Shown one piece after another: positions 1 to 64,000 of a DNA stretch of 64,000 nt. A model generated the notes under the pieces. It was not told the DNA's origin and did no database searches. It saw only the letters and a program-made list of their open reading frames with translations. The DNA is taken from NCBI GenBank assembly GCA_913054135.1, contig CAJXJK010000004.1, positions 62,001 through 126,000 of the forward strand, written 5' to 3'. Numbering within the stretch: the first letter of the stretch is position 1; the number at the start of each line of letters is the position of its first letter. A program made the position numbers and the translations under genes. This stretch comes from an uncultured Flavobacteriales bacterium. Its GTDB lineage: Bacteria; Bacteroidota; Bacteroidia; Flavobacteriales_D; Crocinitomicaceae.

Positions 1-211
1 GTGACCTATTAATATCACTACCTCTTCTCTGCATTTTAGAAATAGTTTCAATTACGATCAAAGAGGTGTCCTTAAATTCAAGTGGGGAATAATTGGCTTC
101 ATCAAACAAGCTTTGAAGTTTCTTTACTTTAATGTAAAACAAAGAATCAGCTTGGGAGTGCGCAGCACCACCCAACACTAACAGTAGTAGTATCGTTAAT
201 AGTTTTTTCAA
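1..211 (-). CDS. Partial secreted protein of unknown function, N-terminal part only
   Basis: The reverse strand reads open from a TTG at 211 to the window edge, giving about 70 residues. The first 20 are a clear signal peptide (MKKLLTILLLLVLGG, then AAHSQ), followed by a charged helical stretch. A second in-frame TTG lies 15 bases further upstream at 226. No ATG is available near the signal peptide. The C-terminal part lies outside the window, so no family can be named. Confidence 0.6.
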   Translation of the reverse strand, partial: MKKLLTILLLLVLGGAAHSQADSLFYIKVKKLQSLFDEANYSPLEFKDTSLIVIETISKMQRRGSDINRS

Positions 212-282
212 AACCCAAATCTTCAACCGACAAAAATAGCTCGGTCTTAGACTAATTATTACTTTTCTTCGTTAAACGGATA

Positions 283-1257
283 TTATTTGACGATAGTTAC
301 ATCAATTTTCTCGCCGCAATTGAAATGACCTTTAGGGCAAGAAGCTTTTCCATGTAATCCGCATGGTCGGCAATCGAGTTTTTCTGCAACTTCAACCGTT
401 TTAGAAGCGTCTGATAAAGGACCGAATCCAAAACCAGGAATAGTTGAACAGAAAAAGGCCGTAACACTAGCATTCATGGCAGATGCGAGATGCAGAGGTG
501 CCGAATCATTCACATACGTCATTGACGCCTTCGATATTAAATAGGCTGATTCAAGTAAATTGGTGCTTCCAGCCGAACACACCCAATTTTTATGGTTTGA
601 AGCTCTACCAATCTCACACAAATATTCAATATCAGATTTAGCTCCTATAAAAAAGACAGTTTGATCTAAGTGTTGATTCAAAAGTTCAACCCATTTTGAT
701 TTAGGCAATTGCTTTGTGGCCCATACTGAAGAAGGAGCCATCACAATATAATCTTCAGGAAGACCTGCTTCTTCTATCTTCTGAATTTGTTCTGAAGTTG
801 GATATAGTTTCGGTTTTGCCTGTTTATAATCACCTATGGCTAATAAGAGTGCGTGATTTCTCTCAACTTCGTGTTTCCCATTGCCTATTTCATGATTAAC
901 CTTATGATGAAAAGAAAAGGATAATGGATTTTTCTTAAATCCCACGATTTGTTTGGCCTTACTCTTCCACGATAAATAACCACTTGAAGAGAAACGTTGA
1001 AGATTTAAGAGGACATCATAGTTGCGTTCCCTAATTAGCTTAGCTAAGTGTTTAAGATTTGCGTATTTATTGTTTTTCTTATCCCAAACGAGAACACGTC
1101 TAATATGAGGATGTCCAACCAACAAACCGTCATTTCCCTTTCTTACTAAGAAATCAATTTTTGCAGTAGGTTCTTTTTCTATTATTGATTCAATCAAAGC
1201 CGTAGCTAAAATCACATCTCCAATAAAGGCAGTTTGTATGATTAAATAAGTTTTCAA
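283..1257 (-). CDS. Glycosyltransferase family 9 (ADP-heptose:LPS heptosyltransferase-like)
   Basis: This 324-residue protein matches GT9 enzymes, which transfer heptose from ADP-heptose to the lipid A-core of LPS on the cytoplasmic side of the inner membrane. The N-terminus carries the family motif TAFIGDVILATAL (residues 9-21). The C-terminal sugar-nucleotide site has NDSAPLHLASAMNA near residue 250. A Cys-rich tail (CRPCG, SCPKGHFNC) is also typical. The start is a TTG directly after the stop of the upstream thioesterase gene, with no spacer, so the two are probably translationally coupled. A heptose-7-phosphate kinase at 25.9-26.9 kb fits the same pathway. The exact acceptor sugar cannot be read. 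Confidence 0.88.
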   Translation of the reverse strand: MKTYLIIQTAFIGDVILATALIESIIEKEPTAKIDFLVRKGNDGLLVGHPHIRRVLVWDKKNNKYANLKHLAKLIRERNYDVLLNLQRFSSSGYLSWKSKAKQIVGFKKNPLSFSFHHKVNHEIGNGKHEVERNHALLLAIGDYKQAKPKLYPTSEQIQKIEEAGLPEDYIVMAPSSVWATKQLPKSKWVELLNQHLDQTVFFIGAKSDIEYLCEIGRASNHKNWVCSAGSTNLLESAYLISKASMTYVNDSAPLHLASAMNASVTAFFCSTIPGFGFGPLSDASKTVEVAEKLDCRPCGLHGKASCPKGHFNCGEKIDVTIVK

Positions 1258-1653
1258 TTATTCTTCAAGATGTTGGTATTTCTTACGAACTTCTTCACCA
1301 ATAGGAATCGGAGTTCCGCTTTCGTCAATTCTTACGAAAATAAAAATAGTTGAGCACACCAGTTTTTCTTCACCAGTGTAAAAGTTGTAGCCTCTTGCTT
1401 CAATATAAACAGTAACAGATGTTCTACCCATTTTCTGAACTTCACCATAAATATTGACTTGATTTCCAATTTTTACTGGGCGCTCAAAGTTAGTCTCGTC
1501 AATCTTGACGGTTACCATATTTGGATTTTCACAGATGCTGCATGCCCAAGTGGCTGCAGTTTCATCTAGCCAGGATAGCATTATTCCTCCAAACAGGTTT
1601 CCATGAACACCAATGTCTTTGCCCATGCATAATTTTATTGCTAGTTTTTCCAT
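1258..1653 (-). CDS. Acyl-CoA thioesterase, hotdog fold
   Basis: The 131-residue product has the hotdog thioesterase pattern: HGNLFGGIMLSWLDETAA at about residues 17-34, with the Asp/Glu expected in the active site, then a beta-rich half ending in a charged tail. Family members (YciA/BFIT-like) hydrolyse acyl-CoA thioesters in the cytoplasm. The ATG overlaps the stop codon of the upstream glycosyltransferase by one base (taATG), and the downstream GT9 gene starts immediately after its stop. All three are therefore one transcription unit. The link to the glycosyltransferases is positional only. Confidence 0.85.
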   Translation of the reverse strand: MEKLAIKLCMGKDIGVHGNLFGGIMLSWLDETAATWACSICENPNMVTVKIDETNFERPVKIGNQVNIYGEVQKMGRTSVTVYIEARGYNFYTGEEKLVCSTIFIFVRIDESGTPIPIGEEVRKKYQHLEE

Positions 1654-2699
1654 TACTTCACTATTGCTATTAAATTTTCAACCCACATTTCATTGCTAAA
1701 TGAAAGACCTATTTCATGACTTCTTTTACCCATTGCAACTAATTCACTATCATTCATTTTTGTGAATTTCAACATTGCTTCTTTTATTGCCTTAACACTA
1801 CCTGATTTTATTTCAAATCCATTGTCTTTCAAATAGGTGTGCTTTGCCCCTACTCTTTCAGAAACAATCATGGGAAATCCGCTTAGCGCGAACTCTTGCA
1901 CAGTTACTCCCCATGGCTCAAATTTGCTAGGTAATATATAAACTCCAGATCCTTCGAGATATTTCCCCATCTCTGTCGGTTGAATGAATCCAAAATGACT
2001 TATACCTTCTGACTCAATTCTTTGATCCCATTCACTGCCGGTCCCAATACACCACAATTCCCAATCAATTTGATTTGAATCTTTCAATTCTTTATAGGCC
2101 TGCCACATCTCAAAAATCCCCTTGTGCTCCACATATCTAGCAACATATAAAAATCGTTTTGGAAAACTAACTTCCTTGGCCTTAAATGTCTCTTCGTACT
2201 TTGAAGTAAATAAGTTGACATCTGCACAGTAAAAATTACGAATTAGATTAGAACCTTTGAATCCTAGCTTCTCCGCAAAGCGGGCTTGCGGATCTCCTGG
2301 AACCCAGGCATGGGTAAATATCCGCTTAAGATATATGGGCGAAATGCTTGCTGCAATTTTTTGCTTTAAGCCACCCGTCCAGTGATTATCTAAGGTCAAA
2401 ACTACTGGAATTTCCTTTTTAAAACTCTTTGCGGCCTTCACATAGCCTTTATCCATCCATCCCGAACAAACAAGAATATCGGGATTAAACTTCTTTAATT
2501 CATCCTCAATTTGAATTTGTGAGAAATTACTTCTGTCTTCAATTCTAACATTTGGAATTTCATCAAAATTGAAGGGCGCTTCACTATTAATCGGCCACCT
2601 AAAAATCAATACTTCATGCTCTTTTGCCAATTCTTTGACATTGGCCATAAAATAACCTGCAATTTCTGAATATAAAAATGCTACTTTTAAGGAGGACAT
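1653..2699 (-). CDS. Glycosyltransferase family 4 (group 1)
   Basis: The 348-residue protein has a two-lobed GT-B layout. The C-terminal half contains the EX7E nucleotide-sugar motif of retaining GT4 enzymes (EPWGVTVQE, about residue 261), preceded by FLYVARYVEHKG and GVYILPSKF. It probably builds an envelope glycan in the cytoplasm. It is the first gene of a three-gene minus-strand unit and shares a base with the thioesterase start. The ATG at 2699 is preceded by an unusually good ribosome binding site for this genome, aaggagg. Donor and acceptor are unknown. Confidence 0.88.
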   Translation of the reverse strand: MSSLKVAFLYSEIAGYFMANVKELAKEHEVLIFRWPINSEAPFNFDEIPNVRIEDRSNFSQIQIEDELKKFNPDILVCSGWMDKGYVKAAKSFKKEIPVVLTLDNHWTGGLKQKIAASISPIYLKRIFTHAWVPGDPQARFAEKLGFKGSNLIRNFYCADVNLFTSKYEETFKAKEVSFPKRFLYVARYVEHKGIFEMWQAYKELKDSNQIDWELWCIGTGSEWDQRIESEGISHFGFIQPTEMGKYLEGSGVYILPSKFEPWGVTVQEFALSGFPMIVSERVGAKHTYLKDNGFEIKSGSVKAIKEAMLKFTKMNDSELVAMGKRSHEIGLSFSNEMWVENLIAIVK

Positions 2700-2733
2700 T
2701 TTGTAGTTTTAAACAAAAATACATTTTTGATTG

Positions 2734-3447
2734 ATGATGAAGTCTAAACATACTTTTTTTTGCAAGGATATTAATTTCGGAATTTTGGATGAAGGCGAAT
2801 CTATGCATGCCACGAAAGTTATGAGATTACAAGAAGGCGACTTAATGAATCTTATTGACGGAAAAGGAAGATTGGCGCAAGTTAAAATTACTTCAACCCA
2901 AAAAAAAGAAGTTGGATTTGATGTTGTTCATGAAGAGACGACAGACCAACACCCACTACCGGTAACTATTGCAATTGCACCAACGAAGAACATTGATCGT
3001 TTCTCTTTCTTTATTGAAAAATGTACTGAAATGGGAATCAAAGAAGTTGTTCCCTTTGAAAGCAGTAACTCAGAACGCAAAAGACTAAGAATTGATAAGG
3101 TTCAAAAGGTCGCAGTAGGCGCTTTGAAGCAATCAGGAAACTTATATTTACCTGAGGTCCATGAACTTCGAGCTTTTTCAGAAGTGGTGAAGAAGGATTA
3201 CAAAAACCACGTCAAACTAATCGCTCATTGCGAAGAAGACTCAGATAAAAAATCAATGGCCGATTTGGTAAATGTTGATGAACCGTGTATAATATTAATA
3301 GGACCAGAGGGAGATTTTAGCCCAGAAGAGATTAACTTAGCTAAAGAAAATGGATTTCAACCGATCTCGCTCGGTAATTCAAGACTTAGAACAGAAACCG
3401 CAGGAATATTAGCATGCCACAACGTTTATTTATTACACTCTGTTTAA
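2734..3447 (+). CDS. rsmE: 16S rRNA m3U1498 methyltransferase RsmE
   Basis: RsmE methylates N3 of U1498 in 16S rRNA using SAM and belongs to the SPOUT fold. The C-terminal knot motif is clear: LIGPEGDFSPEE followed by ISLGNSRLRTETAGI (about residues 185-230). The N-terminal PUA-like domain includes HATKVMRLQEGD. A TTG at 2731 and ATGs at 2734 and 2737 are all in frame. ATG 2734 is chosen and would give 237 residues, close to the family norm. The 3' end overlaps the next gene by 34 bases in another frame. Confidence 0.93.
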   Translation: MMKSKHTFFCKDINFGILDEGESMHATKVMRLQEGDLMNLIDGKGRLAQVKITSTQKKEVGFDVVHEETTDQHPLPVTIAIAPTKNIDRFSFFIEKCTEMGIKEVVPFESSNSERKRLRIDKVQKVAVGALKQSGNLYLPEVHELRAFSEVVKKDYKNHVKLIAHCEEDSDKKSMADLVNVDEPCIILIGPEGDFSPEEINLAKENGFQPISLGNSRLRTETAGILACHNVYLLHSV

Positions 3448-4079
3448 TACTGATTGGTAGCTTTAGTTTTGCTCAAGAAAGCTCTTATCAAGTAGCGGTT
3501 CTAAAATATAGAGGCGGTGGAGATTGGTATGCAAACCCAACTGCTTTGCCTAATCTTGTTAGATTCTGTAATTCAAATTTGAAGACGAATATTTCAGAAG
3601 AAACCGAAACGGTTGATGCTGGAGACCCTTCAATTTTTAATTATCCTTTTGTTCATATGACAGGACACGGAAATGTTGTTTTCTCAAATGATGATGCCAA
3701 CAACCTTAGAAACTATATGATTGGAGGAGGCTTCTTGCATATTGATGATAATTATGGAATGGACAAGTTTATTAGAACGGAAATCAAAAAAGTCTTTCCG
3801 AACAACGACTTGGAAGAACTACCTTATTCACATGCTATTTTCCACCAAAAGTATGATTTTGACAAAGGTCTTCCTAAGATTCATGAACACGACAAAAAAA
3901 GACCTCAGGCTTTTGGGATAATATATGAAGGCAGACTGGTTTGTCTGTATACATATGAATCTGATTTAGGAGATGGATGGGAAGACACAGAGGTACATGG
4001 AGATTCATCTGACAAAAGAACTGAAGCCCTTAAAATGGGTGCTAACATAATTCAATTTGCTTTTAATGCTGCACATTAA
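3414..4079 (+). CDS. DUF4159 domain protein, secreted
   Basis: The 221-residue protein begins with a signal peptide ending FSFAQ. The body resembles DUF4159: VHMTGHGNVVFSNDDANNLRNY, then a Gly-rich GGGFLHIDDNYGMD (about residues 80-118), features of a flavodoxin/ThuA-like glutamine-amidotransferase fold. No enzymatic activity is established for the family. It overlaps rsmE by 34 bases upstream and the next gene by 14 bases downstream, which indicates co-expression. In other Bacteroidota, DUF4159 genes occur near MoxR and BatA-type genes, but none of those is seen here. Confidence 0.8.
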   Translation: MPQRLFITLCLILIGSFSFAQESSYQVAVLKYRGGGDWYANPTALPNLVRFCNSNLKTNISEETETVDAGDPSIFNYPFVHMTGHGNVVFSNDDANNLRNYMIGGGFLHIDDNYGMDKFIRTEIKKVFPNNDLEELPYSHAIFHQKYDFDKGLPKIHEHDKKRPQAFGIIYEGRLVCLYTYESDLGDGWEDTEVHGDSSDKRTEALKMGANIIQFAFNAAH

Positions 4080-5109
4080 GAAACTTTTCTTCTTACTGAT
4101 ATTGTTCTTTGTAGCCAATTCTTCTTTCGGCTTAAGGGATAGCGTTAAGTATATTAACTCTCCTTATCGTCAAGAGTCAACACCCCACTTTCAATTCGGT
4201 CAATTTAAGAGGGGATTTTCAAATAATTTATTAAAAAATCAACTAGATAGCTTAGAGGCAAAACCAAGAATTCAATGGAGCAGACTGGACAGCTTGAAAT
4301 TTGCACAGATATCCTTAGAGACAGGAAATAAAAATCTTTCAAAATTCTACTTCCAAAACCTGAAGGTAGATTACAAACACGAAGAAGATTATTGGTTTGA
4401 TGAGCTAATGATAGATTATCTAAACGAAGATTATCACAGGGCCTTGGATAAAATAAAGAAGAAGAGCCCAATGACATTAGAATTTTCTAAAATCTACTTT
4501 TTTAAGAAAATTATTGAGGCAGAAATCCAAAACAAAGCAGACGATAAATGGTACAAAGAAAATAAAGTACTTAATTGGGAAATTGACACCTCGCTATTTT
4601 CATTAGATAAAGACGATCCAAAGTTTCAAGAGAACGTCATTATGCCAATAAAAAACCTTGAATATGTCTTGGATAAAATCATTGCTTATGTGTATGAAGA
4701 TGATCCAATAATTGCAAATGCTTGCCAAGAAATGGCAGCCATCATTGAAGCCCACTTATCATTAAGTCAGGCATACATTGCGTTAAGCTTAGGAAGACAC
4801 TATAACAAGTGGGATAAGGATATTTTGGCAGATGTTAAAGCAGTTAAAGCCAAGATGACCCAGAAAAAATACAAAATACCTAATTTCAGAAAGTACTTTC
4901 CACGAATAGAATATTGGAGGTTTGACTACCAAATGTTGAAAGAAGAAATCATTCTTGAAAAAAATGATTCAACCGAATACATCATTCCTAAAAACATGAA
5001 TGAAAAACCACCTCCTACCATCTCATTTCCACCACAATTGATTGTTGTCGGGGGGATTTTCGTGTTTTTTCTGCTAATTCTTATCTTCTTAAAAACGCGT
5101 AAAAAATAA
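4066..5109 (+). CDS. Secreted or membrane-anchored protein of unknown function
   Basis: The start chosen is ATG 4066 (MLHIKKLFFLLILFFVANSSFG), a good signal peptide. An in-frame TTG lies nine bases upstream. The 347-residue product is mostly charged and helical. A single hydrophobic helix near the C-terminus (VGGIFVFFLLILIFL) is followed by a basic tail. It is therefore probably an inner-membrane protein with a large periplasmic domain. It overlaps the DUF4159 gene by 14 bases, so the two are likely partners. I recognise no named family. Confidence 0.75.
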   Translation: MLHIKKLFFLLILFFVANSSFGLRDSVKYINSPYRQESTPHFQFGQFKRGFSNNLLKNQLDSLEAKPRIQWSRLDSLKFAQISLETGNKNLSKFYFQNLKVDYKHEEDYWFDELMIDYLNEDYHRALDKIKKKSPMTLEFSKIYFFKKIIEAEIQNKADDKWYKENKVLNWEIDTSLFSLDKDDPKFQENVIMPIKNLEYVLDKIIAYVYEDDPIIANACQEMAAIIEAHLSLSQAYIALSLGRHYNKWDKDILADVKAVKAKMTQKKYKIPNFRKYFPRIEYWRFDYQMLKEEIILEKNDSTEYIIPKNMNEKPPPTISFPPQLIVVGGIFVFFLLILIFLKTRKK

Positions 5110-5117
5110 TTTGGAAT

Positions 5118-5125
5118 TATATTTG
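5118..5125 (+). promoter_or_regulatory. Bacteroidota -7 element, TATATTTG
   Basis: TATATTTG matches the Bacteroidota -7 consensus TAnnTTTG and lies 26 bases before the lipoprotein ATG at 5151. No TTG -33 element is present at the expected distance. Confidence 0.5.
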
Positions 5126-5150
5126 CCTCTTCAATACTAAAAAACAGATC

Positions 5151-5588
5151 ATGAAAACCGCATACTTATTACTATCCCTTCCATTAATCTTACTGACATT
5201 GAGCTGCGGAAACAAAGACAAAGACGGAAAAAAAGATGATGTAGTAACAAGCAAGGGAATTTTAGTTACTGATTTCGCACCTTACAAAGACAATACAAAC
5301 ACTACAATTAATACGGTTTCTTTAGAGGAAAATGTTTTAAGTATGAATGTGAGTTATAGCGGAGGTTGCGAAGAACATGAATTCACTTTGTTAGGATCAA
5401 AAATGATTTCGAAATCCTTACCTCCACAAAGAGGAATTACTTTATATCACCAAAACAACAATGATAGTTGCCGTGAATTAATAACTGAAGATTTAGCTTT
5501 TGATATTTCAGATTTCGCTTACGGAGAAAAAGAGATTGTTCTTATTCTTAAAGACTGGAAAGAAGGTATTTCTTATACCCTAAAGTAA
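5151..5588 (+). CDS. Small lipoprotein of unknown function
   Basis: The 145-residue product has a lipoprotein signal ending in LTLSC (Cys at about residue 19), so the mature protein should be lipidated. A lysine- and aspartate-rich linker follows the Cys. The mature domain contains SYSGGCEEHEFTL and a later Cys (DSCREL) that could form a disulphide with it. The gene is preceded by a TATATTTG promoter element. Its 3' end overlaps the convergent hemB gene by nine bases. Function is unknown. Confidence 0.8.
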   Translation: MKTAYLLLSLPLILLTLSCGNKDKDGKKDDVVTSKGILVTDFAPYKDNTNTTINTVSLEENVLSMNVSYSGGCEEHEFTLLGSKMISKSLPPQRGITLYHQNNNDSCRELITEDLAFDISDFAYGEKEIVLILKDWKEGISYTLK

Positions 5589-6557
5589 GCTCTTATATAG
5601 TTTGGCAAAATCTTTTGCGAAGTAGGTAAGAATGCTGTCTGCACCCGCACGCCTCATGCTCAATAGCATTTCAGGCATTGCCTTATCGTAGTCAAGCCAT
5701 CCATTTTGACAGGCCGCTTTAAGCATTGCGTACTCACCACTTACATTATAAGCGGCAATAGGTAAATTTGAATTCTCTTTTAGTAGAGCTATCACATCCA
5801 AATAACACAAAGCAGGCTTTACCATCAAGAAGTCAGCTCCTTCTACTTCATCAAGATCTGCCTCTCTTAAGGCCTCTTGCTTATTAGCTGGGTTCATTTG
5901 ATAAGTCTTTTTATCACCCGCTTTTGGAGCAGAATCTAAAGCGTCTCGAAAAGGGCCATAATAGGCACTGGCATATTTAGCTGTATAAGACATAATCGAA
6001 ACATGTTCTAATTCAACCTTATCCAATTCTTCTCTTATAAATCTAACCCTTCCATCCATCATATCTGAAGGACCTATGATATCAATTCCAGCTTGTGCTT
6101 GAGCTACAGCCATCTTTCCCAAAATAGGCAATGTCTTGTCATTCAAGATTTCACCATTCTCTACATAACCGTCATGACCATCTGAACTATAAGGATCCAT
6201 GGCTACATCACTCATCAAAACTATTCCAGGAAATCTTTCTTTTAAATCACGGATGTAAGTCAAGTAAAAGTTATCTTCAGCATAGCTGTGAGATGCAATC
6301 TTGTCTTTCTTGCTTTCCTCAATAACTGGAAACAGAACAAAAGTCCTCAAACCGGCTTCAACTGCTTCTTCAATCTCAATGCAAAGACCTTCAAAATTTA
6401 ATCGATACAAATCTGGAAGTGAACTGATAGCTTCTTTTTGAATATTGCTATTCGTAATAAATAGAGGATAGATCAAATTTGCCGGTCGCAAAGTTGTCTC
6501 TTCAATCATTGCTCTGATTGCAGGATTTTTTCTATTTCTTCTTGGTCGAATTAACAT
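5580..6557 (-). CDS. hemB: Porphobilinogen synthase (delta-aminolevulinic acid dehydratase)
   Basis: HemB condenses two 5-aminolevulinate molecules to porphobilinogen in the haem pathway. The 325-residue length is normal. Both Schiff-base lysines are visible, in SYTAKYAS (about residue 195) and in LMVKPALCYLD (about residue 247). The metal-site loop reads DVAMDPYSSDGHDG, with Asp in place of the Cys triad of zinc enzymes, so this looks like a Mg-dependent type. The ATG at 6557 opens the conserved RPRRNRKNPAIR start. hemE lies separately at 36.7 kb. Confidence 0.97.
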   Translation of the reverse strand: MLIRPRRNRKNPAIRAMIEETTLRPANLIYPLFITNSNIQKEAISSLPDLYRLNFEGLCIEIEEAVEAGLRTFVLFPVIEESKKDKIASHSYAEDNFYLTYIRDLKERFPGIVLMSDVAMDPYSSDGHDGYVENGEILNDKTLPILGKMAVAQAQAGIDIIGPSDMMDGRVRFIREELDKVELEHVSIMSYTAKYASAYYGPFRDALDSAPKAGDKKTYQMNPANKQEALREADLDEVEGADFLMVKPALCYLDVIALLKENSNLPIAAYNVSGEYAMLKAACQNGWLDYDKAMPEMLLSMRRAGADSILTYFAKDFAKLYKSLL

Positions 6558-6669
6558 TATGCTTGGGTGTAAAATTAACTATTCTTACTGGTTTTGTAAC
6601 GCTTTGTTTCAGCTCTATCAAAATTCATATCTAAAAAAGCTAATTTAAATTGGTATTAAGTACCATTTT

Positions 6670-6703
6670 TTGGGCCAAGAATTGAATTATTTTTATAGTT
6701 TTG
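6670..6703 (+). promoter_or_regulatory. Promoter: TTG, 23-base spacer, TAGTTTTG
   Basis: TTG at 6670-6672 and TAGTTTTG at 6696-6703 match the Bacteroidota -33/-7 pair, with a 23-base spacer at the long end of the usual range. Transcription would begin near 6710, just ahead of the ATG at 6725. Confidence 0.5.
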
Positions 6704-6724
6704 GAAGTAAAATTTTATCCAGTT

Positions 6725-7639
6725 ATGAAAATTCTTCTCAAGTATTTTTGCCTCAGCTCTATAACTCTTGCCTTTGCATCTTGCGGTGGTGATGGTGTTG
6801 ATGTAGATGTAGAACAGCCAGATGACAGTGAAATCATTGTAATTCAGGATAGTGAACTTGATTCTGCTTCTGCTTTGAACGCATCAATCAATGGCAAAAT
6901 GTTTAGTATTCCTTCTCCTATTCAAATGGCGACAATGATTAAGGACAACGTTTCTTCGTTCAATGAAGAAATGCTTACTGACCCTGAAAACGTGGCCAAC
7001 TTCACGACAGAGTTTAAAAGAGCTGTCAACATGGGGATTTATGGTGCAGATTTAGGTTATGCAACAATCTATGAAAATAACACTAAGGCTGTTTCTTACT
7101 TATCTTCAGTTGAAAAGTTATCTGATGAGCTTGGAATTTCTGGTGCATTTGACCAAGACCTTTTAGAAAGATTTATTGAGAATGGAAATGATCAAGATTC
7201 AATGCTGGTTATCATGTCTGAAGGATACAGAGAAGGTGATAGATTTTTGAAAGATAACGAAGAGCATGATGTCGCTACCTTAATTTTGACTGGTGGATGG
7301 ATCGAATCTCTCTACTTTGCTGCTCTTTCATACGAAGAGACAGAATCACAAGATGTTGCAAATAGAATTGGTGAACAAAAAACTGCCTTGAAAACAATTA
7401 TTGAACTTCTGAACGATTACAACAGTGATGAATACTATTCATCTTTGATTGCGGATTTAACAGATTTACAAACCGACTTTAAATTGATTGAATTCAATTA
7501 CACTTACATTGACCCAATTCATGATTCGGCAAATCACAGAACAACTATTAAAAGTAAATCTTCTGTAAAAATGGAAGGAGATGTTTTAAATAACATCATT
7601 ACTAAAATTAAAAATATCAGAAACGGATTAATTGGATAG
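6725..7639 (+). CDS. Lipoprotein of unknown function
   Basis: The ATG at 6725 opens a lipoprotein signal ending AFASC, followed by GGDGVDVDVEQPDD, an acidic linker. The in-frame TTG at 6701 lies inside the promoter and is unlikely to be used. The 304-residue mature region is mostly alpha-helical, with a regular pattern of acidic and hydrophobic residues and no transmembrane segment after the signal. It is followed after four bases by another secreted protein, so they form a pair. I recognise no family. Confidence 0.8.
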   Translation: MKILLKYFCLSSITLAFASCGGDGVDVDVEQPDDSEIIVIQDSELDSASALNASINGKMFSIPSPIQMATMIKDNVSSFNEEMLTDPENVANFTTEFKRAVNMGIYGADLGYATIYENNTKAVSYLSSVEKLSDELGISGAFDQDLLERFIENGNDQDSMLVIMSEGYREGDRFLKDNEEHDVATLILTGGWIESLYFAALSYEETESQDVANRIGEQKTALKTIIELLNDYNSDEYYSSLIADLTDLQTDFKLIEFNYTYIDPIHDSANHRTTIKSKSSVKMEGDVLNNIITKIKNIRNGLIG

Positions 7640-7643
7640 AATT

Positions 7644-8075
7644 ATGAAAAGATTAGTATTAGCAATAGTAGTTGCCCTTTCTGCAATTGGTGCTCAAGCA
7701 CAAGAATGTGATTCATTGGTTAATGTATGCTACGAATACTTAACCCCTTCTAAAAGTGATGGTAAAGTCTTCATCTCTGATGGTCAAGTTTATAAAGCTT
7801 TTGTAGATGCTGAGCAGTCAGCTGAATTTAAAGTTACTTTATATGGTGGTTCATTATACAGAATAGCGACTACGGCCGGAACAAAAGATGACTACGTTAT
7901 TTTTAATGTCTATGATCAAGATAGAAACTTATTATTCTCTAATGCGGATGAGGATAATCACCCATACTGGGATTTCAAAATTGACAACACATTAGATTGC
8001 TATGTTGAAGCATATTTAGATATCGATAAAAAAGTATCTGGATGCCTTGTGGTTCTTATTGGATTTAACAAGTAA
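7644..8075 (+). CDS. Small secreted protein of unknown function
   Basis: The start is ATG 7644, giving MKRLVLAIVVALSAIGAQAQ as a typical signal peptide with cleavage after AQAQ. The mature part is about 120 residues, rich in beta-strand-forming residues, with Cys residues at both ends (ECDSLVNVCYEYL, then DCYVEAYLD and SGCLVVL). A compact disulphide-bonded beta domain is likely. It starts four bases after the upstream lipoprotein gene and precedes the large ABC transporter by 28 bases. Confidence 0.75.
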   Translation: MKRLVLAIVVALSAIGAQAQECDSLVNVCYEYLTPSKSDGKVFISDGQVYKAFVDAEQSAEFKVTLYGGSLYRIATTAGTKDDYVIFNVYDQDRNLLFSNADEDNHPYWDFKIDNTLDCYVEAYLDIDKKVSGCLVVLIGFNK

Positions 8076-8103
8076 GACTAGCAATTATACAATTCGAGAT
8101 TAA

Positions 8104-11100
8104 ATGAGTGAAAGAATATTAAAAGCCTTAATGCAACTCTTCGCAATTATTGCAAGGGTTGATGAAAATCTGGATAGCCAAGAAGAGGTAACTTCAGGTG
8201 AAGGCCGAAAAATTGTAAAAGCGTTCCTGAGTCAAGAACTTGGTTCTGCTGCGGTAGAAGAATACCTGGGTATTTTTGATGACTTCCTTATCCAATTTCA
8301 AGGTAGCTCAAAAAAGAAAGACGGAAAAAGAAAGAAAACTTCTGTTCACTCGGTAAAAGTTCTAAGAATTTGTACTCAAATCAATGAGGAGTTAGCGCAG
8401 AGACAAAAAATAATTGTTCTTGTTAGAATTTTAGAATTCATTAACGCAAATGAAGTTGTTGATGAACAAGAGTTGGAATTTGCTCAAACAGTGGCAGATA
8501 CCTTCAACGTTTCAATGGAAGAATACAACAAAATCAGAGAGTTTGTTGAATCTCCAATTGATAAAATTCTGGATCACGAAGACATGTTATACGTGACTTC
8601 AAATGAAACAGAATCTTTTAGTGCGTCAAAACATATTTATTCTGAAGGAATCGAAGGACAAATTAGAGTTCTTAAAATACCTTCAGTAAACTTCCATTTC
8701 TTCAAATATTTGGGAGAAGCAGACTTGAATCTTAATGGACAGCCATTACCTCAAGGACGTCACGTAATCTTGAACCAAGGTAGCTCGGTAAGATCTTCTA
8801 AGGTTAAACCAATTTATTACAGTGATATAATTGGTAAGTTCCTTTCTGATAAGGCAGCTGAGAAAATTGTCTTCAAAACCGAACAGGTAGTCTATAAATT
8901 TAAGGGAGGAAAAATCGGATTGCATGATTTTAACTTTGCTGAAGAATCAGGATCACTACTCGGAATTATGGGTGGATCAGGTGCTGGAAAGTCAACCTTA
9001 TTGAACGTTCTAAACGGAAATTACACTCCTGCTGAAGGAAAAGTAACTATCAATGGTGTTGATATTCACCATGACAAGAATAAAATTGAAGGTGTAATTG
9101 GTTATGTCTCACAAGATGACTTGTTAATTGAAGAACTTACAGTATTCCAAAATCTTTTCTACAATGCGAAACTTTGCTTTGGAGGAATGGATGATAAATT
9201 AATCGCAAAGAGAGTTCTAAAAACTTTATCTTCTTTGGGATTATATGAGACTAAAGACTTAAAAGTTGGAAGTCCATTAGAAAAAACGATTTCAGGTGGT
9301 CAAAGAAAAAGACTGAACATTGCGTTAGAGTTGATACGTGAGCCTTCAGTTCTTTTTGTAGATGAACCTACTTCTGGTCTTTCTTCGAGAGATTCAGAAA
9401 ATATCATGGACCTTTTGAAAGAGCTTGCTCTTAAAGGTAAATTAATCTTTGTAGTAATTCACCAGCCTTCTTCTGACATCTTCAAGATGTTCGATAAGCT
9501 ATTAATTCTTGATGTTGGAGGATTCCCTATTTATAACGGAAACCCAGTTGATGGGGTGATGTACTTCAAAAAATGCATTAATCATGCAAAAAGTGACGAA
9601 AGTGAATGTCATGAGTGTGGTAATGTAAATCCTGAGCAAATCTTCAACATCATTGAATCAAAAGTTGTTGATGAATACGGAAATCAGACTCAACATAGAA
9701 AAATCAGTCCTAAAGAATGGAATGACAGCTATTTAGAGCAACTAGAACCGGACACGAATGCTATTGAAGATGCCACTGAAATACCAGAGTCTACCTTTAA
9801 AAAACCTGGCTTTTTCAAGCAACTTAAAGTTTACTTTGTTAGAGATGTACTTTCTAAGTTAACGAATCGACAATACATGTTGATTAACTTACTTGAAGCT
9901 CCTGCCCTAGCATTTATTCTGGCGTTTTTTGTAAAGTATTATAATATTCAAGATGGTGCTGAATATACGTTCAGAACGAATCAAAATATCCCTCAATTCC
10001 TTTTCATATCAGTAATCGTAGCGCTTTTCATTGGTTTAACTGTAGCTGCTGAGGAAATCATTAAAGATCAAAAGATTCTGAAGAGAGAATCATTCCTGAA
10101 CTTAAGTAAGGGATCCTATCTTGTCTCTAAAATTTCTATAATGTTTATCATTTCTGCTGTGCAGATGGTATTCTTTGTAGCAATTGGAAATTGGATTCTC
10201 GAAATTCAAGGGATGTGGTGGCAATACTGGATAATTCTATTCTCCCTCTCTTGTTTTGCAAACGTCCTTGGATTAAATATCTCTGCAAGCTTTAATTCTG
10301 TTAAAGTAATCTACATTTTGATTCCAATATTTATCATCCCTCAACTATTGTTTAGTGGTGTAATTGTAAAATTTGATAAGCTTAACCCAGTATTTGGAGA
10401 TGAAAGTGCTGTTCCTTTAATTGGTAACGTCATGGCATCCAGATGGGCATATGAAGCTTTAGCGGTTGAGCAATTCCAAAGCAATAGTTACGGAGATTAT
10501 TATTACGCATTTGATAAAAAGAAAAGCTGGAACACCTGGAAAAAAGATTACTGGTTGCAAGAGCTTAATGCGAAACTAGACTTCGTAAAACTAAATGTTG
10601 ATGAACCAGAGAAAAAATCAGAGGTTCAAAGCGATTTGTTAGTTCTTCGAAATGAAATTGAACGGGAAGAAAACTATGTTCAATTAGAATGTGTAGGTTG
10701 TAAAGAAGGTTTAACAGCCGAGAACTTCACACAAGACACTTACGACATCATCAAAGATTACTTCACAACTCTAAAGAAGCACTACAAAAATAGAGCTGAT
10801 GAGGCAAGAAAAAGTATTGATCAACTGAATAAGGAGTTAATTGAAAAGAACGGAAAAGAATGGTACTTGAGCTTAGTTGACGATCACACCAATGATGCCT
10901 TAGAACAGTTTGCTACTAACAAAACTGATCTGACAAAATTGATTGAGTCTGATGGTTATCTTATTCAAAAGTCTGACCCTATTTATTTAGATCCATATGA
11001 TAAATCATTCTGGAATGCTCATTTCTACGCTTCAAAGAAGAGAATTGCAATGCTAGACACCTATGTTCCTACTTACTGGGCTAACATAGCAGTGATATGG

Positions 11101-11214
11101 CTAATGAGCATAATTTTAATCATCACATTATATTTTGATGTTTTCAAAAAACTGATGGATGGTGCTGAAAAACTGGGTTCTAGAATAAAATTTAAAAAAA
11201 GTGAACCTCACTAG
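8104..11214 (+). CDS. ABCG-like transporter, ATPase-permease fusion with N-terminal TerB-like domain
   Basis: The 1036-residue protein joins several parts. Residues 1-150 are helical and resemble TerB/DjlA-type domains. About 165-240 is a beta-rich region of FHA-like character. The ABC ATPase follows, with Walker A GGSGAGKST (near 290), signature ISGGQRKR (near 396) and Walker B VLFVDEPTSGL (near 417). A six-helix ABC2-type permease begins near 600. A long charged helical insert with a CVGCKEG motif sits before the last helix. ATPase followed by permease is the ABCG order. Substrate is unknown. The stop is followed by a hairpin with a T-run. Confidence 0.88.
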   Translation: MSERILKALMQLFAIIARVDENLDSQEEVTSGEGRKIVKAFLSQELGSAAVEEYLGIFDDFLIQFQGSSKKKDGKRKKTSVHSVKVLRICTQINEELAQRQKIIVLVRILEFINANEVVDEQELEFAQTVADTFNVSMEEYNKIREFVESPIDKILDHEDMLYVTSNETESFSASKHIYSEGIEGQIRVLKIPSVNFHFFKYLGEADLNLNGQPLPQGRHVILNQGSSVRSSKVKPIYYSDIIGKFLSDKAAEKIVFKTEQVVYKFKGGKIGLHDFNFAEESGSLLGIMGGSGAGKSTLLNVLNGNYTPAEGKVTINGVDIHHDKNKIEGVIGYVSQDDLLIEELTVFQNLFYNAKLCFGGMDDKLIAKRVLKTLSSLGLYETKDLKVGSPLEKTISGGQRKRLNIALELIREPSVLFVDEPTSGLSSRDSENIMDLLKELALKGKLIFVVIHQPSSDIFKMFDKLLILDVGGFPIYNGNPVDGVMYFKKCINHAKSDESECHECGNVNPEQIFNIIESKVVDEYGNQTQHRKISPKEWNDSYLEQLEPDTNAIEDATEIPESTFKKPGFFKQLKVYFVRDVLSKLTNRQYMLINLLEAPALAFILAFFVKYYNIQDGAEYTFRTNQNIPQFLFISVIVALFIGLTVAAEEIIKDQKILKRESFLNLSKGSYLVSKISIMFIISAVQMVFFVAIGNWILEIQGMWWQYWIILFSLSCFANVLGLNISASFNSVKVIYILIPIFIIPQLLFSGVIVKFDKLNPVFGDESAVPLIGNVMASRWAYEALAVEQFQSNSYGDYYYAFDKKKSWNTWKKDYWLQELNAKLDFVKLNVDEPEKKSEVQSDLLVLRNEIEREENYVQLECVGCKEGLTAENFTQDTYDIIKDYFTTLKKHYKNRADEARKSIDQLNKELIEKNGKEWYLSLVDDHTNDALEQFATNKTDLTKLIESDGYLIQKSDPIYLDPYDKSFWNAHFYASKKRIAMLDTYVPTYWANIAVIWLMSIILIITLYFDVFKKLMDGAEKLGSRIKFKKSEPH

Positions 11215-11237
11215 TTTTTAGAATCACAAAAAAGATA

Positions 11238-11245
11238 TATATTTG
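11238..11245 (+). promoter_or_regulatory. -7 promoter element for tRNA-His, TATATTTG
   Basis: TATATTTG matches TAnnTTTG and stands about 35 bases before the tRNA. The tRNA-Glu at 35522 has the same octamer at a similar distance. It overlaps the left edge of the hairpin that follows the ABC transporter gene. Confidence 0.5.
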
Positions 11246-11277
11246 CGCCCGCGCTTCATGCGTGAGGCGCATTTTTT
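11244..11277 (+). terminator. Probable terminator of the ABC transporter gene
   Basis: The outer stem TGCGCC/GGCGCA and inner stem CGC/GCG are followed by six T residues. It lies 30 bases after the stop and just before the tRNA, which would separate the two transcripts. It also overlaps the likely tRNA transcription start, so its role could instead be processing. Confidence 0.55.
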
Positions 11278-11279
11278 AT

Positions 11280-11354
11280 GGTGGTTGTAGCTCAGTTGGT
11301 TAGAGCGTCGGTTTGTGGTACCGAAAGTCGTGGGTTCGAATCCCATCTTCCACC
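11280..11354 (+). tRNA. tRNA-His (anticodon GTG)
   Basis: The D, anticodon and T arms fold normally. The anticodon loop is TTGTGGT, giving GTG for histidine. A genomic G is present at -1 facing C73, as in bacterial tRNA-His. CCA is not encoded. The acceptor stem has two adjacent T-T mismatches (positions 5-68 and 6-67), which is unusual. Confidence 0.9.
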
Positions 11355-11364
11355 CATTAAAATG

Positions 11365-11392
11365 AAACCAGTCCAATAGGGCTGGTTTTTTT
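11365..11392 (+). terminator. Rho-independent terminator after tRNA-His
   Basis: The inverted repeat AAACCAG-TCC / GGG-CTGGTTT closes a four-base loop and runs into seven T residues, ten bases after the tRNA. Confidence 0.8.
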
Positions 11393-11476
11393 ATGCAAAC
11401 ATTTTCGATCAAGCTTGCTTGAATGAGGAAATGGAGTGTAAAAAGAACAAGCAAAGTGGTTTTCTTGCTCAGATAA

Positions 11477-12019
11477 TTATTCTTCTAAACGTTCAGCATT
11501 CCCTTCACCCAAAGCGTGATAAAGAACACTCACTAAATGCAAGGTATCATCTCTTGCGGCAGATTGACCAGATTTCGCGATCATCCAAACGCCTACAATT
11601 AGAAAAAAAGTTACCGGAAAACACCAAATCCAAGCAGATTTAATACCTAACATTAGATTTGACAATCCATATAAACCACCTATAAGAGAAAGTAAACCCA
11701 GAAAGGAATATATAAACACGAACATAACCCAAACCGTGTATTCTGGACCAACCATTACGCGTATAAGAGTATCTCCTCCATATTCATCATACTCGTCATC
11801 TTCAAGCGTTACTTTCAACTCAGGAGACCAAAAATGTCTTTCAGCCTTAGGCATTCCCAAGTAAAACTGACCATGAACTTCTTTCCCAACAACCGTATCG
11901 TCAGAGTCAACCGCATTTTTCAAACGGCTATTAATCTCTTCTTGAGACAAATGCGACTTAAGTTTAAACCTAGGTCTAATCTCCCCAAAATTATGATGGT
12001 CTTTACGATTAAACGTCAT
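11477..12019 (-). CDS. Membrane protein of unknown function
   Basis: From ATG 12019 the product has 180 residues. A TTG 33 bases upstream would add 11. The N-terminal 90 residues are soluble and charged (FKLKSHLSQEEINSRLKNA). Two or three hydrophobic helices follow (VWVMFVFIYSFLGLLSLIGG and CFPVTFFLIVGVWMIAK), then a short tail (DDTLHLVSVLYHALGE). The topology suggests a cytoplasmic or periplasmic sensor-like head on a small membrane anchor. No family is recognised. It is divergent from msrB. Confidence 0.7.
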   Translation of the reverse strand: MTFNRKDHHNFGEIRPRFKLKSHLSQEEINSRLKNAVDSDDTVVGKEVHGQFYLGMPKAERHFWSPELKVTLEDDEYDEYGGDTLIRVMVGPEYTVWVMFVFIYSFLGLLSLIGGLYGLSNLMLGIKSAWIWCFPVTFFLIVGVWMIAKSGQSAARDDTLHLVSVLYHALGEGNAERLEE

Positions 12020-12122
12020 GAAAGCTCTTTGAATTTCACTCAAATTAAGCAATCTGCAAACAAATCGAAATGACTATGGTCAGTTTTGAAAATTACGCTA
12101 TGATTTCACTAACTTCATTCTT

Positions 12123-12569
12123 ATGATTAAATGGAACGATATTATCTCATTCTCAATGAATGGAAATCCAAAGCCAGACAAACGAATTGAAAAGACAGCT
12201 GAAGAATGGAGATCATTATTAACTGAAGAACAGTATAGAATAACTCGTTTAAAAGGAACAGAGGCTCCAGGTTCAGGAGAGTTTTGTAGTTCACATGAAG
12301 CAGGGATTTATGAATGTATTTGTTGTGGTACTCTTTTATTTGACTCCACCATTAAATATGATTCTCGCAGTGGATGGCCAAGTTTCACACAACCTATTAA
12401 AGAGAATGCAATTCAATACATCAGAGATGCATCAATGGGAATGGTGAGAGTTGAAGTACAATGTAATAGTTGTGACGCTCATTTAGGTCATGTTTTTCCT
12501 GATGGGCCTGAGCCAAGCGGATTAAGATATTGCATAAATTCCTTATCCATTGATTTAAATAAAGACTAA
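12123..12569 (+). CDS. msrB: Peptide-methionine (R)-S-oxide reductase MsrB
   Basis: MsrB reduces methionine-R-sulphoxide in proteins. The catalytic Cys is C137 in LRYCINS. The structural zinc site is intact as two CxxC pairs, C65/C68 and C114/C117. The motifs SRSGWPSF and DAHLGHVFPDGP are diagnostic. No signal peptide is present, so it acts in the cytoplasm. It is followed after 32 bases by selO, another gene of redox protection, and the two probably share a transcript. The ATG at 12123 gives a normal-length enzyme with a short N-terminal extension. Confidence 0.96.
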   Translation: MIKWNDIISFSMNGNPKPDKRIEKTAEEWRSLLTEEQYRITRLKGTEAPGSGEFCSSHEAGIYECICCGTLLFDSTIKYDSRSGWPSFTQPIKENAIQYIRDASMGMVRVEVQCNSCDAHLGHVFPDGPEPSGLRYCINSLSIDLNKD

Positions 12570-12601
12570 AAATCGACTTTAAACACAAGCCAATTATTGA
12601 A

Positions 12602-14167
12602 ATGAAAGATCTCTTCGAAGCAGAAAATCAAGCAATATTCGAAAATGAGCTAGTCGCAGACAGCAATGAAGAAAATGTTTCAAGACAAGTTCGCGGAGCC
12701 TGCTATTCGTTCGTCAGTCCAAAAAAGACAGCTAAACCAGAACTATTACATTATTCGAAGGCATTATTAAACGACTTAGAAATAGAGATTCATGATTTAG
12801 AATTGTTTACACAAGTAGTAAGCGGAAACTCAAGCTTTAAAGCAAATAGACCTTACGCTATGTGCTATGGTGGACATCAATTTGGTAATTGGGCCGGACA
12901 ACTTGGGGATGGACGTGCAATCAACATTGGAGACATCAATACCTCATCTGGAAATTGGAAAATGCAGTTAAAGGGAGCTGGTCCAACTCCTTATTCAAGA
13001 GGATCGGATGGCTTGGCTGTTCTTAGATCATCTATTCGAGAATACTTATGCAGTGAAGCCATGCATCACTTAGGAATATCAACCACAAGAGCATTGTCCT
13101 TAGTTAAAACCGGTGATCAGGTGATGCGAGATATCATGTATAAAGGTAATCCGGCATTAGAGACCGGAGCAATTGTCTGTCGGATGTCGACTTCATTTAT
13201 TCGATTTGGAAACTTCGAGTTCTTAAGTGCTCAAAAGAATACGGACTTACTCAAACAACTGTCAGACTATACGATTCGACATCATTACCCTGAAGTTCAA
13301 GATGGACCCAATAAATATGTAAACTTCTTTAATTCTGTTTGTGAAAGAACATCCGAGATGATTGTCAACTGGCAAAGGGTAGGCTTTGTTCATGGAGTAA
13401 TGAATACAGATAACATGTCGATATTAGGGCAAACGATTGATTATGGACCGTACGGTTGGCTTGAAGATTACAATCCCGGATGGACACCAAACACAACTGA
13501 TGCACAGCATAAAAGATATAGATTTGGAAATCAAGCTAATATCGCTTTATGGAATTTAGCTCAATTAGCAAACGCAATTTACCCTTTGGTAAACAAAGCT
13601 GAGCCATTAGAAGAGGCCCTAGAAGATTTCAAGAATCTATACAGAGCTTCTTATCATCAAATGATGTGCTCCAAATTAGGAATCTCAGAGTCACAGTCAA
13701 TTCAAAAATCATTTGTTCAAGATCTTGAAAGGTTATTATTCAAATCAGAAATTGACATGACTTTATTTTTTAGAAAGATATCAGAGATAGAATACCTCAA
13801 GTTCGAACAGCTTTGGGAGATCGTATTGGAAACAACTTATTCGAACGCAGAAGATCTTAAAAAACAAGAAGAAACATGGAAAGATTGGTTTTCTGAATTT
13901 CAATCTATCATTATAAGAGAAGGTCTTGACCAAGAGAAGAGAATTTCACAAATGAAGGCCGTTAATCCTAAATATGTATTGAGAAATTACATGGCTCAGC
14001 TCGCAATTGACGCGGCTAATAAAGAAGATTATTCTGTTTTAGAAGAGTTGTATACGCTACTCCTTAAGCCTTATGACGATCAAAATGAAATGAATAAATG
14101 GTTTGTCAAAAGACCTGATTGGGCTAAGAACAAAGTAGGCTCTTCCATGTTATCATGCAGTTCTTAA
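12602..14167 (+). CDS. selO: Protein adenylyltransferase SelO (YdiU family)
   Basis: SelO is a pseudokinase-fold enzyme that transfers AMP from ATP to Ser/Thr/Tyr of proteins during oxidative stress. The N-terminal core is well conserved: CYGGHQFGNWAGQLGDGRA, then KGAGPTPYSRGSDG and VLRSSIREYLCSEA. MNTDNMS and IDYGPYGWLE follow near residues 265-290. The C-terminus ends SCSS, with Cys519 third from the end, the place where eukaryotic SelO carries selenocysteine. The 521-residue length is normal. It follows msrB and lies close to the ergothioneine genes. Confidence 0.96.
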   Translation: MKDLFEAENQAIFENELVADSNEENVSRQVRGACYSFVSPKKTAKPELLHYSKALLNDLEIEIHDLELFTQVVSGNSSFKANRPYAMCYGGHQFGNWAGQLGDGRAINIGDINTSSGNWKMQLKGAGPTPYSRGSDGLAVLRSSIREYLCSEAMHHLGISTTRALSLVKTGDQVMRDIMYKGNPALETGAIVCRMSTSFIRFGNFEFLSAQKNTDLLKQLSDYTIRHHYPEVQDGPNKYVNFFNSVCERTSEMIVNWQRVGFVHGVMNTDNMSILGQTIDYGPYGWLEDYNPGWTPNTTDAQHKRYRFGNQANIALWNLAQLANAIYPLVNKAEPLEEALEDFKNLYRASYHQMMCSKLGISESQSIQKSFVQDLERLLFKSEIDMTLFFRKISEIEYLKFEQLWEIVLETTYSNAEDLKKQEETWKDWFSEFQSIIIREGLDQEKRISQMKAVNPKYVLRNYMAQLAIDAANKEDYSVLEELYTLLLKPYDDQNEMNKWFVKRPDWAKNKVGSSMLSCSS

Positions 14168-14221
14168 TTTGAACTTTTTCAGAAAGTCTAACCAACATTC
14201 TTAGAGTAATTTTGAGGCAAT

Positions 14222-15058
14222 ATGGAAAGTAAAATAATTGAATTTAAAGGAATGCCGCTTTTTCAAAAAGCGAAGTTTAACCCACCTTTCGTAATGCAAG
14301 GAACATTAGAAAACTTTGCTTGTTTCTTTTATATGCTAGAAGGAAGCATGTTGAGTTATGATGCTAGAGGTGTACATCAAATCTCAGACAAAGAGGCCAT
14401 CACAAAGAACTGTGGAAGTTACGTTCAAAAATATGTGACATCCAACAAATCAGAGAGCTGTGAAGCCATTGCAGTTTACCTATATCCAGAACTTCTTCAA
14501 GAAATTTATAAAGACGAAGTACCTTCATTCATTACTTCAGAGAATAATGTAGCTCCAAAAAAATTAATCGGAAACAAATTGATAGAGCAATACATGAATA
14601 ACCTTGTCGTGTTTTTTGAAGATCCTGAGGCAATTGATGAGGAACTGGGAATTCTTAAAATAAAAGAGCTCATCATGATCCTTTTAAGATCAGAGAATCA
14701 TGAAAATATTCAAACTTTATTATCTGAAATATTTTCTCCTGTTAACGTCAAGTTTCAAGATGCCGTTCAAAAGAACATATTTAACCCTTTAAGTATTGAA
14801 GAGCTCGCATTCATTTGTAATATGAGCCTTTCAAGCTTTAAAAGAGAATTCAATAAAGTATACGAAGAGACCCCGGCAAAATACATCAAAACAAAAAGAC
14901 TAGAGCACGCAGCATCTCTTCTAATCTGCAATGACGAAAGCATATCTTCAATTTCATATGATTCAGGCTTTCAAGATGTCACAACATTTTCTGATAGTTT
15001 TCAAAAAAAATACGGTCAATCACCTTCAAAATTTAGATTGAACCAAATTAGAAAGTAG
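14222..15058 (+). CDS. AraC-family transcriptional regulator
   Basis: The 278-residue protein has a cupin-like N-terminal region and a C-terminal double helix-turn-helix typical of AraC. The HTH part includes LAFICNMSLSSFKREFNKV and SISYDSGFQDVTTFSDSFQKK, ending YGQSPSKFR. The N-terminal domain probably senses an effector, not identified. It lies between selO and a small START-like gene and may regulate either neighbour. Confidence 0.93.
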   Translation: MESKIIEFKGMPLFQKAKFNPPFVMQGTLENFACFFYMLEGSMLSYDARGVHQISDKEAITKNCGSYVQKYVTSNKSESCEAIAVYLYPELLQEIYKDEVPSFITSENNVAPKKLIGNKLIEQYMNNLVVFFEDPEAIDEELGILKIKELIMILLRSENHENIQTLLSEIFSPVNVKFQDAVQKNIFNPLSIEELAFICNMSLSSFKREFNKVYEETPAKYIKTKRLEHAASLLICNDESISSISYDSGFQDVTTFSDSFQKKYGQSPSKFRLNQIRK

Positions 15059-15128
15059 TTGAACTATTACGGAAAACCTTTCCCCTACTTCTTGCCGAAA
15101 TTTGTACCGAACACAAAATCATTAAAAA

Positions 15129-15722
15129 ATGAAAAAAGTAATCGGAGTAGCAATACTATTATTAACATTAACAAATACAACAATGGCAAAAGAAAAAGGA
15201 TTTGATTTAGAAAGAGAAATCGCAGTAAACGTTTCAGCTGAGAAATTATGGGACATGGTAGGACCTGGATTCACGGATGTCTATAAATGGGCTTCGAACG
15301 TAGATCACTCAGAAGGAAAAGGGCAATCTGAATTTGAAGGAGCGAGCTGTAGCGAAAGATCTTGTGACGTATCTGTAAAAGGATTTTCAAAGATCAATGA
15401 AAAACTTTACAAATATGATGCGGCTAAAATGAATTTGGCTTATGAGGTGAACAATGGAATGCCTGGCTTTATCACAAAAGCTCAAAATGACTGGACAGTA
15501 GTCTCTCTAGGAGAGAACAAGTCTAAACTAGTGATGAAAGCTGTTTTCAGATCAAAGGGATTAATGGGGTCAATGATGAATGGCAAAATGAAGAAAAAAA
15601 TGGAGGAAACGCTAACCACTGTTTTAAATGACGCAAAAGTTTATGCTGAAACGGGAAAAATCTCTCAAGCAAAAGCAGAAAGAGTGGCCAAATTGCAGAA
15701 GAAGAGTAAAGTTGCGGCCTAA
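15129..15722 (+). CDS. SRPBCC/START-like protein with signal peptide
   Basis: The 197-residue product starts MKKVIGVAILLLTLTNTTMAK, a signal peptide. The body fits the polyketide-cyclase/SRPBCC fold: an opening strand followed by the helix SAEKLWDMVG, a middle of strands, and a long C-terminal helix (EETLTTVLNDAKVYAE). Such proteins bind hydrophobic ligands. A periplasmic location is inferred from the signal. A strong terminator follows 11 bases after the stop, so it ends its transcript. Confidence 0.82.
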   Translation: MKKVIGVAILLLTLTNTTMAKEKGFDLEREIAVNVSAEKLWDMVGPGFTDVYKWASNVDHSEGKGQSEFEGASCSERSCDVSVKGFSKINEKLYKYDAAKMNLAYEVNNGMPGFITKAQNDWTVVSLGENKSKLVMKAVFRSKGLMGSMMNGKMKKKMEETLTTVLNDAKVYAETGKISQAKAERVAKLQKKSKVAA

Positions 15723-15733
15723 GTAATAATTCA

Positions 15734-15766
15734 AATCGGCTTAGTAAATCTAAGCCGATTTTTTTT
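15734..15766 (+). terminator. Rho-independent terminator
   Basis: A perfect 11-base inverted repeat (AATCGGCTTAG/CTAAGCCGATT) with a five-base loop is followed by six further T residues. Confidence 0.9.
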
Positions 15767-15865
15767 GATTGTTGTGAGTCGAATAACCAAAAGACCGATT
15801 GAGATATTTATATTAGAATCTTTGAAAGATTGAGCTCTTTCATTCGTCTCATTAAGAAACAAATT

Positions 15866-16150
15866 ATGAAGAAAGCAATTTGGAACGGACAGGTGATAGC
15901 CGAAAGTGATAACACTGTAAACATTGAAGGAAATGACTACTTTCCGGCAGATTCGATTAAAAAAGAATTCTACTCAGAAAGTGATACACACACAGTGTGC
16001 CATTGGAAAGGGACAGCTTCATACTACACCTTAAATGTAGACGGTAAAGAAAATAAAGATGCCGCTTGGTACTACCCTGAAGTAACTGAACTAGCTAAAT
16101 CTATTAAAGGTCACGTGGCATTTTGGAAAGGTGTATCGATTGAAGGTTAA
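15866..16150 (+). CDS. DUF427 domain protein
   Basis: Taking ATG 15866 gives 94 residues, the usual size of DUF427 proteins. The family signature is clear: AIWNGQVIAESD at the start, then VCHWKGTASYYTL and AAWYYPEV, ending HVAFWKGV. The fold is a small beta barrel whose activity is not established. The stop is nine bases before egtB, so it is in the ergothioneine operon. An in-frame upstream ATG at 15830 would add 12 residues absent from the family pattern. Confidence 0.9.
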   Translation: MKKAIWNGQVIAESDNTVNIEGNDYFPADSIKKEFYSESDTHTVCHWKGTASYYTLNVDGKENKDAAWYYPEVTELAKSIKGHVAFWKGVSIEG

Positions 16151-16159
16151 AAAGACTTG

Positions 16160-17311
16160 ATGGAATCAGAAGTATTAAAATTATTTATAGCAACCAGAAG
16201 TGAAACCGAAGAGCTGTGTGCGCCTTTGAAAACAGAAGATTATTCTGTGCAACCCTTTGTAGATGTCTCTCCACCTAAGTGGCACTTAGCACATTCAACC
16301 TGGTTTTTTGAGCAGTTCATTCTGGTGAAATACGCTCAGAATTACAAGGTTTATGATGATGATTTCTCATTTCTGTTTAACTCATATTACAATAATGTAG
16401 GAGAAAGGGTATTGAGACCTAATAGAGGAAACATGACACGTCCTGCTGTGAGTGAAGTATACGATTATAGAAATCATGTGACAGCTTCATTGATAGAACT
16501 TCTTAAAACTAATTCCACATTTGAAATTGAAGAATTAGTCACCTTAGGTATCAATCACGAACAACAACATCAAGAGCTTCTGGCTTACGATATTAAGTAC
16601 ATTTTAGGTCATCAACCGACTTTCCCTTCTTTTGAAACGAAATTAAAGCTGCGAACAACAGCAAGATCATCTGAATTCATTAAGATTAATGAAGGTATTT
16701 ACGATATCGGATTCAAAGGAAATGACTTCTCTTTTGATAATGAATTAGGTAGACACAAAGTATACCTTCATGATTTTGAAATTTCAAATAAACTCATCAC
16801 GAATGAGGAGTACATAGCCTTTATTGAAGATGGTGGATACCAGAACTTTAATTTATGGCATGCCGAAGGATGGGATTTCATTGAGAAGAATGAGATATGC
16901 GCCCCAATGTATTGGCATAAAGTAAAGGGAGAATGGATGTATTACCAATTCAATGGTTTAGAGAAAATTACTCTTGATGAACCGGTCATGAACATTTCAT
17001 TTTATGAAGCATTCGCATTTGCCGAATGGAAAGGAATGAGATTACCGACTGAATTTGAGTGGGAAGTTGCATCAGACTTATTTGATTGGGGCGACCTCTG
17101 GGAATGGACCAACAGTGCGTACCTTCCTTACCCAAATTTCTCTAAGCAGCCTGGGGCTCTCGGAGAATATAACGGAAAATTCATGGTCAGTCAAATGGTA
17201 TTGAGAGGTGGATCATTTGCCACGGCACAAAACCACAGTAGAAAAACATATAGAAACTTCTTTCATCCGTCTTCTAGATGGCAATTCGGAGGAATTAGAT
17301 TAGCAAAATAA
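16160..17311 (+). CDS. egtB: Ergothioneine biosynthesis sulfoxide synthase EgtB
   Basis: EgtB is a non-haem iron enzyme that joins hercynine to a thiol through a sulphoxide, using O2. The DinB-like N-terminal domain supplies the three-His iron site: H42 in KWHLAHSTWFFEQF, and H133 and H137 in HEQQHQE. The C-terminal domain is of the formylglycine-generating/FGE-sulfatase type, with MRLPTEFEWEVA, GDLWEWTNS and VLRGGSFAT. ATG 16160 is chosen; the TTG three bases upstream is less likely. At 383 residues it is shorter than actinobacterial EgtB. No egtA, egtC or egtE is nearby, so it may use cysteine directly (inference). Confidence 0.93.
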   Translation: MESEVLKLFIATRSETEELCAPLKTEDYSVQPFVDVSPPKWHLAHSTWFFEQFILVKYAQNYKVYDDDFSFLFNSYYNNVGERVLRPNRGNMTRPAVSEVYDYRNHVTASLIELLKTNSTFEIEELVTLGINHEQQHQELLAYDIKYILGHQPTFPSFETKLKLRTTARSSEFIKINEGIYDIGFKGNDFSFDNELGRHKVYLHDFEISNKLITNEEYIAFIEDGGYQNFNLWHAEGWDFIEKNEICAPMYWHKVKGEWMYYQFNGLEKITLDEPVMNISFYEAFAFAEWKGMRLPTEFEWEVASDLFDWGDLWEWTNSAYLPYPNFSKQPGALGEYNGKFMVSQMVLRGGSFATAQNHSRKTYRNFFHPSSRWQFGGIRLAK

Positions 17312-18259
17312 ATGAACGAGCAATTTAAAAATGACGTACTTGATGGATTGAGTGCGAACCCTAAATTCTTATCCTCTAAATACTTTTATGATAAAATTGG
17401 TGATGATTTATTTGTGCAAATCATGAATTTGCCTGAATACTATCTTACAAATGCCGAAATGGACATTTTCTCTAATAAAACAGATGAGCTTATTGCTGCC
17501 TTAAACTGTACTAACGATAGGCCTTTTGACATTGTTGAACTCGGAGCCGGAGACGGTTCAAAGACCATTAAACTTTTAGAAAGATTAGTTGATCGAAAAA
17601 TCAACTTCTCATATCAACCAGTAGATATTTCGCAGAACGCTCTTGACGGATTGGAATCAAGACTAAAAACTGAATTGCCCAATCTTGAAGTTGAAACTCA
17701 ACAGGGTGAATACTTTGAGGTCTTATCTTCTCTCAAAAACACAAATAGAAGAAAAGTCGTATTGTTTCTAGGTTCAAATATTGGAAACATGTTAGATCCC
17801 ATTGCCAAGAAATTCATTGATGAGTTGTCGTCCAACTTAAATGGAGGAGACCATCTTTTAATAGGCATAGATTTGATAAAAGCTGTTGACATAGTTCTAC
17901 CGGCATACAATGATTCAAAAGGAATTACGGCTGCTTTTAATCTGAATGTACTCAGAAGAATTAACTCAGAATTAGGTGGGGATTTTGACCTAGAAAAATT
18001 TGCGCACAGCCCTTATTACACTGAAGAAGAAGGAATTGCTAAAAGTTATTTAAAGTCTACTTGCAATCAAGAAGTGTTCATTGCAGCATTAGACAAAACA
18101 TTTCATTTTGAAGAAGGTGAAACTATTCATACAGAAATTTCGAGAAAATATAATGACAAAATCATGCAGTCATTAATTCAGGATTCTGGACTTCAAATGT
18201 GTAATAAAATAATGGACAATAAGGAGTACTTCGCAGATTACATTTTATGCAAGAGCTAG
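17312..18259 (+). CDS. egtD: L-histidine N-alpha-methyltransferase EgtD
   Basis: EgtD trimethylates histidine to hercynine using three SAM molecules, the first step of ergothioneine synthesis. The 315 residues match the family: KFLSSKYFYDKIGDDLFVQI at the start, SAM site VELGAGDGSKT (about residue 74), LFLGSNIGNM, and AAFNLNVLRRIN. The ATG follows the egtB stop with no gap, so the two are one operon with DUF427. The order egtB-egtD is common in Bacteroidota. Confidence 0.95.
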   Translation: MNEQFKNDVLDGLSANPKFLSSKYFYDKIGDDLFVQIMNLPEYYLTNAEMDIFSNKTDELIAALNCTNDRPFDIVELGAGDGSKTIKLLERLVDRKINFSYQPVDISQNALDGLESRLKTELPNLEVETQQGEYFEVLSSLKNTNRRKVVLFLGSNIGNMLDPIAKKFIDELSSNLNGGDHLLIGIDLIKAVDIVLPAYNDSKGITAAFNLNVLRRINSELGGDFDLEKFAHSPYYTEEEGIAKSYLKSTCNQEVFIAALDKTFHFEEGETIHTEISRKYNDKIMQSLIQDSGLQMCNKIMDNKEYFADYILCKS

Positions 18260-18265
18260 GGTTAT

Positions 18266-18547
18266 TTACTTACAGTCTTTTGCAATTTTAATAACAGCCA
18301 TTACGCCTTTTTTCTTGACCTCATCAAAGTCATGATATTCTTCGGCAACCTTATCAACTGCGCAATCACAATACTTTTTGGCCTTGTCTTCTCCGAGTAG
18401 CTTACTTGATTTATTTTCACAATCAGCAACAAACTCTTTAATTTGTTTTTTGGTCCACCACTTGGCAGCTCCTTTGGCTAATGCCTTACAAGAAAAAAAT
18501 CCTCCAACCACGAGAATCAATATGAAAAATAAACTTTTTAATTTCAT
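18266..18547 (-). CDS. Small Cys-rich lipoprotein of unknown function
   Basis: ATG 18547 opens a 93-residue product with a lipobox GGFFSC. The mature part is helical and lysine-rich, with conserved-looking Cys residues in FVADCENKS, KKYCDCAVDK and IAKDCK, probably disulphide-bonded. Proteins of this pattern (CDC plus a helix) occur widely in Bacteroidota without a function. It converges on egtD with six bases between the stops. Confidence 0.7.
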   Translation of the reverse strand: MKLKSLFFILILVVGGFFSCKALAKGAAKWWTKKQIKEFVADCENKSSKLLGEDKAKKYCDCAVDKVAEEYHDFDEVKKKGVMAVIKIAKDCK

Positions 18548-18613
18548 GAACTTCGATTTGGCATAAAGATACATTTTGTGACTTTAATCACTTCCTTACT
18601 GAGACTATAATAT

Positions 18614-18621
18614 TACTTTTG
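18614..18621 (+). promoter_or_regulatory. -7 element TACTTTTG close to a start codon
   Basis: TACTTTTG fits TAnnTTTG. Its last base is only five bases before the ATG at 18627, so the transcript would begin at or near the start codon. Confidence 0.4.
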
Positions 18622-18626
18622 AGGTA

Positions 18627-18953
18627 ATGAACCTTTTAGTTAAGTCTATTTCATTCTTGGCAATGGCCCTGATATTGACAACATCAGCTTGGCAAGCATA
18701 CACTGTGGTTCATTTCTACGCTAACCAAGATGCAATTGAGAAAGAACTTTGCGAGAATATAGAAAAGCCTGAGATGAAATGTCATGGACATTGTCAGCTT
18801 AACAAAGAACTTAATTTAACGGCTTTAACTGATGCTAAAGTACCTGACGAAAAATCTCCTAGATTGGGATTAGTGCTTTTTCAGGGATTTGAACTGCTTG
18901 GCACAATCGAGATCTTCAAAAATTCGGTTATCACTGAGAAGATAGAATTCTAA
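18627..18953 (+). CDS. Small membrane-anchored protein with a Cys/His/Met metal-binding-like motif
   Basis: The 108-residue protein has one N-terminal membrane segment (SISFLAMALILTTSAWQAY). The compact motif that follows contains CENIEKPEMKCHGHCQLNKEL, about residues 50-70. Cys, Met and His spaced this way suggest metal binding, and related small proteins lie beside copper- or iron-linked genes in Bacteroidota (recalled, not checked). It precedes a barrel and an MbnP-type lipoprotein. No enzymatic activity is suggested. Confidence 0.75.
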   Translation: MNLLVKSISFLAMALILTTSAWQAYTVVHFYANQDAIEKELCENIEKPEMKCHGHCQLNKELNLTALTDAKVPDEKSPRLGLVLFQGFELLGTIEIFKNSVITEKIEF

Positions 18954-19020
18954 GAAAACCACCTTGGTATTGAAATTAAAAATAGTCTATTAGACCCTCC
19001 CGAATTCGCTTAGTTGATAA

Positions 19021-19039
19021 GATGCACTTTGAGTGCATC
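19021..19039 (+). promoter_or_regulatory. Perfect inverted repeat before the barrel gene
   Basis: GATGCACT-TTG-AGTGCATC forms an eight-base stem with a three-base loop, ending 11 bases before the ATG at 19051. No T-run follows. It could be an operator or an mRNA hairpin covering the ribosome binding site. Confidence 0.5.
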
Positions 19040-19050
19040 AAGAAATACTA

Positions 19051-20004
19051 ATGCAAAGAATAAAAATGAAAACAATAATAATAATGATGTCATTGTTTAT
19101 CATTTGTCAAAATGCTTTTTGTTGCGATAACTGTAATGTCTATTTAGGAGTCACTCCAAATGACGACAGAAATTCCGTGAGTTTTATGTACAGAAACCGA
19201 TTAATGATGGGATCTTACAATGCTTATGGTTTGCAAACCATGTTAAAACATGCTGCGCACGGAAATGATCCTGCATTTTGGGGAAATGTAATCAGTGAAC
19301 ATTTTAATACATATGAATTAAGAGCTCAATTTCTGCTTAAAAAGAGATGGAGAACAAGTCTTATTTTACCTTACATCCATAATTCTCAATTTATAAATGG
19401 TTCAGACCGATATGAATTGAATGGTTTTGGAGACCCAATTGTTCTGCAAGGTTATCAGCTGATCAACCCTTACGTTGAAGATGATGAACAAAAAGCAAAA
19501 CACAGGCTAGAGATTGGAGCCGGCATTAAATTGCCTTTGGGAAAAATAAACTTGCTGAATCATAATGAAAGGCCAAATCTCGATTTACAACCAGGTACTG
19601 GAAGTTTAGATTATTTGGGGTATGTAAAATACATCTTAAAGTACAAGAACTTTGGAGCCACAACTAACCTGAACTACAAGTTAAACACGCACAATGCAGA
19701 AGGTTATCGATATGGAAACACTACAAATGCAACTTTAAACTTGTTTTATCAAACCAAAGTCGACAATTTCACGTTTATACCAACGGTGGGAGCGAACATT
19801 GAGCAGACAAATCATGACTTTTCAATCGAAGAACACTTTGATACCGGAGGTCATGTAATATTTGGGCAATTAGGTCTAAAAGTTTTTTGGAAAACATTCT
19901 CAATTTTTGGAGAATTTCAAAAAGCAGTATCCAACAAACTTAAGGGATACACACAATTAATTAATAAACACAAACTTAATGTAGGCTTTGCCTACAATTT
20001 TTAA
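19051..20004 (+). CDS. Outer membrane beta-barrel protein (transporter-like) next to MbnP
   Basis: ATG 19051 (or 19066) opens a signal peptide ending NAFC. The mature protein begins CDNCNVYLGV, with a CxxC pair that could be lipidated or bind metal. The remaining 290 residues alternate aromatic and polar residues in strand-length blocks and end with YNF, the terminal aromatic typical of outer membrane barrels. It lies between the Cys/His protein and the MbnP-like lipoprotein, with nine bases to the latter. Transport of a metal or chelate is inferred from context only. Confidence 0.75.
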   Translation: MQRIKMKTIIIMMSLFIICQNAFCCDNCNVYLGVTPNDDRNSVSFMYRNRLMMGSYNAYGLQTMLKHAAHGNDPAFWGNVISEHFNTYELRAQFLLKKRWRTSLILPYIHNSQFINGSDRYELNGFGDPIVLQGYQLINPYVEDDEQKAKHRLEIGAGIKLPLGKINLLNHNERPNLDLQPGTGSLDYLGYVKYILKYKNFGATTNLNYKLNTHNAEGYRYGNTTNATLNLFYQTKVDNFTFIPTVGANIEQTNHDFSIEEHFDTGGHVIFGQLGLKVFWKTFSIFGEFQKAVSNKLKGYTQLINKHKLNVGFAYNF

Positions 20005-20013
20005 AAATAAAAT

Positions 20014-20853
20014 ATGAAAACTAGATTATTATTTATCGGATTAATCGCGGCTACTACCACAATGATTTCTTGTAAAAAGAAAGGCTGTACCGATTCAACT
20101 GCAGATAATTATTCATCTGAAGCAGAAAAAGATGACGGAACATGTGAATACACTACCGAAGGAAATGTGACTTTAAATTTTTCTCAGGATTTTGGAGGAA
20201 CAGCAATTAGTTCAGCAGACTTTGATCAATTGAACTATACCAATGCTAATGGAGAAGTAATGAGTGTTACTAAAATGCAGTATTCAATTTCGGATGTGAG
20301 ATTCTATAAGTCAAATGGAGACAGTGTATTTTTTGATGGATACCATTTCATTGATATGGAAGATGCGGCAAGCTTTTCTTACACGCTACCTTCTTCAGTT
20401 GATGTAGCGGCATACACAGGAATTGGGTTCAATTTTGGCTTTACTCCTGCTGATAATATTGACGGCGCTTATACTGATCTAAACGCAGCTAGCTGGTCTT
20501 CACCAATGATGCTTGGAGGAGGATATCATCAAATGAAATTTGAAGGTAGATATATTGATAGCAATACTGATACAGTTGCTTTTCAATATCACAGTTTAAG
20601 TAAAATCAGAGAGATCACTATGACCGATACGATTTTTCATGACAACTACGCGCACATTGAAATGAATAAGAATTTTAGCGTTCTGGGTGATGCGTCAATT
20701 GACATTCAAATGGATATCAATGAGTGGTTCCAAAACCCAAACCTTTGGGATTTAAATGTTGATTACACTATGCTAATGCCAAATTATGATGCTCAAGTAA
20801 AAATGCAAGCTAACTCTAAATCTGTTTTCTCAATTGGAGAGATAACTGAATAA
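20014..20853 (+). CDS. MbnP-family lipoprotein
   Basis: The 279-residue lipoprotein has Cys20 in the lipobox (MISC). A Cys-rich linker follows with GCTDSTADNY and DDGTCEY, common in Bacteroidota lipoproteins. The main domain matches the MbnP pattern: VTLNFSQDFGG at the start, MSVTKMQYSISDVRFY, then GFNFGFTPADN, GYHQMKFEGRY and FSVLGDASIDIQMDINEWF. MbnP proteins are linked to copper or methanobactin handling in some bacteria. That role is not shown here. It closes the three-gene island and is followed by a strong terminator. Confidence 0.85.
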   Translation: MKTRLLFIGLIAATTTMISCKKKGCTDSTADNYSSEAEKDDGTCEYTTEGNVTLNFSQDFGGTAISSADFDQLNYTNANGEVMSVTKMQYSISDVRFYKSNGDSVFFDGYHFIDMEDAASFSYTLPSSVDVAAYTGIGFNFGFTPADNIDGAYTDLNAASWSSPMMLGGGYHQMKFEGRYIDSNTDTVAFQYHSLSKIREITMTDTIFHDNYAHIEMNKNFSVLGDASIDIQMDINEWFQNPNLWDLNVDYTMLMPNYDAQVKMQANSKSVFSIGEITE

Positions 20854-20876
20854 GCTTAAAACTAATTATAAAAAAA

Positions 20877-20908
20877 AGCGTCTTGGTTAAACCGAGACGC
20901 TTTTTTTT
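20877..20908. terminator. Bidirectional terminator between convergent genes
   Basis: AGCGTCTTGG/CCGAGACGCT forms a ten-base stem with one G-T pair. It is flanked by seven A residues on the left and eight T residues on the right, so it can serve the MbnP gene and the convergent barrel gene. Confidence 0.9.
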
Positions 20909-20923
20909 GTTTTCTACTTGTTA

Positions 20924-21409
20924 TTAAAAAGTATATCTAATTCCTAGTGCTGCTCCGTATCCAAAGCCACCATATCCGTTGGTTCCAATAAAGTTCCACA
21001 TTGGTCTTGCATCTAAACTCAAAAGAAGTGGAACATCTGCTGTGTTAAAATCATACTCTAATCCTATTTGACCACCTAGAGACACTCCAAACCCATCAGA
21101 ATTATTATTCTTTCCATTATACAAGGAAACTGTTCCTCCGGGGCCAACATACCAGTTTAATCCATCAGTCAAATTCCATACCCAATGGTAAACTATTGCT
21201 ACTCCAAGCCTCGACCAGTCTCTATGATTTCTCCATCCGACACCTATTTCTAATCGATTGGCATCTCCAAATCCGTGTTGATAAGAAAGTTCACCTCCAT
21301 AATGCCCAAAATGAGAGCCACCTAATCGAGCTCCGATTGCATGTGGATTAACTTGAGAATATGATAGACTTCCGATAAATAAGGCTGATACTAATAAAAA
21401 TGATTTCAT
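20924..21409 (-). CDS. Small outer membrane beta-barrel protein
   Basis: The 161-residue product has a signal peptide (ending LSYSQ) and a glycine- and aromatic-rich body that fits an eight-strand barrel. Repeated strand pairs include HYGGELSYQHGFG, LEIGVGWRNH, VSLGGQIGLEYDF and GYGAALGIRYTF. It ends in Phe, as barrel proteins do. ATG 21409 is well placed before the signal. No ligand can be inferred. The bidirectional terminator lies just downstream. Confidence 0.8.
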   Translation of the reverse strand: MKSFLLVSALFIGSLSYSQVNPHAIGARLGGSHFGHYGGELSYQHGFGDANRLEIGVGWRNHRDWSRLGVAIVYHWVWNLTDGLNWYVGPGGTVSLYNGKNNNSDGFGVSLGGQIGLEYDFNTADVPLLLSLDARPMWNFIGTNGYGGFGYGAALGIRYTF

Positions 21410-21479
21410 GGGCTAAATTTTGGTTGAATTAAAGGTAATAATCAAGGTCGGAAATCACAAAAGAATTCGACGAGCAACT

Positions 21480-23042
21480 CTAAGAAGAGGTCGAATTTTT
21501 TTCAAAGATTTTTTCCATGCATTTCATTCCGTCAAAAGCGGCAGATACAATTCCGCCCGCATATCCAGCTCCTTCGGCACAAGGATAAAGGCCTTTAACA
21601 TCTGGATGTTCTAAGGTCTCATGATCTCTTGGAATTTTGACCGGAGAAGATGTTCTAGATTCTGGAGCATGAAGCACAGCTTTATTGGTGTAGTAACCAT
21701 CCATCTTTTTACCAAAATCTTTAAAAGCAACTTTCAATCGTGACGTTATCATTTCTGGTAAAACGGTATTCAGATCAACCGAAACCAAGCCTGGTTGATA
21801 GGATGTCTCAGGAAGATCTTTAGAAACTTTACCTTCAATAAAATCAATCATCCTTTGAGCAGGAACTTTTTGAGTTTTTCCGCCTGCCACCCAACAGTCA
21901 CGCTCAACTTTTTTCTGAAAATCCAAGCACTCTAAAGGATTCCCATCCCAATCAGGATTTATATCAGCAGGTTCAATCTGCACCACTACCCCTGAATTTG
22001 AATAGGGATTGTTTCTTTTTGACGGTGACCATCCATTTGTCACCACTTCCTCTTGCTCTGTTGCACATGGCGCAACAATCCCTCCAGGACACATACAGAA
22101 CGAATGAACCCCTTTACCTTCAACTTGTGTAACTAATGAATAAGAAGCCGGCGGTAAAGTCTCTCCGCTTAGTTGGCCATGATACTGAATTGTATCAATT
22201 AAATCTTGAGAATGCTCAACCCTCACTCCTAAAGCAAAAGGTTTGGCTTCTAATTCTACTCCTTTATCGTGAAGTAAATAATATATATCTCTTGCTGAAT
22301 GCCCTGTTGCTAGAATCAAGTTTTCACAGCTAACCCTTTCTTCTTCATTTATCGTTATACCAGCAATTGCGCCGTTATTAATTTCGATATCGGTTAGCTT
22401 TGAGTTAAAGTGGACTTCTCCTCCATTTTCAATAATGCATTCACGCATGCTTTGAATAATTTGGGGAAGTTTATTTGTACCGATATGCGGATGTGCATCT
22501 ACCAAAATGTCTTTATCTGCACCAAAGTGCACGAACCACTCTAACGCTCTCTTAACATTTCCTCTTTTCTTCGATCTAGTGTAAAGCTTACCATCTGAAA
22601 AGGTTCCTGCTCCTCCCTCACCAAAACAATAATTAGATTCTGGATTTACTTTATGATCTTGATGGATGGCCTTCAAATCTCTTCGTCTCTCTCTTACATC
22701 CTTACCTCTTTCATAGATAATTGGCTTTAAACCCAATTCTAATGCAAAAAGGGCGGCGTATAATCCTGCCGGACCTGCCCCTATTATAACCACCTCATCA
22801 CAATCGGCCACGTTTTGAGGTTTGTACAAATCTTTCTTCTCTACAAAATCTTCTTTAACGTAGACTTCTAATTTCAGATTGTACTTGATATCTCTTTTAC
22901 GAGCATCAATAGATCTCTTCAAAATCTCAATGTGATTGGCGTCATCTATTCTGATATCCAACTCGCGACATATTTGCTCATTGATATAATCTTGATTATT
23001 GATGTACTTTGAGGGAATCCTCAATTGAAGTTGGTAAACCAT
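21480..23042 (-). CDS. FAD-dependent oxidoreductase of the COG2509 type
   Basis: The 520-residue protein has an N-terminal domain of about 80 residues, then the FAD-binding motif VVIIGAGPAGLYAALFALEL (about residues 82-101). GEGGAGTFSDGKLYTR, LILATGHSARDIY and a C-terminal GLYPCAEGAGYAGGIVSAA complete the fold. This is an uncharacterised but widespread dehydrogenase family, related to GidA/HI0933-like flavoproteins. The conserved SFCMCPGG contains two Cys that could be redox-active. A TACCTTTG element on the minus strand at 23092-23099 could be its promoter. Confidence 0.9.
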   Translation of the reverse strand: MVYQLQLRIPSKYINNQDYINEQICRELDIRIDDANHIEILKRSIDARKRDIKYNLKLEVYVKEDFVEKKDLYKPQNVADCDEVVIIGAGPAGLYAALFALELGLKPIIYERGKDVRERRRDLKAIHQDHKVNPESNYCFGEGGAGTFSDGKLYTRSKKRGNVKRALEWFVHFGADKDILVDAHPHIGTNKLPQIIQSMRECIIENGGEVHFNSKLTDIEINNGAIAGITINEEERVSCENLILATGHSARDIYYLLHDKGVELEAKPFALGVRVEHSQDLIDTIQYHGQLSGETLPPASYSLVTQVEGKGVHSFCMCPGGIVAPCATEQEEVVTNGWSPSKRNNPYSNSGVVVQIEPADINPDWDGNPLECLDFQKKVERDCWVAGGKTQKVPAQRMIDFIEGKVSKDLPETSYQPGLVSVDLNTVLPEMITSRLKVAFKDFGKKMDGYYTNKAVLHAPESRTSSPVKIPRDHETLEHPDVKGLYPCAEGAGYAGGIVSAAFDGMKCMEKIFEKNSTSS

Positions 23043-23058
23043 TAATTAATTTTGAATT

Positions 23059-23082
23059 AGTAATTCATTATTATGAATTACT
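23059..23082. promoter_or_regulatory. Perfect ten-base inverted repeat between two minus-strand genes
   Basis: AGTAATTCAT-TATT-ATGAATTACT has a ten-base stem and four-base loop. It sits between the stop at 23084 and the flavoprotein start at 23042. No T-run follows on the minus strand, so it is more likely an operator or mRNA hairpin than a terminator. Confidence 0.55.
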
Positions 23083-23083
23083 T

Positions 23084-23782
23084 CTATCCTTCAAAGGTAA
23101 TTGAAAACCACCACATTCTTGACTTCAAACTCTCTAAAGGCGAAGAATAAAATGTGTCATCTTGAATGAGTAAATTATTGATTCCTCTAGACGTTTTGAT
23201 TTCTAATCCAAATTTGAAATAGGGCAAATAAAAATCAAAACCACCACCCACATGATAAGTGAAATCATGTTTTTTGAGTTTAAGAACAGGATCAGTGGCC
23301 ACTTGTTGTACATCTGCGTTTGAAGATAAATCTAAACTGTATCCAGCTCCACCCAGTGCATAAGCAGAAAAATTGTTGATTCTCTTTGTATTCAATTTTA
23401 CGAATAAAGGAAAATTTAGATTAACCGGTTCAGTTCGATAAGAGCTGGTTCTGAGTCTGCCTTTTTTATAATGCAGATAATTGAAATTTGTTTCATGGAA
23501 TGAAATGCTCGGTAAAAACCTAAAATGTACCGTTTCTTGTGCATTATATGAGATTAGTGGAATGTGAATTCCCATACCAGGTCGACTTTGAATGTTGATA
23601 TTCACTATAGAGTCATATTGCATGGGATTTGATTTGAAGACCGCATTATATGATGTTGTATTGGTGCCCAACATGCAACCAAAGTGCCAATTTCGGTAGT
23701 GAAATGATGGAATATTTTTACCATACCTCTGACCAAATGCAGAAGACGCAAATAACAAAACGACTACCAAGAGTGACTTCAC
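23084..23782 (-). CDS. PorT-like outer membrane barrel (second copy)
   Basis: The 232-residue protein is a paralogue of the porT gene at 24394. Both have a signal peptide followed by QRYGKN and PSF.Y, both share HFRFLPSISF or VRFIPSISF in the middle, and both end WWFSITFEG. PorT is an outer membrane component needed for type IX secretion. This copy uses a GTG start at 23782, since a stop codon two codons upstream excludes a longer frame. Whether this copy or the other is the functional PorT cannot be decided from sequence. Confidence 0.82.
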   Translation of the reverse strand: MKSLLVVVLLFASSAFGQRYGKNIPSFHYRNWHFGCMLGTNTTSYNAVFKSNPMQYDSIVNINIQSRPGMGIHIPLISYNAQETVHFRFLPSISFHETNFNYLHYKKGRLRTSSYRTEPVNLNFPLFVKLNTKRINNFSAYALGGAGYSLDLSSNADVQQVATDPVLKLKKHDFTYHVGGGFDFYLPYFKFGLEIKTSRGINNLLIQDDTFYSSPLESLKSRMWWFSITFEG

Positions 23783-23866
23783 GCATTAAAAACGTCATAT
23801 TCAGCCATTTATTATCATTTTGGTATATTATTTGATACCCTTACTAAAACTTTTAAATACACAGTT

Positions 23867-24397
23867 ATGAGAAAAATGATCGCACTTTTTAGCTTAGCAC
23901 TTGCAACTTCAAGTTTTGCTAACGAACTCGTTATCGAATACGATAACTCTTTTAAAAATCTTAAAGAATCTGTAGAGGCCGTTTACAAAGATTCACATGT
24001 TGGAATGAAGAATTCAGATATTCTTTCACAATTAAACGATATCCAACTGGCCTTCAAAGATTATGTGGATGCCGCCTCTGAAATAGCCGCTAAATTTAAA
24101 GAAAAGGACATTCAACTCTATGCTGATTTGTCTGCCCTAAACCCAAAGTATTGTGAGCTTGACGTAGTAGAAGATAACACATTTAGCATTTTAGCTATAA
24201 CGAATCCAGCCTTTGCTTCACTAGCACTATTAGATGATGCAGAAGTCAAATTTAGATTGACGAATTACTATGATCTTGTAGACCTTAATAAGGCTTTAAT
24301 GAGAGAAGAGTTCAGAACAAAAATGAACAAATCAAATCCAAAAAGATTTATAAGAAAACTAAACAGGTTGAGAACCGAATTATTATTCGAAGATTAA
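23867..24397 (+). CDS. Secreted helical protein of unknown function
   Basis: The 176-residue product has a signal peptide ending SSFA, then a charged helical body (NDIQLAFKDYVDAASEIAAKF). One Cys and a basic C-terminus (RFIRKLNRLRTELL) follow. It lies on the opposite strand between the two PorT-like genes and shares four bases (TTAA) with the stop of the right-hand copy. No family is recognised. Confidence 0.75.
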   Translation: MRKMIALFSLALATSSFANELVIEYDNSFKNLKESVEAVYKDSHVGMKNSDILSQLNDIQLAFKDYVDAASEIAAKFKEKDIQLYADLSALNPKYCELDVVEDNTFSILAITNPAFASLALLDDAEVKFRLTNYYDLVDLNKALMREEFRTKMNKSNPKRFIRKLNRLRTELLFED

Positions 24398-25101
24398 CCC
24401 TCAAAAGTTATTGAAAACCACCAGACCTTTGTCTTCAAAGAAGCCAGTGGATCCATAAAAAATGAATTATCTTGAATGGCTACATTTCTAACGCCATTCG
24501 AGATTTTCAATTCAAGACCCAATTTGAAATAGGGAAGCCAAAAATCGAATCCGCCACCAACTTGATATTGCCAGTCATGCTGTTTAATTTTAACTATCGG
24601 GTCTCCTAAGGTCTGATCAACATCTTTTTGAGATGCTAAGTCCAAGCTGTACTGGAAACCTCCGAGCGCATATGCAGCAAAATTATTCAACCTCTTAGAT
24701 CTTAATTTTAACATCAAAGGGAAATCTAGATAAGTTGATTCAAGTCGGTTATCTCTACTTCTATGTTCTCCTTTATCATTGATATATGAATATTGAAAAT
24801 ATCTTTCTTGAAAAGAAATAGATGGTATGAATCTTACATGCACTGTTTCATCAATATCCCAAGAACCAATGATTCCAAGATTGAATCCTGGTTGTTTTTT
24901 GATTATAATACTTGTTATCGAATCGGTAAAAGAAGAATCAGGATTAATTTGATACCTAAAATCTGATGTATTGGCTCCTAGAGCAAAACCGAAATGGAGA
25001 TGTTTATAATCAAAACTAGGATAGTTCTTACCGTACCTTTGGGCACTAAGGTTAAGACTTATACTTAAGAGTATTGATAATATGAGTAATCCTTTTTTCA
25101 A
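24394..25101 (-). CDS. porT: Type IX secretion outer membrane protein PorT
   Basis: The 235-residue protein has a signal peptide, RYGKNYPSFDYKHLHFGFALG, a central VRFIPSISFQERYFQY, and GGGFDFWLPYFKLGLELK, all of which fit PorT. The position directly beside menG (ubiE) is also the usual one for porT in Flavobacteria. It starts at TTG 25101, because an in-frame stop lies five codons upstream. PorT is part of the machinery that exports proteins with C-terminal sorting tails such as those at 57974 and 62077. Confidence 0.85.
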   Translation of the reverse strand: MKKGLLILSILLSISLNLSAQRYGKNYPSFDYKHLHFGFALGANTSDFRYQINPDSSFTDSITSIIIKKQPGFNLGIIGSWDIDETVHVRFIPSISFQERYFQYSYINDKGEHRSRDNRLESTYLDFPLMLKLRSKRLNNFAAYALGGFQYSLDLASQKDVDQTLGDPIVKIKQHDWQYQVGGGFDFWLPYFKLGLELKISNGVRNVAIQDNSFFMDPLASLKTKVWWFSITFEG

Positions 25102-25167
25102 GCAAATGCAAATCTAGTGAAATGATGCCAATCCTATACATTAACGAAGAATAGAGCAAGACGTTAC

Positions 25168-25899
25168 TTAAGCCTTCTCACCAACATAAATTGTAGCGAT
25201 ACCACCAGACACCTTTTTAGAGGTAATATTCTTGTATCCTACCTTTGCCATTATATCCTCAAAATCTTTCCCTTCAGGAAAAGCTGCTACTGACTCAGGT
25301 AAGTAGGTGTAGGCTGCAGAATCTTTCGAAATTGATTTCCCTATTTTCGGAATTACATATTTCGAGTAAAAGTTAAAAGATTGTTTTACGGGAAATTTTT
25401 TTGGCTTAGAAAACTCTAGAATAATGCCAGGAGCTCCTGGTTTCAATACCCGTAGCATCTCAGACAAACCAGCTTCCAAATTTTCAAAATTCCTTACTCC
25501 AAAACCAACAGTGTATCCATCAAAATGATTGTCTTCAAAAGGTAAGTTTTCAGAGTCTCCCTGAATCATCTCAATAGTAGTATCAAGACCTTTCTTCTTC
25601 ATTTTCTCTCTTCCAACCTCTAGCATACCTTCTGAAAGATCTAAGCCAACAATTTTAGCAGGCTTCACTCTCATTGCTGAAATGGCAAAATCACCAGTTC
25701 CAGTAGCTATGTCTAAAATGATTTTTGGATTATATCTCTTAAGAATCTTAACCGCTTTCTTTCTCCAAATTTTATCAATTCCCATTGATAGAAAGTGATT
25801 CAAGAAATCATACCTTTTAGAAATGTTATCAAACATTTCGGCTACTTCTTCCTTCTTTGAAGATTCTTCTTTATTATATGGTTTAACTTTTGTTCCCAA
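25168..25899 (-). CDS. menG: Demethylmenaquinone methyltransferase MenG/UbiE
   Basis: The enzyme methylates demethylmenaquinone in the last step of menaquinone synthesis. Family motifs are clear: [20 protein letters not shown] near the N-terminus, IWRKKAV, the SAM site [13 protein letters not shown], then [20 protein letters not shown]. The 243-residue length is normal. The start is TTG 25899, since a stop lies two codons upstream and the first internal ATG would remove conserved residues. The start lies seven bases after the stop of the heptose kinase gene, so both are in one minus-strand unit. Confidence 0.95.
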
Positions 25900-25905
25900 T
25901 GCTTC

Positions 25906-26895
25906 TTATTTTAATACAGCCTTCGCCTCATTGACTAGATCTTCTTTATTAACAGATACCACGCCAACTTGTTCACAAACAAGGCCACCTGCGAGATTTG
26001 CCAATGTTGCCAAAGTTTTGGCTTCGAGACCTGACACTAAACATAGAGTAGCAACAGCAATGACTGTATCCCCTGCCCCTGAAACATCTGCTATTTGTCT
26101 TGGAAAGGCCGGAATAAAGTGATTCTTCTTTTCCTCATTGATATAAACTCCGTGTTCTGACAAGGTCACGAAAGCATAATCTGGATTCATCTCTTCACGA
26201 ATCATTTTGACAGCAGAAAGAAATGTATCTTTTTCATTCAAATCAATTTCTACCTCAGTACCTTCTCTCAACTCTTTGAGATTTGGCTTAAAGAGTGTCA
26301 CATTCTTATATGCCTTAAAATTCTCTTTTTTAGGATCTACCGTAGTAACTACACCAACTTCATTCGCAAACTCAATTGTTTTTGTGATAAGCTCGGCAGT
26401 GAGTAATCCCTTATTATAATCCTGAAAAATAATAGCATCTATTTGCTCTTTTTCGCAAAAATCTTTAATCTTTTCAAGCATTGCAAAAGTTGCCGAAGAT
26501 GATATAGGCTCTACTCTTTCGTGATCAACTCTTAACAACTGTTGATTGTTACCTATAATTCTTGTTTTGACTGTAGTAATTCTATCGTCAAACGGAATAA
26601 TACCTTTTGAAGTCATTTGAGCTTCGTTGATCAACTTCATGAAGAGATCAGCTTGCTCGTCTTTACCGATAACAGTGCAAATAATAGGTTCTGCTCCTAA
26701 CGCCTTTAAATTGAGAGCCACATTTGCTGCTCCTCCCAATCTACTGCTTCTTGTACCAAAGTTCACAACTGGCACAGGAGCCTCAGGAGACATCCTATCA
26801 ACAGTTCCTTCAATATAAGTATCAACCATTACGTCTCCTAAGACAATTATTCTTTTGCCTTCAAATGATTTGAATATGTTAGATACTGATGCCAT
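25906..26895 (-). CDS. hldA: D-glycero-beta-D-manno-heptose-7-phosphate kinase (PfkB family)
   Basis: The 329-residue PfkB kinase matches the kinase half of HldE (RfaE1), which phosphorylates heptose-7-phosphate on the way to ADP-heptose for LPS. Motifs include VLGDVMVDTYIEG, DRMSPEAPVPV, RLGGAANVALNL and the catalytic DVSGAGDTVIAVA (about residue 270). The nucleotidyltransferase half is absent, so that step must be encoded elsewhere. The ATG shares a base with the stop of the aminotransferase gene. It fits with the GT9 heptosyltransferase at 0.3-1.3 kb. Confidence 0.9.
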   Translation of the reverse strand: MASVSNIFKSFEGKRIIVLGDVMVDTYIEGTVDRMSPEAPVPVVNFGTRSSRLGGAANVALNLKALGAEPIICTVIGKDEQADLFMKLINEAQMTSKGIIPFDDRITTVKTRIIGNNQQLLRVDHERVEPISSSATFAMLEKIKDFCEKEQIDAIIFQDYNKGLLTAELITKTIEFANEVGVVTTVDPKKENFKAYKNVTLFKPNLKELREGTEVEIDLNEKDTFLSAVKMIREEMNPDYAFVTLSEHGVYINEEKKNHFIPAFPRQIADVSGAGDTVIAVATLCLVSGLEAKTLATLANLAGGLVCEQVGVVSVNKEDLVNEAKAVLK

Positions 26896-28088
26896 TATGA
26901 TAATTTATCTAACGCAATTTTTATTCTAGAAATTGCCTCAGTTAGTACTTCTTCTGAAGCTGCATATGAAATTCTAATACAATTAGGATCTCCAAACGCA
27001 ACACCTGTCACTAAAGCCACCAATGCTTCATCTAAAAGATACATTGATAAGTCAGTAGCTGTTTGAATAGTATGACCAGCATGTGATTTCCCGAAGAATG
27101 CTGTAATATCAGGGAACACATAAAACGCTCCTTCAGGAACATTTAATTTTACTCCTTCAATTTCTCCCAACTTCTCTAACACCAAGTCTCTTCTCTTATG
27201 AAAAGCTTCAACCATGAATTTTATCTCAGATGGATCAGCATCAACGGCTGCCTTAGCAGCTCTTTGAGAAATCGAACTGGTTCCTGAAGTAAACTGGCCT
27301 TGAATTTTATTACAAGCTTTTGCTATTTCAATTGGAGCTCCGATATAACCAACTCTGTATCCCGTCATGGCGAATGCTTTAGAAACGCCATTAATTGTAA
27401 TCGTTTGATTGTAAACTTTATCAAATGAAGCCAAACTAACATTCTTACCTACGAAGTTAATGTGCTCATAAATCTCATCAGAAATCACATAAAAATTCGG
27501 ATGCTCAGCAATCACGTCAGCTAGATCAGACAATTCTTGATGCGAATAAGCAGAACCAGTAGGATTACATGGATTGCTAAAAATCATCAGTTTGGTTTTA
27601 GGAGTAATAGCTGCTGATAATTGCGCAGCTGTCATCTTAAAATCTTGCTCTAGTGTAGCCTCAACCATCACTGGAGTAGCTCCTGACAATCTCACTTGCT
27701 CAACATAAGTCACCCAATACGGAACCGGAATAATAACCTCATCTCCCGGGTTCACAAGCGACATTACGACATTCATGATACTCTGTTTGGCTCCCGTAGA
27801 AACCACAATTTGATTAGGAGTATAATCCAAATCATTATCTCTTTTGAATTTTGCACAAATAGATTCTCTCAAATCTAAATATCCTGGAACAGGCATGTAC
27901 TTAGAGTAATTTTGATCAACACCTTCTTTAGCTGCCTTCTTAACGAAGTCAGGAGTGTTGAAATCAGGCTCTCCTAAACTTAATGAGATAATGTCTTTTC
28001 CTGCCGCCTTTAATTCGCGACTTTTTGATGCCATTGCAATCGTTGCCGATTCAGCTAAATTATTGACTTTGTCAGATATCATTGACAT
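26895..28088 (-). CDS. Pyridoxal-phosphate aminotransferase, aspartate aminotransferase type
   Basis: The class I/II aminotransferase has the expected elements: LSLGEPDFNTPDFV, GAKQSIMNVVMSLVNPGDEVIIP, SNPCNPTGSAYS, and the PLP lysine in NGVSKAFAMTGYRVGY (near residue 237). From ATG 28088 the product has 397 residues. An upstream TTG would add seven residues before it. The family acts mainly on aspartate/2-oxoglutarate, but specificity cannot be read. The downstream heptose kinase gene overlaps by one base. Confidence 0.92.
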   Translation of the reverse strand: MSMISDKVNNLAESATIAMASKSRELKAAGKDIISLSLGEPDFNTPDFVKKAAKEGVDQNYSKYMPVPGYLDLRESICAKFKRDNDLDYTPNQIVVSTGAKQSIMNVVMSLVNPGDEVIIPVPYWVTYVEQVRLSGATPVMVEATLEQDFKMTAAQLSAAITPKTKLMIFSNPCNPTGSAYSHQELSDLADVIAEHPNFYVISDEIYEHINFVGKNVSLASFDKVYNQTITINGVSKAFAMTGYRVGYIGAPIEIAKACNKIQGQFTSGTSSISQRAAKAAVDADPSEIKFMVEAFHKRRDLVLEKLGEIEGVKLNVPEGAFYVFPDITAFFGKSHAGHTIQTATDLSMYLLDEALVALVTGVAFGDPNCIRISYAASEEVLTEAISRIKIALDKLS

Positions 28089-28134
28089 AGATAAAAGGTT
28101 TTTATGCAAAGCTATTAAAAAATGATTCCTAGCC

Positions 28135-28596
28135 CTAAGAAATCATGTCCAAATCAGACATGTTCATTCCACTTTTTTGATATGGATATGCATTGAATGT
28201 TCCTGTCGCAATAGCCACCTTGTCTCCAGTAGCTTCATCAATTATTTCTCCCTGTGCAATTATGATTCTTTTACCATTTGAAATCACCTTTCCGATCCCA
28301 ATTAAAACATCTCCTTTTCGAGCTGGTTTTAAGTAATTAATCTTGAATTCAACCGTTGAAACTAAATTTCCTCGTTCAGAAGAAACGTAAAGAGCAGCTA
28401 ATCCAAGAATACCATCCATGTATGCCGATAAGACACCTCCATGAGCAGTTGTAGGCGTGGCTAAATGCTTGCCTTCAATAATAAGTTTATATCGAATTTC
28501 ATCTGCTTCAAACTTCACTAAATCAATGCCAATTAAATGACCAAACTGATTTGTTTGCTGATATATCTTAATTAGATTCTCTCTAATGTTCTCCAT
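28135..28596 (-). CDS. PaaI-type hotdog thioesterase
   Basis: The 153-residue product has the PaaI/4HBT pattern TTAHGGVLSAYMDGILGLAA (about residues 49-68), followed by STVEFKINYLKPARKGD. The Asp in the YMDG motif is the likely catalytic residue. It probably hydrolyses an acyl- or aryl-CoA in the cytoplasm. It is a different subfamily from the thioesterase at 1258. ATG 28596 gives the usual length. It is the gene upstream of the aminotransferase on the same strand, 46 bases away. Confidence 0.88.
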   Translation of the reverse strand: MENIRENLIKIYQQTNQFGHLIGIDLVKFEADEIRYKLIIEGKHLATPTTAHGGVLSAYMDGILGLAALYVSSERGNLVSTVEFKINYLKPARKGDVLIGIGKVISNGKRIIIAQGEIIDEATGDKVAIATGTFNAYPYQKSGMNMSDLDMIS

Positions 28597-28639
28597 GTTC
28601 TAAAGCTTGAGCTACAAATTTAATTGAAAGAAGTGAGCA

Positions 28640-29884
28640 TTAATAATCTCCTAACAGTTTTACTTTCTTCTCGTTTTCAATAACCATGTTGGCGGTCTTG
28701 TTAAAGTCAGTGATTTCGCCAGTAAAACAAACTTCTTTATCCATCAGATAAAGATGAGGTTGATAACTAAAATTGTGAATGTTTGATTCGAATATCGACA
28801 CTGAAAACACTTGATTTGGGAACTTCCTGTCCAAATTGATAAACACGTGTCCTTTTTCATGTTTTTTGGTACTCACAACCTTACCACAAACAGTATGCTT
28901 TCTTCCACTGTTAATCATGATGTGAATGGATTCAGTACTTAAAGTACCTTTAGGCAATCTCTTCTTTTCAAGCGGCAGGACATCTCCCTTTCGGTCTTCG
29001 GGCATCCACAATTGATAATCAAAAGAACTTTCAATCTCAGATTCTAATTGATCTTCTACCCCAGAAAACAGGTCATACCCTAACAAAGTTTCTGCACTAT
29101 CGATACTCACGGCATATGTTTCTAAAGGTTTCTCTATCAGCTCATTTGGCATAACATAGGCGATTCCCCTTTTGTTCTTAAGGTCAAACGCCACTTTCAC
29201 AAAAAGTTTAGGAATAGAAACTTTGTTAACTGATCTTGCGACTTTTTTAAGATCAGCTGAAAGTACTGGTGCTGTTACAACCGCTATGTGAACATTATTG
29301 GTTATTACATATTCTCTCAAATCGTTTTCTAATTCTGCCCATTTCTCACGATTAAAGTCTCCTAATTGAGGTGACATATTCGAGTAATAATAACTCTCAG
29401 ACAATGCAATCGGGCTCCAACGAAAATCAGCCGAAGGTGCTAAATGCCCTCTATCAAAACCGAAACCGTCATACTTATAAGAGCTGTCTGCTTTCATTGT
29501 CTTCAAAAAATAATCAACTTCTTGTGCCGTTCCAGTTTTAACTAGCTCATCTTCTCTAAAATCATTTGTTCTGGAGACATTCCCGTAAATAATGGCTGGC
29601 AAAATTAAATGCATAACCCAATTTGCTTGCTCGTGAGTTTCATTATAAGATAAAGCCAAGGCAGAATGTAGAATGGGTTCATCTTCCCCTTCTCCCTTAG
29701 GAAATTCTAGGGTATTCATCTCATTCATGATCCAATTGAATCTCTCTTTCTCCAGCTGATTTACCAAGTCTGATTCTATTTCTGCCAAAGAATCCAATTT
29801 ACTATAAATGATATCAAATTGGCGCCCATTAGCCTGTCCATAAGAATAGCCTGTAAAGAGCATTAAGAGAGTTAATAATTTCAT
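28640..29884 (-). CDS. Secreted DNA/RNA non-specific endonuclease with a C-terminal OB-like domain
   Basis: A short signal peptide (MKLLTLLMLFTGYSYGQ) is followed by a helical region. The NUC1-type nuclease domain carries the catalytic motif GFDRGHLAPSADF (about residues 140-152) and NMSPQLGDFNREKW, with the metal-binding Asn. These nucleases cut DNA and RNA outside the cytoplasm. The final 100 residues (HTVCGKVVSTKKHEKGHVFI and EVCFTGEIT) look like an OB fold and may help bind nucleic acid. The 414-residue length exceeds a bare NUC1 domain. Confidence 0.85.
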   Translation of the reverse strand: MKLLTLLMLFTGYSYGQANGRQFDIIYSKLDSLAEIESDLVNQLEKERFNWIMNEMNTLEFPKGEGEDEPILHSALALSYNETHEQANWVMHLILPAIIYGNVSRTNDFREDELVKTGTAQEVDYFLKTMKADSSYKYDGFGFDRGHLAPSADFRWSPIALSESYYYSNMSPQLGDFNREKWAELENDLREYVITNNVHIAVVTAPVLSADLKKVARSVNKVSIPKLFVKVAFDLKNKRGIAYVMPNELIEKPLETYAVSIDSAETLLGYDLFSGVEDQLESEIESSFDYQLWMPEDRKGDVLPLEKKRLPKGTLSTESIHIMINSGRKHTVCGKVVSTKKHEKGHVFINLDRKFPNQVFSVSIFESNIHNFSYQPHLYLMDKEVCFTGEITDFNKTANMVIENEKKVKLLGDY

Positions 29885-30001
29885 TCAATAATGTTTAATG
29901 TAAAGATACCGATAATGCAAAGGCTATACCGAAAATGAAGAAGGATTTCGATTAGTGTTCTGAATTAAACGACAAGAAACCTAAAGGTGAATTTTAATCA
30001 T

Positions 30002-30034
30002 AAAAAAAGCACCAGCCAAATTGACCAGTGCTTT
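30002..30034 (-). terminator. Terminator after tRNA-Gly
   Basis: On the minus strand AAAGCAC and GTGCTTT form a stem directly after the tRNA 3' end, followed by a run of T residues. The loop is long with weak inner pairing. Confidence 0.65.
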
Positions 30035-30035
30035 G

Positions 30036-30108
30036 AGCGGGAGACGAGACTCAAACTCGCGACCCTCAGCTTGGAAGGCTGACGCTCTATCAACTGAGCT
30101 ACTCCCGC
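30036..30108 (-). tRNA. tRNA-Gly (anticodon TCC)
   Basis: The acceptor stem GCGGGAG/CTCCCGC is perfect. The anticodon loop CTTCCAA gives TCC for glycine. D and T arms are normal and CCA is not encoded. It is 73 bases long. Confidence 0.96.
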
Positions 30109-30153
30109 TTATTTTTTTGTTATCATTGATAACGGTACAAAGATATAAATTAC

Positions 30154-31626
30154 TTAAAACCGTGCACCAATAGAGAATAAAATTTGAGAATTATTTATTG
30201 ATATATTCGCTAAGCTCCCGTTAATTGTAGGATCGTACGCATAATAATCTTCATTTCTGCTCTGCATGACATATGCAAGATCAAGATAAATGATTCCGAA
30301 ATTGTATCCAGCACCAAGTGTATAAAACCTTGTTGGTGAGAGGTTATTGCCACTTGTACTTTTATAAGGCGAGCCATATTGAGCAAAACCTAGCCTACCA
30401 TAAAGTTGTTTTGTAAACCTACCTTCTACTCCAATTTTTAAATTCAAGACTGAACGGTAAATATTATCAATTTGAGCATTTTCATCATTGAAACTGTAAG
30501 GTGAGTTCGTCAAAGGTTTATCCGAAAGTTTAGCATGAGAATAATCAACAAACTCAACCTCAGCTCCCACCGAACCGAACTTTTTGATAACTGCTGCGGC
30601 CGAAACATTCGCCTTGAAAGGTGTTCTGATATTGTATTTATAAGAGCCAGTTGGAACATTTGTCGGATCAATAAACTTTTGTCCTTCATCTGTATCAGTG
30701 GTCATATTATTCATCCAAAAATCTTGCATCATCATCCATGTTGGCGTTTCAATTGCCGCGCCAATTCTTAATTGCTCAATAGGAGTATAAATAGCTCCAA
30801 TTCTTGCATTGAATCCATTCCCTGTTATATCCAAGCTTCCTGTATAGTTAATTCCTTGAATCCAAAGAGCGCTATCAGTGAATGATTCTGCATGAGTAAA
30901 TTCTTCAGAATATTTTATCCTTTGATAATTAAATGAAGCTCCTAACATTAATTTATTGGCATAATTACCACTTAATGTCAATACATTATACTCTGTGATT
31001 CCACCTGTGCGATTGATAGTTCTATCATGCACTGCTTTACCCGAAGTAAAATCAGTTGTATAAGTGTTGTTTGGTCCAGGATCAATTGCATATGTATCAT
31101 AAGCTAATCCAGCTGTGAAAGGGTGCCAATTATAAATATTAGACTCTGAAGTCCCTTCAGCTTCTTGAATAAAAGAATGTAGAACTGAAGAATCTGCATC
31201 TCCCTGATAAGCGTAGTCTTGATTAAAAGACTTAATTCTACTCATTCCAATTCCTATTTGGACACTATACCAATTCTTAAATTTATTCGGATTCAATTCA
31301 TAAGCCTTCACATATGATATGTTGCTCCAATTATACTTTGCTATCAAATCTTTTCTGGCATTGCCATAAAAATCAGATGTCATTGAATTGATTTCGAGAT
31401 TCTGTGTGATTGAGAAATTACTTTTCGTCATTCTTCCTAATCCTGCTGGATTTTGAGATGCATTTGAAAAGTCTCCTCCAAGAGCAGATAACGCTCCCGC
31501 AGTCCCCTGGTTTCTAGCTGTTCCTCCGAAAAAAGTTTGGCTATAACGCAAGGCATCTTCTTCATTTTGGGCAAAGCTTGTTGCTCCACAAAAAATGGCA
31601 ACGAGTATTAAAGAAAGAACTTTCAT
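30154..31626 (-). CDS. Outer membrane protein of the OmpP1/FadL/TodX type
   Basis: The 490-residue product has a signal peptide ending TSFAQ. The N-terminal hatch region reads GGTARNQGTAGALSALGGDFSNASQNPAGLG, where the NPAG motif is typical of FadL-like transporters for hydrophobic compounds. The remainder is beta-rich and ends FSIGARF with a terminal Phe. It lies two bases after the upstream Asn/Tyr/Gly-rich lipoprotein gene, on the same strand, so they are one operon. Ligand is unknown. Confidence 0.85.
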   Translation of the reverse strand: MKVLSLILVAIFCGATSFAQNEEDALRYSQTFFGGTARNQGTAGALSALGGDFSNASQNPAGLGRMTKSNFSITQNLEINSMTSDFYGNARKDLIAKYNWSNISYVKAYELNPNKFKNWYSVQIGIGMSRIKSFNQDYAYQGDADSSVLHSFIQEAEGTSESNIYNWHPFTAGLAYDTYAIDPGPNNTYTTDFTSGKAVHDRTINRTGGITEYNVLTLSGNYANKLMLGASFNYQRIKYSEEFTHAESFTDSALWIQGINYTGSLDITGNGFNARIGAIYTPIEQLRIGAAIETPTWMMMQDFWMNNMTTDTDEGQKFIDPTNVPTGSYKYNIRTPFKANVSAAAVIKKFGSVGAEVEFVDYSHAKLSDKPLTNSPYSFNDENAQIDNIYRSVLNLKIGVEGRFTKQLYGRLGFAQYGSPYKSTSGNNLSPTRFYTLGAGYNFGIIYLDLAYVMQSRNEDYYAYDPTINGSLANISINNSQILFSIGARF

Positions 31627-31628
31627 GA

Positions 31629-33173
31629 CTATCTTCTTCTTGATGTTCCTGAATTATTACTTCCTGAAGATCCACTAGTATTTCTTGAGCTACCAGAGTT
31701 GGTTGTTCTAGTTGTACCTGTGTTTCTTGACGCCCCTGAATTGGTCGTTCTGCTTGATCCTGAATTATAAGACCCACTATTCGTATTCCTTCTACTATTC
31801 GTATTTGAATTAGAAGTACCGCTTGAATAAGTCCCAGTATTAGAAGGACGCGTGTAAGTATTATTATTATTAGATGAAGAGTTCGTTGATGTTGAATTAC
31901 CGTTATACTTATTAGGGTTGGTATATCTTGGAGAATTCGAAGTTGTCCCTGAGGTATAAGTGGTATTGCTATTTCCAGAAGAATATGAACTATTTGGGTT
32001 CGTTCTAGAAGTACCTCCATTTGAAGAAGAAGAGTTATTACTCAAACTACCTGTCGAGAATTGATTGTTTGCCGGTCTACCTTTTGAAGATGGATTATTT
32101 GAAACAAAGTCATTTGAACTCAAGCCATTTGTTGTTGTCGTTGCTGTAGAATTAGGTTTCGTAGGTCCATCATGATAATTTGAACTTGTATTCACAGGAT
32201 TTGATGTTCCGCTAAAAGAGTTTGTTGAAACTGGTTTACCTCCGGTTTGATTTGAAGGATGAGCATTTGAACTCGTGTAAGTTGGGAAGGGCGAAGATGC
32301 TACTTCGTGATCCTTTACTGTATGCGCATAGTTAGTATTGTTTTGTGAAGTTGAACCATTATTTGTTCCCCCTCTGTGACCGTAATGATGATTTGAACCG
32401 CCACCAGGGTTGTTGTCATTAGAAGATCCATTATTGGCAGAGACATTAGACCCAGTGTTCCAGCCCCAACCTAGACCGCCCCATCCAGCTCCATAACCAT
32501 TTCCGTACCCGTATCCTCCATTGTAAGGTGAATTCCAACCGTACCAATTGTTATTATAGCCGTTTCCGTACCATCCATTATTGTAACCGTTTCCATAACC
32601 ATTTCCGTACCATCCGTTATTATAACCATTTCCGTAACCGTATCCATTTGCATAGTACCCATTATTATAGCAACCGTTATTAGGTGCGCCGTAATAATTA
32701 TTGTTACCGTAATATCCATTATAATAATTGTTACCGTAATAATTGTTTTGAGGACGTGTATGCCAGCAACTACCAGAGTTTTGATATGTCATACACCAAT
32801 ATTGGCAAGAACCATAGTATCCACCTGTGTATGAATTGTTATAGTAGTTATTATTGTTACAATTATTGTTAGCATAAGCTGAACCTCCATAATTGCTGTA
32901 ATTGTTACCGTGATTGTGATTGTGGTTGCTGTTATTGGAACCATAGTAAGAAGGATTACCTCCTAAACTTTTATTATCGTATCGGCTAGAATCAACCTCT
33001 ACATCATAAATATCTTCTTGGTTTTTAATGTAATCTGAATAACCAGATTCTTCATTAACATCTACCAAAGCAGGAGCTTCGGCTTGGTCGTAAGCGTCAT
33101 CAAATATTTCTGATGTCTGAGAACAAGACATGAGAAAAGTCAAAGGCGCGATCAATAATATTGACTTTTTCAT
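31629..33173 (-). CDS. Low-complexity Asn/Tyr/Gly/Ser-rich lipoprotein
   Basis: A lipoprotein signal (MKKSILLIAPLTFLMSC) is followed by about 70 acidic residues. About 220 residues rich in Asn, Gly, Tyr and Trp come next, with near-repeats such as NGYNNGWYGNGYGNG, then about 230 residues of Ser, Asn, Thr and Gly ending SRR. One segment holds four Cys (YGSCQYWCMTYQNSGSCWH and a nearby GCY). Related genes precede OmpP1-type barrels in several Bacteroidota. A surface or adhesive role is plausible but unproven. Confidence 0.75.
   Translation of the reverse strand: MKKSILLIAPLTFLMSCSQTSEIFDDAYDQAEAPALVDVNEESGYSDYIKNQEDIYDVEVDSSRYDNKSLGGNPSYYGSNNSNHNHNHGNNYSNYGGSAYANNNCNNNNYYNNSYTGGYYGSCQYWCMTYQNSGSCWHTRPQNNYYGNNYYNGYYGNNNYYGAPNNGCYNNGYYANGYGYGNGYNNGWYGNGYGNGYNNGWYGNGYNNNWYGWNSPYNGGYGYGNGYGAGWGGLGWGWNTGSNVSANNGSSNDNNPGGGSNHHYGHRGGTNNGSTSQNNTNYAHTVKDHEVASSPFPTYTSSNAHPSNQTGGKPVSTNSFSGTSNPVNTSSNYHDGPTKPNSTATTTTNGLSSNDFVSNNPSSKGRPANNQFSTGSLSNNSSSSNGGTSRTNPNSSYSSGNSNTTYTSGTTSNSPRYTNPNKYNGNSTSTNSSSNNNNTYTRPSNTGTYSSGTSNSNTNSRRNTNSGSYNSGSSRTTNSGASRNTGTTRTTNSGSSRNTSGSSGSNNSGTSRRR
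32515..32660. repeat. Imperfect coding tandem repeat in the low-complexity lipoprotein gene
   Basis: Units related to ccgtttccgtaccatccatt recur several times. They encode copies of NGYNNGWYG on the minus strand. The unit length varies. It is part of the reading frame, not a CRISPR array. Confidence 0.6.
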
Positions 33174-33215
33174 AAGTGGATTATATTAAGTAGAAAGGCT
33201 TTTGGTTTTTCTTTC

Positions 33216-33223
33216 TACATTTG
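33216..33223 (+). promoter_or_regulatory. -7 element TACATTTG before proS
   Basis: TACATTTG fits TAnnTTTG and ends 35 bases before the proS ATG. No correctly spaced TTG is visible. Confidence 0.5.
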
Positions 33224-33258
33224 TTTTCAATTGAAAAGTTACAAATATTATACCAAAA

Positions 33259-34734
33259 ATGGCAGAAAAAATCACAAAACGTGAAATAGATTATTCTAAA
33301 TGGTATTTAGACATTATCAAAGTAGCCGATTTAGCAGAGCACTCGGACGTTAAAGGCTGTATGGTGATTAAACCATATGGGTTTGCAATATGGGAAAAAA
33401 TCAAAGATCAACTTGATAAAATGTTCAAAGAAACAGGGCATCAAAATGCTTATTTCCCAATCTTCGTTCCCAAAAGTTTATTCGAAGCTGAAGAAAAAAA
33501 TGCAGAAGGATTTGCAAAAGAATGTGCAGTAGTTACTCACCACCGTTTGATGAATGATCCTGAAAATCCAGGAAAGTTAAAAGTTGACCCTGCTGCTAAA
33601 TTGACTGAAGAATTGGTTGTAAGACCTACTTCTGAAGCTATTATTTGGAGTACTTACAAAAAGTGGATTCAATCATATAGAGATTTACCAATACTAATTA
33701 ACCAATGGGCAAATGTTGTTCGTTGGGAAATGAGAACAAGGTTGTTTTTAAGAACTGCCGAGTTTTTATGGCAAGAAGGTCATACTGCTCACGCTACAAA
33801 AGCTGAAGCTATTGAAGAGACTGAGAAAATGAATAATGTTTACGCAACATTCACGCAAGACTTCATGGCCATGCCAGTTATACAAGGTTTGAAAACTGAA
33901 AGTGAGAGATTTGCAGGAGCAGATGAAACTTACTGTATTGAAGCAATGATGCAAGATGGAAAGGCTCTACAAGCTGGAACATCACACTTTTTAGGACAGA
34001 ATTTTGCTAAGGCGTTTGACGTGAAATTTGCCAATAAAGAAGGCCAACAAGATTACGTTTGGGCCACCTCATGGGGAGTATCAACTAGATTAATGGGAGC
34101 ATTAATAATGACTCACTCAGATGATTTGGGCCTTGTTCTTCCTCCGAAATTAGCACCAATTCATGTTGCGATTGTTCCAATTTATAGAGAAGACTCTCAA
34201 TTAGAAGAGATTCAAGAAAAACTTAAATCAACAATTGACGAATTAAGAGCCAAAGGGATTACAGTTAAGTTTGATGACGATAACAATAGAAAGCCGGGAT
34301 GGAAATTTGCTGAATACGAAGCGAAAGGTGTTCCGGTTAGATTAGCTATTGGGCCAAGAGATTTAGAGGCCGGAAATATAGAAGTTGCTAGAAGAGACAC
34401 TCAAGAAAAGCAGACTATTAGTATTGAAAGCTGTGCTGATCATGTTGTTGCATTGCTTGATGAGATTCAAGATAATTTACATAAGAGAGCTCTTGACTTC
34501 AGAGAGAAAAACATTCAAAAAATTGATTCTTATGAAGACTTCAAATCAAAAATTGACGGAGGTGGATTCTTTTTAGCACATTGGGACGGAACAGCAGAAA
34601 CTGAGGAAAAAGTTAAACAAGAAACAAAAGCTACAATTCGTTGTTTACCATTAGATGGAGAGAAAGAAGAAGGTAAGTGTATGGTGACAGGCGCCCCTTC
34701 AAAACAAAGAGTAATATTCGCAAAAGCATATTAA
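33259..34734 (+). CDS. proS: Prolyl-tRNA synthetase, archaeal/eukaryotic-like type
   Basis: The 491-residue class II synthetase charges tRNA-Pro. Motifs include KPYGFAIWE at motif 1, [42 protein letters not shown] at motif 2, and [15 protein letters not shown] at motif 3. The short length without the editing insertion is the ProS type 3 pattern common in Bacteroidota. The C-terminal domain ends in AKAY. A Cys pair near the end ([18 protein letters not shown]) matches the zinc-site remnant of this type. It is followed after one base by a conserved hypothetical gene. Confidence 0.97.
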
Positions 34735-34735
34735 G

Positions 34736-35422
34736 ATGAGCAAAGAAGAAGGAAAAAAAGTATTGGTTGAATTACTGAAGTCAAAATCTGGACACAAACA
34801 AGATGTATTCAGAAATATAAAAGAACAGTTCGCAATTTTCAAAGAAGAGCTTCAAGATTGTGTATCAAAGCTAAGAGCTTCATTAGATGACGACAGAATT
34901 AGACTTAAGTACACTGATAAGGGAGATTCTGAAGCACATTTAGCGATTGGTTCAGATGTTTTGGTATTTCATATGCATTCAAATGTTTTCAAATTGGCTC
35001 CGAATGATTTTGCTACTCAGACTTCTTATGTGATGAATAATCCAAAAAACGCATATTGTGGTGTCATTAACGTTTATGATTTTTTAGCTGATTCTTATGA
35101 GTATAACAGACATCATGATGTCGGATACATGATTTGCAGAATTTTCATCAATGCTGAGAACCATTTCAAAGTAGAAGGTAAAGGACAATTAGGTTTTATT
35201 TATCAGAACTTCATGAATCAAGTTTTAAATGCAGATGTGATTGAAGAAATTATTCTAAGAATTGGAATTTACTCATTAGAGTTTGACCTCTTGACTCCAC
35301 CGTACCAGGTAGTTAGCAAAGTTTCAGTGGGAGAACTGCAAACATTAAGCAGTAACTCAAAATTGAAGACAGGAAAACGATTAGGTTTTCAGTTCCAGAC
35401 TGATACGGATATTCAAGGATAA
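34736..35422 (+). CDS. Conserved hypothetical cytoplasmic protein
   Basis: The 228-residue protein has no signal or membrane segment. It opens with a lysine- and glutamate-rich helix (SKEEGKKVLVELLKSKSGHK). A mixed alpha/beta domain follows with SDVLVFHMHSNVF, YVMNNPKNAYCGVINVYDFLADSYEYNR, and VGYMICRIFINAENHF. The ATG is one base after the proS stop, so co-translation with proS is likely. A role in translation is possible from position alone. No family function is known to me. Confidence 0.85.
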   Translation: MSKEEGKKVLVELLKSKSGHKQDVFRNIKEQFAIFKEELQDCVSKLRASLDDDRIRLKYTDKGDSEAHLAIGSDVLVFHMHSNVFKLAPNDFATQTSYVMNNPKNAYCGVINVYDFLADSYEYNRHHDVGYMICRIFINAENHFKVEGKGQLGFIYQNFMNQVLNADVIEEIILRIGIYSLEFDLLTPPYQVVSKVSVGELQTLSSNSKLKTGKRLGFQFQTDTDIQG

Positions 35423-35449
35423 ATTGGATTAAAAAATCTTTGTTTTTTC

Positions 35450-35479
35450 TTGCTATAAAATTTTTTAGCGGTATATTTG
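35450..35479 (+). promoter_or_regulatory. Full promoter for tRNA-Glu: TTG, 19 bases, TATATTTG
   Basis: TTG at 35450-35452 and TATATTTG at 35472-35479, with a 19-base spacer, match the Bacteroidota housekeeping promoter very well. The tRNA begins 43 bases downstream. Confidence 0.75.
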
Positions 35480-35521
35480 CACTCCTTTTTGGCGAATAAT
35501 ACATTGATTTTTCACCAAAAC

Positions 35522-35593
35522 GGCCCATTCGTCTAGTGGTTAGGACGCCAGGTTTTCATCCTGGAAACAGGAGTTCGATTCTCCTATGGGCTA
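35522..35593 (+). tRNA. tRNA-Glu (anticodon TTC)
   Basis: The acceptor stem GGCCCAT/ATGGGCT closes with one G-T pair. The anticodon stem-loop CCAGG-TTTTCAT-CCTGG gives TTC for glutamate. It is 72 bases long with no encoded CCA. Confidence 0.95.
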
Positions 35594-35698
35594 CAATTAG
35601 AAATTTAACCGAGTGAAATTGAAAACACAAATTTCGATTAAACTCAAAAAATGGTAATTCTAATGAATTACTGAATTGAAGAGAAATAAATAAGGATT

Positions 35699-35953
35699 AT
35701 GGCAAATCATAAATCAGCATTAAAGAGAATTAGATCTAACAATGCAAAGAGATTAAGAAACAAGTACCAGCACAAGACTGTACGTAACGCTATTGCAGTA
35801 TTACGTGAGACTGAGAGCAAGAAAGAAGCGCAAGCAATGCTTCCTAAAGTGACTGCTTTACTTGATAAATTGGCTAAAAGAAACGTTATCCATAAGAACA
35901 AAGCGGCAAATTTAAAGTCTGGCCTTGCAAAAAAGGTGAACAGCTTAAAATAA
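35699..35953 (+). CDS. rpsT: 30S ribosomal protein S20
   Basis: The 84-residue basic protein matches S20: [21 protein letters not shown] at the start, then KSTVRN-like [12 protein letters not shown], and the C-terminal helix [25 protein letters not shown]20 binds 16S rRNA early in 30S assembly. The ATG at 35699 gives the standard length. It follows tRNA-Glu by 105 bases and is ended by a strong terminator. Confidence 0.97.
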
Positions 35954-35976
35954 GCTTGGTGTTATAAAAATTTTGA

Positions 35977-36009
35977 GGTCTAATCTGCTATGCGGATTAG
36001 ACTTTTTTT
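35977..36009 (+). terminator. Rho-independent terminator after rpsT
   Basis: GTCTAATCTGC/GCGGATTAGAC forms an 11-base stem with one G-T pair and a TAT loop, followed by seven T residues. Confidence 0.9.
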
Positions 36010-36019
36010 GTTTAAATAA

Positions 36020-36685
36020 ATGAAAAGTGAGTTAAATAAAGATTGGCAAGAGCTGCTCAAAACTGAATTTGAGAAGCCATACTTTGCTGATTTGACTCAA
36101 AAAGTTGATTCGACTTATTCGTTGAAAGATGTTTGGCCAAAGAGAAAAGATCTCTTTAACGCTTTCAATAGTTGTGCATTTGAAAATATTAAGGTGGTCA
36201 TTTTAGGACAAGATCCATTTCCTACTGCCAGACATGCACACGGACTTTGCTTCTCCAATCCTGAAGAAGTAATTCCTTTTTCAAAATCTCTTCAAAACAT
36301 CTTTAAAGAAATTGAATCTGATTTAGGACAACAGCCTCCTATACATGGTAACCTTCAACACTGGGCTAATCAAGGTGTCTTTTTATTGAACACAGTATTA
36401 ACCGTTACTGCAGGAGAAGCAAATTCTCACAAAAAATTTGGGTGGCAAGAATTTACAGATGAAGTAATTCGACAAATATCGACACATAGAAGCAATGTCG
36501 TGTTTATTTTATGGGGCTCTCAGGCTCAAAAGAAAGAACAATTAATTGATGCCAGGCGTCATCACATCCTAAAATCGGTTCACCCCTCACCTCTTTCGGC
36601 TTATAGAGGATTTTTTGGCTGTAAACACTTCAGTAAAGCAAACGAATTGTTAATTTCGCACGGACTTCAACCAATTAAGTGGTAA
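36020..36685 (+). CDS. ung: Uracil-DNA glycosylase
   Basis: UDG removes uracil from DNA. The water-activating loop is [21 protein letters not shown] (Asp near residue 63). The DNA-intercalation loop is [18 protein letters not shown] (near residue 188), and [14 protein letters not shown] is also diagnostic. Family proteins usually read GQDPYHG; here PFPT replaces PYHG, a visible but probably tolerated variant. The 221-residue length is normal. hemE follows after five bases. Confidence 0.95.
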
Positions 36686-36690
36686 AAAAT

Positions 36691-37728
36691 ATGAGTGACT
36701 ATCAAAACGATTTGATTTTAAAAACGATCAAAGGTGAAAAAACAGAACGCTATCCAGTATGGTTAATGCGCCAAGCAGGAAGAATATTACCTGAATACAG
36801 GGCAGTAAGATCAAGCTTGAGCGGATTTAAAGAATTAGTGGAGACACCTGAGAGAGCAGCAGAAGTAACTGTGCAACCAGTTGACATCCTCGGAGTAGAT
36901 GCCGCAATTATCTTTTCAGATATTCTGGTAATTCCTGAGGCAATGGGCCTTCCTTATCAGATGATTGAGAAAAAAGGACCTTGGTTTGAGAACACCATTA
37001 ATTCAATGGAAGACTTGGCTAAAGTTTCAGATCAAATTGATGTTGCAGACAGATTGGCATATGTACCTGAAGCAATCAAACTCACAAAAAAAGAACTAAA
37101 CGGTCGTGTTCCTTTAATTGGATTTTGTGGAGCTCCTTGGACAATATTCTGTTATATGACAGAAGGAGAAGGCTCAAAAACTTTCTCAAAAGCAAAAAGA
37201 TTATTATTTCAAGATCCTGCCATGTCTCACAAGTTATTGGACATGATAACTAATGTGACAATCAAGTATTTAAAGCTTCAAATTGAAGCCGGAGCAGATA
37301 TTGTTCAAATATTCGATTCATGGTCCGGAATCCTTTCTCCTACTGAATATGCCGAGTTTGGTATGAAGTATGTAAGTAGGATATGTGACGCAATCAATGA
37401 AGTTCCTGTAACAGTTTTTGCAAAAGGAGCGTATTACGCAAGAGAAGATCTTGCCAGTTTGAAATGTCAAACGATTGGAATTGATTGGAATATGGATATC
37501 GAAGAAAGTAGACGATTGATTGGAGAGGATAAAACATTACAAGGAAATCTTGACCCATGTGTATTGTTCGCCGACTTTTCTACGATTGAAAGTAAGACAA
37601 AAAACATGCTAAATTCTTTTGGTAATCAAAGGCATATAGCTAATTTAGGGCACGGAGTATATCCGGACACTGACCCTGAAAAAGTGAAATGCTTTATCGA
37701 AACCGTGAAAGGATTTGCTAAAAATTAA
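36691..37728 (+). CDS. hemE: Uroporphyrinogen decarboxylase
   Basis: HemE decarboxylates uroporphyrinogen III to coproporphyrinogen III in haem synthesis. The substrate-binding signature [18 protein letters not shown] lies at about residues 23-40. [14 protein letters not shown] (catalytic Asp), [13 protein letters not shown] and [15 protein letters not shown] follow. ATG 36691 gives 345 residues and matches the family start. An upstream GTG overlapping ung is less likely. The enzyme is cytoplasmic. Confidence 0.97.
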
Positions 37729-37740
37729 AAAATTGAAAAG

Positions 37741-38877
37741 ATGAAAAAAATTGCTATTTCGTTATTTACGCTATCTCTAGGGATATTCTCTGTAGCGCAA
37801 GACAGTCAAAACATGGTCGAAAATCCAAGTTTTGAGGCTATAGAAGGAAAAATTAAAAGAGGTGGAGCAATCAATGTTGCTGTGGGATGGATGTCTCCAA
37901 CTAAAGCGGCAGCTGATTTATACTCTGGTAAAGTAAAAGAAGGATACGGTACTCCTAAAAACACTTACGGATACGAAGATCCGCAAGACGGAAAGAATTA
38001 TGCTGGAATTAGAGCATTCTCTTACAATGATAAAGAGCCTAGAAACTATCTTTCTACAAAACTTAAGTTGCCTTTAAGAAAAGAAGCAGTTTACTGTGTG
38101 AAATTTTACGTTTCAATGGCAGAAGGATCTAAATATGCTTCAAATAATATAGGAGTAAACTTCTCTAAGAAACAATACAATATTGATGAGAACAAAAGTA
38201 TCATGACAACTACTCACCTTGAGCACAAGGATAATCCTGTATTTAATGCAGTGTTTGGATGGGAAGAGATTTGCGGAACTTATATCGCTAAAGGTGGAGA
38301 GAAATTCTTGACTATCGGTAACTTCTATTCAAATGGTGAAACTCAAAATCAAAGACTTAAGAAAGTAAAAGATTTTACTGGAACTTCAGTAGTATCTGCT
38401 TATTACTACATTGATAATGTATCAGTGGTAATGGTTGATGATGAAACTGAATGTGATTGTAAGATTAAAGAGCATGATGTAAAAACAGAATACATTTATG
38501 AAGTTGGTGCTGTTAATCCTGAAGGAATGAAGGATGAAATGATTGCACGTTTCACTGAGTTATACTTTGGATATGGTGCTTCTGATTTCACAAAGAGTGA
38601 TTTTGAACACTTATCAAACATTGAAAAAGTGATGCTTGGTAATGACGCACATAAATTAACAATAATGGCTCACATGGATTCTGAAGAAGCTGAAGACACT
38701 AAAGCTTCAGGAGTTGATAAGAAAAGAGCTGATGCTGTTAAGAAGCACTTAGTTTCAAAAGGAATTTCTGGTGAAAGAATCACAGTTGTACTTAAAGGTG
38801 CAGATGACCCGCAAACAACTAGTGGTGATGAAATTGGCCAAGCAAAAAACAGAAGAGTAATCTTCAAACTGAATTAA
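37741..38877 (+). CDS. OmpA-family outer membrane protein
   Basis: The 378-residue product has a signal peptide ending FSVAQ. Residues 25-230 form a carbohydrate-binding-like or jelly-roll domain (NMVENPSFEAIEGK, and YYYIDNVSVVMVDD). The C-terminal OmpA domain binds peptidoglycan: KLTIMAHMDSEE, KKRADAVKKHLVSKGI, and GQAKNRRVIFKL. It likely links the outer membrane to the cell wall. It follows hemE by 12 bases and has a strong terminator. Confidence 0.88.
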   Translation: MKKIAISLFTLSLGIFSVAQDSQNMVENPSFEAIEGKIKRGGAINVAVGWMSPTKAAADLYSGKVKEGYGTPKNTYGYEDPQDGKNYAGIRAFSYNDKEPRNYLSTKLKLPLRKEAVYCVKFYVSMAEGSKYASNNIGVNFSKKQYNIDENKSIMTTTHLEHKDNPVFNAVFGWEEICGTYIAKGGEKFLTIGNFYSNGETQNQRLKKVKDFTGTSVVSAYYYIDNVSVVMVDDETECDCKIKEHDVKTEYIYEVGAVNPEGMKDEMIARFTELYFGYGASDFTKSDFEHLSNIEKVMLGNDAHKLTIMAHMDSEEAEDTKASGVDKKRADAVKKHLVSKGISGERITVVLKGADDPQTTSGDEIGQAKNRRVIFKLN

Positions 38878-38899
38878 GAAATACATCTTTTTAAATATG

Positions 38900-38935
38900 A
38901 AACCACTCTGATTTATTTCAGGGTGGTTTTTTTTT
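38900..38935 (+). terminator. Rho-independent terminator after the OmpA-like gene
   Basis: AAACCACTCTGA/TCAGGGTGGTTT forms a 12-base stem with one G-T pair, followed by a run of eight additional T residues. Confidence 0.88.
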
Positions 38936-38949
38936 GCCATCTTTAGGGT

Positions 38950-40293
38950 ATGACAAACCCAATTAAAAAAGGGGATAAAAAAACAATGCGCGCCTGGGCA
39001 TTTTACGATTGGGCAAACTCTGTTTATCCTTTAGTAATTTCTACCGCGATATTTCCTATTTTTTTTGAAGCCAACACTGGCGAATTTGATGCAGATGGAA
39101 ATAGACTTACTGATCTTGTAAATTTCTTTGGCACTGACATTAAAAATACGGTTCTTTACTCATACGTCATAGCCGCTTCGCTCTTACTTGTCTCTGTCCT
39201 ATCACCGTTTCTTTCGGGTATAGCTGACTTTGCTGGAAGTAAAAAACGTTTCATGCAGTTTTTCTGCTACTTAGGTGCAGCTTCGGTTTCTTGCTTATAC
39301 TTCTTCAAAGAAGTTCCTATTGAGTTAGGAATGACTTTTCTTTTCCTAGCCAGTCTTGGATTTTGGAATAGCTTAGTTTTCTATAATGCCTTTATGCCTG
39401 AAATTGCAGAACCCAAAGATCACGACAGTTTATCTGCCAAGGGGTTCTCTATGGGATACATTGGGAGTGCTTTATTATTGATCTCACTTTTAATTGCAAT
39501 TAAAGCTTTTGGAATGCCTGCTAAACATAGTTTTTGGATAACTGGCTTGTGGTGGATAGGATTTGCACAGATCACATATAGACGACTTCCTTCTGGAACC
39601 AAGGGTAATAAGATTACCAAAAAAATTATGGGTGACGGCTTTAGAGAGCTAAAGAAGGTTGGGAAGTTTGTTAAAACGACCGTACGATTAAAGCGTTATC
39701 TCATTGCATTTTTCATATTCTCTATGGGAGTACAAACTGTCATGTTGATGGCTGTATTATTCGCAAAAAAAGAAGTGTTCAATAAGCCCGATTCAAACGA
39801 AGCCGGCTTAATCATTGCGGTCTTGCTAATTCAATTTATAGCGATACCCGGATCACTTTTGTTTAGCGCCCTTTCTAAGAAGTTTGGTAATTTGAAAACA
39901 TTAGGAGTGGCCCTTTTTGTATGGGTCGTTTGTTGTGCATTTGCCTATTTCTTTGTGTATGATGAAATCAACTTCTACATCTTAGCAGGAATCGTTGGAT
40001 TCGTAATGGGTGGAACTCAAGCACTTTCTCGTTCAACATATTCTAAGTTTCTTCCTGAAACAACAGATACTGCATCTTTCTTTAGTTTTTATGACATTAC
40101 TGAGAAAATCGGAATCGTAATTGGAATGGTAATTTTCGGATATGTTGAAGCAACCTCAGGAGACATGAGATTTGCTGTTCTTGCATTGATCGCTTTCTTT
40201 GTAGCCGGATTCATTGCTCTTCTTTTCGTTCCTTCAAAAGAGAATGATACCATTCCTGACGAAGAATCTGAAATTGTTGATGAGATTGGCTAG
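38950..40293 (+). CDS. MFS transporter of the UMF1 (Atg22-like) family
   Basis: The 447-residue protein has about 12 hydrophobic helices. The N-terminus AWAFYDWANSVYPLVISTAIFP is characteristic of UMF1 permeases, and the middle holds LSGIADFAGSKKRFM. GFVMGGTQALSRSTYSKFLPE is the second diagnostic motif. The yeast homologue exports amino acids from vacuoles; the bacterial substrate is unknown. It ends with an acidic cytoplasmic tail (DEESEIVDEIG). Confidence 0.9.
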   Translation: MTNPIKKGDKKTMRAWAFYDWANSVYPLVISTAIFPIFFEANTGEFDADGNRLTDLVNFFGTDIKNTVLYSYVIAASLLLVSVLSPFLSGIADFAGSKKRFMQFFCYLGAASVSCLYFFKEVPIELGMTFLFLASLGFWNSLVFYNAFMPEIAEPKDHDSLSAKGFSMGYIGSALLLISLLIAIKAFGMPAKHSFWITGLWWIGFAQITYRRLPSGTKGNKITKKIMGDGFRELKKVGKFVKTTVRLKRYLIAFFIFSMGVQTVMLMAVLFAKKEVFNKPDSNEAGLIIAVLLIQFIAIPGSLLFSALSKKFGNLKTLGVALFVWVVCCAFAYFFVYDEINFYILAGIVGFVMGGTQALSRSTYSKFLPETTDTASFFSFYDITEKIGIVIGMVIFGYVEATSGDMRFAVLALIAFFVAGFIALLFVPSKENDTIPDEESEIVDEIG

Positions 40294-40443
40294 CGGGCTT
40301 AAAGTCCGCCAGCTAAAAAGATATTAGCCAATAATAGAACCTTAATCGTAAAATATAAAATGTCTTTCTTATTCATAATTCAAAGTTTTGATGAGAAGGT
40401 TTTGGGAACATCTACATCTTTGACTCAGAATTAATTAGAAGGT

Positions 40444-41490
40444 TTAAGCAGCTTTTCTTTTTGCTCTCCATTTTTTGAAGAATCTGATTGATAAAACAAA
40501 AAATAGGCAGGTGAATATTCCAATCCAAAAAACATAGTGAAGAAGAATTGTCTTAAGGTATAAAGGCAATAAACGCCAATTAAAGGATTCATCTGCTGAG
40601 TGTGAAGTCCAATAATCTAGATTGTAATCTTCTATGCTTAGTAAGTCTTGACCAGTTAAAGAGACTGTTTCGAAAGTGAGTTTTCCCTTGGTAGATTTAA
40701 TTTTGAGAATGGCATCTCTTTTTAACCCTCTCACAGCAGTAGCCATATATGTAATTCCACCTTTTTGATGATAAAAGAAGGAAGCAGGAGCGGCTCCACC
40801 CATAGACCCAGCAAACATGTAAACATTAGTTACTTTTTTAAGATCATTTAATATCGGTAGCACCTCAGATTCAAAATTGTTTCCTCCAATGCTTTGAGTA
40901 TTATCTTTAAAAATTGGTTCTAATTCGGGAAGGGCATCCTTCCAAATGGTTCTGTGGGCATAGATAAAAACGTTAGAAATGCTTTTATCTTTTGCCTTAT
41001 TGAGGGCATCCGTTAGAAGTTGAATCTGCTCAGTTGTAATGTTTCCATCATCTAATTCCGTGTCTAAAACCAGATGGATATCATTATCAATCTCAAAAGA
41101 ATAATATGTTTCTCCGAAGTTTTTTTGATAGTAATCATCAGTTAAATCATGATTTCCAACCGCGTTAAACAATGGGAGTTCTAATGAACTGAAAAGTGAT
41201 CTTTGATAATATGAATGATCGTTTTTTACATCTTTGAATAAATCTCCCAAACAAACCAACATTTTAGCATTTGAGGAATTTAGGTAGTTCACATTCCCCA
41301 AAATAGAATTCACTGGATAACCCGTCTTATTGTCTGATCCTCCATAAAAATGACCACTGACGAAAAAACTATATGAACTCTCTAGTGAGTCATTGAATTG
41401 AATCTCTTTCTTGGTAAAAGGTGAGTCCTGCGACCATGTTGATGCGGCAGCAGCAAAGATTAAACTTAATATTAAAATTAAATTCCTCAA
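40444..41490 (-). CDS. Membrane-anchored metallophosphoesterase
   Basis: The 348-residue product has a signal peptide (ending STWSQ) and a calcineurin-like phosphoesterase domain. The metal motifs are CLGDLFKD, NAVGNHDLTDDYY, FIYAHRTIW and FAGSMGG. The usual first motif D-x-H reads SGHFYGG, so the first metal ligand differs. A C-terminal helix (HYVFWIGIFTCLFFVLSIRFF) with a basic tail anchors it, with the catalytic part outside the cytoplasm. It starts at TTG overlapping the stop of the upstream CotH gene (TTGA). It is the last gene of the CotH operon. Confidence 0.8.
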   Translation of the reverse strand: MRNLILILSLIFAAAASTWSQDSPFTKKEIQFNDSLESSYSFFVSGHFYGGSDNKTGYPVNSILGNVNYLNSSNAKMLVCLGDLFKDVKNDHSYYQRSLFSSLELPLFNAVGNHDLTDDYYQKNFGETYYSFEIDNDIHLVLDTELDDGNITTEQIQLLTDALNKAKDKSISNVFIYAHRTIWKDALPELEPIFKDNTQSIGGNNFESEVLPILNDLKKVTNVYMFAGSMGGAAPASFFYHQKGGITYMATAVRGLKRDAILKIKSTKGKLTFETVSLTGQDLLSIEDYNLDYWTSHSADESFNWRLLPLYLKTILLHYVFWIGIFTCLFFVLSIRFFKKWRAKRKAA

Positions 41491-43868
41491 GCCTTTATTA
41501 CATTAATTAAGTCGTCTGAATTTCCACCACTTAAATGATAAGACGAACTAGATTCCAAATCAGAATTTGAGTCTAAATCAAAGCCGTAATCATTGAAGTC
41601 AAAATCACAAGAATATCCGAAGAACTTAGATCCATTATTTATTGAACTTACATGTGCAAGATTTTTGAAAGTAGAATTTCCAAGCCTCAGGTAAGAACCA
41701 TAATCAAGTGAAGAAAAAGAGTTAAAAGAACTTACATCTAGAGAGACTATTATCAGATAAGTGTTATTCGCTACTATTAGCTCGTCACCTTTTTGAGCAG
41801 AAGTATTATGAATTTGAAGTTCACTCTCATTAAACTCTCCGATTGAGTTAACTGAACCGAAAATAGCATTATCAAAGCGAACATTGGACTTTGAAGAATA
41901 CATGAAGTTTTCGTTCATATCGGCCGCTTGGATTGAAGAGAAATTACATATTGATTCATTAACCTTGAAAAATTTACCTCCTCCTACAAAAGTTGCATTG
42001 GTAGCATATGACTCCGAATTTTCAAGAATAAATGCGTCATTTTTAGAATTATTATTCAAAACGACTTGTAAATCTTGAGACCCGGATATTGAAAGCTTCC
42101 CTTTGATTTTAAGTTGTCCTTCATCAACAAAACTAACAGTTTGCCCTCCGAATATGACTAATTCCGTACCTTCTTCAACGAAGTACTTAGAATCAATCTC
42201 AACATTTCCTTCTGAAAAATACCATTGTGTACCTTCCTTGTTTTGAGCAACCTTAGGATGGTTGACTATACTTTCAAAAGCTGCAGTTGATTTTGAAGAA
42301 TCAAGTGCTAAGTAATTAGGATACTCATTAACTTCAATGTCAAAATAATTGTTTGACCCTGGGATATGAGCCTTTAATATTATCGACTTTATCTTTTTTC
42401 CATTGTATTTAAATTCAAACTCCTTGTATTCAGTAAAAGAATTTCGGGGTTTAGATTCGAGATTTACATCATCTAACTTTATTGGAGCTTCTCCATTTAC
42501 AACAGCTTCAGAAATATTAATTGGGAAATCTGAAACCGGAGCTATGCTAATAACAATAGTAGAGTCACTTTTTGAATTCAAAAAGGCATGAGCAGGTTTT
42601 GGCAGATTCAAGTTATGCTTGATTAATTCAATATTATCATAGTAACCCTCAAATGAAAAACGCCTGTAGGGCCATTCAGTAGCAAGAACACCCAGTTTTT
42701 CATTTAATTCTTTTTGAATCTTTAACCTGAAGTCATCAAAGTAAGATTCTTGACAAATTCTTTCAAGATTCTTAATGTAAGCCTCATAGAACACAGGATC
42801 AGAAAAGAGATTGTCATGATAATTAAAATTCGGACCAGATTCTAAGTCAGGAATCCTTTGACCAGCAATTGCCTCAGATTTTCTAATTGAAAAACTTTCA
42901 TATCCTACTGGTTCTATTTTTCCGCTTTCACCGTTATAAAAGAACTTGACATCACTCCAGTCAAGAGAATGATACCCTCCTACAAGGTCGATAATTGCGT
43001 GAAATCTTGCCATTCTTTCGACATCAAAAACTTCACTTGTTGAAAGTGAATCTCTTCTAAACAACTCTAAGAGCTGAGCTCCTTTTTTGTACGTCTCAAT
43101 CAAGAAAGAATCTTTCTTCACAACTCCCCTATCGTATGGCTCAGGGTAAGAACTAGAATAGTCAGAATATTCTTCATTTAAGAAAGTGCCTTGCAATTCG
43201 TCAATACGCCAATCCCAGTATAAACTTGGATTCCACCTCAGGATAGCTCCATTTGGCTTGTTATTATGATCTAAAACATGTTGACCGAAATGCTCTTCCA
43301 TTGCATAAATCCCAAGATCTTTATCATTTAAGTTCACTTTAATAAAATCATAGTTCAAGTGGATCACGTCTTCATTTTTAAGAAGTTCATGGTAAACCCA
43401 TTCGTAGGCATAATTTCTTGTTCCGGGGTGTTGCAATGAAAACCGATACATTCCAAAAATTGATTCTTCTGATTTCACTCTAAATGACCATTTATCACCT
43501 TCAAGATGGTCTGTCATATGTCCTTTCAATCTAATTTCTGCCGAAATGTTCTGATCATTACCAGTTAAAGTGCAGGGCACATAATTATCTCCTACATTTA
43601 TTTGAACTCCTCTATCCAAAGCTATTTGCCTTTTGTCTTCAATAAATTTGTAATCCTTATCGGACATGTCAATCTTCAAATTTTTGACATTCGCGTTTTT
43701 CGACAACTCTTTATTATCAAAATAATTGGAGATATAATCAGACAAATTTTCGAACCCCACCTTCTTCACTTCTCTATTAGCAAAGAAGACTGCGACAGCA
43801 ATTAACAGCAGGAATACAATAGTAATCCTGAATATAAATTTTCTTTTATTTAGCCTTATTTTAGACAT
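41487..43868 (-). CDS. CotH-type kinase with a long beta-rich C-terminal extension
   Basis: The 793-residue protein has one N-terminal membrane helix (ITIVFLLLIAVAVFFA). A CotH-like kinase domain follows, with IRLKGHMTDHLEGDKWSFRV, MYRFSLQHPGTRNYAYEWVYHEL, GIYAMEEHFGQHVL and GYHSLDWSDVKFFYN. The last 250 residues have short repeated strands (GGKFFKVNES, FSSIQAADMNENF) that suggest a right-handed beta helix. CotH kinases phosphorylate Ser residues of spore coat proteins in Bacillus. Here the catalytic part should lie outside the cytoplasm. It overlaps both neighbours. Confidence 0.82.
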   Translation of the reverse strand: MSKIRLNKRKFIFRITIVFLLLIAVAVFFANREVKKVGFENLSDYISNYFDNKELSKNANVKNLKIDMSDKDYKFIEDKRQIALDRGVQINVGDNYVPCTLTGNDQNISAEIRLKGHMTDHLEGDKWSFRVKSEESIFGMYRFSLQHPGTRNYAYEWVYHELLKNEDVIHLNYDFIKVNLNDKDLGIYAMEEHFGQHVLDHNNKPNGAILRWNPSLYWDWRIDELQGTFLNEEYSDYSSSYPEPYDRGVVKKDSFLIETYKKGAQLLELFRRDSLSTSEVFDVERMARFHAIIDLVGGYHSLDWSDVKFFYNGESGKIEPVGYESFSIRKSEAIAGQRIPDLESGPNFNYHDNLFSDPVFYEAYIKNLERICQESYFDDFRLKIQKELNEKLGVLATEWPYRRFSFEGYYDNIELIKHNLNLPKPAHAFLNSKSDSTIVISIAPVSDFPINISEAVVNGEAPIKLDDVNLESKPRNSFTEYKEFEFKYNGKKIKSIILKAHIPGSNNYFDIEVNEYPNYLALDSSKSTAAFESIVNHPKVAQNKEGTQWYFSEGNVEIDSKYFVEEGTELVIFGGQTVSFVDEGQLKIKGKLSISGSQDLQVVLNNNSKNDAFILENSESYATNATFVGGGKFFKVNESICNFSSIQAADMNENFMYSSKSNVRFDNAIFGSVNSIGEFNESELQIHNTSAQKGDELIVANNTYLIIVSLDVSSFNSFSSLDYGSYLRLGNSTFKNLAHVSSINNGSKFFGYSCDFDFNDYGFDLDSNSDLESSSSYHLSGGNSDDLINVIKA

Positions 43869-45237
43869 TACTAATATTCATTTTTTCAGGTGGATGCAAA
43901 GCTAGATTTTCCAATTCAGATTCTGCTAATTCAGTCTCTTCTCCTCTTAAGTTCAAGCCGAAGATTGTCAAATTTATTAAGAATAAAATTGTAAATGGGT
44001 TTAATGAAGCCACCATCCATGATTCATAGGTAGAATTGAAAAATATGGAGACCGCAAAAGCCAATACTATCGGGCTCATTTTAAATGACTTAAGATATAT
44101 TCTAATAAGAGCAGAATAGTAAAAAATTACACCTATTAAACCAGAGTCAAACCAGAACGAGAGATACGAATTATGTACACCTCCATCATGTCCTCTAAAA
44201 CTCAGCCAGTAGTAGTTTGGTCGCATGACATTTTCATCATGTCCAAATCCACCTCCTAAAAAGAATGATTCCTGAATTTGCGTCCAAGCAAACCACCAGG
44301 CTATTTGTCTTCCGGAACCTGCTTCAAGAGAGTCAACTCTAAAGTACGACTCTAGGCCAACAAATGAGACCAGATCAAGAAATCCTTGAAATATCATATC
44401 CGAAAAAATAACGAATACAAAAATGAACAAGAAACCTGCAAACCAATTGAACTTGACAATTCTATAAATTGAATAAAAAAGCACCACTGACATGATTCCA
44501 TTTCTAGAACCGCACCATAATAAAGAAGCGATAATTACAAATAAAACATACCACCTTTCCTTCTTTGTCAATTTTATTAAGTTGAACTCTTCTAGGATAA
44601 TCCATAATATGAAGGTCAGATTCAAGAACACTCCTACTCCATTTGGATTACCAAAAATCCCTTTAAATCTTCCTCCTCCTTCTAGCAACCCTATTTGTGG
44701 AACTGCTGCTCCTAACACAAGCCCAATGGTGAGCATTCCAATTATATATGTTAACAAAGATTTCCAAAATAATTCACCTTGCTCCCTGTGTAAAGTGCTG
44801 ATATAAATAGGAATCATGGTATACATCAAAATGAAAGATAGTGTCTTTTGAATTCCAATCTCCAGCTTAATAGAGAATGCCAGGGCAATTACAGTTATGA
44901 TGAAAAAAGGAACAAAATTTAATAGAAAGGCGGGTATTGGCTTGAAGCGTTCTTTATTCAATAGAAAGAATGCAAAAAGTGAGAGTGGAATTATTGGTTT
45001 CAAGGTTTTTGCGAATTGAAGATCCGCAAACGTGGCATTTTTCACAGGAATGTAGTCAGATAAAATAAGCATCCAAATCGCCAAAATCAACAACTCAAAT
45101 ATTCTTCCTTTAGATCCTAATAAAAATACTAGCAAAGGGAACAAAACATAAATAACGGGCTCTACCCATACACCAAGAACATACATCACAATTAATATGA
45201 TGATGAACTGAATATGATATTTATATGCCGTAATCAT
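43861..45237 (-). CDS. O-antigen polymerase/ligase-like membrane protein
   Basis: The 458-residue protein has about 11 or 12 hydrophobic helices and a periplasmic loop near residues 290-350. That loop includes SGRQIAWWFAWTQIQESFFLGGGFGHDENV and HDGGVHNSYLSFWFDSG, where the HNSYL motif is typical of Wzy_C/WaaL-type O-antigen polymerases and ligases. Such enzymes join sugar units on the periplasmic side. It overlaps the CotH gene downstream by eight bases and shares one base with the CotH gene upstream (taATG). Confidence 0.83.
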   Translation of the reverse strand: MITAYKYHIQFIIILIVMYVLGVWVEPVIYVLFPLLVFLLGSKGRIFELLILAIWMLILSDYIPVKNATFADLQFAKTLKPIIPLSLFAFFLLNKERFKPIPAFLLNFVPFFIITVIALAFSIKLEIGIQKTLSFILMYTMIPIYISTLHREQGELFWKSLLTYIIGMLTIGLVLGAAVPQIGLLEGGGRFKGIFGNPNGVGVFLNLTFILWIILEEFNLIKLTKKERWYVLFVIIASLLWCGSRNGIMSVVLFYSIYRIVKFNWFAGFLFIFVFVIFSDMIFQGFLDLVSFVGLESYFRVDSLEAGSGRQIAWWFAWTQIQESFFLGGGFGHDENVMRPNYYWLSFRGHDGGVHNSYLSFWFDSGLIGVIFYYSALIRIYLKSFKMSPIVLAFAVSIFFNSTYESWMVASLNPFTILFLINLTIFGLNLRGEETELAESELENLALHPPEKMNISNV

Positions 45238-46829
45238 TATAGCTTATTCAATTGCTCTTTATAAATTGATTTTCGAGTCAGGAGAAAATCTAAGTTCTTT
45301 TGACAATTCTCATTCCATTCACTCTTCGTGAAAATTCTCCATCTATTGATATGGTCATCAACATGCTCTTCCAACTCATTTTTATTATCAGTATAAACCT
45401 CATTAATTCTTGAATCTGATAAATTGCTTTCAAGCAACTCTTCACATCTTTGTACAAATTTCGCTTTGAATTTTTCATTGGTCATTAGACCACAGAATAT
45501 TGTCCCGAGATATGTGTCACTACTTTTTAAGTGGTCAAAGCCATTATAATTCACGTTCCCTTCTCCAGGATATGCTAGTGAATAATCAAGGTCATTCAAC
45601 ATCCATTTCCAAGGCTTCTTTTTGATTTTATAACATATCGTGTTATTGTGAGGCCAATCATTGTTACCATAATAAGTTTGAAAAAAAATGTAATCAATGA
45701 ACGACTTGAAATGAATCCGATCCTTAAGATTTTTAACATCTTCATTTGAAAGAGACTCTTTAGATTCAATGTCTGATAGCATTGCATGAAAAGCCGAATG
45801 TTCTTCAATAAGTCCATCTTTTAATTCAGCTTCTCCGTTCTCCAAGAGCGTGATTTTTTCATACTTCTCTCCAAACTCATGCGCCAAATTGTAAGTACTA
45901 ATCCTCTCTCTAAGGTTGTATATCCCCCAATAATTACCGTTTATAAAGACCTCCACTCTTTTTCCTTTTTGCACTTTCACTTTTGAGCCTTCAGCCAACT
46001 GATTCATTAGTAAATCTGCGAAAAGGGTTTTTGTATTATCATTCCCTGAAGTTCTTAAAACATAAGAGGTCGCACCATTTTGATTTTCAAAAACATCACC
46101 TTTAAACTGATCTGCCCCATAATTTTTGCGAGCGTAGAGCTTAAAAGACTTTTGCCCAAATCCTCTTGTTGCGTTACCACTAATTTTAATTCCGCATTTT
46201 TGATTAAAAATTGTTTGACCATTTTCTTGTAGACTCACAAAAGTTGATTTCTCCCAGTCTGCCCCTCTTTGCCTAAAATTCGCATCTCTGTAAAACCAGG
46301 CCTCAGAAAAGCCATCAATGTTATCTCCATGATAACCTAGAACATTAATCCCGTCTTGATAACCCACAAACTGAGATTTAGGAATAGAAATATGCACTTG
46401 AGCCAAATTTGATTTATTGGATTTTACTTCAAGAACTTCTTGTGAACGAATGTTCTTTTTCTCATTGAATAGAATAAGATTTAGTGAGGAGAATTTCGGC
46501 TGGTCCCAATGGGGCACATACCATCTCCATGCTGATGGATATTGTGAAATATTTTCGTTCTCGAATGAATCAAAGTTGATTGACTTTCCTGCCGACTCAA
46601 AATTTTCACCTCCATCAATTGATGCGTAGATCTCAAGGTCAGGATTCAAGACACTAATTTGTCCATTTTCAGAAACTCTCACATTTTCATAAAAGTCAAT
46701 ATCAACATGAGTTTCTTGAACATTAAAAGTTTCTAATGAAACCAAACCTGCTAAGTTTAGTGACAAAAGTAGAAGTGCAATTGAAGTCAAATACACTGGT
46801 AATAACTCTATTTTTTTTAAGAGTTTCAC
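45237..46829 (-). CDS. CotH-type kinase
   Basis: The 530-residue protein has an N-terminal membrane helix, a domain of about 170 residues (YASIDGGENF is Fn3-like), then a CotH kinase core. Motifs include CGIKISGNATRGFGQKSFKLY, SYVLRTSGNDNTKTLFAD, VEVFINGNYWGIYNLRERI, and the catalytic WKWMLNDLDYSLAY with the conserved D-x-D. The start is GTG 46829, overlapping the stop of the upstream small membrane gene (GTGA). Extracytoplasmic protein or glycan phosphorylation is inferred from the family. Confidence 0.85.
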   Translation of the reverse strand: MKLLKKIELLPVYLTSIALLLLSLNLAGLVSLETFNVQETHVDIDFYENVRVSENGQISVLNPDLEIYASIDGGENFESAGKSINFDSFENENISQYPSAWRWYVPHWDQPKFSSLNLILFNEKKNIRSQEVLEVKSNKSNLAQVHISIPKSQFVGYQDGINVLGYHGDNIDGFSEAWFYRDANFRQRGADWEKSTFVSLQENGQTIFNQKCGIKISGNATRGFGQKSFKLYARKNYGADQFKGDVFENQNGATSYVLRTSGNDNTKTLFADLLMNQLAEGSKVKVQKGKRVEVFINGNYWGIYNLRERISTYNLAHEFGEKYEKITLLENGEAELKDGLIEEHSAFHAMLSDIESKESLSNEDVKNLKDRIHFKSFIDYIFFQTYYGNNDWPHNNTICYKIKKKPWKWMLNDLDYSLAYPGEGNVNYNGFDHLKSSDTYLGTIFCGLMTNEKFKAKFVQRCEELLESNLSDSRINEVYTDNKNELEEHVDDHINRWRIFTKSEWNENCQKNLDFLLTRKSIYKEQLNKL

Positions 46830-47236
46830 TCTGATTTAAGAGGAGTTAATAGGATAAGAGATGAGATAAAGACCATACCTATTGTTGCTTGAACCACACT
46901 TCCTACTCCACATGCTAATCCAAGAAGTACAATCAAAAAGAATCCTAGGACACTTGCCTTAGATTTTAATTCTGTTTTCATTCCTAGAATAATCAAGACA
47001 GCCGCGGCCATTACTGCGAAAGGAAGCGAATATTTAGCAATCCCAACAATTAAAGCCACTGAGGCCGCAATAAGGGGTGCTGAAGAGACAGCCGTTTCTC
47101 CTGCTTTTTTGTTTATTATTTTCTGAATGACCCAAGCTAACAAAGCAGCCATTACTAACTGAAAAAGCATGATTGGGATGTTCTTTGGCGAAAATCCATT
47201 CATACTTTCAATAAGGATATCTTTAATAGTTCCCAT
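46826..47236 (-). CDS. Small four-helix membrane protein
   Basis: The 136-residue protein has about four hydrophobic helices (MLFQLVMAALLAWVIQ, LIAASVALIVGIA, LPFAVMAAAVLIILGM, FISSLILLTPL) with short lysine-rich loops. The size and arrangement resemble DUF4956-type proteins that accompany CotH genes in other bacteria. That link is recalled, not confirmed. It sits between rmlA (three bases away) and the first CotH gene (four-base overlap). Confidence 0.7.
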   Translation of the reverse strand: MGTIKDILIESMNGFSPKNIPIMLFQLVMAALLAWVIQKIINKKAGETAVSSAPLIAASVALIVGIAKYSLPFAVMAAAVLIILGMKTELKSKASVLGFFLIVLLGLACGVGSVVQATIGMVFISSLILLTPLKSE

Positions 47237-47239
47237 TTT

Positions 47240-48121
47240 TTATATCATTTTATTTTTTTCGTCTAATATCTTCAGCAGGTATTGCCCGTACTGATTCTTT
47301 GCCAATGGCTGCGCTAATTTCTCTAGCTGCTTGGCGTCTATAAAACCTCTTCTAAATGCGATTTCTTCAAGACAAGAGACCTTCAATCCTTGTCTTTGCT
47401 CAATTGAGGCTATAAAATTCGAAGCCTGAATCAATGATTCGTGAGTTCCGGTATCTAACCAAGCCATTCCTCTACCAAGTAATTCAGTTTTGAGAGTGCC
47501 TTCTTCTAAATACAATTTGTTCAAATCAGTAATTTCTAGTTCTCCTCTTGCCGAAGGTTTAAGGCCTTTAGCCTTCTCTACCACAGTATTATCGTAATAA
47601 TACAGACCTGTGACTGCATAATTTGATTTAGGATTTGTAGGCTTTTCTTCTAAGCCAATTGCTTTCTTGTTCTCATCAAACTCCACTACCCCATATCTTT
47701 CAGGATCGTTTACATAATATCCAAAAACTGTTGCTCCAGATTTAATTTCGGCTGATCGTCTCAATATGGTTGAAAGTCCGTATCCATAAAAAATGTTGTC
47801 TCCCAAAACCAGACAAACCGAGTCGTCACCTATGAATTCTTCGCCTAGAATGAAAGCTTGTGCTAAACCATCAGGTGATGGTTGAACTTTGTATTCAATT
47901 GAAATCCCTAATTCACTTCCATCACCTAGCAGCTCTTCAAATACTAGAATATCTCTTGGTGTAGAAATAATCAAAATATCCCTAATCCCTGACAGCATGA
48001 GAACTGATAAAGGGTAGTAAATCATGGGCTTATCATAGATTGGCAAAATCTGCTTTGAAACAGCCTTTGTCAAGGGATACAACCTTGTTCCTGAGCCACC
48101 TGCTAATACGATTCCTTTCAT
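47240..48121 (-). CDS. rfbA: Glucose-1-phosphate thymidylyltransferase RmlA
   Basis: RmlA makes dTDP-glucose, the first step to dTDP-rhamnose and other deoxysugars. The nucleotide-binding start [21 protein letters not shown] and [11 protein letters not shown] are intact. [11 protein letters not shown] and [19 protein letters not shown], and [10 protein letters not shown] near the end, complete the signature. The 293-residue length is normal. It is the first gene of a six-gene minus-strand operon with CotH kinases and a polymerase-like protein. No rmlB, rmlC or rmlD is in the window. Confidence 0.96.
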
Positions 48122-48229
48122 TCGTCAAAATTTTAATTAATTAAACGAAGAAACAGGCGGAAATGTTACCACTTTCAGGCTATTTATGAAATATTAAGAG
48201 AAATTTTACGCTCAATATTGAAAGGGAAC

Positions 48230-48237
48230 TATTTTTG
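48230..48237 (+). promoter_or_regulatory. -7 element TATTTTTG before the MORN gene
   Basis: TATTTTTG fits TAnnTTTG and ends 22 bases before the ATG at 48260. The divergent rmlA operon promoter must lie in the same 138-base gap. Confidence 0.45.
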
Positions 48238-48259
48238 TTATACATAAACCAAAGCTTTT

Positions 48260-49495
48260 ATGAAGATTCTATTTACGCTATTCATAGCCGCAATAAGCCT
48301 TTCGGCGAATTCTCAATGTGACTCAACTGAACAAGAAGTTGGCGGAACCATGGTCACCAATGGAGTGAAAAAAGTTGAAATCAAATTAGATGACAGAAAC
48401 GGAATGATTCCAGGACCGGGTCAAATTCTCTTTTTGAATAAATATTTTGAGTCGTCTCTATTCGGATTCAAATCTACAGGTTGGCTCGATATTGCAAAGG
48501 CTGAGGCAACAGGCTATGATGAAGTCAATAACAAAATTAGATTGAGAATCATTGAAGAACACTCTGAAATGACCATTAACGGTAAAAAGAAGAATCATTT
48601 TGAAAGAGGAAATATTGTCAAATTGAACTGGAAAACACCTCCGCTAATTGAAACCAAATATGAAATTACGGATGGAGACACTTTAGGAAAAGGTGAATTA
48701 CATTGTGGTTATCGTCATGGGGTTTGGAAGTACTATTACAGAAATGGGCAATTACAAGAAGAAGATAATTATCACATGGGCAAACCTGACGGCAATTACA
48801 AAGCTTGGTATGATGATGGCGCCATCAAAGAGACTGGAAAATATTACAGAGGATCAAGAGAAGGTAAGTTGACTTTTTATTATCAAAATGGAAACATTAA
48901 GAAAAGTGTGAATTACACGGCAAATATGAAAGACGGACCATATGAGAAATTTCATGAGGACGGGACTCCTGACTATAAAGCAACCTATGTTCAAGGAGAT
49001 TTGGCAGGACCTTTTTCTTATTACTATGAAGACGGTACTTTGAAAGAAGAAGGCACACACGACATGGGAAAAATTGAAGGACCTCTCAACGGCTATTACG
49101 AAGACGGAAAGTTATTTTTCAAGGCAAACGTTCATAAGGATAAAAAACACGGATCATATGAAGGATTCTATCGTACAGGCCCAAAATATATTGAAACCAA
49201 CTACACCATGGGCAAGATAGATGGTCCTTACATTGAATATCATAAAAATGGAGAAATTGCCGTCATTTCAAATTTCAAACTAGGAATTGAAGAAGGAAAT
49301 TACTCATCTTCTTACCCTAACGGAACTCTGAAAATGAAGGGTTTAAAAAAGAACGGCACGAAGATTGGATATTGGGAAGAGTATTATTCTAACGGAGATT
49401 CAAAGTCTCAAGGAACCTTTTCAGAAGACGGTAAAAAGATCGGGAAATGGTTTGAATGGAATGAAAAAGGAAAGAAGACAAAAACGAAGTACTAA
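48260..49495 (+). CDS. Secreted MORN-repeat protein (YwqK-like)
   Basis: The 411-residue protein has a signal peptide ending SANSQ. After about 110 residues, a C-terminal array of roughly ten MORN-variant repeats of about 23 residues follows the pattern G-x-W/Y-x-x-Y-Y-x-N-G-x-x-K. Examples are GVWKYYYRNGQLQEE and GPYEKFHEDGTPDYK. The family is often named YwqK antitoxin-like, but no toxin gene is present, so that label should not be taken as function. A second MORN gene follows after 36 bases. Confidence 0.85.
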   Translation: MKILFTLFIAAISLSANSQCDSTEQEVGGTMVTNGVKKVEIKLDDRNGMIPGPGQILFLNKYFESSLFGFKSTGWLDIAKAEATGYDEVNNKIRLRIIEEHSEMTINGKKKNHFERGNIVKLNWKTPPLIETKYEITDGDTLGKGELHCGYRHGVWKYYYRNGQLQEEDNYHMGKPDGNYKAWYDDGAIKETGKYYRGSREGKLTFYYQNGNIKKSVNYTANMKDGPYEKFHEDGTPDYKATYVQGDLAGPFSYYYEDGTLKEEGTHDMGKIEGPLNGYYEDGKLFFKANVHKDKKHGSYEGFYRTGPKYIETNYTMGKIDGPYIEYHKNGEIAVISNFKLGIEEGNYSSSYPNGTLKMKGLKKNGTKIGYWEEYYSNGDSKSQGTFSEDGKKIGKWFEWNEKGKKTKTKY

Positions 49496-49507
49496 ATTTT
49501 AGTATTT

Positions 49508-49515
49508 TAGCTTTG
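49508..49515 (+). promoter_or_regulatory. -7 element TAGCTTTG before the second MORN gene
   Basis: TAGCTTTG fits TAnnTTTG. It lies in the 36-base gap between the two MORN genes, so the second can be transcribed separately. Confidence 0.45.
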
Positions 49516-49531
49516 TGAAAAGATGGAAATT

Positions 49532-50374
49532 ATGATGAAAAATTTACTTTTATTAAGCTCATTATTATTTATTGGTGTTAGCGTAAACGCACAATGCGAC
49601 AAGAAAGAGTATACTGAAAAGTATAAGAACGGTTCTTACGTTATTGGTCAATTGGCTTGTGACGAAAAGACTGGGGAGTGGAAATACTTTGATAAAAATG
49701 ATAAACTCTTAAAAAGAGTAAATTTTGTGAAAGGTCAATTAAATGGTGAAAGATCAATCTGGTATCCAAACGGACAACAAAAAGCGTTGGAGAATTGGTC
49801 TAATGGTAAGTTAAACGGAATCGTTCAGTATTGGACTGAAGACGGTACAATGACTGAGGAATCTAATTACGAGAACGGAAACCTTGAAGGAACTCAACAA
49901 GAGTGGTACGCTAACGGAAAAAAGAAATCTTTAACCACATACATCAGCGGCAAGAAATCAGGTGAATATGAAGCTTACTATGAAAATGGAAACCTCAAAG
50001 GAAAAGGAAAATTCTTGGAAGGAGAACCTGACGGAGATATCAAATCATTTTTTGAAGGAGGAGCACTTTCTTCTGAAATTAACTTCGTTGACGGCGTTCA
50101 AAATGGAAAATACACGACATTTTTTAAAGACGGTTCTATTTCAGTTCAAGGTGAATATGAAGAAGGCAATCAAATTGGATTATGGAAAACTTTCCACGTT
50201 AATGGTCAACTTATCGCCAATGGCTTTTATAAAGCGGGAAGTAAGGAAGGACTTTGGGAAGAGTGGTACATGACTGGTAAGCCAAAATCAAAAGGAACCT
50301 ACTCAAATGGTGAAAAGGTTGAAGTTTGGTACGAATGGGATTCAGCCGGTAAGAAGACCAAAACCAAGTTCTAA
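49532..50374 (+). CDS. Secreted MORN-repeat protein (YwqK-like), second copy
   Basis: The chosen start is ATG 49532, followed by a signal peptide (LLLLSSLLFIGVSVNAQ). Two other in-frame ATGs (49523, 49535) are close. The 280-residue product consists almost entirely of about nine MORN-variant repeats, such as GEWKYFDKNDKLLKR and GLWEEWYMTGKPKSK. It ends like its neighbour (AGKKTKTKF against KGKKTKTKY), so the two are recent paralogues. Next is the Nramp-like gene, three bases after the stop. Confidence 0.83.
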   Translation: MMKNLLLLSSLLFIGVSVNAQCDKKEYTEKYKNGSYVIGQLACDEKTGEWKYFDKNDKLLKRVNFVKGQLNGERSIWYPNGQQKALENWSNGKLNGIVQYWTEDGTMTEESNYENGNLEGTQQEWYANGKKKSLTTYISGKKSGEYEAYYENGNLKGKGKFLEGEPDGDIKSFFEGGALSSEINFVDGVQNGKYTTFFKDGSISVQGEYEEGNQIGLWKTFHVNGQLIANGFYKAGSKEGLWEEWYMTGKPKSKGTYSNGEKVEVWYEWDSAGKKTKTKF

Positions 50375-50377
50375 TCA

Positions 50378-51667
50378 TTGAACAATCTTCTTAAAACCCT
50401 TGGTCCCGGCATTCTTTTTGCCTCAACGGCAATAGGTGTTTCTCATTTAGTTCAATCAACTCAGGCAGGAGCAAATTTTGGATTCACCCTTTTATGGGCA
50501 ATATTACTTGCCAACATCTTTAAATATCCCTTTTTTGAATTCGGAAGCAGATACGCCAACGCAACTGGTGAAAGTATAATCAGTGGATATCGAAAACTCG
50601 GTAAAACCCCACTTTTCTTTTACTTTATCATTACAGTAATCTCCATGTTTTTAGTGACTGCTGCAGTTGGCTTTGTGACTTCGGGTTTTATGCAAAACCT
50701 TTTTGGGCTTCAAGAAATTCTCACCACCGTAGCAGTCGTATTTGCAGTGTGTATCATTGTTTTAATTTCAGATAACTTCAAGGTATTAGATGTTCTCATC
50801 AAAATTGTAGGAATCATTCTTTTAATCTCTACCCTAACCGCATTCTTTATTGTCCTAGCTAAAAGTTCTAAGACTGATCAAAGTCTGTTCAGTTTTGACG
50901 GAATAGACAAAGTGGCCTATTTAGGATTTTTAATTCCACTCATGGGCTGGATGCCTACAGCTGTTGACCTATCTGCTTGGAATAGTTTATGGACAGTAGA
51001 AAGAATCAAACAAACTGGCTATCATCCTAAACTAAAAGAAACCTTATTTGATTTCAATTTTGGATATATTCTGTCGGCTTTGCTGGCTATTTGTTTTGTC
51101 ACATTAGGAGCCTTCGTCATGTTTAGAACTCCTGAAACACTTTCTGATTCTCCTGTAGGTTTCTCGGCAGATGTAATTAGACTTTATACCAGTTCATTTG
51201 GAGATAGTGCCTACATTATAATAGCCATCTCTTCTTTCTCTATCATGTTCGGAACCTGCATAGCCGTTTTTGATGGATACTCTAGAGCAATGGGCGCCAT
51301 TGTTAAAGAAAGTCGCACCTTATTGAAAAAAGAACCCTTTAGCGAAAAGAAAAGTAAAAACATCTACCGATTAATTCTTCTCATCATTTCAATGGGGTCA
51401 TTTTTACTGATTTACTTCTTCTTGCCCACAAAAGAAGACCCTAAAGCATTCAAGCAACTAGTAAATATCGCCACTTCTATATCATTTGCTTTAGCACCTA
51501 TTGTTGCCATCTTTAATCTTAAATTGATGAATGCAAAGTATATCGGAGAAGGTCACCAGCCTCCTAAATGGATGAAATTGTTGGCCTATGCCGGAATCAT
51601 ATTCTTAAGTATATTCTCAATCTTCTATATATTTCAAGATCAAATCATTTTATACTTAACCGCATGA
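50378..51667 (+). CDS. Nramp-like transporter lacking the canonical metal-binding motifs
   Basis: The 429-residue protein has about 11 hydrophobic helices in an Nramp arrangement, beginning LLKTLGPGILFASTAIGVSHL. Canonical Nramp has DPGN in helix 1; here the corresponding stretch is STAIGVSHLVQSTQAG. The helix 6 motif MPHN is MPTAVDLSAW. Metal-coordinating Asp, Asn and Met/His are thus altered, and the substrate could differ. It starts at TTG 50378, three bases after the MORN gene. The next gene's ATG overlaps its stop (ATGA). Confidence 0.85.
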   Translation: MNNLLKTLGPGILFASTAIGVSHLVQSTQAGANFGFTLLWAILLANIFKYPFFEFGSRYANATGESIISGYRKLGKTPLFFYFIITVISMFLVTAAVGFVTSGFMQNLFGLQEILTTVAVVFAVCIIVLISDNFKVLDVLIKIVGIILLISTLTAFFIVLAKSSKTDQSLFSFDGIDKVAYLGFLIPLMGWMPTAVDLSAWNSLWTVERIKQTGYHPKLKETLFDFNFGYILSALLAICFVTLGAFVMFRTPETLSDSPVGFSADVIRLYTSSFGDSAYIIIAISSFSIMFGTCIAVFDGYSRAMGAIVKESRTLLKKEPFSEKKSKNIYRLILLIISMGSFLLIYFFLPTKEDPKAFKQLVNIATSISFALAPIVAIFNLKLMNAKYIGEGHQPPKWMKLLAYAGIIFLSIFSIFYIFQDQIILYLTA

Positions 51668-52440
51668 GTAGAATTCACGCATTTGAATTTGAAGACTTTA
51701 AATGGTTTCCTAAAACCATCAGAAATTACGGTACAGATTTTTTGCAATTTGTGACCAACAAATTTGATTTTTACAAAGGTGTTGCCCCAATGATTTCTGA
51801 AGCCATGAAAAAAACTGGGCACAATCAAATCTTAGACATGGGAAGTGGCGGAGGCGGAGCTTGGAAGAGTCTGAGCCCTCATTTAATGAAAGAGAACCCT
51901 GAATTGAAAGTTAGGCTGTCAGACTTCTATCCGAACATTGCTGCATTTGAAAAGATGAGAGATTATAATCCTGAAGTATTTGATTATTCATATGATCCAA
52001 TTGATGCTACGAAAGTACCTGGCGATCAAAAAGGATTTAGGACTCAATTCTTATCATTCCATCATTTCAAACCTGAAGACGGAATAAAGATTTTACAAAA
52101 TGCCGTTGACGCCAACCAACCTATTGGCATTTTTGAAGGTCAAGTAAGAGATGTACCACACTTTTTTAAAAACCTCTTCTCTCCTATCTCAATACTCCTT
52201 CTTACCCCTTTCATTAGACCTTTCAGTTTAGGAAGAATCTTCTTCACTTATCTGCTCCCAATTGTACCCTTATTCGTACTTTGGGATGGCGTAATATCAG
52301 TACTAAGAACCTATAGTGTGAAAGAAATGGAAGCATTAGTTACTCTAGTGAAAGGGCACGAAAAATACGATTGGCAAATTGGTAAAAACAAGACCAAAGG
52401 AATTACGGTACCCTATTTGATTGGTGTTCCTAAGAAATAG
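51664..52440 (+). CDS. SAM-dependent methyltransferase-like protein with a C-terminal membrane region
   Basis: ATG 51664 overlaps the TGA of the transporter gene. The 258-residue protein has a Rossmann-type motif QILDMGSGGGGAWKSLS (about residues 56-72). After LKVRLSDFYPN and FLSFHHFKPEDG comes a hydrophobic region, ISILLLTPFIRPFSL and FFTYLLPIVPLFVLWDGVIS, that may dip into the membrane. Small-molecule or lipid methylation is possible. It is coupled to the Nramp-like gene, which suggests a shared pathway, but no substrate can be named. Confidence 0.78.
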   Translation: MSRIHAFEFEDFKWFPKTIRNYGTDFLQFVTNKFDFYKGVAPMISEAMKKTGHNQILDMGSGGGGAWKSLSPHLMKENPELKVRLSDFYPNIAAFEKMRDYNPEVFDYSYDPIDATKVPGDQKGFRTQFLSFHHFKPEDGIKILQNAVDANQPIGIFEGQVRDVPHFFKNLFSPISILLLTPFIRPFSLGRIFFTYLLPIVPLFVLWDGVISVLRTYSVKEMEALVTLVKGHEKYDWQIGKNKTKGITVPYLIGVPKK

Positions 52441-52487
52441 TTAATAAAAAAATAAGTTGAAGAGTAGAATTATGTTTTGATTAATTC

Positions 52488-52495
52488 TATTTTTG
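52488..52495 (+). promoter_or_regulatory. -7 element TATTTTTG before terB-like gene
   Basis: TATTTTTG fits TAnnTTTG and ends 15 bases before the ATG at 52511. Confidence 0.45.
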
Positions 52496-52510
52496 CCAAA
52501 AAATTAGACA

Positions 52511-52927
52511 ATGAGTATTGCAGAATTATATGAAGACGGGGAAAGAAGACAAGACAAAAGTCACTTCAGAAACCTTGTAATGATAGCAAAAGCAGATGGT
52601 GAGATTTCAGAAGAAGAATCTGCCCTACTTGATGATATAGGACAACACCTTGGTTTAACTAATGTGGTGATGAAAAACATCATTAAAAATCCAGAAAATT
52701 ATAAAATCAATCCTCCAATCAGTAGAGTTGAGCGTTTTGAACAAATAGTTAACCTTATACAAATGGTACAAGCTGACGGGAAAGTTGATGATGCTGAAAT
52801 GGCAATTTTAGAAAGAATTGCTGTCGGAATCGGATACAAAGATCTTGATGATGTTGATGTTGAAAGCATTCTTGCGTTAATAGTTAGAGGTGAAGACACT
52901 GAAGTAATCATTGAAGAACTACTTTAA
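52511..52927 (+). CDS. TerB-like protein
   Basis: The 138-residue soluble protein is helical and acidic. Two repeated halves each contain a metal-binding-like loop, AKADGEISEEESALL and VQADGKVDDAEMAIL, characteristic of TerB/DjlA-type domains. TerB proteins are linked to tellurite resistance and membrane stress, but no other ter genes are present. A related domain forms the N-terminus of the ABC transporter at 8104. A strong terminator follows. Confidence 0.88.
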   Translation: MSIAELYEDGERRQDKSHFRNLVMIAKADGEISEEESALLDDIGQHLGLTNVVMKNIIKNPENYKINPPISRVERFEQIVNLIQMVQADGKVDDAEMAILERIAVGIGYKDLDDVDVESILALIVRGEDTEVIIEELL

Positions 52928-52946
52928 GATTATCAAAAATTATATG

Positions 52947-52979
52947 AAGCCGACTTTCTTTTGAGAGTCGGCTTTTTTT
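52947..52979 (+). terminator. Rho-independent terminator
   Basis: AAGCCGACT/AGTCGGCTT encloses a ten-base loop and is followed by five further T residues. Confidence 0.9.
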
Positions 52980-53060
52980 GTGCTGCCCGGGCGGGACATC
53001 CGATCAAGTCCTGACCACAAGCGTCAGGAGCTGCCGCTTCTACCCCTGGCAGAAAGTTTG
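52980..53060. repeat. GC-rich structured intergenic element
   Basis: This stretch is far richer in G and C than its surroundings. It carries nested inverted repeats: TCCTGAC/GTCAGGA around a seven-base loop, then CTGCC/GGCAG. It has no reading frame of note and looks like an interspersed repeat that has inserted between two convergent genes. Confidence 0.5.
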
Positions 53061-53205
53061 GAATCTTGAGCTTCAAATGAGACTTTATTTTATTCTGAGA
53101 AACCTATTTCCTTTTGTCAACCTGAGCCTGTCGGAGCAGAGATGACTCATGATCTCACTTTAGGATTGATTCAGCCACACTTCAACTAGCTGAGTGTTAA
53201 ATTAG

Positions 53206-53275
53206 TTGTCTTGAATCTTGATTCTTGTTTCTCTATTCTTGGATCTTAACTCTTGTTTCTTGGATCTTGATTCTT
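53206..53275 (-). repeat. Degenerate heptanucleotide tandem repeat, (AAGAnnC) x10
   Basis: Read on the minus strand, ten successive seven-base units follow the pattern AAGAnnC, such as AAGAATC, AAGATCC and AAGAAAC. Two or three units deviate. It lies immediately beyond the 3' end of the YkgJ-type gene. The remaining part of the gap (53061-53205) shows no gene and no other clear signal apart from a CCTGAGCCTGTCGGAGC element near 53121. Confidence 0.7.
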
Positions 53276-53279
53276 ACCC

Positions 53280-53762
53280 TCAATAAGCTTTCTTCAGCCC
53301 CTCTAAAACCTTCACCACCGCCGGGCATATCTCAGTATTTTTCACCGACAAATCTAAGACTTGATAAAAGCGCTTACGATTCGTGTGCGGATATTCTCTA
53401 CAAGCCAAAGGTCTGGCTTCATACACAGAGCAATAGTTATCTGCACCTAAAAACGGACAAGGAGCTGAACGAAAAACATAATCACCATCATTATCCATCT
53501 CCATGTGTTGAGCAATTAAATCAACCGCTTTTACCTTGAGATGTTTTGCCAAACGGTCAACATCTTTATCATGAATAGCAGGGCTCGTAGTTTTACAGCA
53601 ATTCCCACAATCTAAACAATCTATCTCTTCAAACGTTTCATCATGAAGATCATGAACAATTTGATCTAAGTCTTTTGGCTTCTTTTTTTTAAGACGCTTT
53701 GCCAACTTCTTGGTCTCACCAATGTGTTTGGCTCCGTGCTTTAAGATTTCGTCCTTGTTCAT
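53280..53762 (-). CDS. YkgJ-family Cys-cluster protein
   Basis: The 160-residue protein has the zinc- or iron-binding Cys cluster of the YkgJ/UPF0153 family: CLDCGNCCKTTSPAI, then APCPFLGADNYCSVYEARPLACREYPH. The final Cys is in NTEICPAVVKV. The function of the family is not settled; metal binding is expected. The N-terminal 45 residues are charged and lysine-rich. The ATG at 53762 fits the usual length. Confidence 0.92.
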   Translation of the reverse strand: MNKDEILKHGAKHIGETKKLAKRLKKKKPKDLDQIVHDLHDETFEEIDCLDCGNCCKTTSPAIHDKDVDRLAKHLKVKAVDLIAQHMEMDNDGDYVFRSAPCPFLGADNYCSVYEARPLACREYPHTNRKRFYQVLDLSVKNTEICPAVVKVLEGLKKAY

Positions 53763-53851
53763 GTCACAAATTTACAAAGTATGAAAGACATATTTTATCC
53801 TTAAAAAAATCCTTTTAGCATTCTTTAAACCTTTCTGACTTATTAAAGTCT

Positions 53852-53859
53852 TAACTTTG
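53852..53859 (+). promoter_or_regulatory. -7 element TAACTTTG before the receptor gene
   Basis: TAACTTTG fits TAnnTTTG and ends 15 bases before the ATG at 53875. This also argues against the upstream in-frame start at 53857. Confidence 0.5.
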
Positions 53860-53874
53860 TCCAAAATTTTTGAA

Positions 53875-56319
53875 ATGAAACTCTTTTTCACATTTTTCTT
53901 AATCGCCCTAGCGTCTTTGAGCTTTGCGCAACCTCCAGGTGGAGGCCGTGGGAAACCAGGAGGAAGAGGAAATCAACCAAAAGGTGAAATCTTCGGAAAC
54001 ATCAAAGATTCAGTTACCGACAAAGCGGTAGTTTATGCTACAGTAATCGCTCTAAGACAACCTACAGATAAGATGATAGGCGGAGTTGTAACTTCTGATA
54101 ACGGCTCATTCTCTATCCCAGATGTACCTTATGGTAGCTACAAATTGAAAATCTCGTTTGTTGGGTACAACACCCAGTTCGTTGACGTCAAATTGAACGA
54201 AGAGAACAGCACTTATCAATTAAAAAACTTACAACTTGTACCAACAACACTTAAAACTGTAGAAGTAATAGGAGACAAGCCAGCCATCACATATGAGATT
54301 GACAAAAAAGTAATTAATGTCGAAGATCAAATAAATGCAGATGGTCAAACAGCCGTTGAGATATTAGAGAATGTACCTTCGGTAACCGTATCGGCAGACG
54401 GAACGGTTAGCTTAAGAGGTTCTTCAGGATTTGTATTATTAATAGATGGAATACCCACTGCAATGGATGCTTCAGACGCTTTGGCAACAATCCCAGCTTC
54501 TACAATTAAGGATATTGAGATCATCACGAATCCATCTGCCAAGTTTGACGCCGAAGGAACTTCAGGGGTAATTAACATCATAACAAAGAAGAGCAAGCTT
54601 GAAGGTATGAGTGCCCTAGTTAACTTAACTGGCGGACGTTTCAATAATTATAACGGAGACCTTTCTTTAAACATCAAAAAGAATAAATGGACATTTGATA
54701 TTTCTGCCAATGCAGGAAACAGATCTCATCCGCGGTCTCAAACTGAAATTAGAACCACTACATACGATTCTTTGGTGAATAGAATTGAATCAGAAGGAGA
54801 ATCAAACTGGCAAAGAAGATATTATGGAGGAGGCGGAGGAATCCAATGGGCACCTAACAATTCTCATGTGGTAGCGATCAGAACCAACTTCAAATGGATG
54901 GATATGATTCCATCTAACCTAAATCACTTTAAGAGTTATGATGACGGAATTTTGGTGGATGAGTTCTCTACGGATGCAGGTGCAAACATTGCCCTTTTCA
55001 ATAACACTTCTAACATCTACTACAGATACAACATCAAAAGAAATAAGGATCATTACATCAGTGTAAAAGCAATTGCTAACCTGAAAGATGTTGTTCAAAA
55101 CGACACCACGCTATCGTATGACAGTGAGGGAGCTATAGTTGCTGGGAACCTTTATACAGAGACTGGTCCTGCGAATTCTTACCGTTTCAATATTGATTAC
55201 AAACTGCCAATTAATAAAGACATGAAGTTTGAAACTGGTGTTCAAGCACAGTTCGGACAAAGTGGAGATATTGGTAGAAACTACACCTATAATGTGGGGC
55301 TCGAAGAGTTTGAATTCAATCAATTATTCAGTTCAGATGTTGATTATGTGAGAGATGTACATGCCGCTTATGCCATTTTTGGAGGTAAAACAAAGAACTT
55401 CGGATACCAAGTAGGTATGCGAGCTGAATACACCTACAGAACCATTACTTCAACTGCAGCAGTTGACTTTACAACTATCAATAGATTAGACTGGTTTCCT
55501 TCAGCTCACTTTAGTTATTCATTTGATAATAAGAGTCAGTTATTGGCGAGTTATTCAAGAAGAATTGAACGACCTAGAAGCTGGTTCTTTGAGCCATTCA
55601 TTACTTGGGAAAGTCCATTCTCTGTAAGGTCAGGAAATCCGAACTTACAACCTGAGTACATAAATGCTTTTGAGTTGAGTTATATGATTCCGGTTAAGAA
55701 ATCAGGTTTTTTCAGCTTAGAAGGATACGCAAGAATCAACAACAATGTGATTAACAGAATTTCGACTGTTTATGAAGAAGGAATTTTAATTGAACAACCT
55801 TATAATATTGGAACATCAAGCGCTTACGGTTTAGAGGCTTCATTAGATTTACCAATTAAAAAATGGTGGAAAATCAATTCAGGATTCAATGGCTACTACT
55901 TTGAATTAGATGGCGCTTTAAATGATGTGGCTTATAAAGCTGAATCATTTAACTGGGGAGGTAGAATCACCAATACTTTCATTCTTGGTAAAAAAGGTGC
56001 CGGTAAAAGAGATAGATGGATGTTGCAATTAGTTTCTAGATATAAGAGTGGATCAGTTACTGCTCAAGGTAGAGAGCTCGGAGCTTTCACTCAAGATATC
56101 TCATTAAAGAAAAGCTTTTGGAAAAACCGTTTAGCATTTACACTTCAAAGCAGAAACCTATTGGCTACTTCAAGAAGAGTAAACTACTGGTCAACAGCTA
56201 ATGTTGATTTAGAAACCATTAGAAGGCCTTTAGCTCCGCAAGTACAATTAACAGTTTCTTTGAAATTGAACAACTACCAAAAAGTATTTGCACGTCAAGA
56301 ACAAATGGATGATTTCTAA
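53875..56319 (+). CDS. TonB-dependent receptor-like outer membrane protein
   Basis: From ATG 53875 the product has 814 residues and a signal peptide ending SLSFAQ. A Gly/Pro/Arg-rich linker (PPGGGRGKPGGRGNQ) is followed by a CarboxypepD_reg-like domain (residues about 38-120). A plug with VEILENVPSVTVSADGTVSLRG and VLLIDGIP, and ITNPSAKFDAEGTSGVINI, comes next, then the beta barrel. This is the outer membrane beta-barrel (OMP_b-brl_3) type often called TonB-dependent. No SusD-like partner is present. Ligand is unknown. Confidence 0.92.
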   Translation: MKLFFTFFLIALASLSFAQPPGGGRGKPGGRGNQPKGEIFGNIKDSVTDKAVVYATVIALRQPTDKMIGGVVTSDNGSFSIPDVPYGSYKLKISFVGYNTQFVDVKLNEENSTYQLKNLQLVPTTLKTVEVIGDKPAITYEIDKKVINVEDQINADGQTAVEILENVPSVTVSADGTVSLRGSSGFVLLIDGIPTAMDASDALATIPASTIKDIEIITNPSAKFDAEGTSGVINIITKKSKLEGMSALVNLTGGRFNNYNGDLSLNIKKNKWTFDISANAGNRSHPRSQTEIRTTTYDSLVNRIESEGESNWQRRYYGGGGGIQWAPNNSHVVAIRTNFKWMDMIPSNLNHFKSYDDGILVDEFSTDAGANIALFNNTSNIYYRYNIKRNKDHYISVKAIANLKDVVQNDTTLSYDSEGAIVAGNLYTETGPANSYRFNIDYKLPINKDMKFETGVQAQFGQSGDIGRNYTYNVGLEEFEFNQLFSSDVDYVRDVHAAYAIFGGKTKNFGYQVGMRAEYTYRTITSTAAVDFTTINRLDWFPSAHFSYSFDNKSQLLASYSRRIERPRSWFFEPFITWESPFSVRSGNPNLQPEYINAFELSYMIPVKKSGFFSLEGYARINNNVINRISTVYEEGILIEQPYNIGTSSAYGLEASLDLPIKKWWKINSGFNGYYFELDGALNDVAYKAESFNWGGRITNTFILGKKGAGKRDRWMLQLVSRYKSGSVTAQGRELGAFTQDISLKKSFWKNRLAFTLQSRNLLATSRRVNYWSTANVDLETIRRPLAPQVQLTVSLKLNNYQKVFARQEQMDDF

Positions 56320-56320
56320 A

Positions 56321-56500
56321 ATGAAAAAAGCTTTTCCTTATATCATGCTGGCAATTGCTGCCGGAGCAGTTATTTATTTAATGGCATCTATCACTACCAA
56401 AGACACACAGGGAATTGGGCTGATGCACCCAAAGCATGTGATCTCTGCCTCAGTGTTTATTATCGCTTTTACAATTGGTGGGTCTAAACTTTTGAAGTAG
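56321..56500 (+). CDS. Small two-helix membrane protein
   Basis: ATG 56321 follows the receptor stop by one base. The 59-residue product has two hydrophobic helices (YIMLAIAAGAVIYLM and SASVFIIAFTIGG) separated by a short polar loop with a His. It may assist the receptor or simply be co-transcribed. No family is recognised. Confidence 0.6.
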   Translation: MKKAFPYIMLAIAAGAVIYLMASITTKDTQGIGLMHPKHVISASVFIIAFTIGGSKLLK

Positions 56501-56660
56501 TTCTAAACTGCGGAAACTACCTTTTTAACATTTCAATTCGTTTTCAAATGTGTACACAATAATACTGCTCATATTGGGCCGAACGCAGAAAAATATGCTT
56601 TACCTAAAAATAAAGCACATTACGGCACCGATTTAATTTGATTGGAATACATATCTACTA

Positions 56661-56826
56661 ATGGCCATTATTTCATTGAAATGAAAACAGATCAGGTTTC
56701 AATCACCGAAAAATTTATCATTTCAAGATGACTTGCATCAACATGGGTATAAAACAGGATACACCAAAATAAGTCATATTCAACACTTACTTGATTCGTA
56801 TTCGAGCAAATAACTTTACTAAAGCG
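56661..56826 (+). pseudogene. Remnant of a type IX sorting tail plus downstream region, duplicated from 63569-63733
   Basis: Positions 56663-56731 encode GHYFIEMKTDQVSITEKFII and then SR before a stop, nearly the same as the C-terminal end of the protein at 62077-63639. The first 84 bases match 63569-63652 at 80 positions by hand count. The similarity continues with gaps past the stop, through ataactttac.taaa. No upstream reading frame is attached, so this is a decayed gene 3' end. The preceding stretch 56501-56660 holds no other feature I can support. Confidence 0.85.
56791..56826 (+). promoter_or_regulatory. Promoter-like motif, copy A (TTG-N17-TAACTTTAC.TAAAGCG)
   Basis: TTG at 56791 and TAACTTTA at 56811-56818, followed by CTAAAGCG. 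It matches three other sites in this region (59859, 61809, 63695) at the -7 octamer, with TTTA in place of TTTG. A normal TACATTTG element lies at 56831-56838, closer to the next gene. Confidence 0.5.
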
Positions 56827-56895
56827 TTAATACATTTGCCTAGTTATTAAAAAAATCTTGGCGTGATTTTTGACTAGTTGTGTAAAAATCACTTC

Positions 56896-57729
56896 ATGAA
56901 ACTTAGCCTCTTTTTAGTATTATTAGCACCATTATTAGCGATTAAAGCACATTCCCAAGGAAGCGCCCCCTTCAATAAAGACATTGACACCTTCTCCACT
57001 AAAGGGACAATAACTGGCATAAAAGAGACTATGACCTTTGGGATTGAGAGACGGGATGTAACCATATTGAGCAATGGTAAAACTACTGTTCTCTACCTTT
57101 ATCTCCCTACTTACGAAACAGACGACCTTCTAAACAAAAAAGTGAGTATTAACTATGTTATTACAAAAAGGAATGTAGAGATTGATATGTTGGTAAATGA
57201 CACTTCTGTTTACTACGATCGTACATCACCAAAAAATGTCCGTAAAGCATCTAAAGTAAAGGGAGTCTTTGATATTTATGACTATGGTTGTGTAACACCG
57301 GGACGTTATAGTATTACCTCACCTAAAGGCGACAAGACCTGGATATCTCATTATGTAGAAGAGAAATATCAAACGCCGTATGAAGGCAATAATGTCATTG
57401 TCTATTACTCAACAGAAACTAACAAAAAAATTACCGAAATTTCTTTTATTGAAACGCCATCAACCAACAAACTAAATATTATTCCTGCCGCCTTTTTCAA
57501 ACAAACTGGTATCTCAAGGTTTGAGATAGCAACAAAAGAAAAAAATTTTAACAGAGGATGTGTTAGAAAACCGGGTGACAAACATGTTCTACTCAATTAT
57601 GTAAAAACCAATGAAGACAATAACACGCAGGTAATTAGCTTATCTTTTGGAGGAAAACGATTTTACGCAAAAGAATACCTTTTAAGTTACCGCCATGGAA
57701 AACTGCGGATTAAAGAAAAAGAACTATGA
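56896..57729 (+). CDS. Secreted protein of unknown function
   Basis: ATG 56896 opens a signal peptide (MKLSLFLVLLAPLLAIKAHSQ). An upstream TTG would add six residues before it. The 277-residue product is rich in beta-strand residues, with YDYGCVTPGRYSITSPKGDK in the middle and a basic end (HGKLRIKEKEL). Two lone Cys (DYGCV and NRGCV) may pair. No family is recognised. Its codon use and lysine content look similar to neighbours. Confidence 0.7.
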   Translation: MKLSLFLVLLAPLLAIKAHSQGSAPFNKDIDTFSTKGTITGIKETMTFGIERRDVTILSNGKTTVLYLYLPTYETDDLLNKKVSINYVITKRNVEIDMLVNDTSVYYDRTSPKNVRKASKVKGVFDIYDYGCVTPGRYSITSPKGDKTWISHYVEEKYQTPYEGNNVIVYYSTETNKKITEISFIETPSTNKLNIIPAAFFKQTGISRFEIATKEKNFNRGCVRKPGDKHVLLNYVKTNEDNNTQVISLSFGGKRFYAKEYLLSYRHGKLRIKEKEL

Positions 57730-57973
57730 ATAAAGCCCTACTCACTTCTTCAACAACATATTGATGGGGTGGCGCGCAAATTTTTCTTTCGCAATAGGTC
57801 TAAGAAAATAAAAATAGTTCCCTAACAAAACCTAACCTGCACTCTGCCTTCTTATATAATGTTTAGGTAAAATATCAGGCGCCACTAGAATACTTAATTT
57901 GAAATTTAAGGCAACCCTATTTGAAAGTAAAGCGTTGGAAGAAACAGAAGTTCTCCAATTAAAATTTAGGCTA
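57730..57973. other. Intergenic region
   Basis: No gene is visible. A TTTACCTAAAC sequence occurs on the minus strand near 57861-57871, identical to part of the motif at 63722, but without a TTG at the right distance. A frame open from 57899 lacks an ATG before 57974. Confidence 0.5.
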
Positions 57974-59752
57974 ATGGTAAAATCTACATTTCATTTCTCA
58001 AGGCAATCAACATTAACCTTCATTTTATTACTTTATCTATTAAGCCCTTCATCTTTGATGGCTCAATCTAACCTTACAGACATTAATGGAGATGGAAATC
58101 TAGACATTTTGATTATCGGTACCTCTGAATCAATTTCAGATACTTCGGCAGAATTCTCTCCTTTTCAAATCCGCACTGAATTAGAAAACATCTTGACAGA
58201 TGATCCTTCTTTGTCACTCTCAATAAATGTGGTGGCTGAAGATATTTATAGAACGGAAAGCGTACTGACTGGTATCGCTTATGATTGGACAGGCATCAAT
58301 GTAGACCATTTCTGTCATTCGTTAGTTCAATACTATTTCTGGCCAGAAAACAGAAGTTCTAGAATCGATAATTTAAGAGGAGAAGGCGGAACAGATTGGG
58401 ATTATGTTGTAATAGGTGCTGACCCTCAGATGATTTCAAGTGTCCCAGGCTTCTATTCCCTGGGAGTAAACAAAATTGCTTATCAAGTGGCAGACGGAGG
58501 TGGTAAACCGATATTACTAATGCCTTGGACTAAGGATGCATCTGACATTGGACACTTTGAAGAATTCACTTATCGCGCGGCTGATGGAGCTCAGGTTCCA
58601 GTTGATATTGTACCTGCTGGTTTGGCTTGGAATGATTTACCGAGCGGAAAAATAGATGTTGCTACTGACCATCCCACGCCTAACGGAGCCTTTGTATGTG
58701 CTGCGGCAATTTATTCTCATTTATCCAATCAAAGCGCTTCTTCATCCAACTATGTTTATGATGATGAAATTGCTGACATTACGCACACAACAATTGATAA
58801 TGCCTCATCTCAAACCCATTATACTGGAGAAATTGCATTTAATTCTCCTTACAAAAGTTGCGGAATAAGCGACACAGCTTTAATCTATAATCATGGAGGT
58901 ACCAGTACTGAACATGGCATACTTACTGGTTTGCAGTGGGTCTTAGCTGAAGATCAAAAAACCCTTCAATATGGCAATACTCCATATGTGCACTTCAATT
59001 ATGGAAGATCAAGTATGGGTACAACACATCTTTACGTAATAGATACTTCAATTTTTAATTATTCGTTCGGATACCCTTTACAAGACAATGCTATAACAGG
59101 CCATACATCTATGCAATATGGAATTGATCAACGCGCGAACGAAGAAGATGTAGAGACCGACATAGGTGTTGCACTTGATATGGTTAGAGAAGGAGAACTC
59201 CCTTCGGCGAGAAACGTACCGATTAGAACAATCATATCACAAATGATAGAGGAGATTCCTGGTATAGATATATACCCAGCTGGTGATGACTGGCACTTGA
59301 GTAGTGATGTTAACAAATCCATTGCGACTTACATGTACACCATTCTCACAAGTGAATGCGCGCTAGAAGGACTGCCTGAACCAACAGACTCAACCGAATG
59401 GCGTACATGGATGGCTCATAAAATTGGGTATTTAACGGCTTGGAATGTGATGTATATGGAAGGATTCTCTCCTTGCTACGGTTCTATTCTTTCAGTTGAA
59501 AACTTAGATTTCTCAAAAGAAGTGTATTCGGCATATCCTAATCCAACAGAAGGAAACTTTTCAATTGATCTTAATGAAAACAAAGCCTCAGTTGCGATAA
59601 CAATAACGAACGTTATGGGACAAGAAGTCTATCAACAAAGGTTTAAAGACACCAAAAAAATTGACCTTTCACTAGAACAGCCTCCAGGATTGTATTTCGT
59701 ATTGCTAGACTTTGGATTAGAACAATCTGTCATCAAATTAGTTAAAGATTAA
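57974..59752 (+). CDS. Type IX-secreted protein with a SGNH-like domain
   Basis: ATG 57974 starts a signal peptide (FILLLYLLSPSSLMAQ). Next is a dockerin-like DINGDGNLDILIIGTSES. The domain continues with WDYVVIGADPQM, KPILLMPWTKD and DHPTPNGAFVCAAAIYSHL, a spacing compatible with an SGNH/GDSL hydrolase, although the Ser is not certain. The final 80 residues (AYPNPTEGNFSIDL to VIKLVKD) form a type A sorting domain that directs export through the type IX system. The product has 592 residues. Confidence 0.82.
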   Translation: MVKSTFHFSRQSTLTFILLLYLLSPSSLMAQSNLTDINGDGNLDILIIGTSESISDTSAEFSPFQIRTELENILTDDPSLSLSINVVAEDIYRTESVLTGIAYDWTGINVDHFCHSLVQYYFWPENRSSRIDNLRGEGGTDWDYVVIGADPQMISSVPGFYSLGVNKIAYQVADGGGKPILLMPWTKDASDIGHFEEFTYRAADGAQVPVDIVPAGLAWNDLPSGKIDVATDHPTPNGAFVCAAAIYSHLSNQSASSSNYVYDDEIADITHTTIDNASSQTHYTGEIAFNSPYKSCGISDTALIYNHGGTSTEHGILTGLQWVLAEDQKTLQYGNTPYVHFNYGRSSMGTTHLYVIDTSIFNYSFGYPLQDNAITGHTSMQYGIDQRANEEDVETDIGVALDMVREGELPSARNVPIRTIISQMIEEIPGIDIYPAGDDWHLSSDVNKSIATYMYTILTSECALEGLPEPTDSTEWRTWMAHKIGYLTAWNVMYMEGFSPCYGSILSVENLDFSKEVYSAYPNPTEGNFSIDLNENKASVAITITNVMGQEVYQQRFKDTKKIDLSLEQPPGLYFVLLDFGLEQSVIKLVKD

Positions 59753-59858
59753 ATTCTTAGCATTCGATTCTTTTCCTTAGCCTCAATCTTATATTTAAGC
59801 AATCAGGCCAAAACAATAGTGAAAAAAGCGAAAGCTGACATTAAGTAAAATGAACTGC

Positions 59859-59897
59859 TTGTGCAAGTCGGCGTCAATGCCTAATTTTACTCAAACG
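59859..59897 (+). promoter_or_regulatory. Promoter-like motif, copy B (TTG-N20-TAATTTTACTCAAACG)
   Basis: TTG 59859-59861, 20-base spacer, TAATTTTA 59882-59889, then CTCAAACG. It lies 27 bases before the MORN gene at 59924. Confidence 0.5.
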
Positions 59898-59923
59898 TCA
59901 TTTACAACCATTTGGATTTAAAT

Positions 59924-60826
59924 ATGTTATTACGAATTTTAATACTACTAATTCCTATTACAGGCTCTGCGCAAGAAGAGAGATTATTCGAAAATAAAGC
60001 AAAGAGTTTTAAAGAATTGGAGATTGAATTGATTTCGAATTGGGAAAAATATCCAGACTCACTTACCACAAATTTTGAACTGGGAGCCCTGTATTGGGAA
60101 CATGCCAAATATGAAATGATCACTCCTGGAATTATTGAGACTGGGGAGGTGTCACAAGAAAGACTGGATTCAATAATTATCTTTTATGGAAAAGCAAAGC
60201 GATACCTAGATGTCGCGAAATCATTAGCTCCGTATAACATATACCTTGAAAGTGCATTGCTTGACTTAAATTTCTCTCTTGGAGTTAAGGATATGAATAA
60301 AGAGACCCACTCGCAGGCTTTCAGAATAATTGAAGGAGACACTATAAATAAAATAGATGAATTTGGAATGCTACAAGGCGAATGGAGTAAACTATATCCT
60401 GATGGCAGTTTTCGTTGTAGAGGAAGATTCGTTGACGGGCACAAGGATGGATATTGGGAAAGGAAGTATGAAAACGGAAATTGGCAGTATAAAGCTTTTT
60501 TTAATGATGGTGATTTAAATGGGTATTGTTCATGGTACTACTCAAACGGCAATCTTAAATCAGAAGGAAATTTCATCAATGGTGAAAAAGATAGCATACA
60601 TAAATATTACCATGAAAATGGCCGAGTCATGTCTGAGGAGAATTATGTTTTAAACAAGCCTAAAGGCAATTGCAAATACTTTAATGAAAGTGGAATTCTT
60701 ATAAGAGAAGGAACGCTAATCGGTGATGATAGAGATGGAATATGGGTTTTCTATGATGACAAGGGAAGAAAATCAACGGTCATTTTATATGAGAGAGGAT
60801 CCGCAATCAAGACTGAATCGTTCTAA
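59924..60826 (+). CDS. Secreted MORN-repeat protein, third copy
   Basis: ATG 59924 gives a signal peptide (MLLRILILLIPITGSAQ). The N-terminal 110 residues are helical, with TPR-like character (SLTTNFELGALYWEHAKYE, AKSLAPYNIYLESALLDLN). The C-terminal half has about six MORN-variant repeats, e.g. GYWERKYENGNWQYK and GYCSWYYSNGNLKSE. It has 300 residues. It differs from the pair at 48-50 kb by the helical N-terminus. Confidence 0.82.
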   Translation: MLLRILILLIPITGSAQEERLFENKAKSFKELEIELISNWEKYPDSLTTNFELGALYWEHAKYEMITPGIIETGEVSQERLDSIIIFYGKAKRYLDVAKSLAPYNIYLESALLDLNFSLGVKDMNKETHSQAFRIIEGDTINKIDEFGMLQGEWSKLYPDGSFRCRGRFVDGHKDGYWERKYENGNWQYKAFFNDGDLNGYCSWYYSNGNLKSEGNFINGEKDSIHKYYHENGRVMSEENYVLNKPKGNCKYFNESGILIREGTLIGDDRDGIWVFYDDKGRKSTVILYERGSAIKTESF

Positions 60827-60847
60827 GGAGAACGAAAGCCAAAATGA

Positions 60848-61411
60848 ATGAACAGAGCAGTTAATCATTTGAAGGAAAATCAAACATTGTATTTGGCCAT
60901 TGTATCGACCATCATAATGATCCTATATGCCCAATTCATCTTAGGAAATTATAGCAGTTGCTTTACAATAAACGGAACTTCAAATTCACTGGGTTTATCT
61001 TTTGGTTATGATATCAATAATGTTTATCATTTTTTTGATATACGGTCATTCGAGCAACTCCATTGTTATGCTCAATTCATTCGTGTTTGGGATAATATTT
61101 TTCCTATTGTATACACCTTGATGTATGCACTTTGGTTTGCTTATCTCTTGAAGAAATGGCGCCTCTTTTTGATTATACCCATTCTTCATATGTTCAGTGA
61201 CTGGCTTGAAAATTACCTTGAACTTGCAATGCTTGAAGAATATATGAATTTAAATGCGCTTTCAGAAAGTCTAGTTTCAATGGGGTCAGGTGTCACTATC
61301 TTAAAATGGTCGTTATCAATTCTGACCTATTCTATTATCATCTTTGGCATTATTAGTAAAGTGCATAGTGCCATCAGAAATCGTAAAATGGTAGCATCCG
61401 AAAATGAATAG
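60848..61411 (+). CDS. Membrane protein of unknown function
   Basis: The 187-residue protein has four hydrophobic helices (LYLAIVSTIIMILYAQFIL, IFPIVYTLMYALWFAYLL, LFLIIPILHMFSDWLENYL, WSLSILTYSIIIFGIIS) and a short basic tail. The HMFSDWLENYLELAML stretch is notable for membrane-embedded polar residues. It follows the MORN gene by 21 bases. No family is recognised. Confidence 0.75.
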   Translation: MNRAVNHLKENQTLYLAIVSTIIMILYAQFILGNYSSCFTINGTSNSLGLSFGYDINNVYHFFDIRSFEQLHCYAQFIRVWDNIFPIVYTLMYALWFAYLLKKWRLFLIIPILHMFSDWLENYLELAMLEEYMNLNALSESLVSMGSGVTILKWSLSILTYSIIIFGIISKVHSAIRNRKMVASENE

Positions 61412-61514
61412 AATACTTAGTCCTATTACCAAGAAAAATAATGATTTTGAGGATCATAGTAAGTATTGGAAACCTCAAATTGAAGGAGAAGGATTATTTA
61501 ATTGGTGGGATTAA
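61404..61514 (+). pseudogene. Short open frame, probable N-terminal remnant of a methyltransferase gene
   Basis: ATG 61404 overlaps the end of the preceding gene and encodes 36 residues ending IEGEGLFNWWD. A stop then interrupts, and the next frame continues with a methyltransferase-like segment, so a frameshift is likely. It could instead be a genuine small gene. Confidence 0.45.
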
Positions 61515-61519
61515 TCCAA

Positions 61520-61789
61520 ATGAAATTAAAGGTAAATACCGTTGACAAATATTTACGATCAATTCTCTTACAAATTGTAAACCTTGTTGAGCCTGACAGC
61601 AGGGTGATTGAATTTGGATGTGGGAACGGAGATTTACTATTTAAACTCGCCAACAAAATAGAAGAAGGAATTGGAATTAATAAGGGCAGGTATAAAGCCA
61701 ATAAAGAATGCAGATGGATTGAGCACGAATTAAGCAGGCAACAACATGATTCCGGCACTACTTCTTGCTCGCTTTCAACCTATAAATGA
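61520..61789 (+). pseudogene. Truncated SAM-dependent methyltransferase
   Basis: From ATG 61520 the 89-residue frame contains RSILLQIVNLVEPDSRVIEFGCGNGDLLFKLANKIEEGIGI, which includes the class I SAM-binding motif. The frame then becomes unlike any methyltransferase and stops. A full enzyme needs roughly 100 more residues. It is best read as a decayed gene together with the segment at 61404. Confidence 0.6.
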
Positions 61790-61808
61790 ACAAGCTTAAT
61801 GGTACAGA

Positions 61809-61844
61809 TTGTTCTGTCAATAAATTAGTAGATTTACTTAAACG
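61809..61844 (+). promoter_or_regulatory. Promoter-like motif, copy C (TTG-N17-TAGATTTACTTAAACG)
   Basis: TTG 61809-61811, 17-base spacer, TAGATTTA 61829-61836, then CTTAAACG. The next ATG (61865) opens only four codons; the large gene at 62077 is 230 bases further. Confidence 0.45.
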
Positions 61845-61878
61845 TTCTGAATAATTGAGATAAAATGACAAACCTTTG

Positions 61879-61974
61879 AACGACCTTGATACAGAATTCT
61901 ATGACATGGAAGAAGACCTTTACTCTCTTCAAGTGCGATTTATCAGAGACAACAAAGAGCTATTCATTGATTAA
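61879..61974 (+). pseudogene. Coding-like fragment
   Basis: One frame reads NDLDTEFYDMEEDLYSLQVR and on to KELFID before a stop, with a composition like real protein. It is joined to the ATG at 61865 only if a frameshift is assumed. Nothing more can be said of its origin. The rest of 61790-62076 shows no gene. Confidence 0.3.
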
Positions 61975-62076
61975 GAAGTCTAACTTCAACTAAACCTGAG
62001 TTGCAATCAGAAAAATTAAACATGTGAACCAACTAATTCTTTAATTTAGTCGTTTGTATTTGAAAGCATTCTCTTT

Positions 62077-63639
62077 ATGATCAATCACCTAAAACTGTTT
62101 TTATTGGGCTGCATTGTAGCATTGAATTCTAATGGGCAATCAACCATTGAAGCTGCCTGGCTAAATCAATACGATAACGCAGATCCTTCCAAATTTTCAT
62201 ATGAATTGAAGGATATAGTGGTTGATTCTGAAGGAAATCCGATTTTGGCTTTTAATGTTACTCAAAAAGTAAATTTTGGAGGTGGATATATCTACAACAA
62301 AGATTATTTCACAATTGTCAAAATGGACACACTCAATAATATCATCTGGGAAAAAGAAATGATGTCCGATCAACTTCAGGTCCATCAGGCATCAGCAGAA
62401 TTTGGAGGCATGGATATTGATGAAAACGATAATTTATACATCAATGCATATTTTGACATTTACATTGCGCCAGGAATGAATTTCGACACCATTTTTGTTG
62501 AAGGGCAAGGAGAACTTTTGGGAAAATTGAATACAAACGGTGATGCAATCTGGGCAACTGTTCATGAAAATGGCTTTGGAAGAAACTTAAGTTATGCAGA
62601 TGGATATATCTACTGCATTGGTGAACATGGTGAAAATGTTGATGTTGGACCCAACACAGCTATCATGAACACATCTCCAGCAATCATTGAATCATATATA
62701 TACAAGGTAGATACAAGCGGCAACTATTATTGGTTGAGTGAAATAGATTCACTTGCCACAGCCAACGAAATCAAAGTATATTTAGACCAGATTTATTTGA
62801 CTGGACAACATGCTGAAAACACTATTTTTCCTGGAAATAATGCTGCCTTGTTAAATAATTATGGAAACTATCTGCTCAACCTTGATACTTCAGGAGTGTT
62901 TCAATGGGTAAACGAATATTCTATGTATGCGTTTACCCAATCTATTCAAAGAATCAACGATAACATTTATATTGCAGGTAACTGCTCTTGGTCAACACCT
63001 TTTGGTCCATTTAACGTGGCAGGATTGGCTGACGCTCAAAACTTTGTACTTGCTTTAGACACCCTTGGAAATGAACAATGGCTCCATAGTTTTGCCACAG
63101 CAGGCTTTATAGATATTGCAAATTATTCTAATCAATTAATGGTAATGGCTCGCTCAAATGGAGAATCAACATTGAGCGCATCTACTTCTTCTCCTACCGC
63201 TTTTATTGCTTTATTAGATTCGAATGGAAATGTTTCTAATTATGTAGAAAAGCCAGGTTTTTACGGGCATGAAATATTTGCAACTTCAAACGCCGCCTAC
63301 TTTAGCGGAGTGAATCCAGGTGAATTGTGGCTTGGTAGTTATTATCTGCAAGGTGAAGGATATGTGTGTGGAAGATTGGACAAAGCAGATTTTTTGAATT
63401 TTAAAGAAGAAAGCCCCTTCTTTAAAGCCTATCCCAATCCAGCTCAAAACCATTTGCATCTTCAACTTGATGATGATTTGGTATATGAAATCAACATCTA
63501 CAATCAAATTGGTCAACTTGTCCTTACACCACATCCCGGAAAAGATGTAGATATTTCATCTCTTTCTCATGGCCAATATTTCATTGAAATGAAAACGAAT
63601 CAGGTTTCAATCACCGAAAAATTTATAATTTCAAGATGA
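62077..63639 (+). CDS. Type IX-secreted protein with repeated beta-propeller-like blades
   Basis: The 520-residue protein has a signal peptide ending NGQS. The body shows recurring units of the form D-x-x-G-x-x-x-W followed by N-x-x-Y-I (NTNGDAIWATVHENGF, DTSGNYYWLSEI, DTLGNEQWLHSF), as in SBBP/beta-propeller proteins. The C-terminal 75 residues (KAYPNPAQNHLHLQL to EKFIISR) form a type A sorting domain. PorT, needed for this export, is encoded at 24394. Its 3' end is duplicated at 56661. Confidence 0.85.
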   Translation: MINHLKLFLLGCIVALNSNGQSTIEAAWLNQYDNADPSKFSYELKDIVVDSEGNPILAFNVTQKVNFGGGYIYNKDYFTIVKMDTLNNIIWEKEMMSDQLQVHQASAEFGGMDIDENDNLYINAYFDIYIAPGMNFDTIFVEGQGELLGKLNTNGDAIWATVHENGFGRNLSYADGYIYCIGEHGENVDVGPNTAIMNTSPAIIESYIYKVDTSGNYYWLSEIDSLATANEIKVYLDQIYLTGQHAENTIFPGNNAALLNNYGNYLLNLDTSGVFQWVNEYSMYAFTQSIQRINDNIYIAGNCSWSTPFGPFNVAGLADAQNFVLALDTLGNEQWLHSFATAGFIDIANYSNQLMVMARSNGESTLSASTSSPTAFIALLDSNGNVSNYVEKPGFYGHEIFATSNAAYFSGVNPGELWLGSYYLQGEGYVCGRLDKADFLNFKEESPFFKAYPNPAQNHLHLQLDDDLVYEINIYNQIGQLVLTPHPGKDVDISSLSHGQYFIEMKTNQVSITEKFIISR

Positions 63640-63733
63640 CTTGCATCAACATTGGAATAAAACTGAAACTAACAAAATAAGTAAAGTTCACTTCTTGCGC
63701 ATTTAGTCTTCAAGTAATAACTTTACCTAAACG
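63569..63733 (+). repeat. Second copy of the duplicated sorting-tail/downstream segment
   Basis: This is the intact source-like copy of the 56661-56826 remnant. It includes the last 23 codons of the gene at 62077 and the intergenic stretch up to the promoter of the next gene. Confidence 0.8.
63695..63733 (+). promoter_or_regulatory. Promoter-like motif, copy D (TTG-N20-TAACTTTACCTAAACG)
   Basis: TTG 63695-63697, 20-base spacer, TAACTTTA 63718-63725, then CCTAAACG. It lies 15 bases before the ATG at 63748, a good position for a promoter. Confidence 0.55.
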
Positions 63734-63747
63734 ATCAGAACACAACA

Positions 63748-64000
63748 ATGAACAACAATATAGAAATCCCCCTCAGCAAAGGAAAAGCATCAATCCCCAT
63801 CATATTTTTATTGATAATGTCCACTATTGGATTTATCGGTTACTTCTCACCAGAGACTCTTTTTTCTGAGATGGATGAAAAGGATGATAATTTTGGAATA
63901 TTTACTTTGATTGCCGCTATCGTTATGCTTGCATTGGCAGCTTTTCAATCTGTAAAATGGTTTAGAAATAAAACAGGATTGATCATTGACGAAAAGGGCA
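63748..64000 (+). CDS. STM3941-like membrane protein, partial at the window edge
   Basis: ATG 63748 starts IEIPLSKGKASIPIIFLLIM, the typical opening of STM3941-family proteins. Two hydrophobic helices lie within 84 visible residues (PIIFLLIMSTIGFIGYF and IFTLIAAIVMLALAAF). The sequence ends at KTGLIIDEKG, where the family domain continues. Function of the family is unknown. The C-terminus is outside the window. Confidence 0.75.
   Translation, partial: MNNNIEIPLSKGKASIPIIFLLIMSTIGFIGYFSPETLFSEMDEKDDNFGIFTLIAAIVMLALAAFQSVKWFRNKTGLIIDEKG

Follow-up and report, generated by a model that had tools for sequence, protein, structure and literature searches.

A conserved block of two CotH-fold proteins, a Wzy_C-family protein and a divergent phosphoesterase in Bacteroidota, related to the CotH-VTC-DUF4956 module of Pel loci

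CotH, VTC (a polyphosphate polymerase) and DUF4956 proteins are known together from the Pel loci of Gram-positive bacteria, where they form an accessory module (PMC7112168, PMC12345266). In the arrangement SIR_1592-1594, CotH, a 4-TM protein of DUF4956/MgtC type and VTC are contiguous with polysaccharide synthesis genes. Deletion of the CotH gene SIR_1594 leads to less Pel polysaccharide and less aggregation and does not abolish Pel, and in Streptococcus the CotH, VTC and 4-TM genes are not required for Pel production, as reported (PMC12345266); these genes modulate Pel. The same study, published in 2025, states that its own analyses failed to find the trio outside Pel (PMC12345266). Protein phosphorylation has been proposed for Pel-linked CotH (PMC7112168), and the characterised CotH, that of B. 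subtilis, is a protein kinase (PMC7821199). Finally, in the table for NELoc-2 of Clostridium perfringens (PMC2879425) the order is VTC, membrane protein, resolvase, VTC, membrane protein and CotH, followed three genes later by an entry for a putative glycosyl(transferase); from their size and location, the membrane proteins, annotated there as tubulin/FtsZ, would be DUF4956 proteins.

The window analysed here is a stretch of 64,000 nucleotides from an uncultured bacterium of the Crocinitomicaceae. An initial annotation had described six open reading frames on one strand, separated by tiny gaps or overlaps, and all six are indeed found on the minus strand:

47240..48121, minus strand: rmlA, glucose-1-phosphate thymidylyltransferase (TIGR01207, 505.4 bits, cut-off 360.65), not fixed in the core
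46826..47236, minus strand: MP136, 4-TM membrane protein, a shortened DUF4956 homologue (profile and pairwise matches, hydropathy)
45237..46829, minus strand: CotH1, membrane-anchored CotH kinase by prediction, motif residues intact (Pfam, alignment, fold)
43861..45237, minus strand: Wzy_C-family polymerase or ligase, exchanged between loci (Pfam, locus comparison)
41487..43868, minus strand: CotH2, membrane-anchored CotH-fold domain with a right-handed beta-helix (Pfam, alignment, fold)
40444..41490, minus strand: MPE, divergent calcineurin-like phosphoesterase (Pfam, alignment, hydropathy)

Read from rmlA towards MPE, the junctions are +3, -4, -1, -8 and -4 bases. RmlA also matches Pfam NTP_transferase at 1.7e-77. 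By hydropathy, CotH1 and CotH2 each have a single N-terminal hydrophobic segment and MPE has a C-terminal one (residues 315-333; its N-terminus looks leader-like by eye), and because of the positions of these segments the three domains are plausibly periplasmic, on the side of Wzy, which makes the earlier suggestion that the enzymes face the same side of the membrane a plausible one.

What is conserved is a core of five genes (the 4-TM protein, CotH1, Wzy, CotH2 and MPE), in one order and on one strand in 35 distinct loci including that of the window. All five are visible in 28 of them, counting L068, L069 and L083, where a contig end clips an end gene; the other 7 are cut by contig ends, their partial order matching, and in some loci one or two additional genes are inserted between Wzy and CotH2. 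The loci form two clades, the Crocinitomicaceae clade of the window and a second Bacteroidota clade (clade 2), CotH2 being 43-50% identical within the window's clade and about 30% across clades. The core order is thus kept elsewhere in Bacteroidota and, judged from the shared order and strand in the 28 full loci, which reject a chance arrangement, the putative operon is a real and conserved gene block. One could still suppose that the genes adjoin by chance, or are what remains of an old glycan cluster, without joint function, given that the block is sporadic (14 of 150 family genomes) and that the position of rmlA varies. However, five genes identically ordered in every locus found, across clades as distant as these, already contradict this supposition, and we regard it as barely credible.

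The position of rmlA is another matter. In 6 loci (the window, L039, L040, L042, L045 and L051) it lies immediately before the core. In 5 others (L041, L044, L048, L049, L050) a gene of 328-349 aa on the opposite strand, an acyltransferase 3 in the one scanned, stands between rmlA and the core, joined in 4 of those 5 by a 467-490 aa gene. In the remaining loci of the window's clade rmlA lies beyond the contig end, and no RmlA match at E < 1e-10 was found in the fetched stretches of clade 2. Judged by position, rmlA is a less fixed neighbour outside the core, so that the proposed six-gene set stands for the five core genes but not for the sixth.

How widespread is the block? In a phylum sample, 3 of 395 genomes matched at E <= 1e-100, with at most two candidates scored per genome, and the block was present only in the window's own; the other two have DUF4956-CotH-VTC and no match to CotH1, Wzy or MPE within the 18-19 kb taken. 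A scan of 84,980 species gave at least 33 loci, 12 of which repeat loci already collected; this number is a lower bound because the search patterns came from the window's clade. Genes inserted in clade 1, the clade of the window, belong to kinds that modify glycans (GDSL/SGNH, weakly matched, and acyltransferase 3), and the three clade-2 loci scanned (L074, L081, L085) contain glycan-cluster genes (GT1, GT2, epimerase, DegT, Asn synthase, acyltransferase, MBOAT). In the window, a scan that covered 30 of the 63 ORFs named no glycosyltransferase.

The four-helix membrane protein, MP136 (136 aa, 4-TM by hydropathy), can now be identified. It has no Pfam match at E <= 0.1, and hence was not recognised directly by the DUF4956 profile (PF16316); a profile built on MP136 matches DUF4956 proteins of orthologous loci at 2e-15 to 3e-19, and the DUF4956 protein of L074 matches MP136 relatives at 3e-15 to 2e-7 and was also aligned with them pairwise. 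MP136 is the TM part of DUF4956 alone, the C-terminal soluble domain being absent. Its clade-2 counterpart is a complete DUF4956 protein. Wherever a clade-2 locus shows all five genes (15 of 15), DUF4956 and VTC lie upstream of CotH1, in L077 separated from each other by one ORF; Pfam confirmed DUF4956 in one of these loci and VTC in two. The window's block has no VTC, nor do the clade-1 stretches L059-L072. Since clade-2 blocks have full DUF4956 and VTC, we read the window's block as a shortened CotH-VTC-DUF4956 module joined to an exchangeable Wzy.

Clade-2 VTC matches yeast Vtc4 (3g3q) at E 3.4e-7, and no further domain was named in the two clade-2 VTC proteins scanned. In an alignment counted by hand its invariant K16, R74, R76, R151 and R162 fall opposite K200, R264, R266, R361 and R373, which we take to be the functional residues of Vtc4. 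The likeness to the yeast VTC complex extends to a membrane protein gene nearby, but the match links VTC with Vtc4 and does not make DUF4956 a homologue of Vtc1, and VTC is missing in the window's block. The window's genome does carry a separate VTC and DUF4956 pair (C1:78087-79365), and in the 14 genomes with the block VTC is found in 14 and DUF4956 in 13, the one miss being a 67% complete genome. Such a pair does not serve as a marker of these genomes, and its link to the block is weak, because VTC is far commoner in the family (115 of 150 genomes against 14 of 150).

The statement that no system of this composition had been described was therefore too strong, the Pel module being published and MP136 being a shortened homologue of one of its members. 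Clade 2 has all three Pel-module components. The block differs, however, in that a Wzy_C protein takes the place of pelDEADAFG and in that two proteins are added, the phosphoesterase and a second protein of CotH fold, which bears a beta-helix; in the window, moreover, there is no VTC, and of the DUF4956 homologue only the TM part is left. In a scan run without pel profiles, no Pel family was named in the genes beside the window's block or in L074, L081 and L085. NELoc-2, as tabulated, likewise brings VTC, membrane proteins and CotH together, but without Wzy, second CotH or phosphoesterase. For the combination of Wzy, CotH2 and phosphoesterase we found no description in a literature search that covered few subscription papers.

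The assignment of the Wzy/WaaL-like protein, as a putative polymerase or ligase, holds: it passes Pfam Wzy_C (PF04932) at 3.8e-9, with 36.9 bits against a cut-off of 31.7. A different Wzy occupies L060 and L068, with 58% identity between these two and 31-32% to the others. When these two loci are left out, the five genes co-diverge in 11 loci with r of 0.80-0.96; in clade 2 the co-divergence is weaker (r 0.24-0.92, or 0.27-0.80 without L085), both comparisons being among block genes only. An independently drifting Wzy can be set aside: since Wzy co-diverges with the rest once L060 and L068 are dropped, the data point to Wzy exchange, not to general independence. The window's genome has 6 Wzy_C genes, and so the main surface glycan may be the product of a Wzy other than that of the block.

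CotH1 matches Pfam CotH (PF08757) at 2.8e-33, with 116.2 bits against a cut-off of 23.8, and adopts the fold of B. cereus CotH 5jd9 (Z 31.3, rmsd 2.5 over 330 residues; Foldseek E 4e-11). It carries the motif residues K227, D391-W392, N395-N396 and D413-x-D415, and K227, D391, D413 and D415 are invariant in 26 of 26 aligned sequences, drawn from 26 of the 35 loci; its Asp residues were matched to D228 and D251 of B. subtilis by motif and spacing, not by residue alignment. With motif residues and fold both intact, as a check of the catalytic Lys and Asp had called for, CotH1 is a predicted CotH kinase with an intact site. No sequence profile of CotH1 or CotH2 recovered B. cereus CotH from the PDB at E <= 1; they hit other chains only (best E 0.025), and it was the fold search that found it. 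The Bacillus spore-coat kinase (5jd9/5jda) shares its fold with CotH1 and with the kinase-like part of CotH2, but identity is about 14-15%, the block's proteins are membrane anchored and CotH2 lacks DxD. Bacteroidota are not known to form spores.

Of the two CotH kinases originally proposed, the second retains the fold but not the site. Alone, the window's CotH2 falls just below the Pfam CotH cut-off (8.7e-5, 22.6 bits against 23.8); with its neighbours in frame it scores 24.2 bits, and its L074 orthologue 48.9 bits. The kinase-like part (about residues 60-422) resembles 5jd9 (Z 24.8, rmsd 3.0 over 308), and a right-handed beta-helix (about 523-793) resembles the alginate epimerase AlgG, 4nk8 (Z 21.5, rmsd 2.8 over 249 residues), as well as polysaccharide lyases and hydrolases (Z about 18-21, AlgG included). 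In place of DxD stands [GAS]YE in 28 of 28 aligned orthologues, and D303, D306 and E324 are strictly invariant and acidic. The alignment covers 28 of the 35 loci, L042, L046, L047, L048 (GYE, seen separately), L084, L088 and L089 being left out. CotH2-like paralogues (E 1e-20 threshold, 248-aa fragment L023 excluded) have Asp at the E324 column in 18 of 18 and at the D303 column in 0 of 18. CotH2 columns were equated with the CotH1 DxD by motif; direct profile comparison of the small CotH1 and CotH2 alignments gave a probability of 1.1, and the CotH1 profile aligned to the paralogues over about 50 residues only, away from the active site. Because these alignments are weak or off-site, the active sites are compared by motif, without residue superposition. 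Going by its motif, CotH2 may not be an enzyme.

MPE passes Pfam Metallophos (PF00149) marginally (3.2e-4, 21.6 bits against a cut-off of 21.5), and no PDB relative was found by sequence at E <= 0.1. The metal set of calcineurin-like phosphoesterases comprises DxH, GDxx, GNHD, H and GHxH. Set against these motifs, the 27 aligned sequences (from 27 of the 35 loci) read SGH (26) or GGH (1) for DxH and lack GHxH, with GS at the likely place. GD, GNHD and H are invariant, and at the level of single residues H47, D83, N113, H114, D115 and H179 do not vary. A membrane-anchored metallophosphoesterase fits the marginal family match and the hydrophobic segment, but the first-motif Asp and the final GHxH are missing, and MPE, too, may not be an enzyme. 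A kinase pair plus phosphatase performing reversible phosphorylation is not supported in that form, given the altered CotH2 site and the two metal motifs missing from MPE. Could the block be mostly structural, CotH2 and MPE being catalytically inactive folds which, together with MP136, form a scaffold for the transit or attachment of the polymer, and CotH1 and Wzy the sole enzymes? The alterations in all aligned CotH2 and MPE sequences and the beta-helix would fit, but the invariant residues of both, acidic and not degenerate in CotH2, speak against it, and we consider this unlikely.

We tentatively favour, with slightly less than even confidence, a module acting on a Wzy-made surface glycan, by phosphorylating or processing it, at the outer face of the inner membrane. 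Glycosyltransferases encoded elsewhere would build a lipid-linked repeat unit, RmlA supplying sugar nucleotide, and Wzy would link the units. CotH1 would then transfer phosphate to the emerging chain or a closely tied protein, the CotH2 beta-helix holding the chain while CotH2 positions or helps CotH1; MPE might bind or remove the phosphate ester, and the 4-TM protein might anchor the assembly. The conserved order, the CotH1 site and fold, the AlgG-like helix, DUF4956 and VTC upstream of CotH1 in clade 2, the glycan-gene contexts, the co-divergence and the effect of CotH deletion on Pel argue for this glycan module. Against it stand the altered CotH2 and MPE motifs, the action of B. subtilis CotH on proteins rather than glycans, Pel production that does not depend strictly on the CotH, VTC and 4-TM genes, the scanned window ORFs without a glycosyltransferase, the 6 Wzy_C genes and the weaker clade-2 correlations. 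Alternatively, CotH1 could target Ser/Thr of Wzy loops, MP136 or a secreted surface protein, tuning polymer output in a way that MPE reverses. This accords with the protein kinase activity of the characterised CotH (PMC7821199), with the proposal of the Pel authors (PMC7112168) and with the lowered but not abolished Pel of the SIR_1594 deletion (PMC12345266). It sits less well with an MPE lacking canonical metal motifs and with a polysaccharide-type beta-helix on CotH2, and we hold it to be somewhat improbable.

Within the glycan module, from where could phosphoryl groups come on a side of the membrane that lacks ATP? In clade 2, VTC and DUF4956 might couple the module to cytosolic polyphosphate. 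Speculatively, and we think this quite doubtful, the pair would be a minimal bacterial counterpart of yeast VTC, making polyphosphate in the cytosol and passing it through the membrane as donor for CotH phosphorylating the Wzy-made glycan as CotH2 grips the chain; the window's lineage would have kept the outer part only, using a VTC-DUF4956 pair encoded elsewhere or a switched donor. More generally, the polysaccharide-linked CotH-VTC-DUF4956 module, whose discussion has until now centred on the Pel loci of Gram-positive bacteria, is here found in Gram-negative Bacteroidota as well, at glycan loci of Wzy type, and gains two conserved parts, a CotH2 with beta-helix and a phosphoesterase. Two questions are thereby made testable, the role of CotH in non-sporing bacteria and the phosphoryl donor for kinases outside the cytosol, and the presence of VTC in the relatives hints at an undescribed way to phosphorylate surface sugars apart from cellular ATP.

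Our check of open reading frames in the window confirms the six genes of the block (40444-48121) at the positions and on the strand proposed in the initial annotation. The intergenic gaps along the block are +3, -4, -1, -8 and -4 bases, and the products are as follows.

RmlA, minus strand: TIGR01207, 505.4 bits against a cut-off of 360.65 (NCBIfam)
MP136, minus strand: 136 aa, several hydrophobic segments by hydropathy, no Pfam match at E <= 0.1
CotH1, minus strand: CotH kinase, 116.2 bits (Pfam); a single N-terminal hydrophobic segment by hydropathy
Wzy, minus strand: Wzy_C, 36.9 bits against a cut-off of 31.7 (Pfam)
CotH2, minus strand: CotH-like, 22.6 bits, slightly below the 23.8 cut-off (Pfam); a single N-terminal hydrophobic segment by hydropathy
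MPE, minus strand: calcineurin-like phosphoesterase, marginal at 21.6 bits against a cut-off of 21.5 (Pfam); a C-terminal hydrophobic segment by hydropathy and, judged by eye, a signal-peptide-like N-terminus

Two MORN-repeat genes (48260-50374), divergent from rmlA, are retained next to the block in several relatives. Elsewhere in the window, the 414-aa product of a gene at 28640-29884 carries a DNA/RNA non-specific endonuclease domain (PF01223).

A full-length CotH2 orthologue, 45-50% identical to that of the window, is found in 14 of 150 sampled genomes of the window's family, at loci assigned, where named, to Crocinitomix, Crocinitomicaceae, Flavobacteriales or Bacteroidetes/Bacteroidia. 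The order MP136-CotH1-Wzy-CotH2-MPE, which we call the cassette, is retained with insertions at 13 other family loci, to the extent of their contigs. Scanning 84,980 species genomes recovered 33 loci. Of these, 19 (L073-L091) make up a second clade at greater distance (clade 2), whose mean identity to the window's Crocinitomicaceae loci (clade 1) is 0.26 for the membrane protein, 0.28 for CotH1, 0.35 for Wzy, 0.30 for CotH2 and 0.41 for MPE. Counting each place once leaves 35 loci (the window, 13 in L039-L051, L068, L069 and the 19 of clade 2), and among these we found no differing core gene order: 28 have all five genes, an end gene being clipped by the contig end in three (L068, L069, L083), and seven (L039, L043, L046, L079, L084, L087, L088) miss at least one gene at a contig end and keep the same order as far as the sequence goes. 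Between Wzy and CotH2, homologous GDSL/SGNH-like genes are inserted in L039, L040 and L068 (in the first two with a weak Pfam match, E 0.02-0.03, below cut-off), and L081 and L082 have two additional genes; five loci have a 467-490 aa gene ahead of MP136, with a weak type I phosphodiesterase match in the one scanned. The window's genome also encodes (C13, L124:7846-10446) an 866-aa CotH2-like protein, to which the cassette CotH2 model gives 474 bits, the other cassette genes being absent in the 19 kb taken.

Have the five genes diverged together? Comparing the cassette genes among themselves, we find distance correlations of r 0.80-0.96 over 11 loci, with L060 (one and the same locus as L040) and L068 set aside for carrying an alternative Wzy. 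When these two are included (13 loci), the Wzy correlations drop to 0.34-0.48, while those of the other four genes are 0.87-0.95. The two alternative Wzy proteins are 58% identical to each other and 31-32% to the rest, and the SGNH-like gene is present in both loci. It also occurs in L039, a locus from the genus of the window, where Wzy shares 30% identity with the window's protein. Between L068 and L069, two cassettes in one Crocinitomicaceae MAG (where mixing is possible), identity is 91% for MP, 73% for MPE, 69% for CotH2, 61% for CotH1 and 32% for Wzy. We read this pattern as Wzy and the SGNH-like gene having been exchanged together. Correlations in clade 2 are lower, 0.24-0.92, or 0.27-0.80 without L085.

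Clade 2 also explains the nature of MP136, which by its alignments is a DUF4956 homologue reduced to the transmembrane region. All 15 clade-2 loci with the five genes encode proteins of 227-248 aa and 221-234 aa upstream of CotH1, with one ORF between the two in L077 and about 1 kb between the latter and CotH1 in L074. Pfam names the first as DUF4956 in L074 (1.6e-17) and the second as VTC, a polyphosphate polymerase family, in L074 (9.9e-29) and L082 (6.4e-26), identities in the remaining loci being assigned by similarity to these proteins. An MP136 profile matches the clade-2 DUF4956 proteins at 2e-15 to 3e-19, in an alignment restricted to the transmembrane region, the C-terminal soluble part being absent from MP136. 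Two MP136 relatives have weak MgtC matches, below cut-off, which is consistent with DUF4956 kinship since descriptions of the homologue in Pel loci liken it to MgtC. In the PDB, the clade-2 VTC proteins match Vtc4, the polyphosphate polymerase of yeast (3g3q, 3.4e-7). A neighbourhood scan with Pfam, covering genes of L074, L081 and L085 and one gene of L082 out of the 19 loci, found GT1, GT2, epimerase, DegT aminotransferase and asparagine-synthase genes near L074 and MBOAT genes at L081 and L085. Probably the ancestral arrangement was DUF4956-VTC-CotH1-Wzy-CotH2-MPE within a glycan cluster; alternatively, clade 2 may have acquired VTC. The single VTC and single DUF4956 genes of the window's genome are adjacent, away from the block (C1:78087-79365), which says little since VTC is present in 115 of 150 family genomes. 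In two other Bacteroidota loci, L125 (genome G402) and L126 (G168), DUF4956, CotH and VTC are contiguous, and CotH1, Wzy and the phosphoesterase had no match in the stretch taken; this arrangement is a minimal form of the module.

PMC7112168 describes CotH, polyphosphate polymerase, DUF4956 and DUF4832 genes adjoining pelDEADAFG in streptococci and clostridia. The first three were deleted in Streptococcus intermedius, and according to PMC12345266 Pel production was independent of this trio, every such mutant still aggregating and making Pel; loss of the four-helix (MgtC/ACT) gene gave more Pel and loss of CotH less, and each reduced aggregation by more than 50% in sputum medium. The authors of that study report that they did not find the trio in synteny outside Pel; judged by gene content, the 15 clade-2 loci together with L125 and L126 look like candidate cases of it. 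Other papers place VTC and CotH genes near each other in the C. perfringens NELoc-2 table (PMC2879425, 2010), a CotH domain in Sfz6, which belongs to the stalk gene set of Zetaproteobacteria (PMC8250860), and polyphosphate synthesis coupled with transport via a transmembrane channel in the yeast VTC complex (PMC9911596). On a bold reading of low probability, modelled on that complex, VTC and DUF4956 would make polyphosphate and pass it across the membrane as a phosphoryl donor for CotH. We found no description of this block in literature on CotH and DUF4956, a coverage mostly outside subscription papers. Each of three other CotH genes of the window's genome (L053, L057, L058) neighbours a PorP/SprF (type IX secretion-associated) gene, directly or with one gene intervening, which suggests that CotH-like proteins of the family have a second role, tied to the T9SS.

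The initial annotation had proposed that two CotH kinases and a phosphatase reversibly phosphorylate a surface glycan or its polymerase, and had called for a check of catalytic residues. For CotH1 that check is favorable: all 26 aligned sequences share K227, D391-W392, N395-N396, D413 and D415, and B. cereus CotH is matched by the AlphaFold2 model (pLDDT 83) at Z 31.3, with an rmsd of 2.5 over 330 residues. Action on a glycan has a serious rival in protein phosphorylation as a means of tuning polymer output, because the CotH that has been characterised phosphorylates proteins. In the CotH2 model (pLDDT 85, pTM 0.63), residues ~60-422 match B. cereus CotH (Z 24.8, rmsd 3.0 over 308), and a right-handed beta-helix spans residues ~523-793, with AlgG as its closest match (Z 21.5, rmsd 2.8 over 249), a likeness of fold type only, many tailspikes, lyases and polygalacturonases standing at Z 18-21. 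Compared by motif, the DxD stretch of CotH2 is [GAS]YE in 28 of 28 aligned sequences, with D303, W304, D306 and E324 invariant; near this altered site the model has low confidence at residues 299-302 and 342-346. CotH2-like paralogues have the opposite pattern, with Asp in 0 of 18 at the D303 column, Asn in 18 of 18 at D306 and Asp in 18 of 18 at E324. Because the cassette pattern is invariant and opposite to that of the paralogues, cassette CotH2 is a conserved kind of its own rather than a copy in decay. The paralogues (L007, L008, L023-L038), 13 of 18 about 960-1080 aa long, carry xWHN...D where the catalytic motif would stand and, with no Asp in the catalytic-Asp column, may be pseudokinases.

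All 27 aligned MPE sequences share G46-H47, G82-D83, G112-N113-H114-D115 and H179. Among the motifs usual in such phosphoesterases, the first-motif Asp is replaced by Ser in 26 sequences and Gly in one, and the final GHxH is absent from all 27. With the DxD stretch of CotH2 altered and MPE without two usual motif elements, CotH1 alone of the three has a textbook site. The proposal of the initial annotation is partly supported: the gene order is conserved and the CotH1 site intact, but reversible phosphorylation by a kinase pair and a phosphatase is not supported in that form, the CotH2 site being altered and the MPE motifs incomplete.

What, then, might the block do? CotH1 would transfer phosphate at the outer face of the inner membrane, and we infer that it acts on glycan, with CotH2 holding the glycan chain and MPE handling phosphate esters. 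More generally, the conserved partners, that is Wzy, the beta-helix, the acyl-modifying insertions and the glycan clusters, point to a block that acts on surface polysaccharide.
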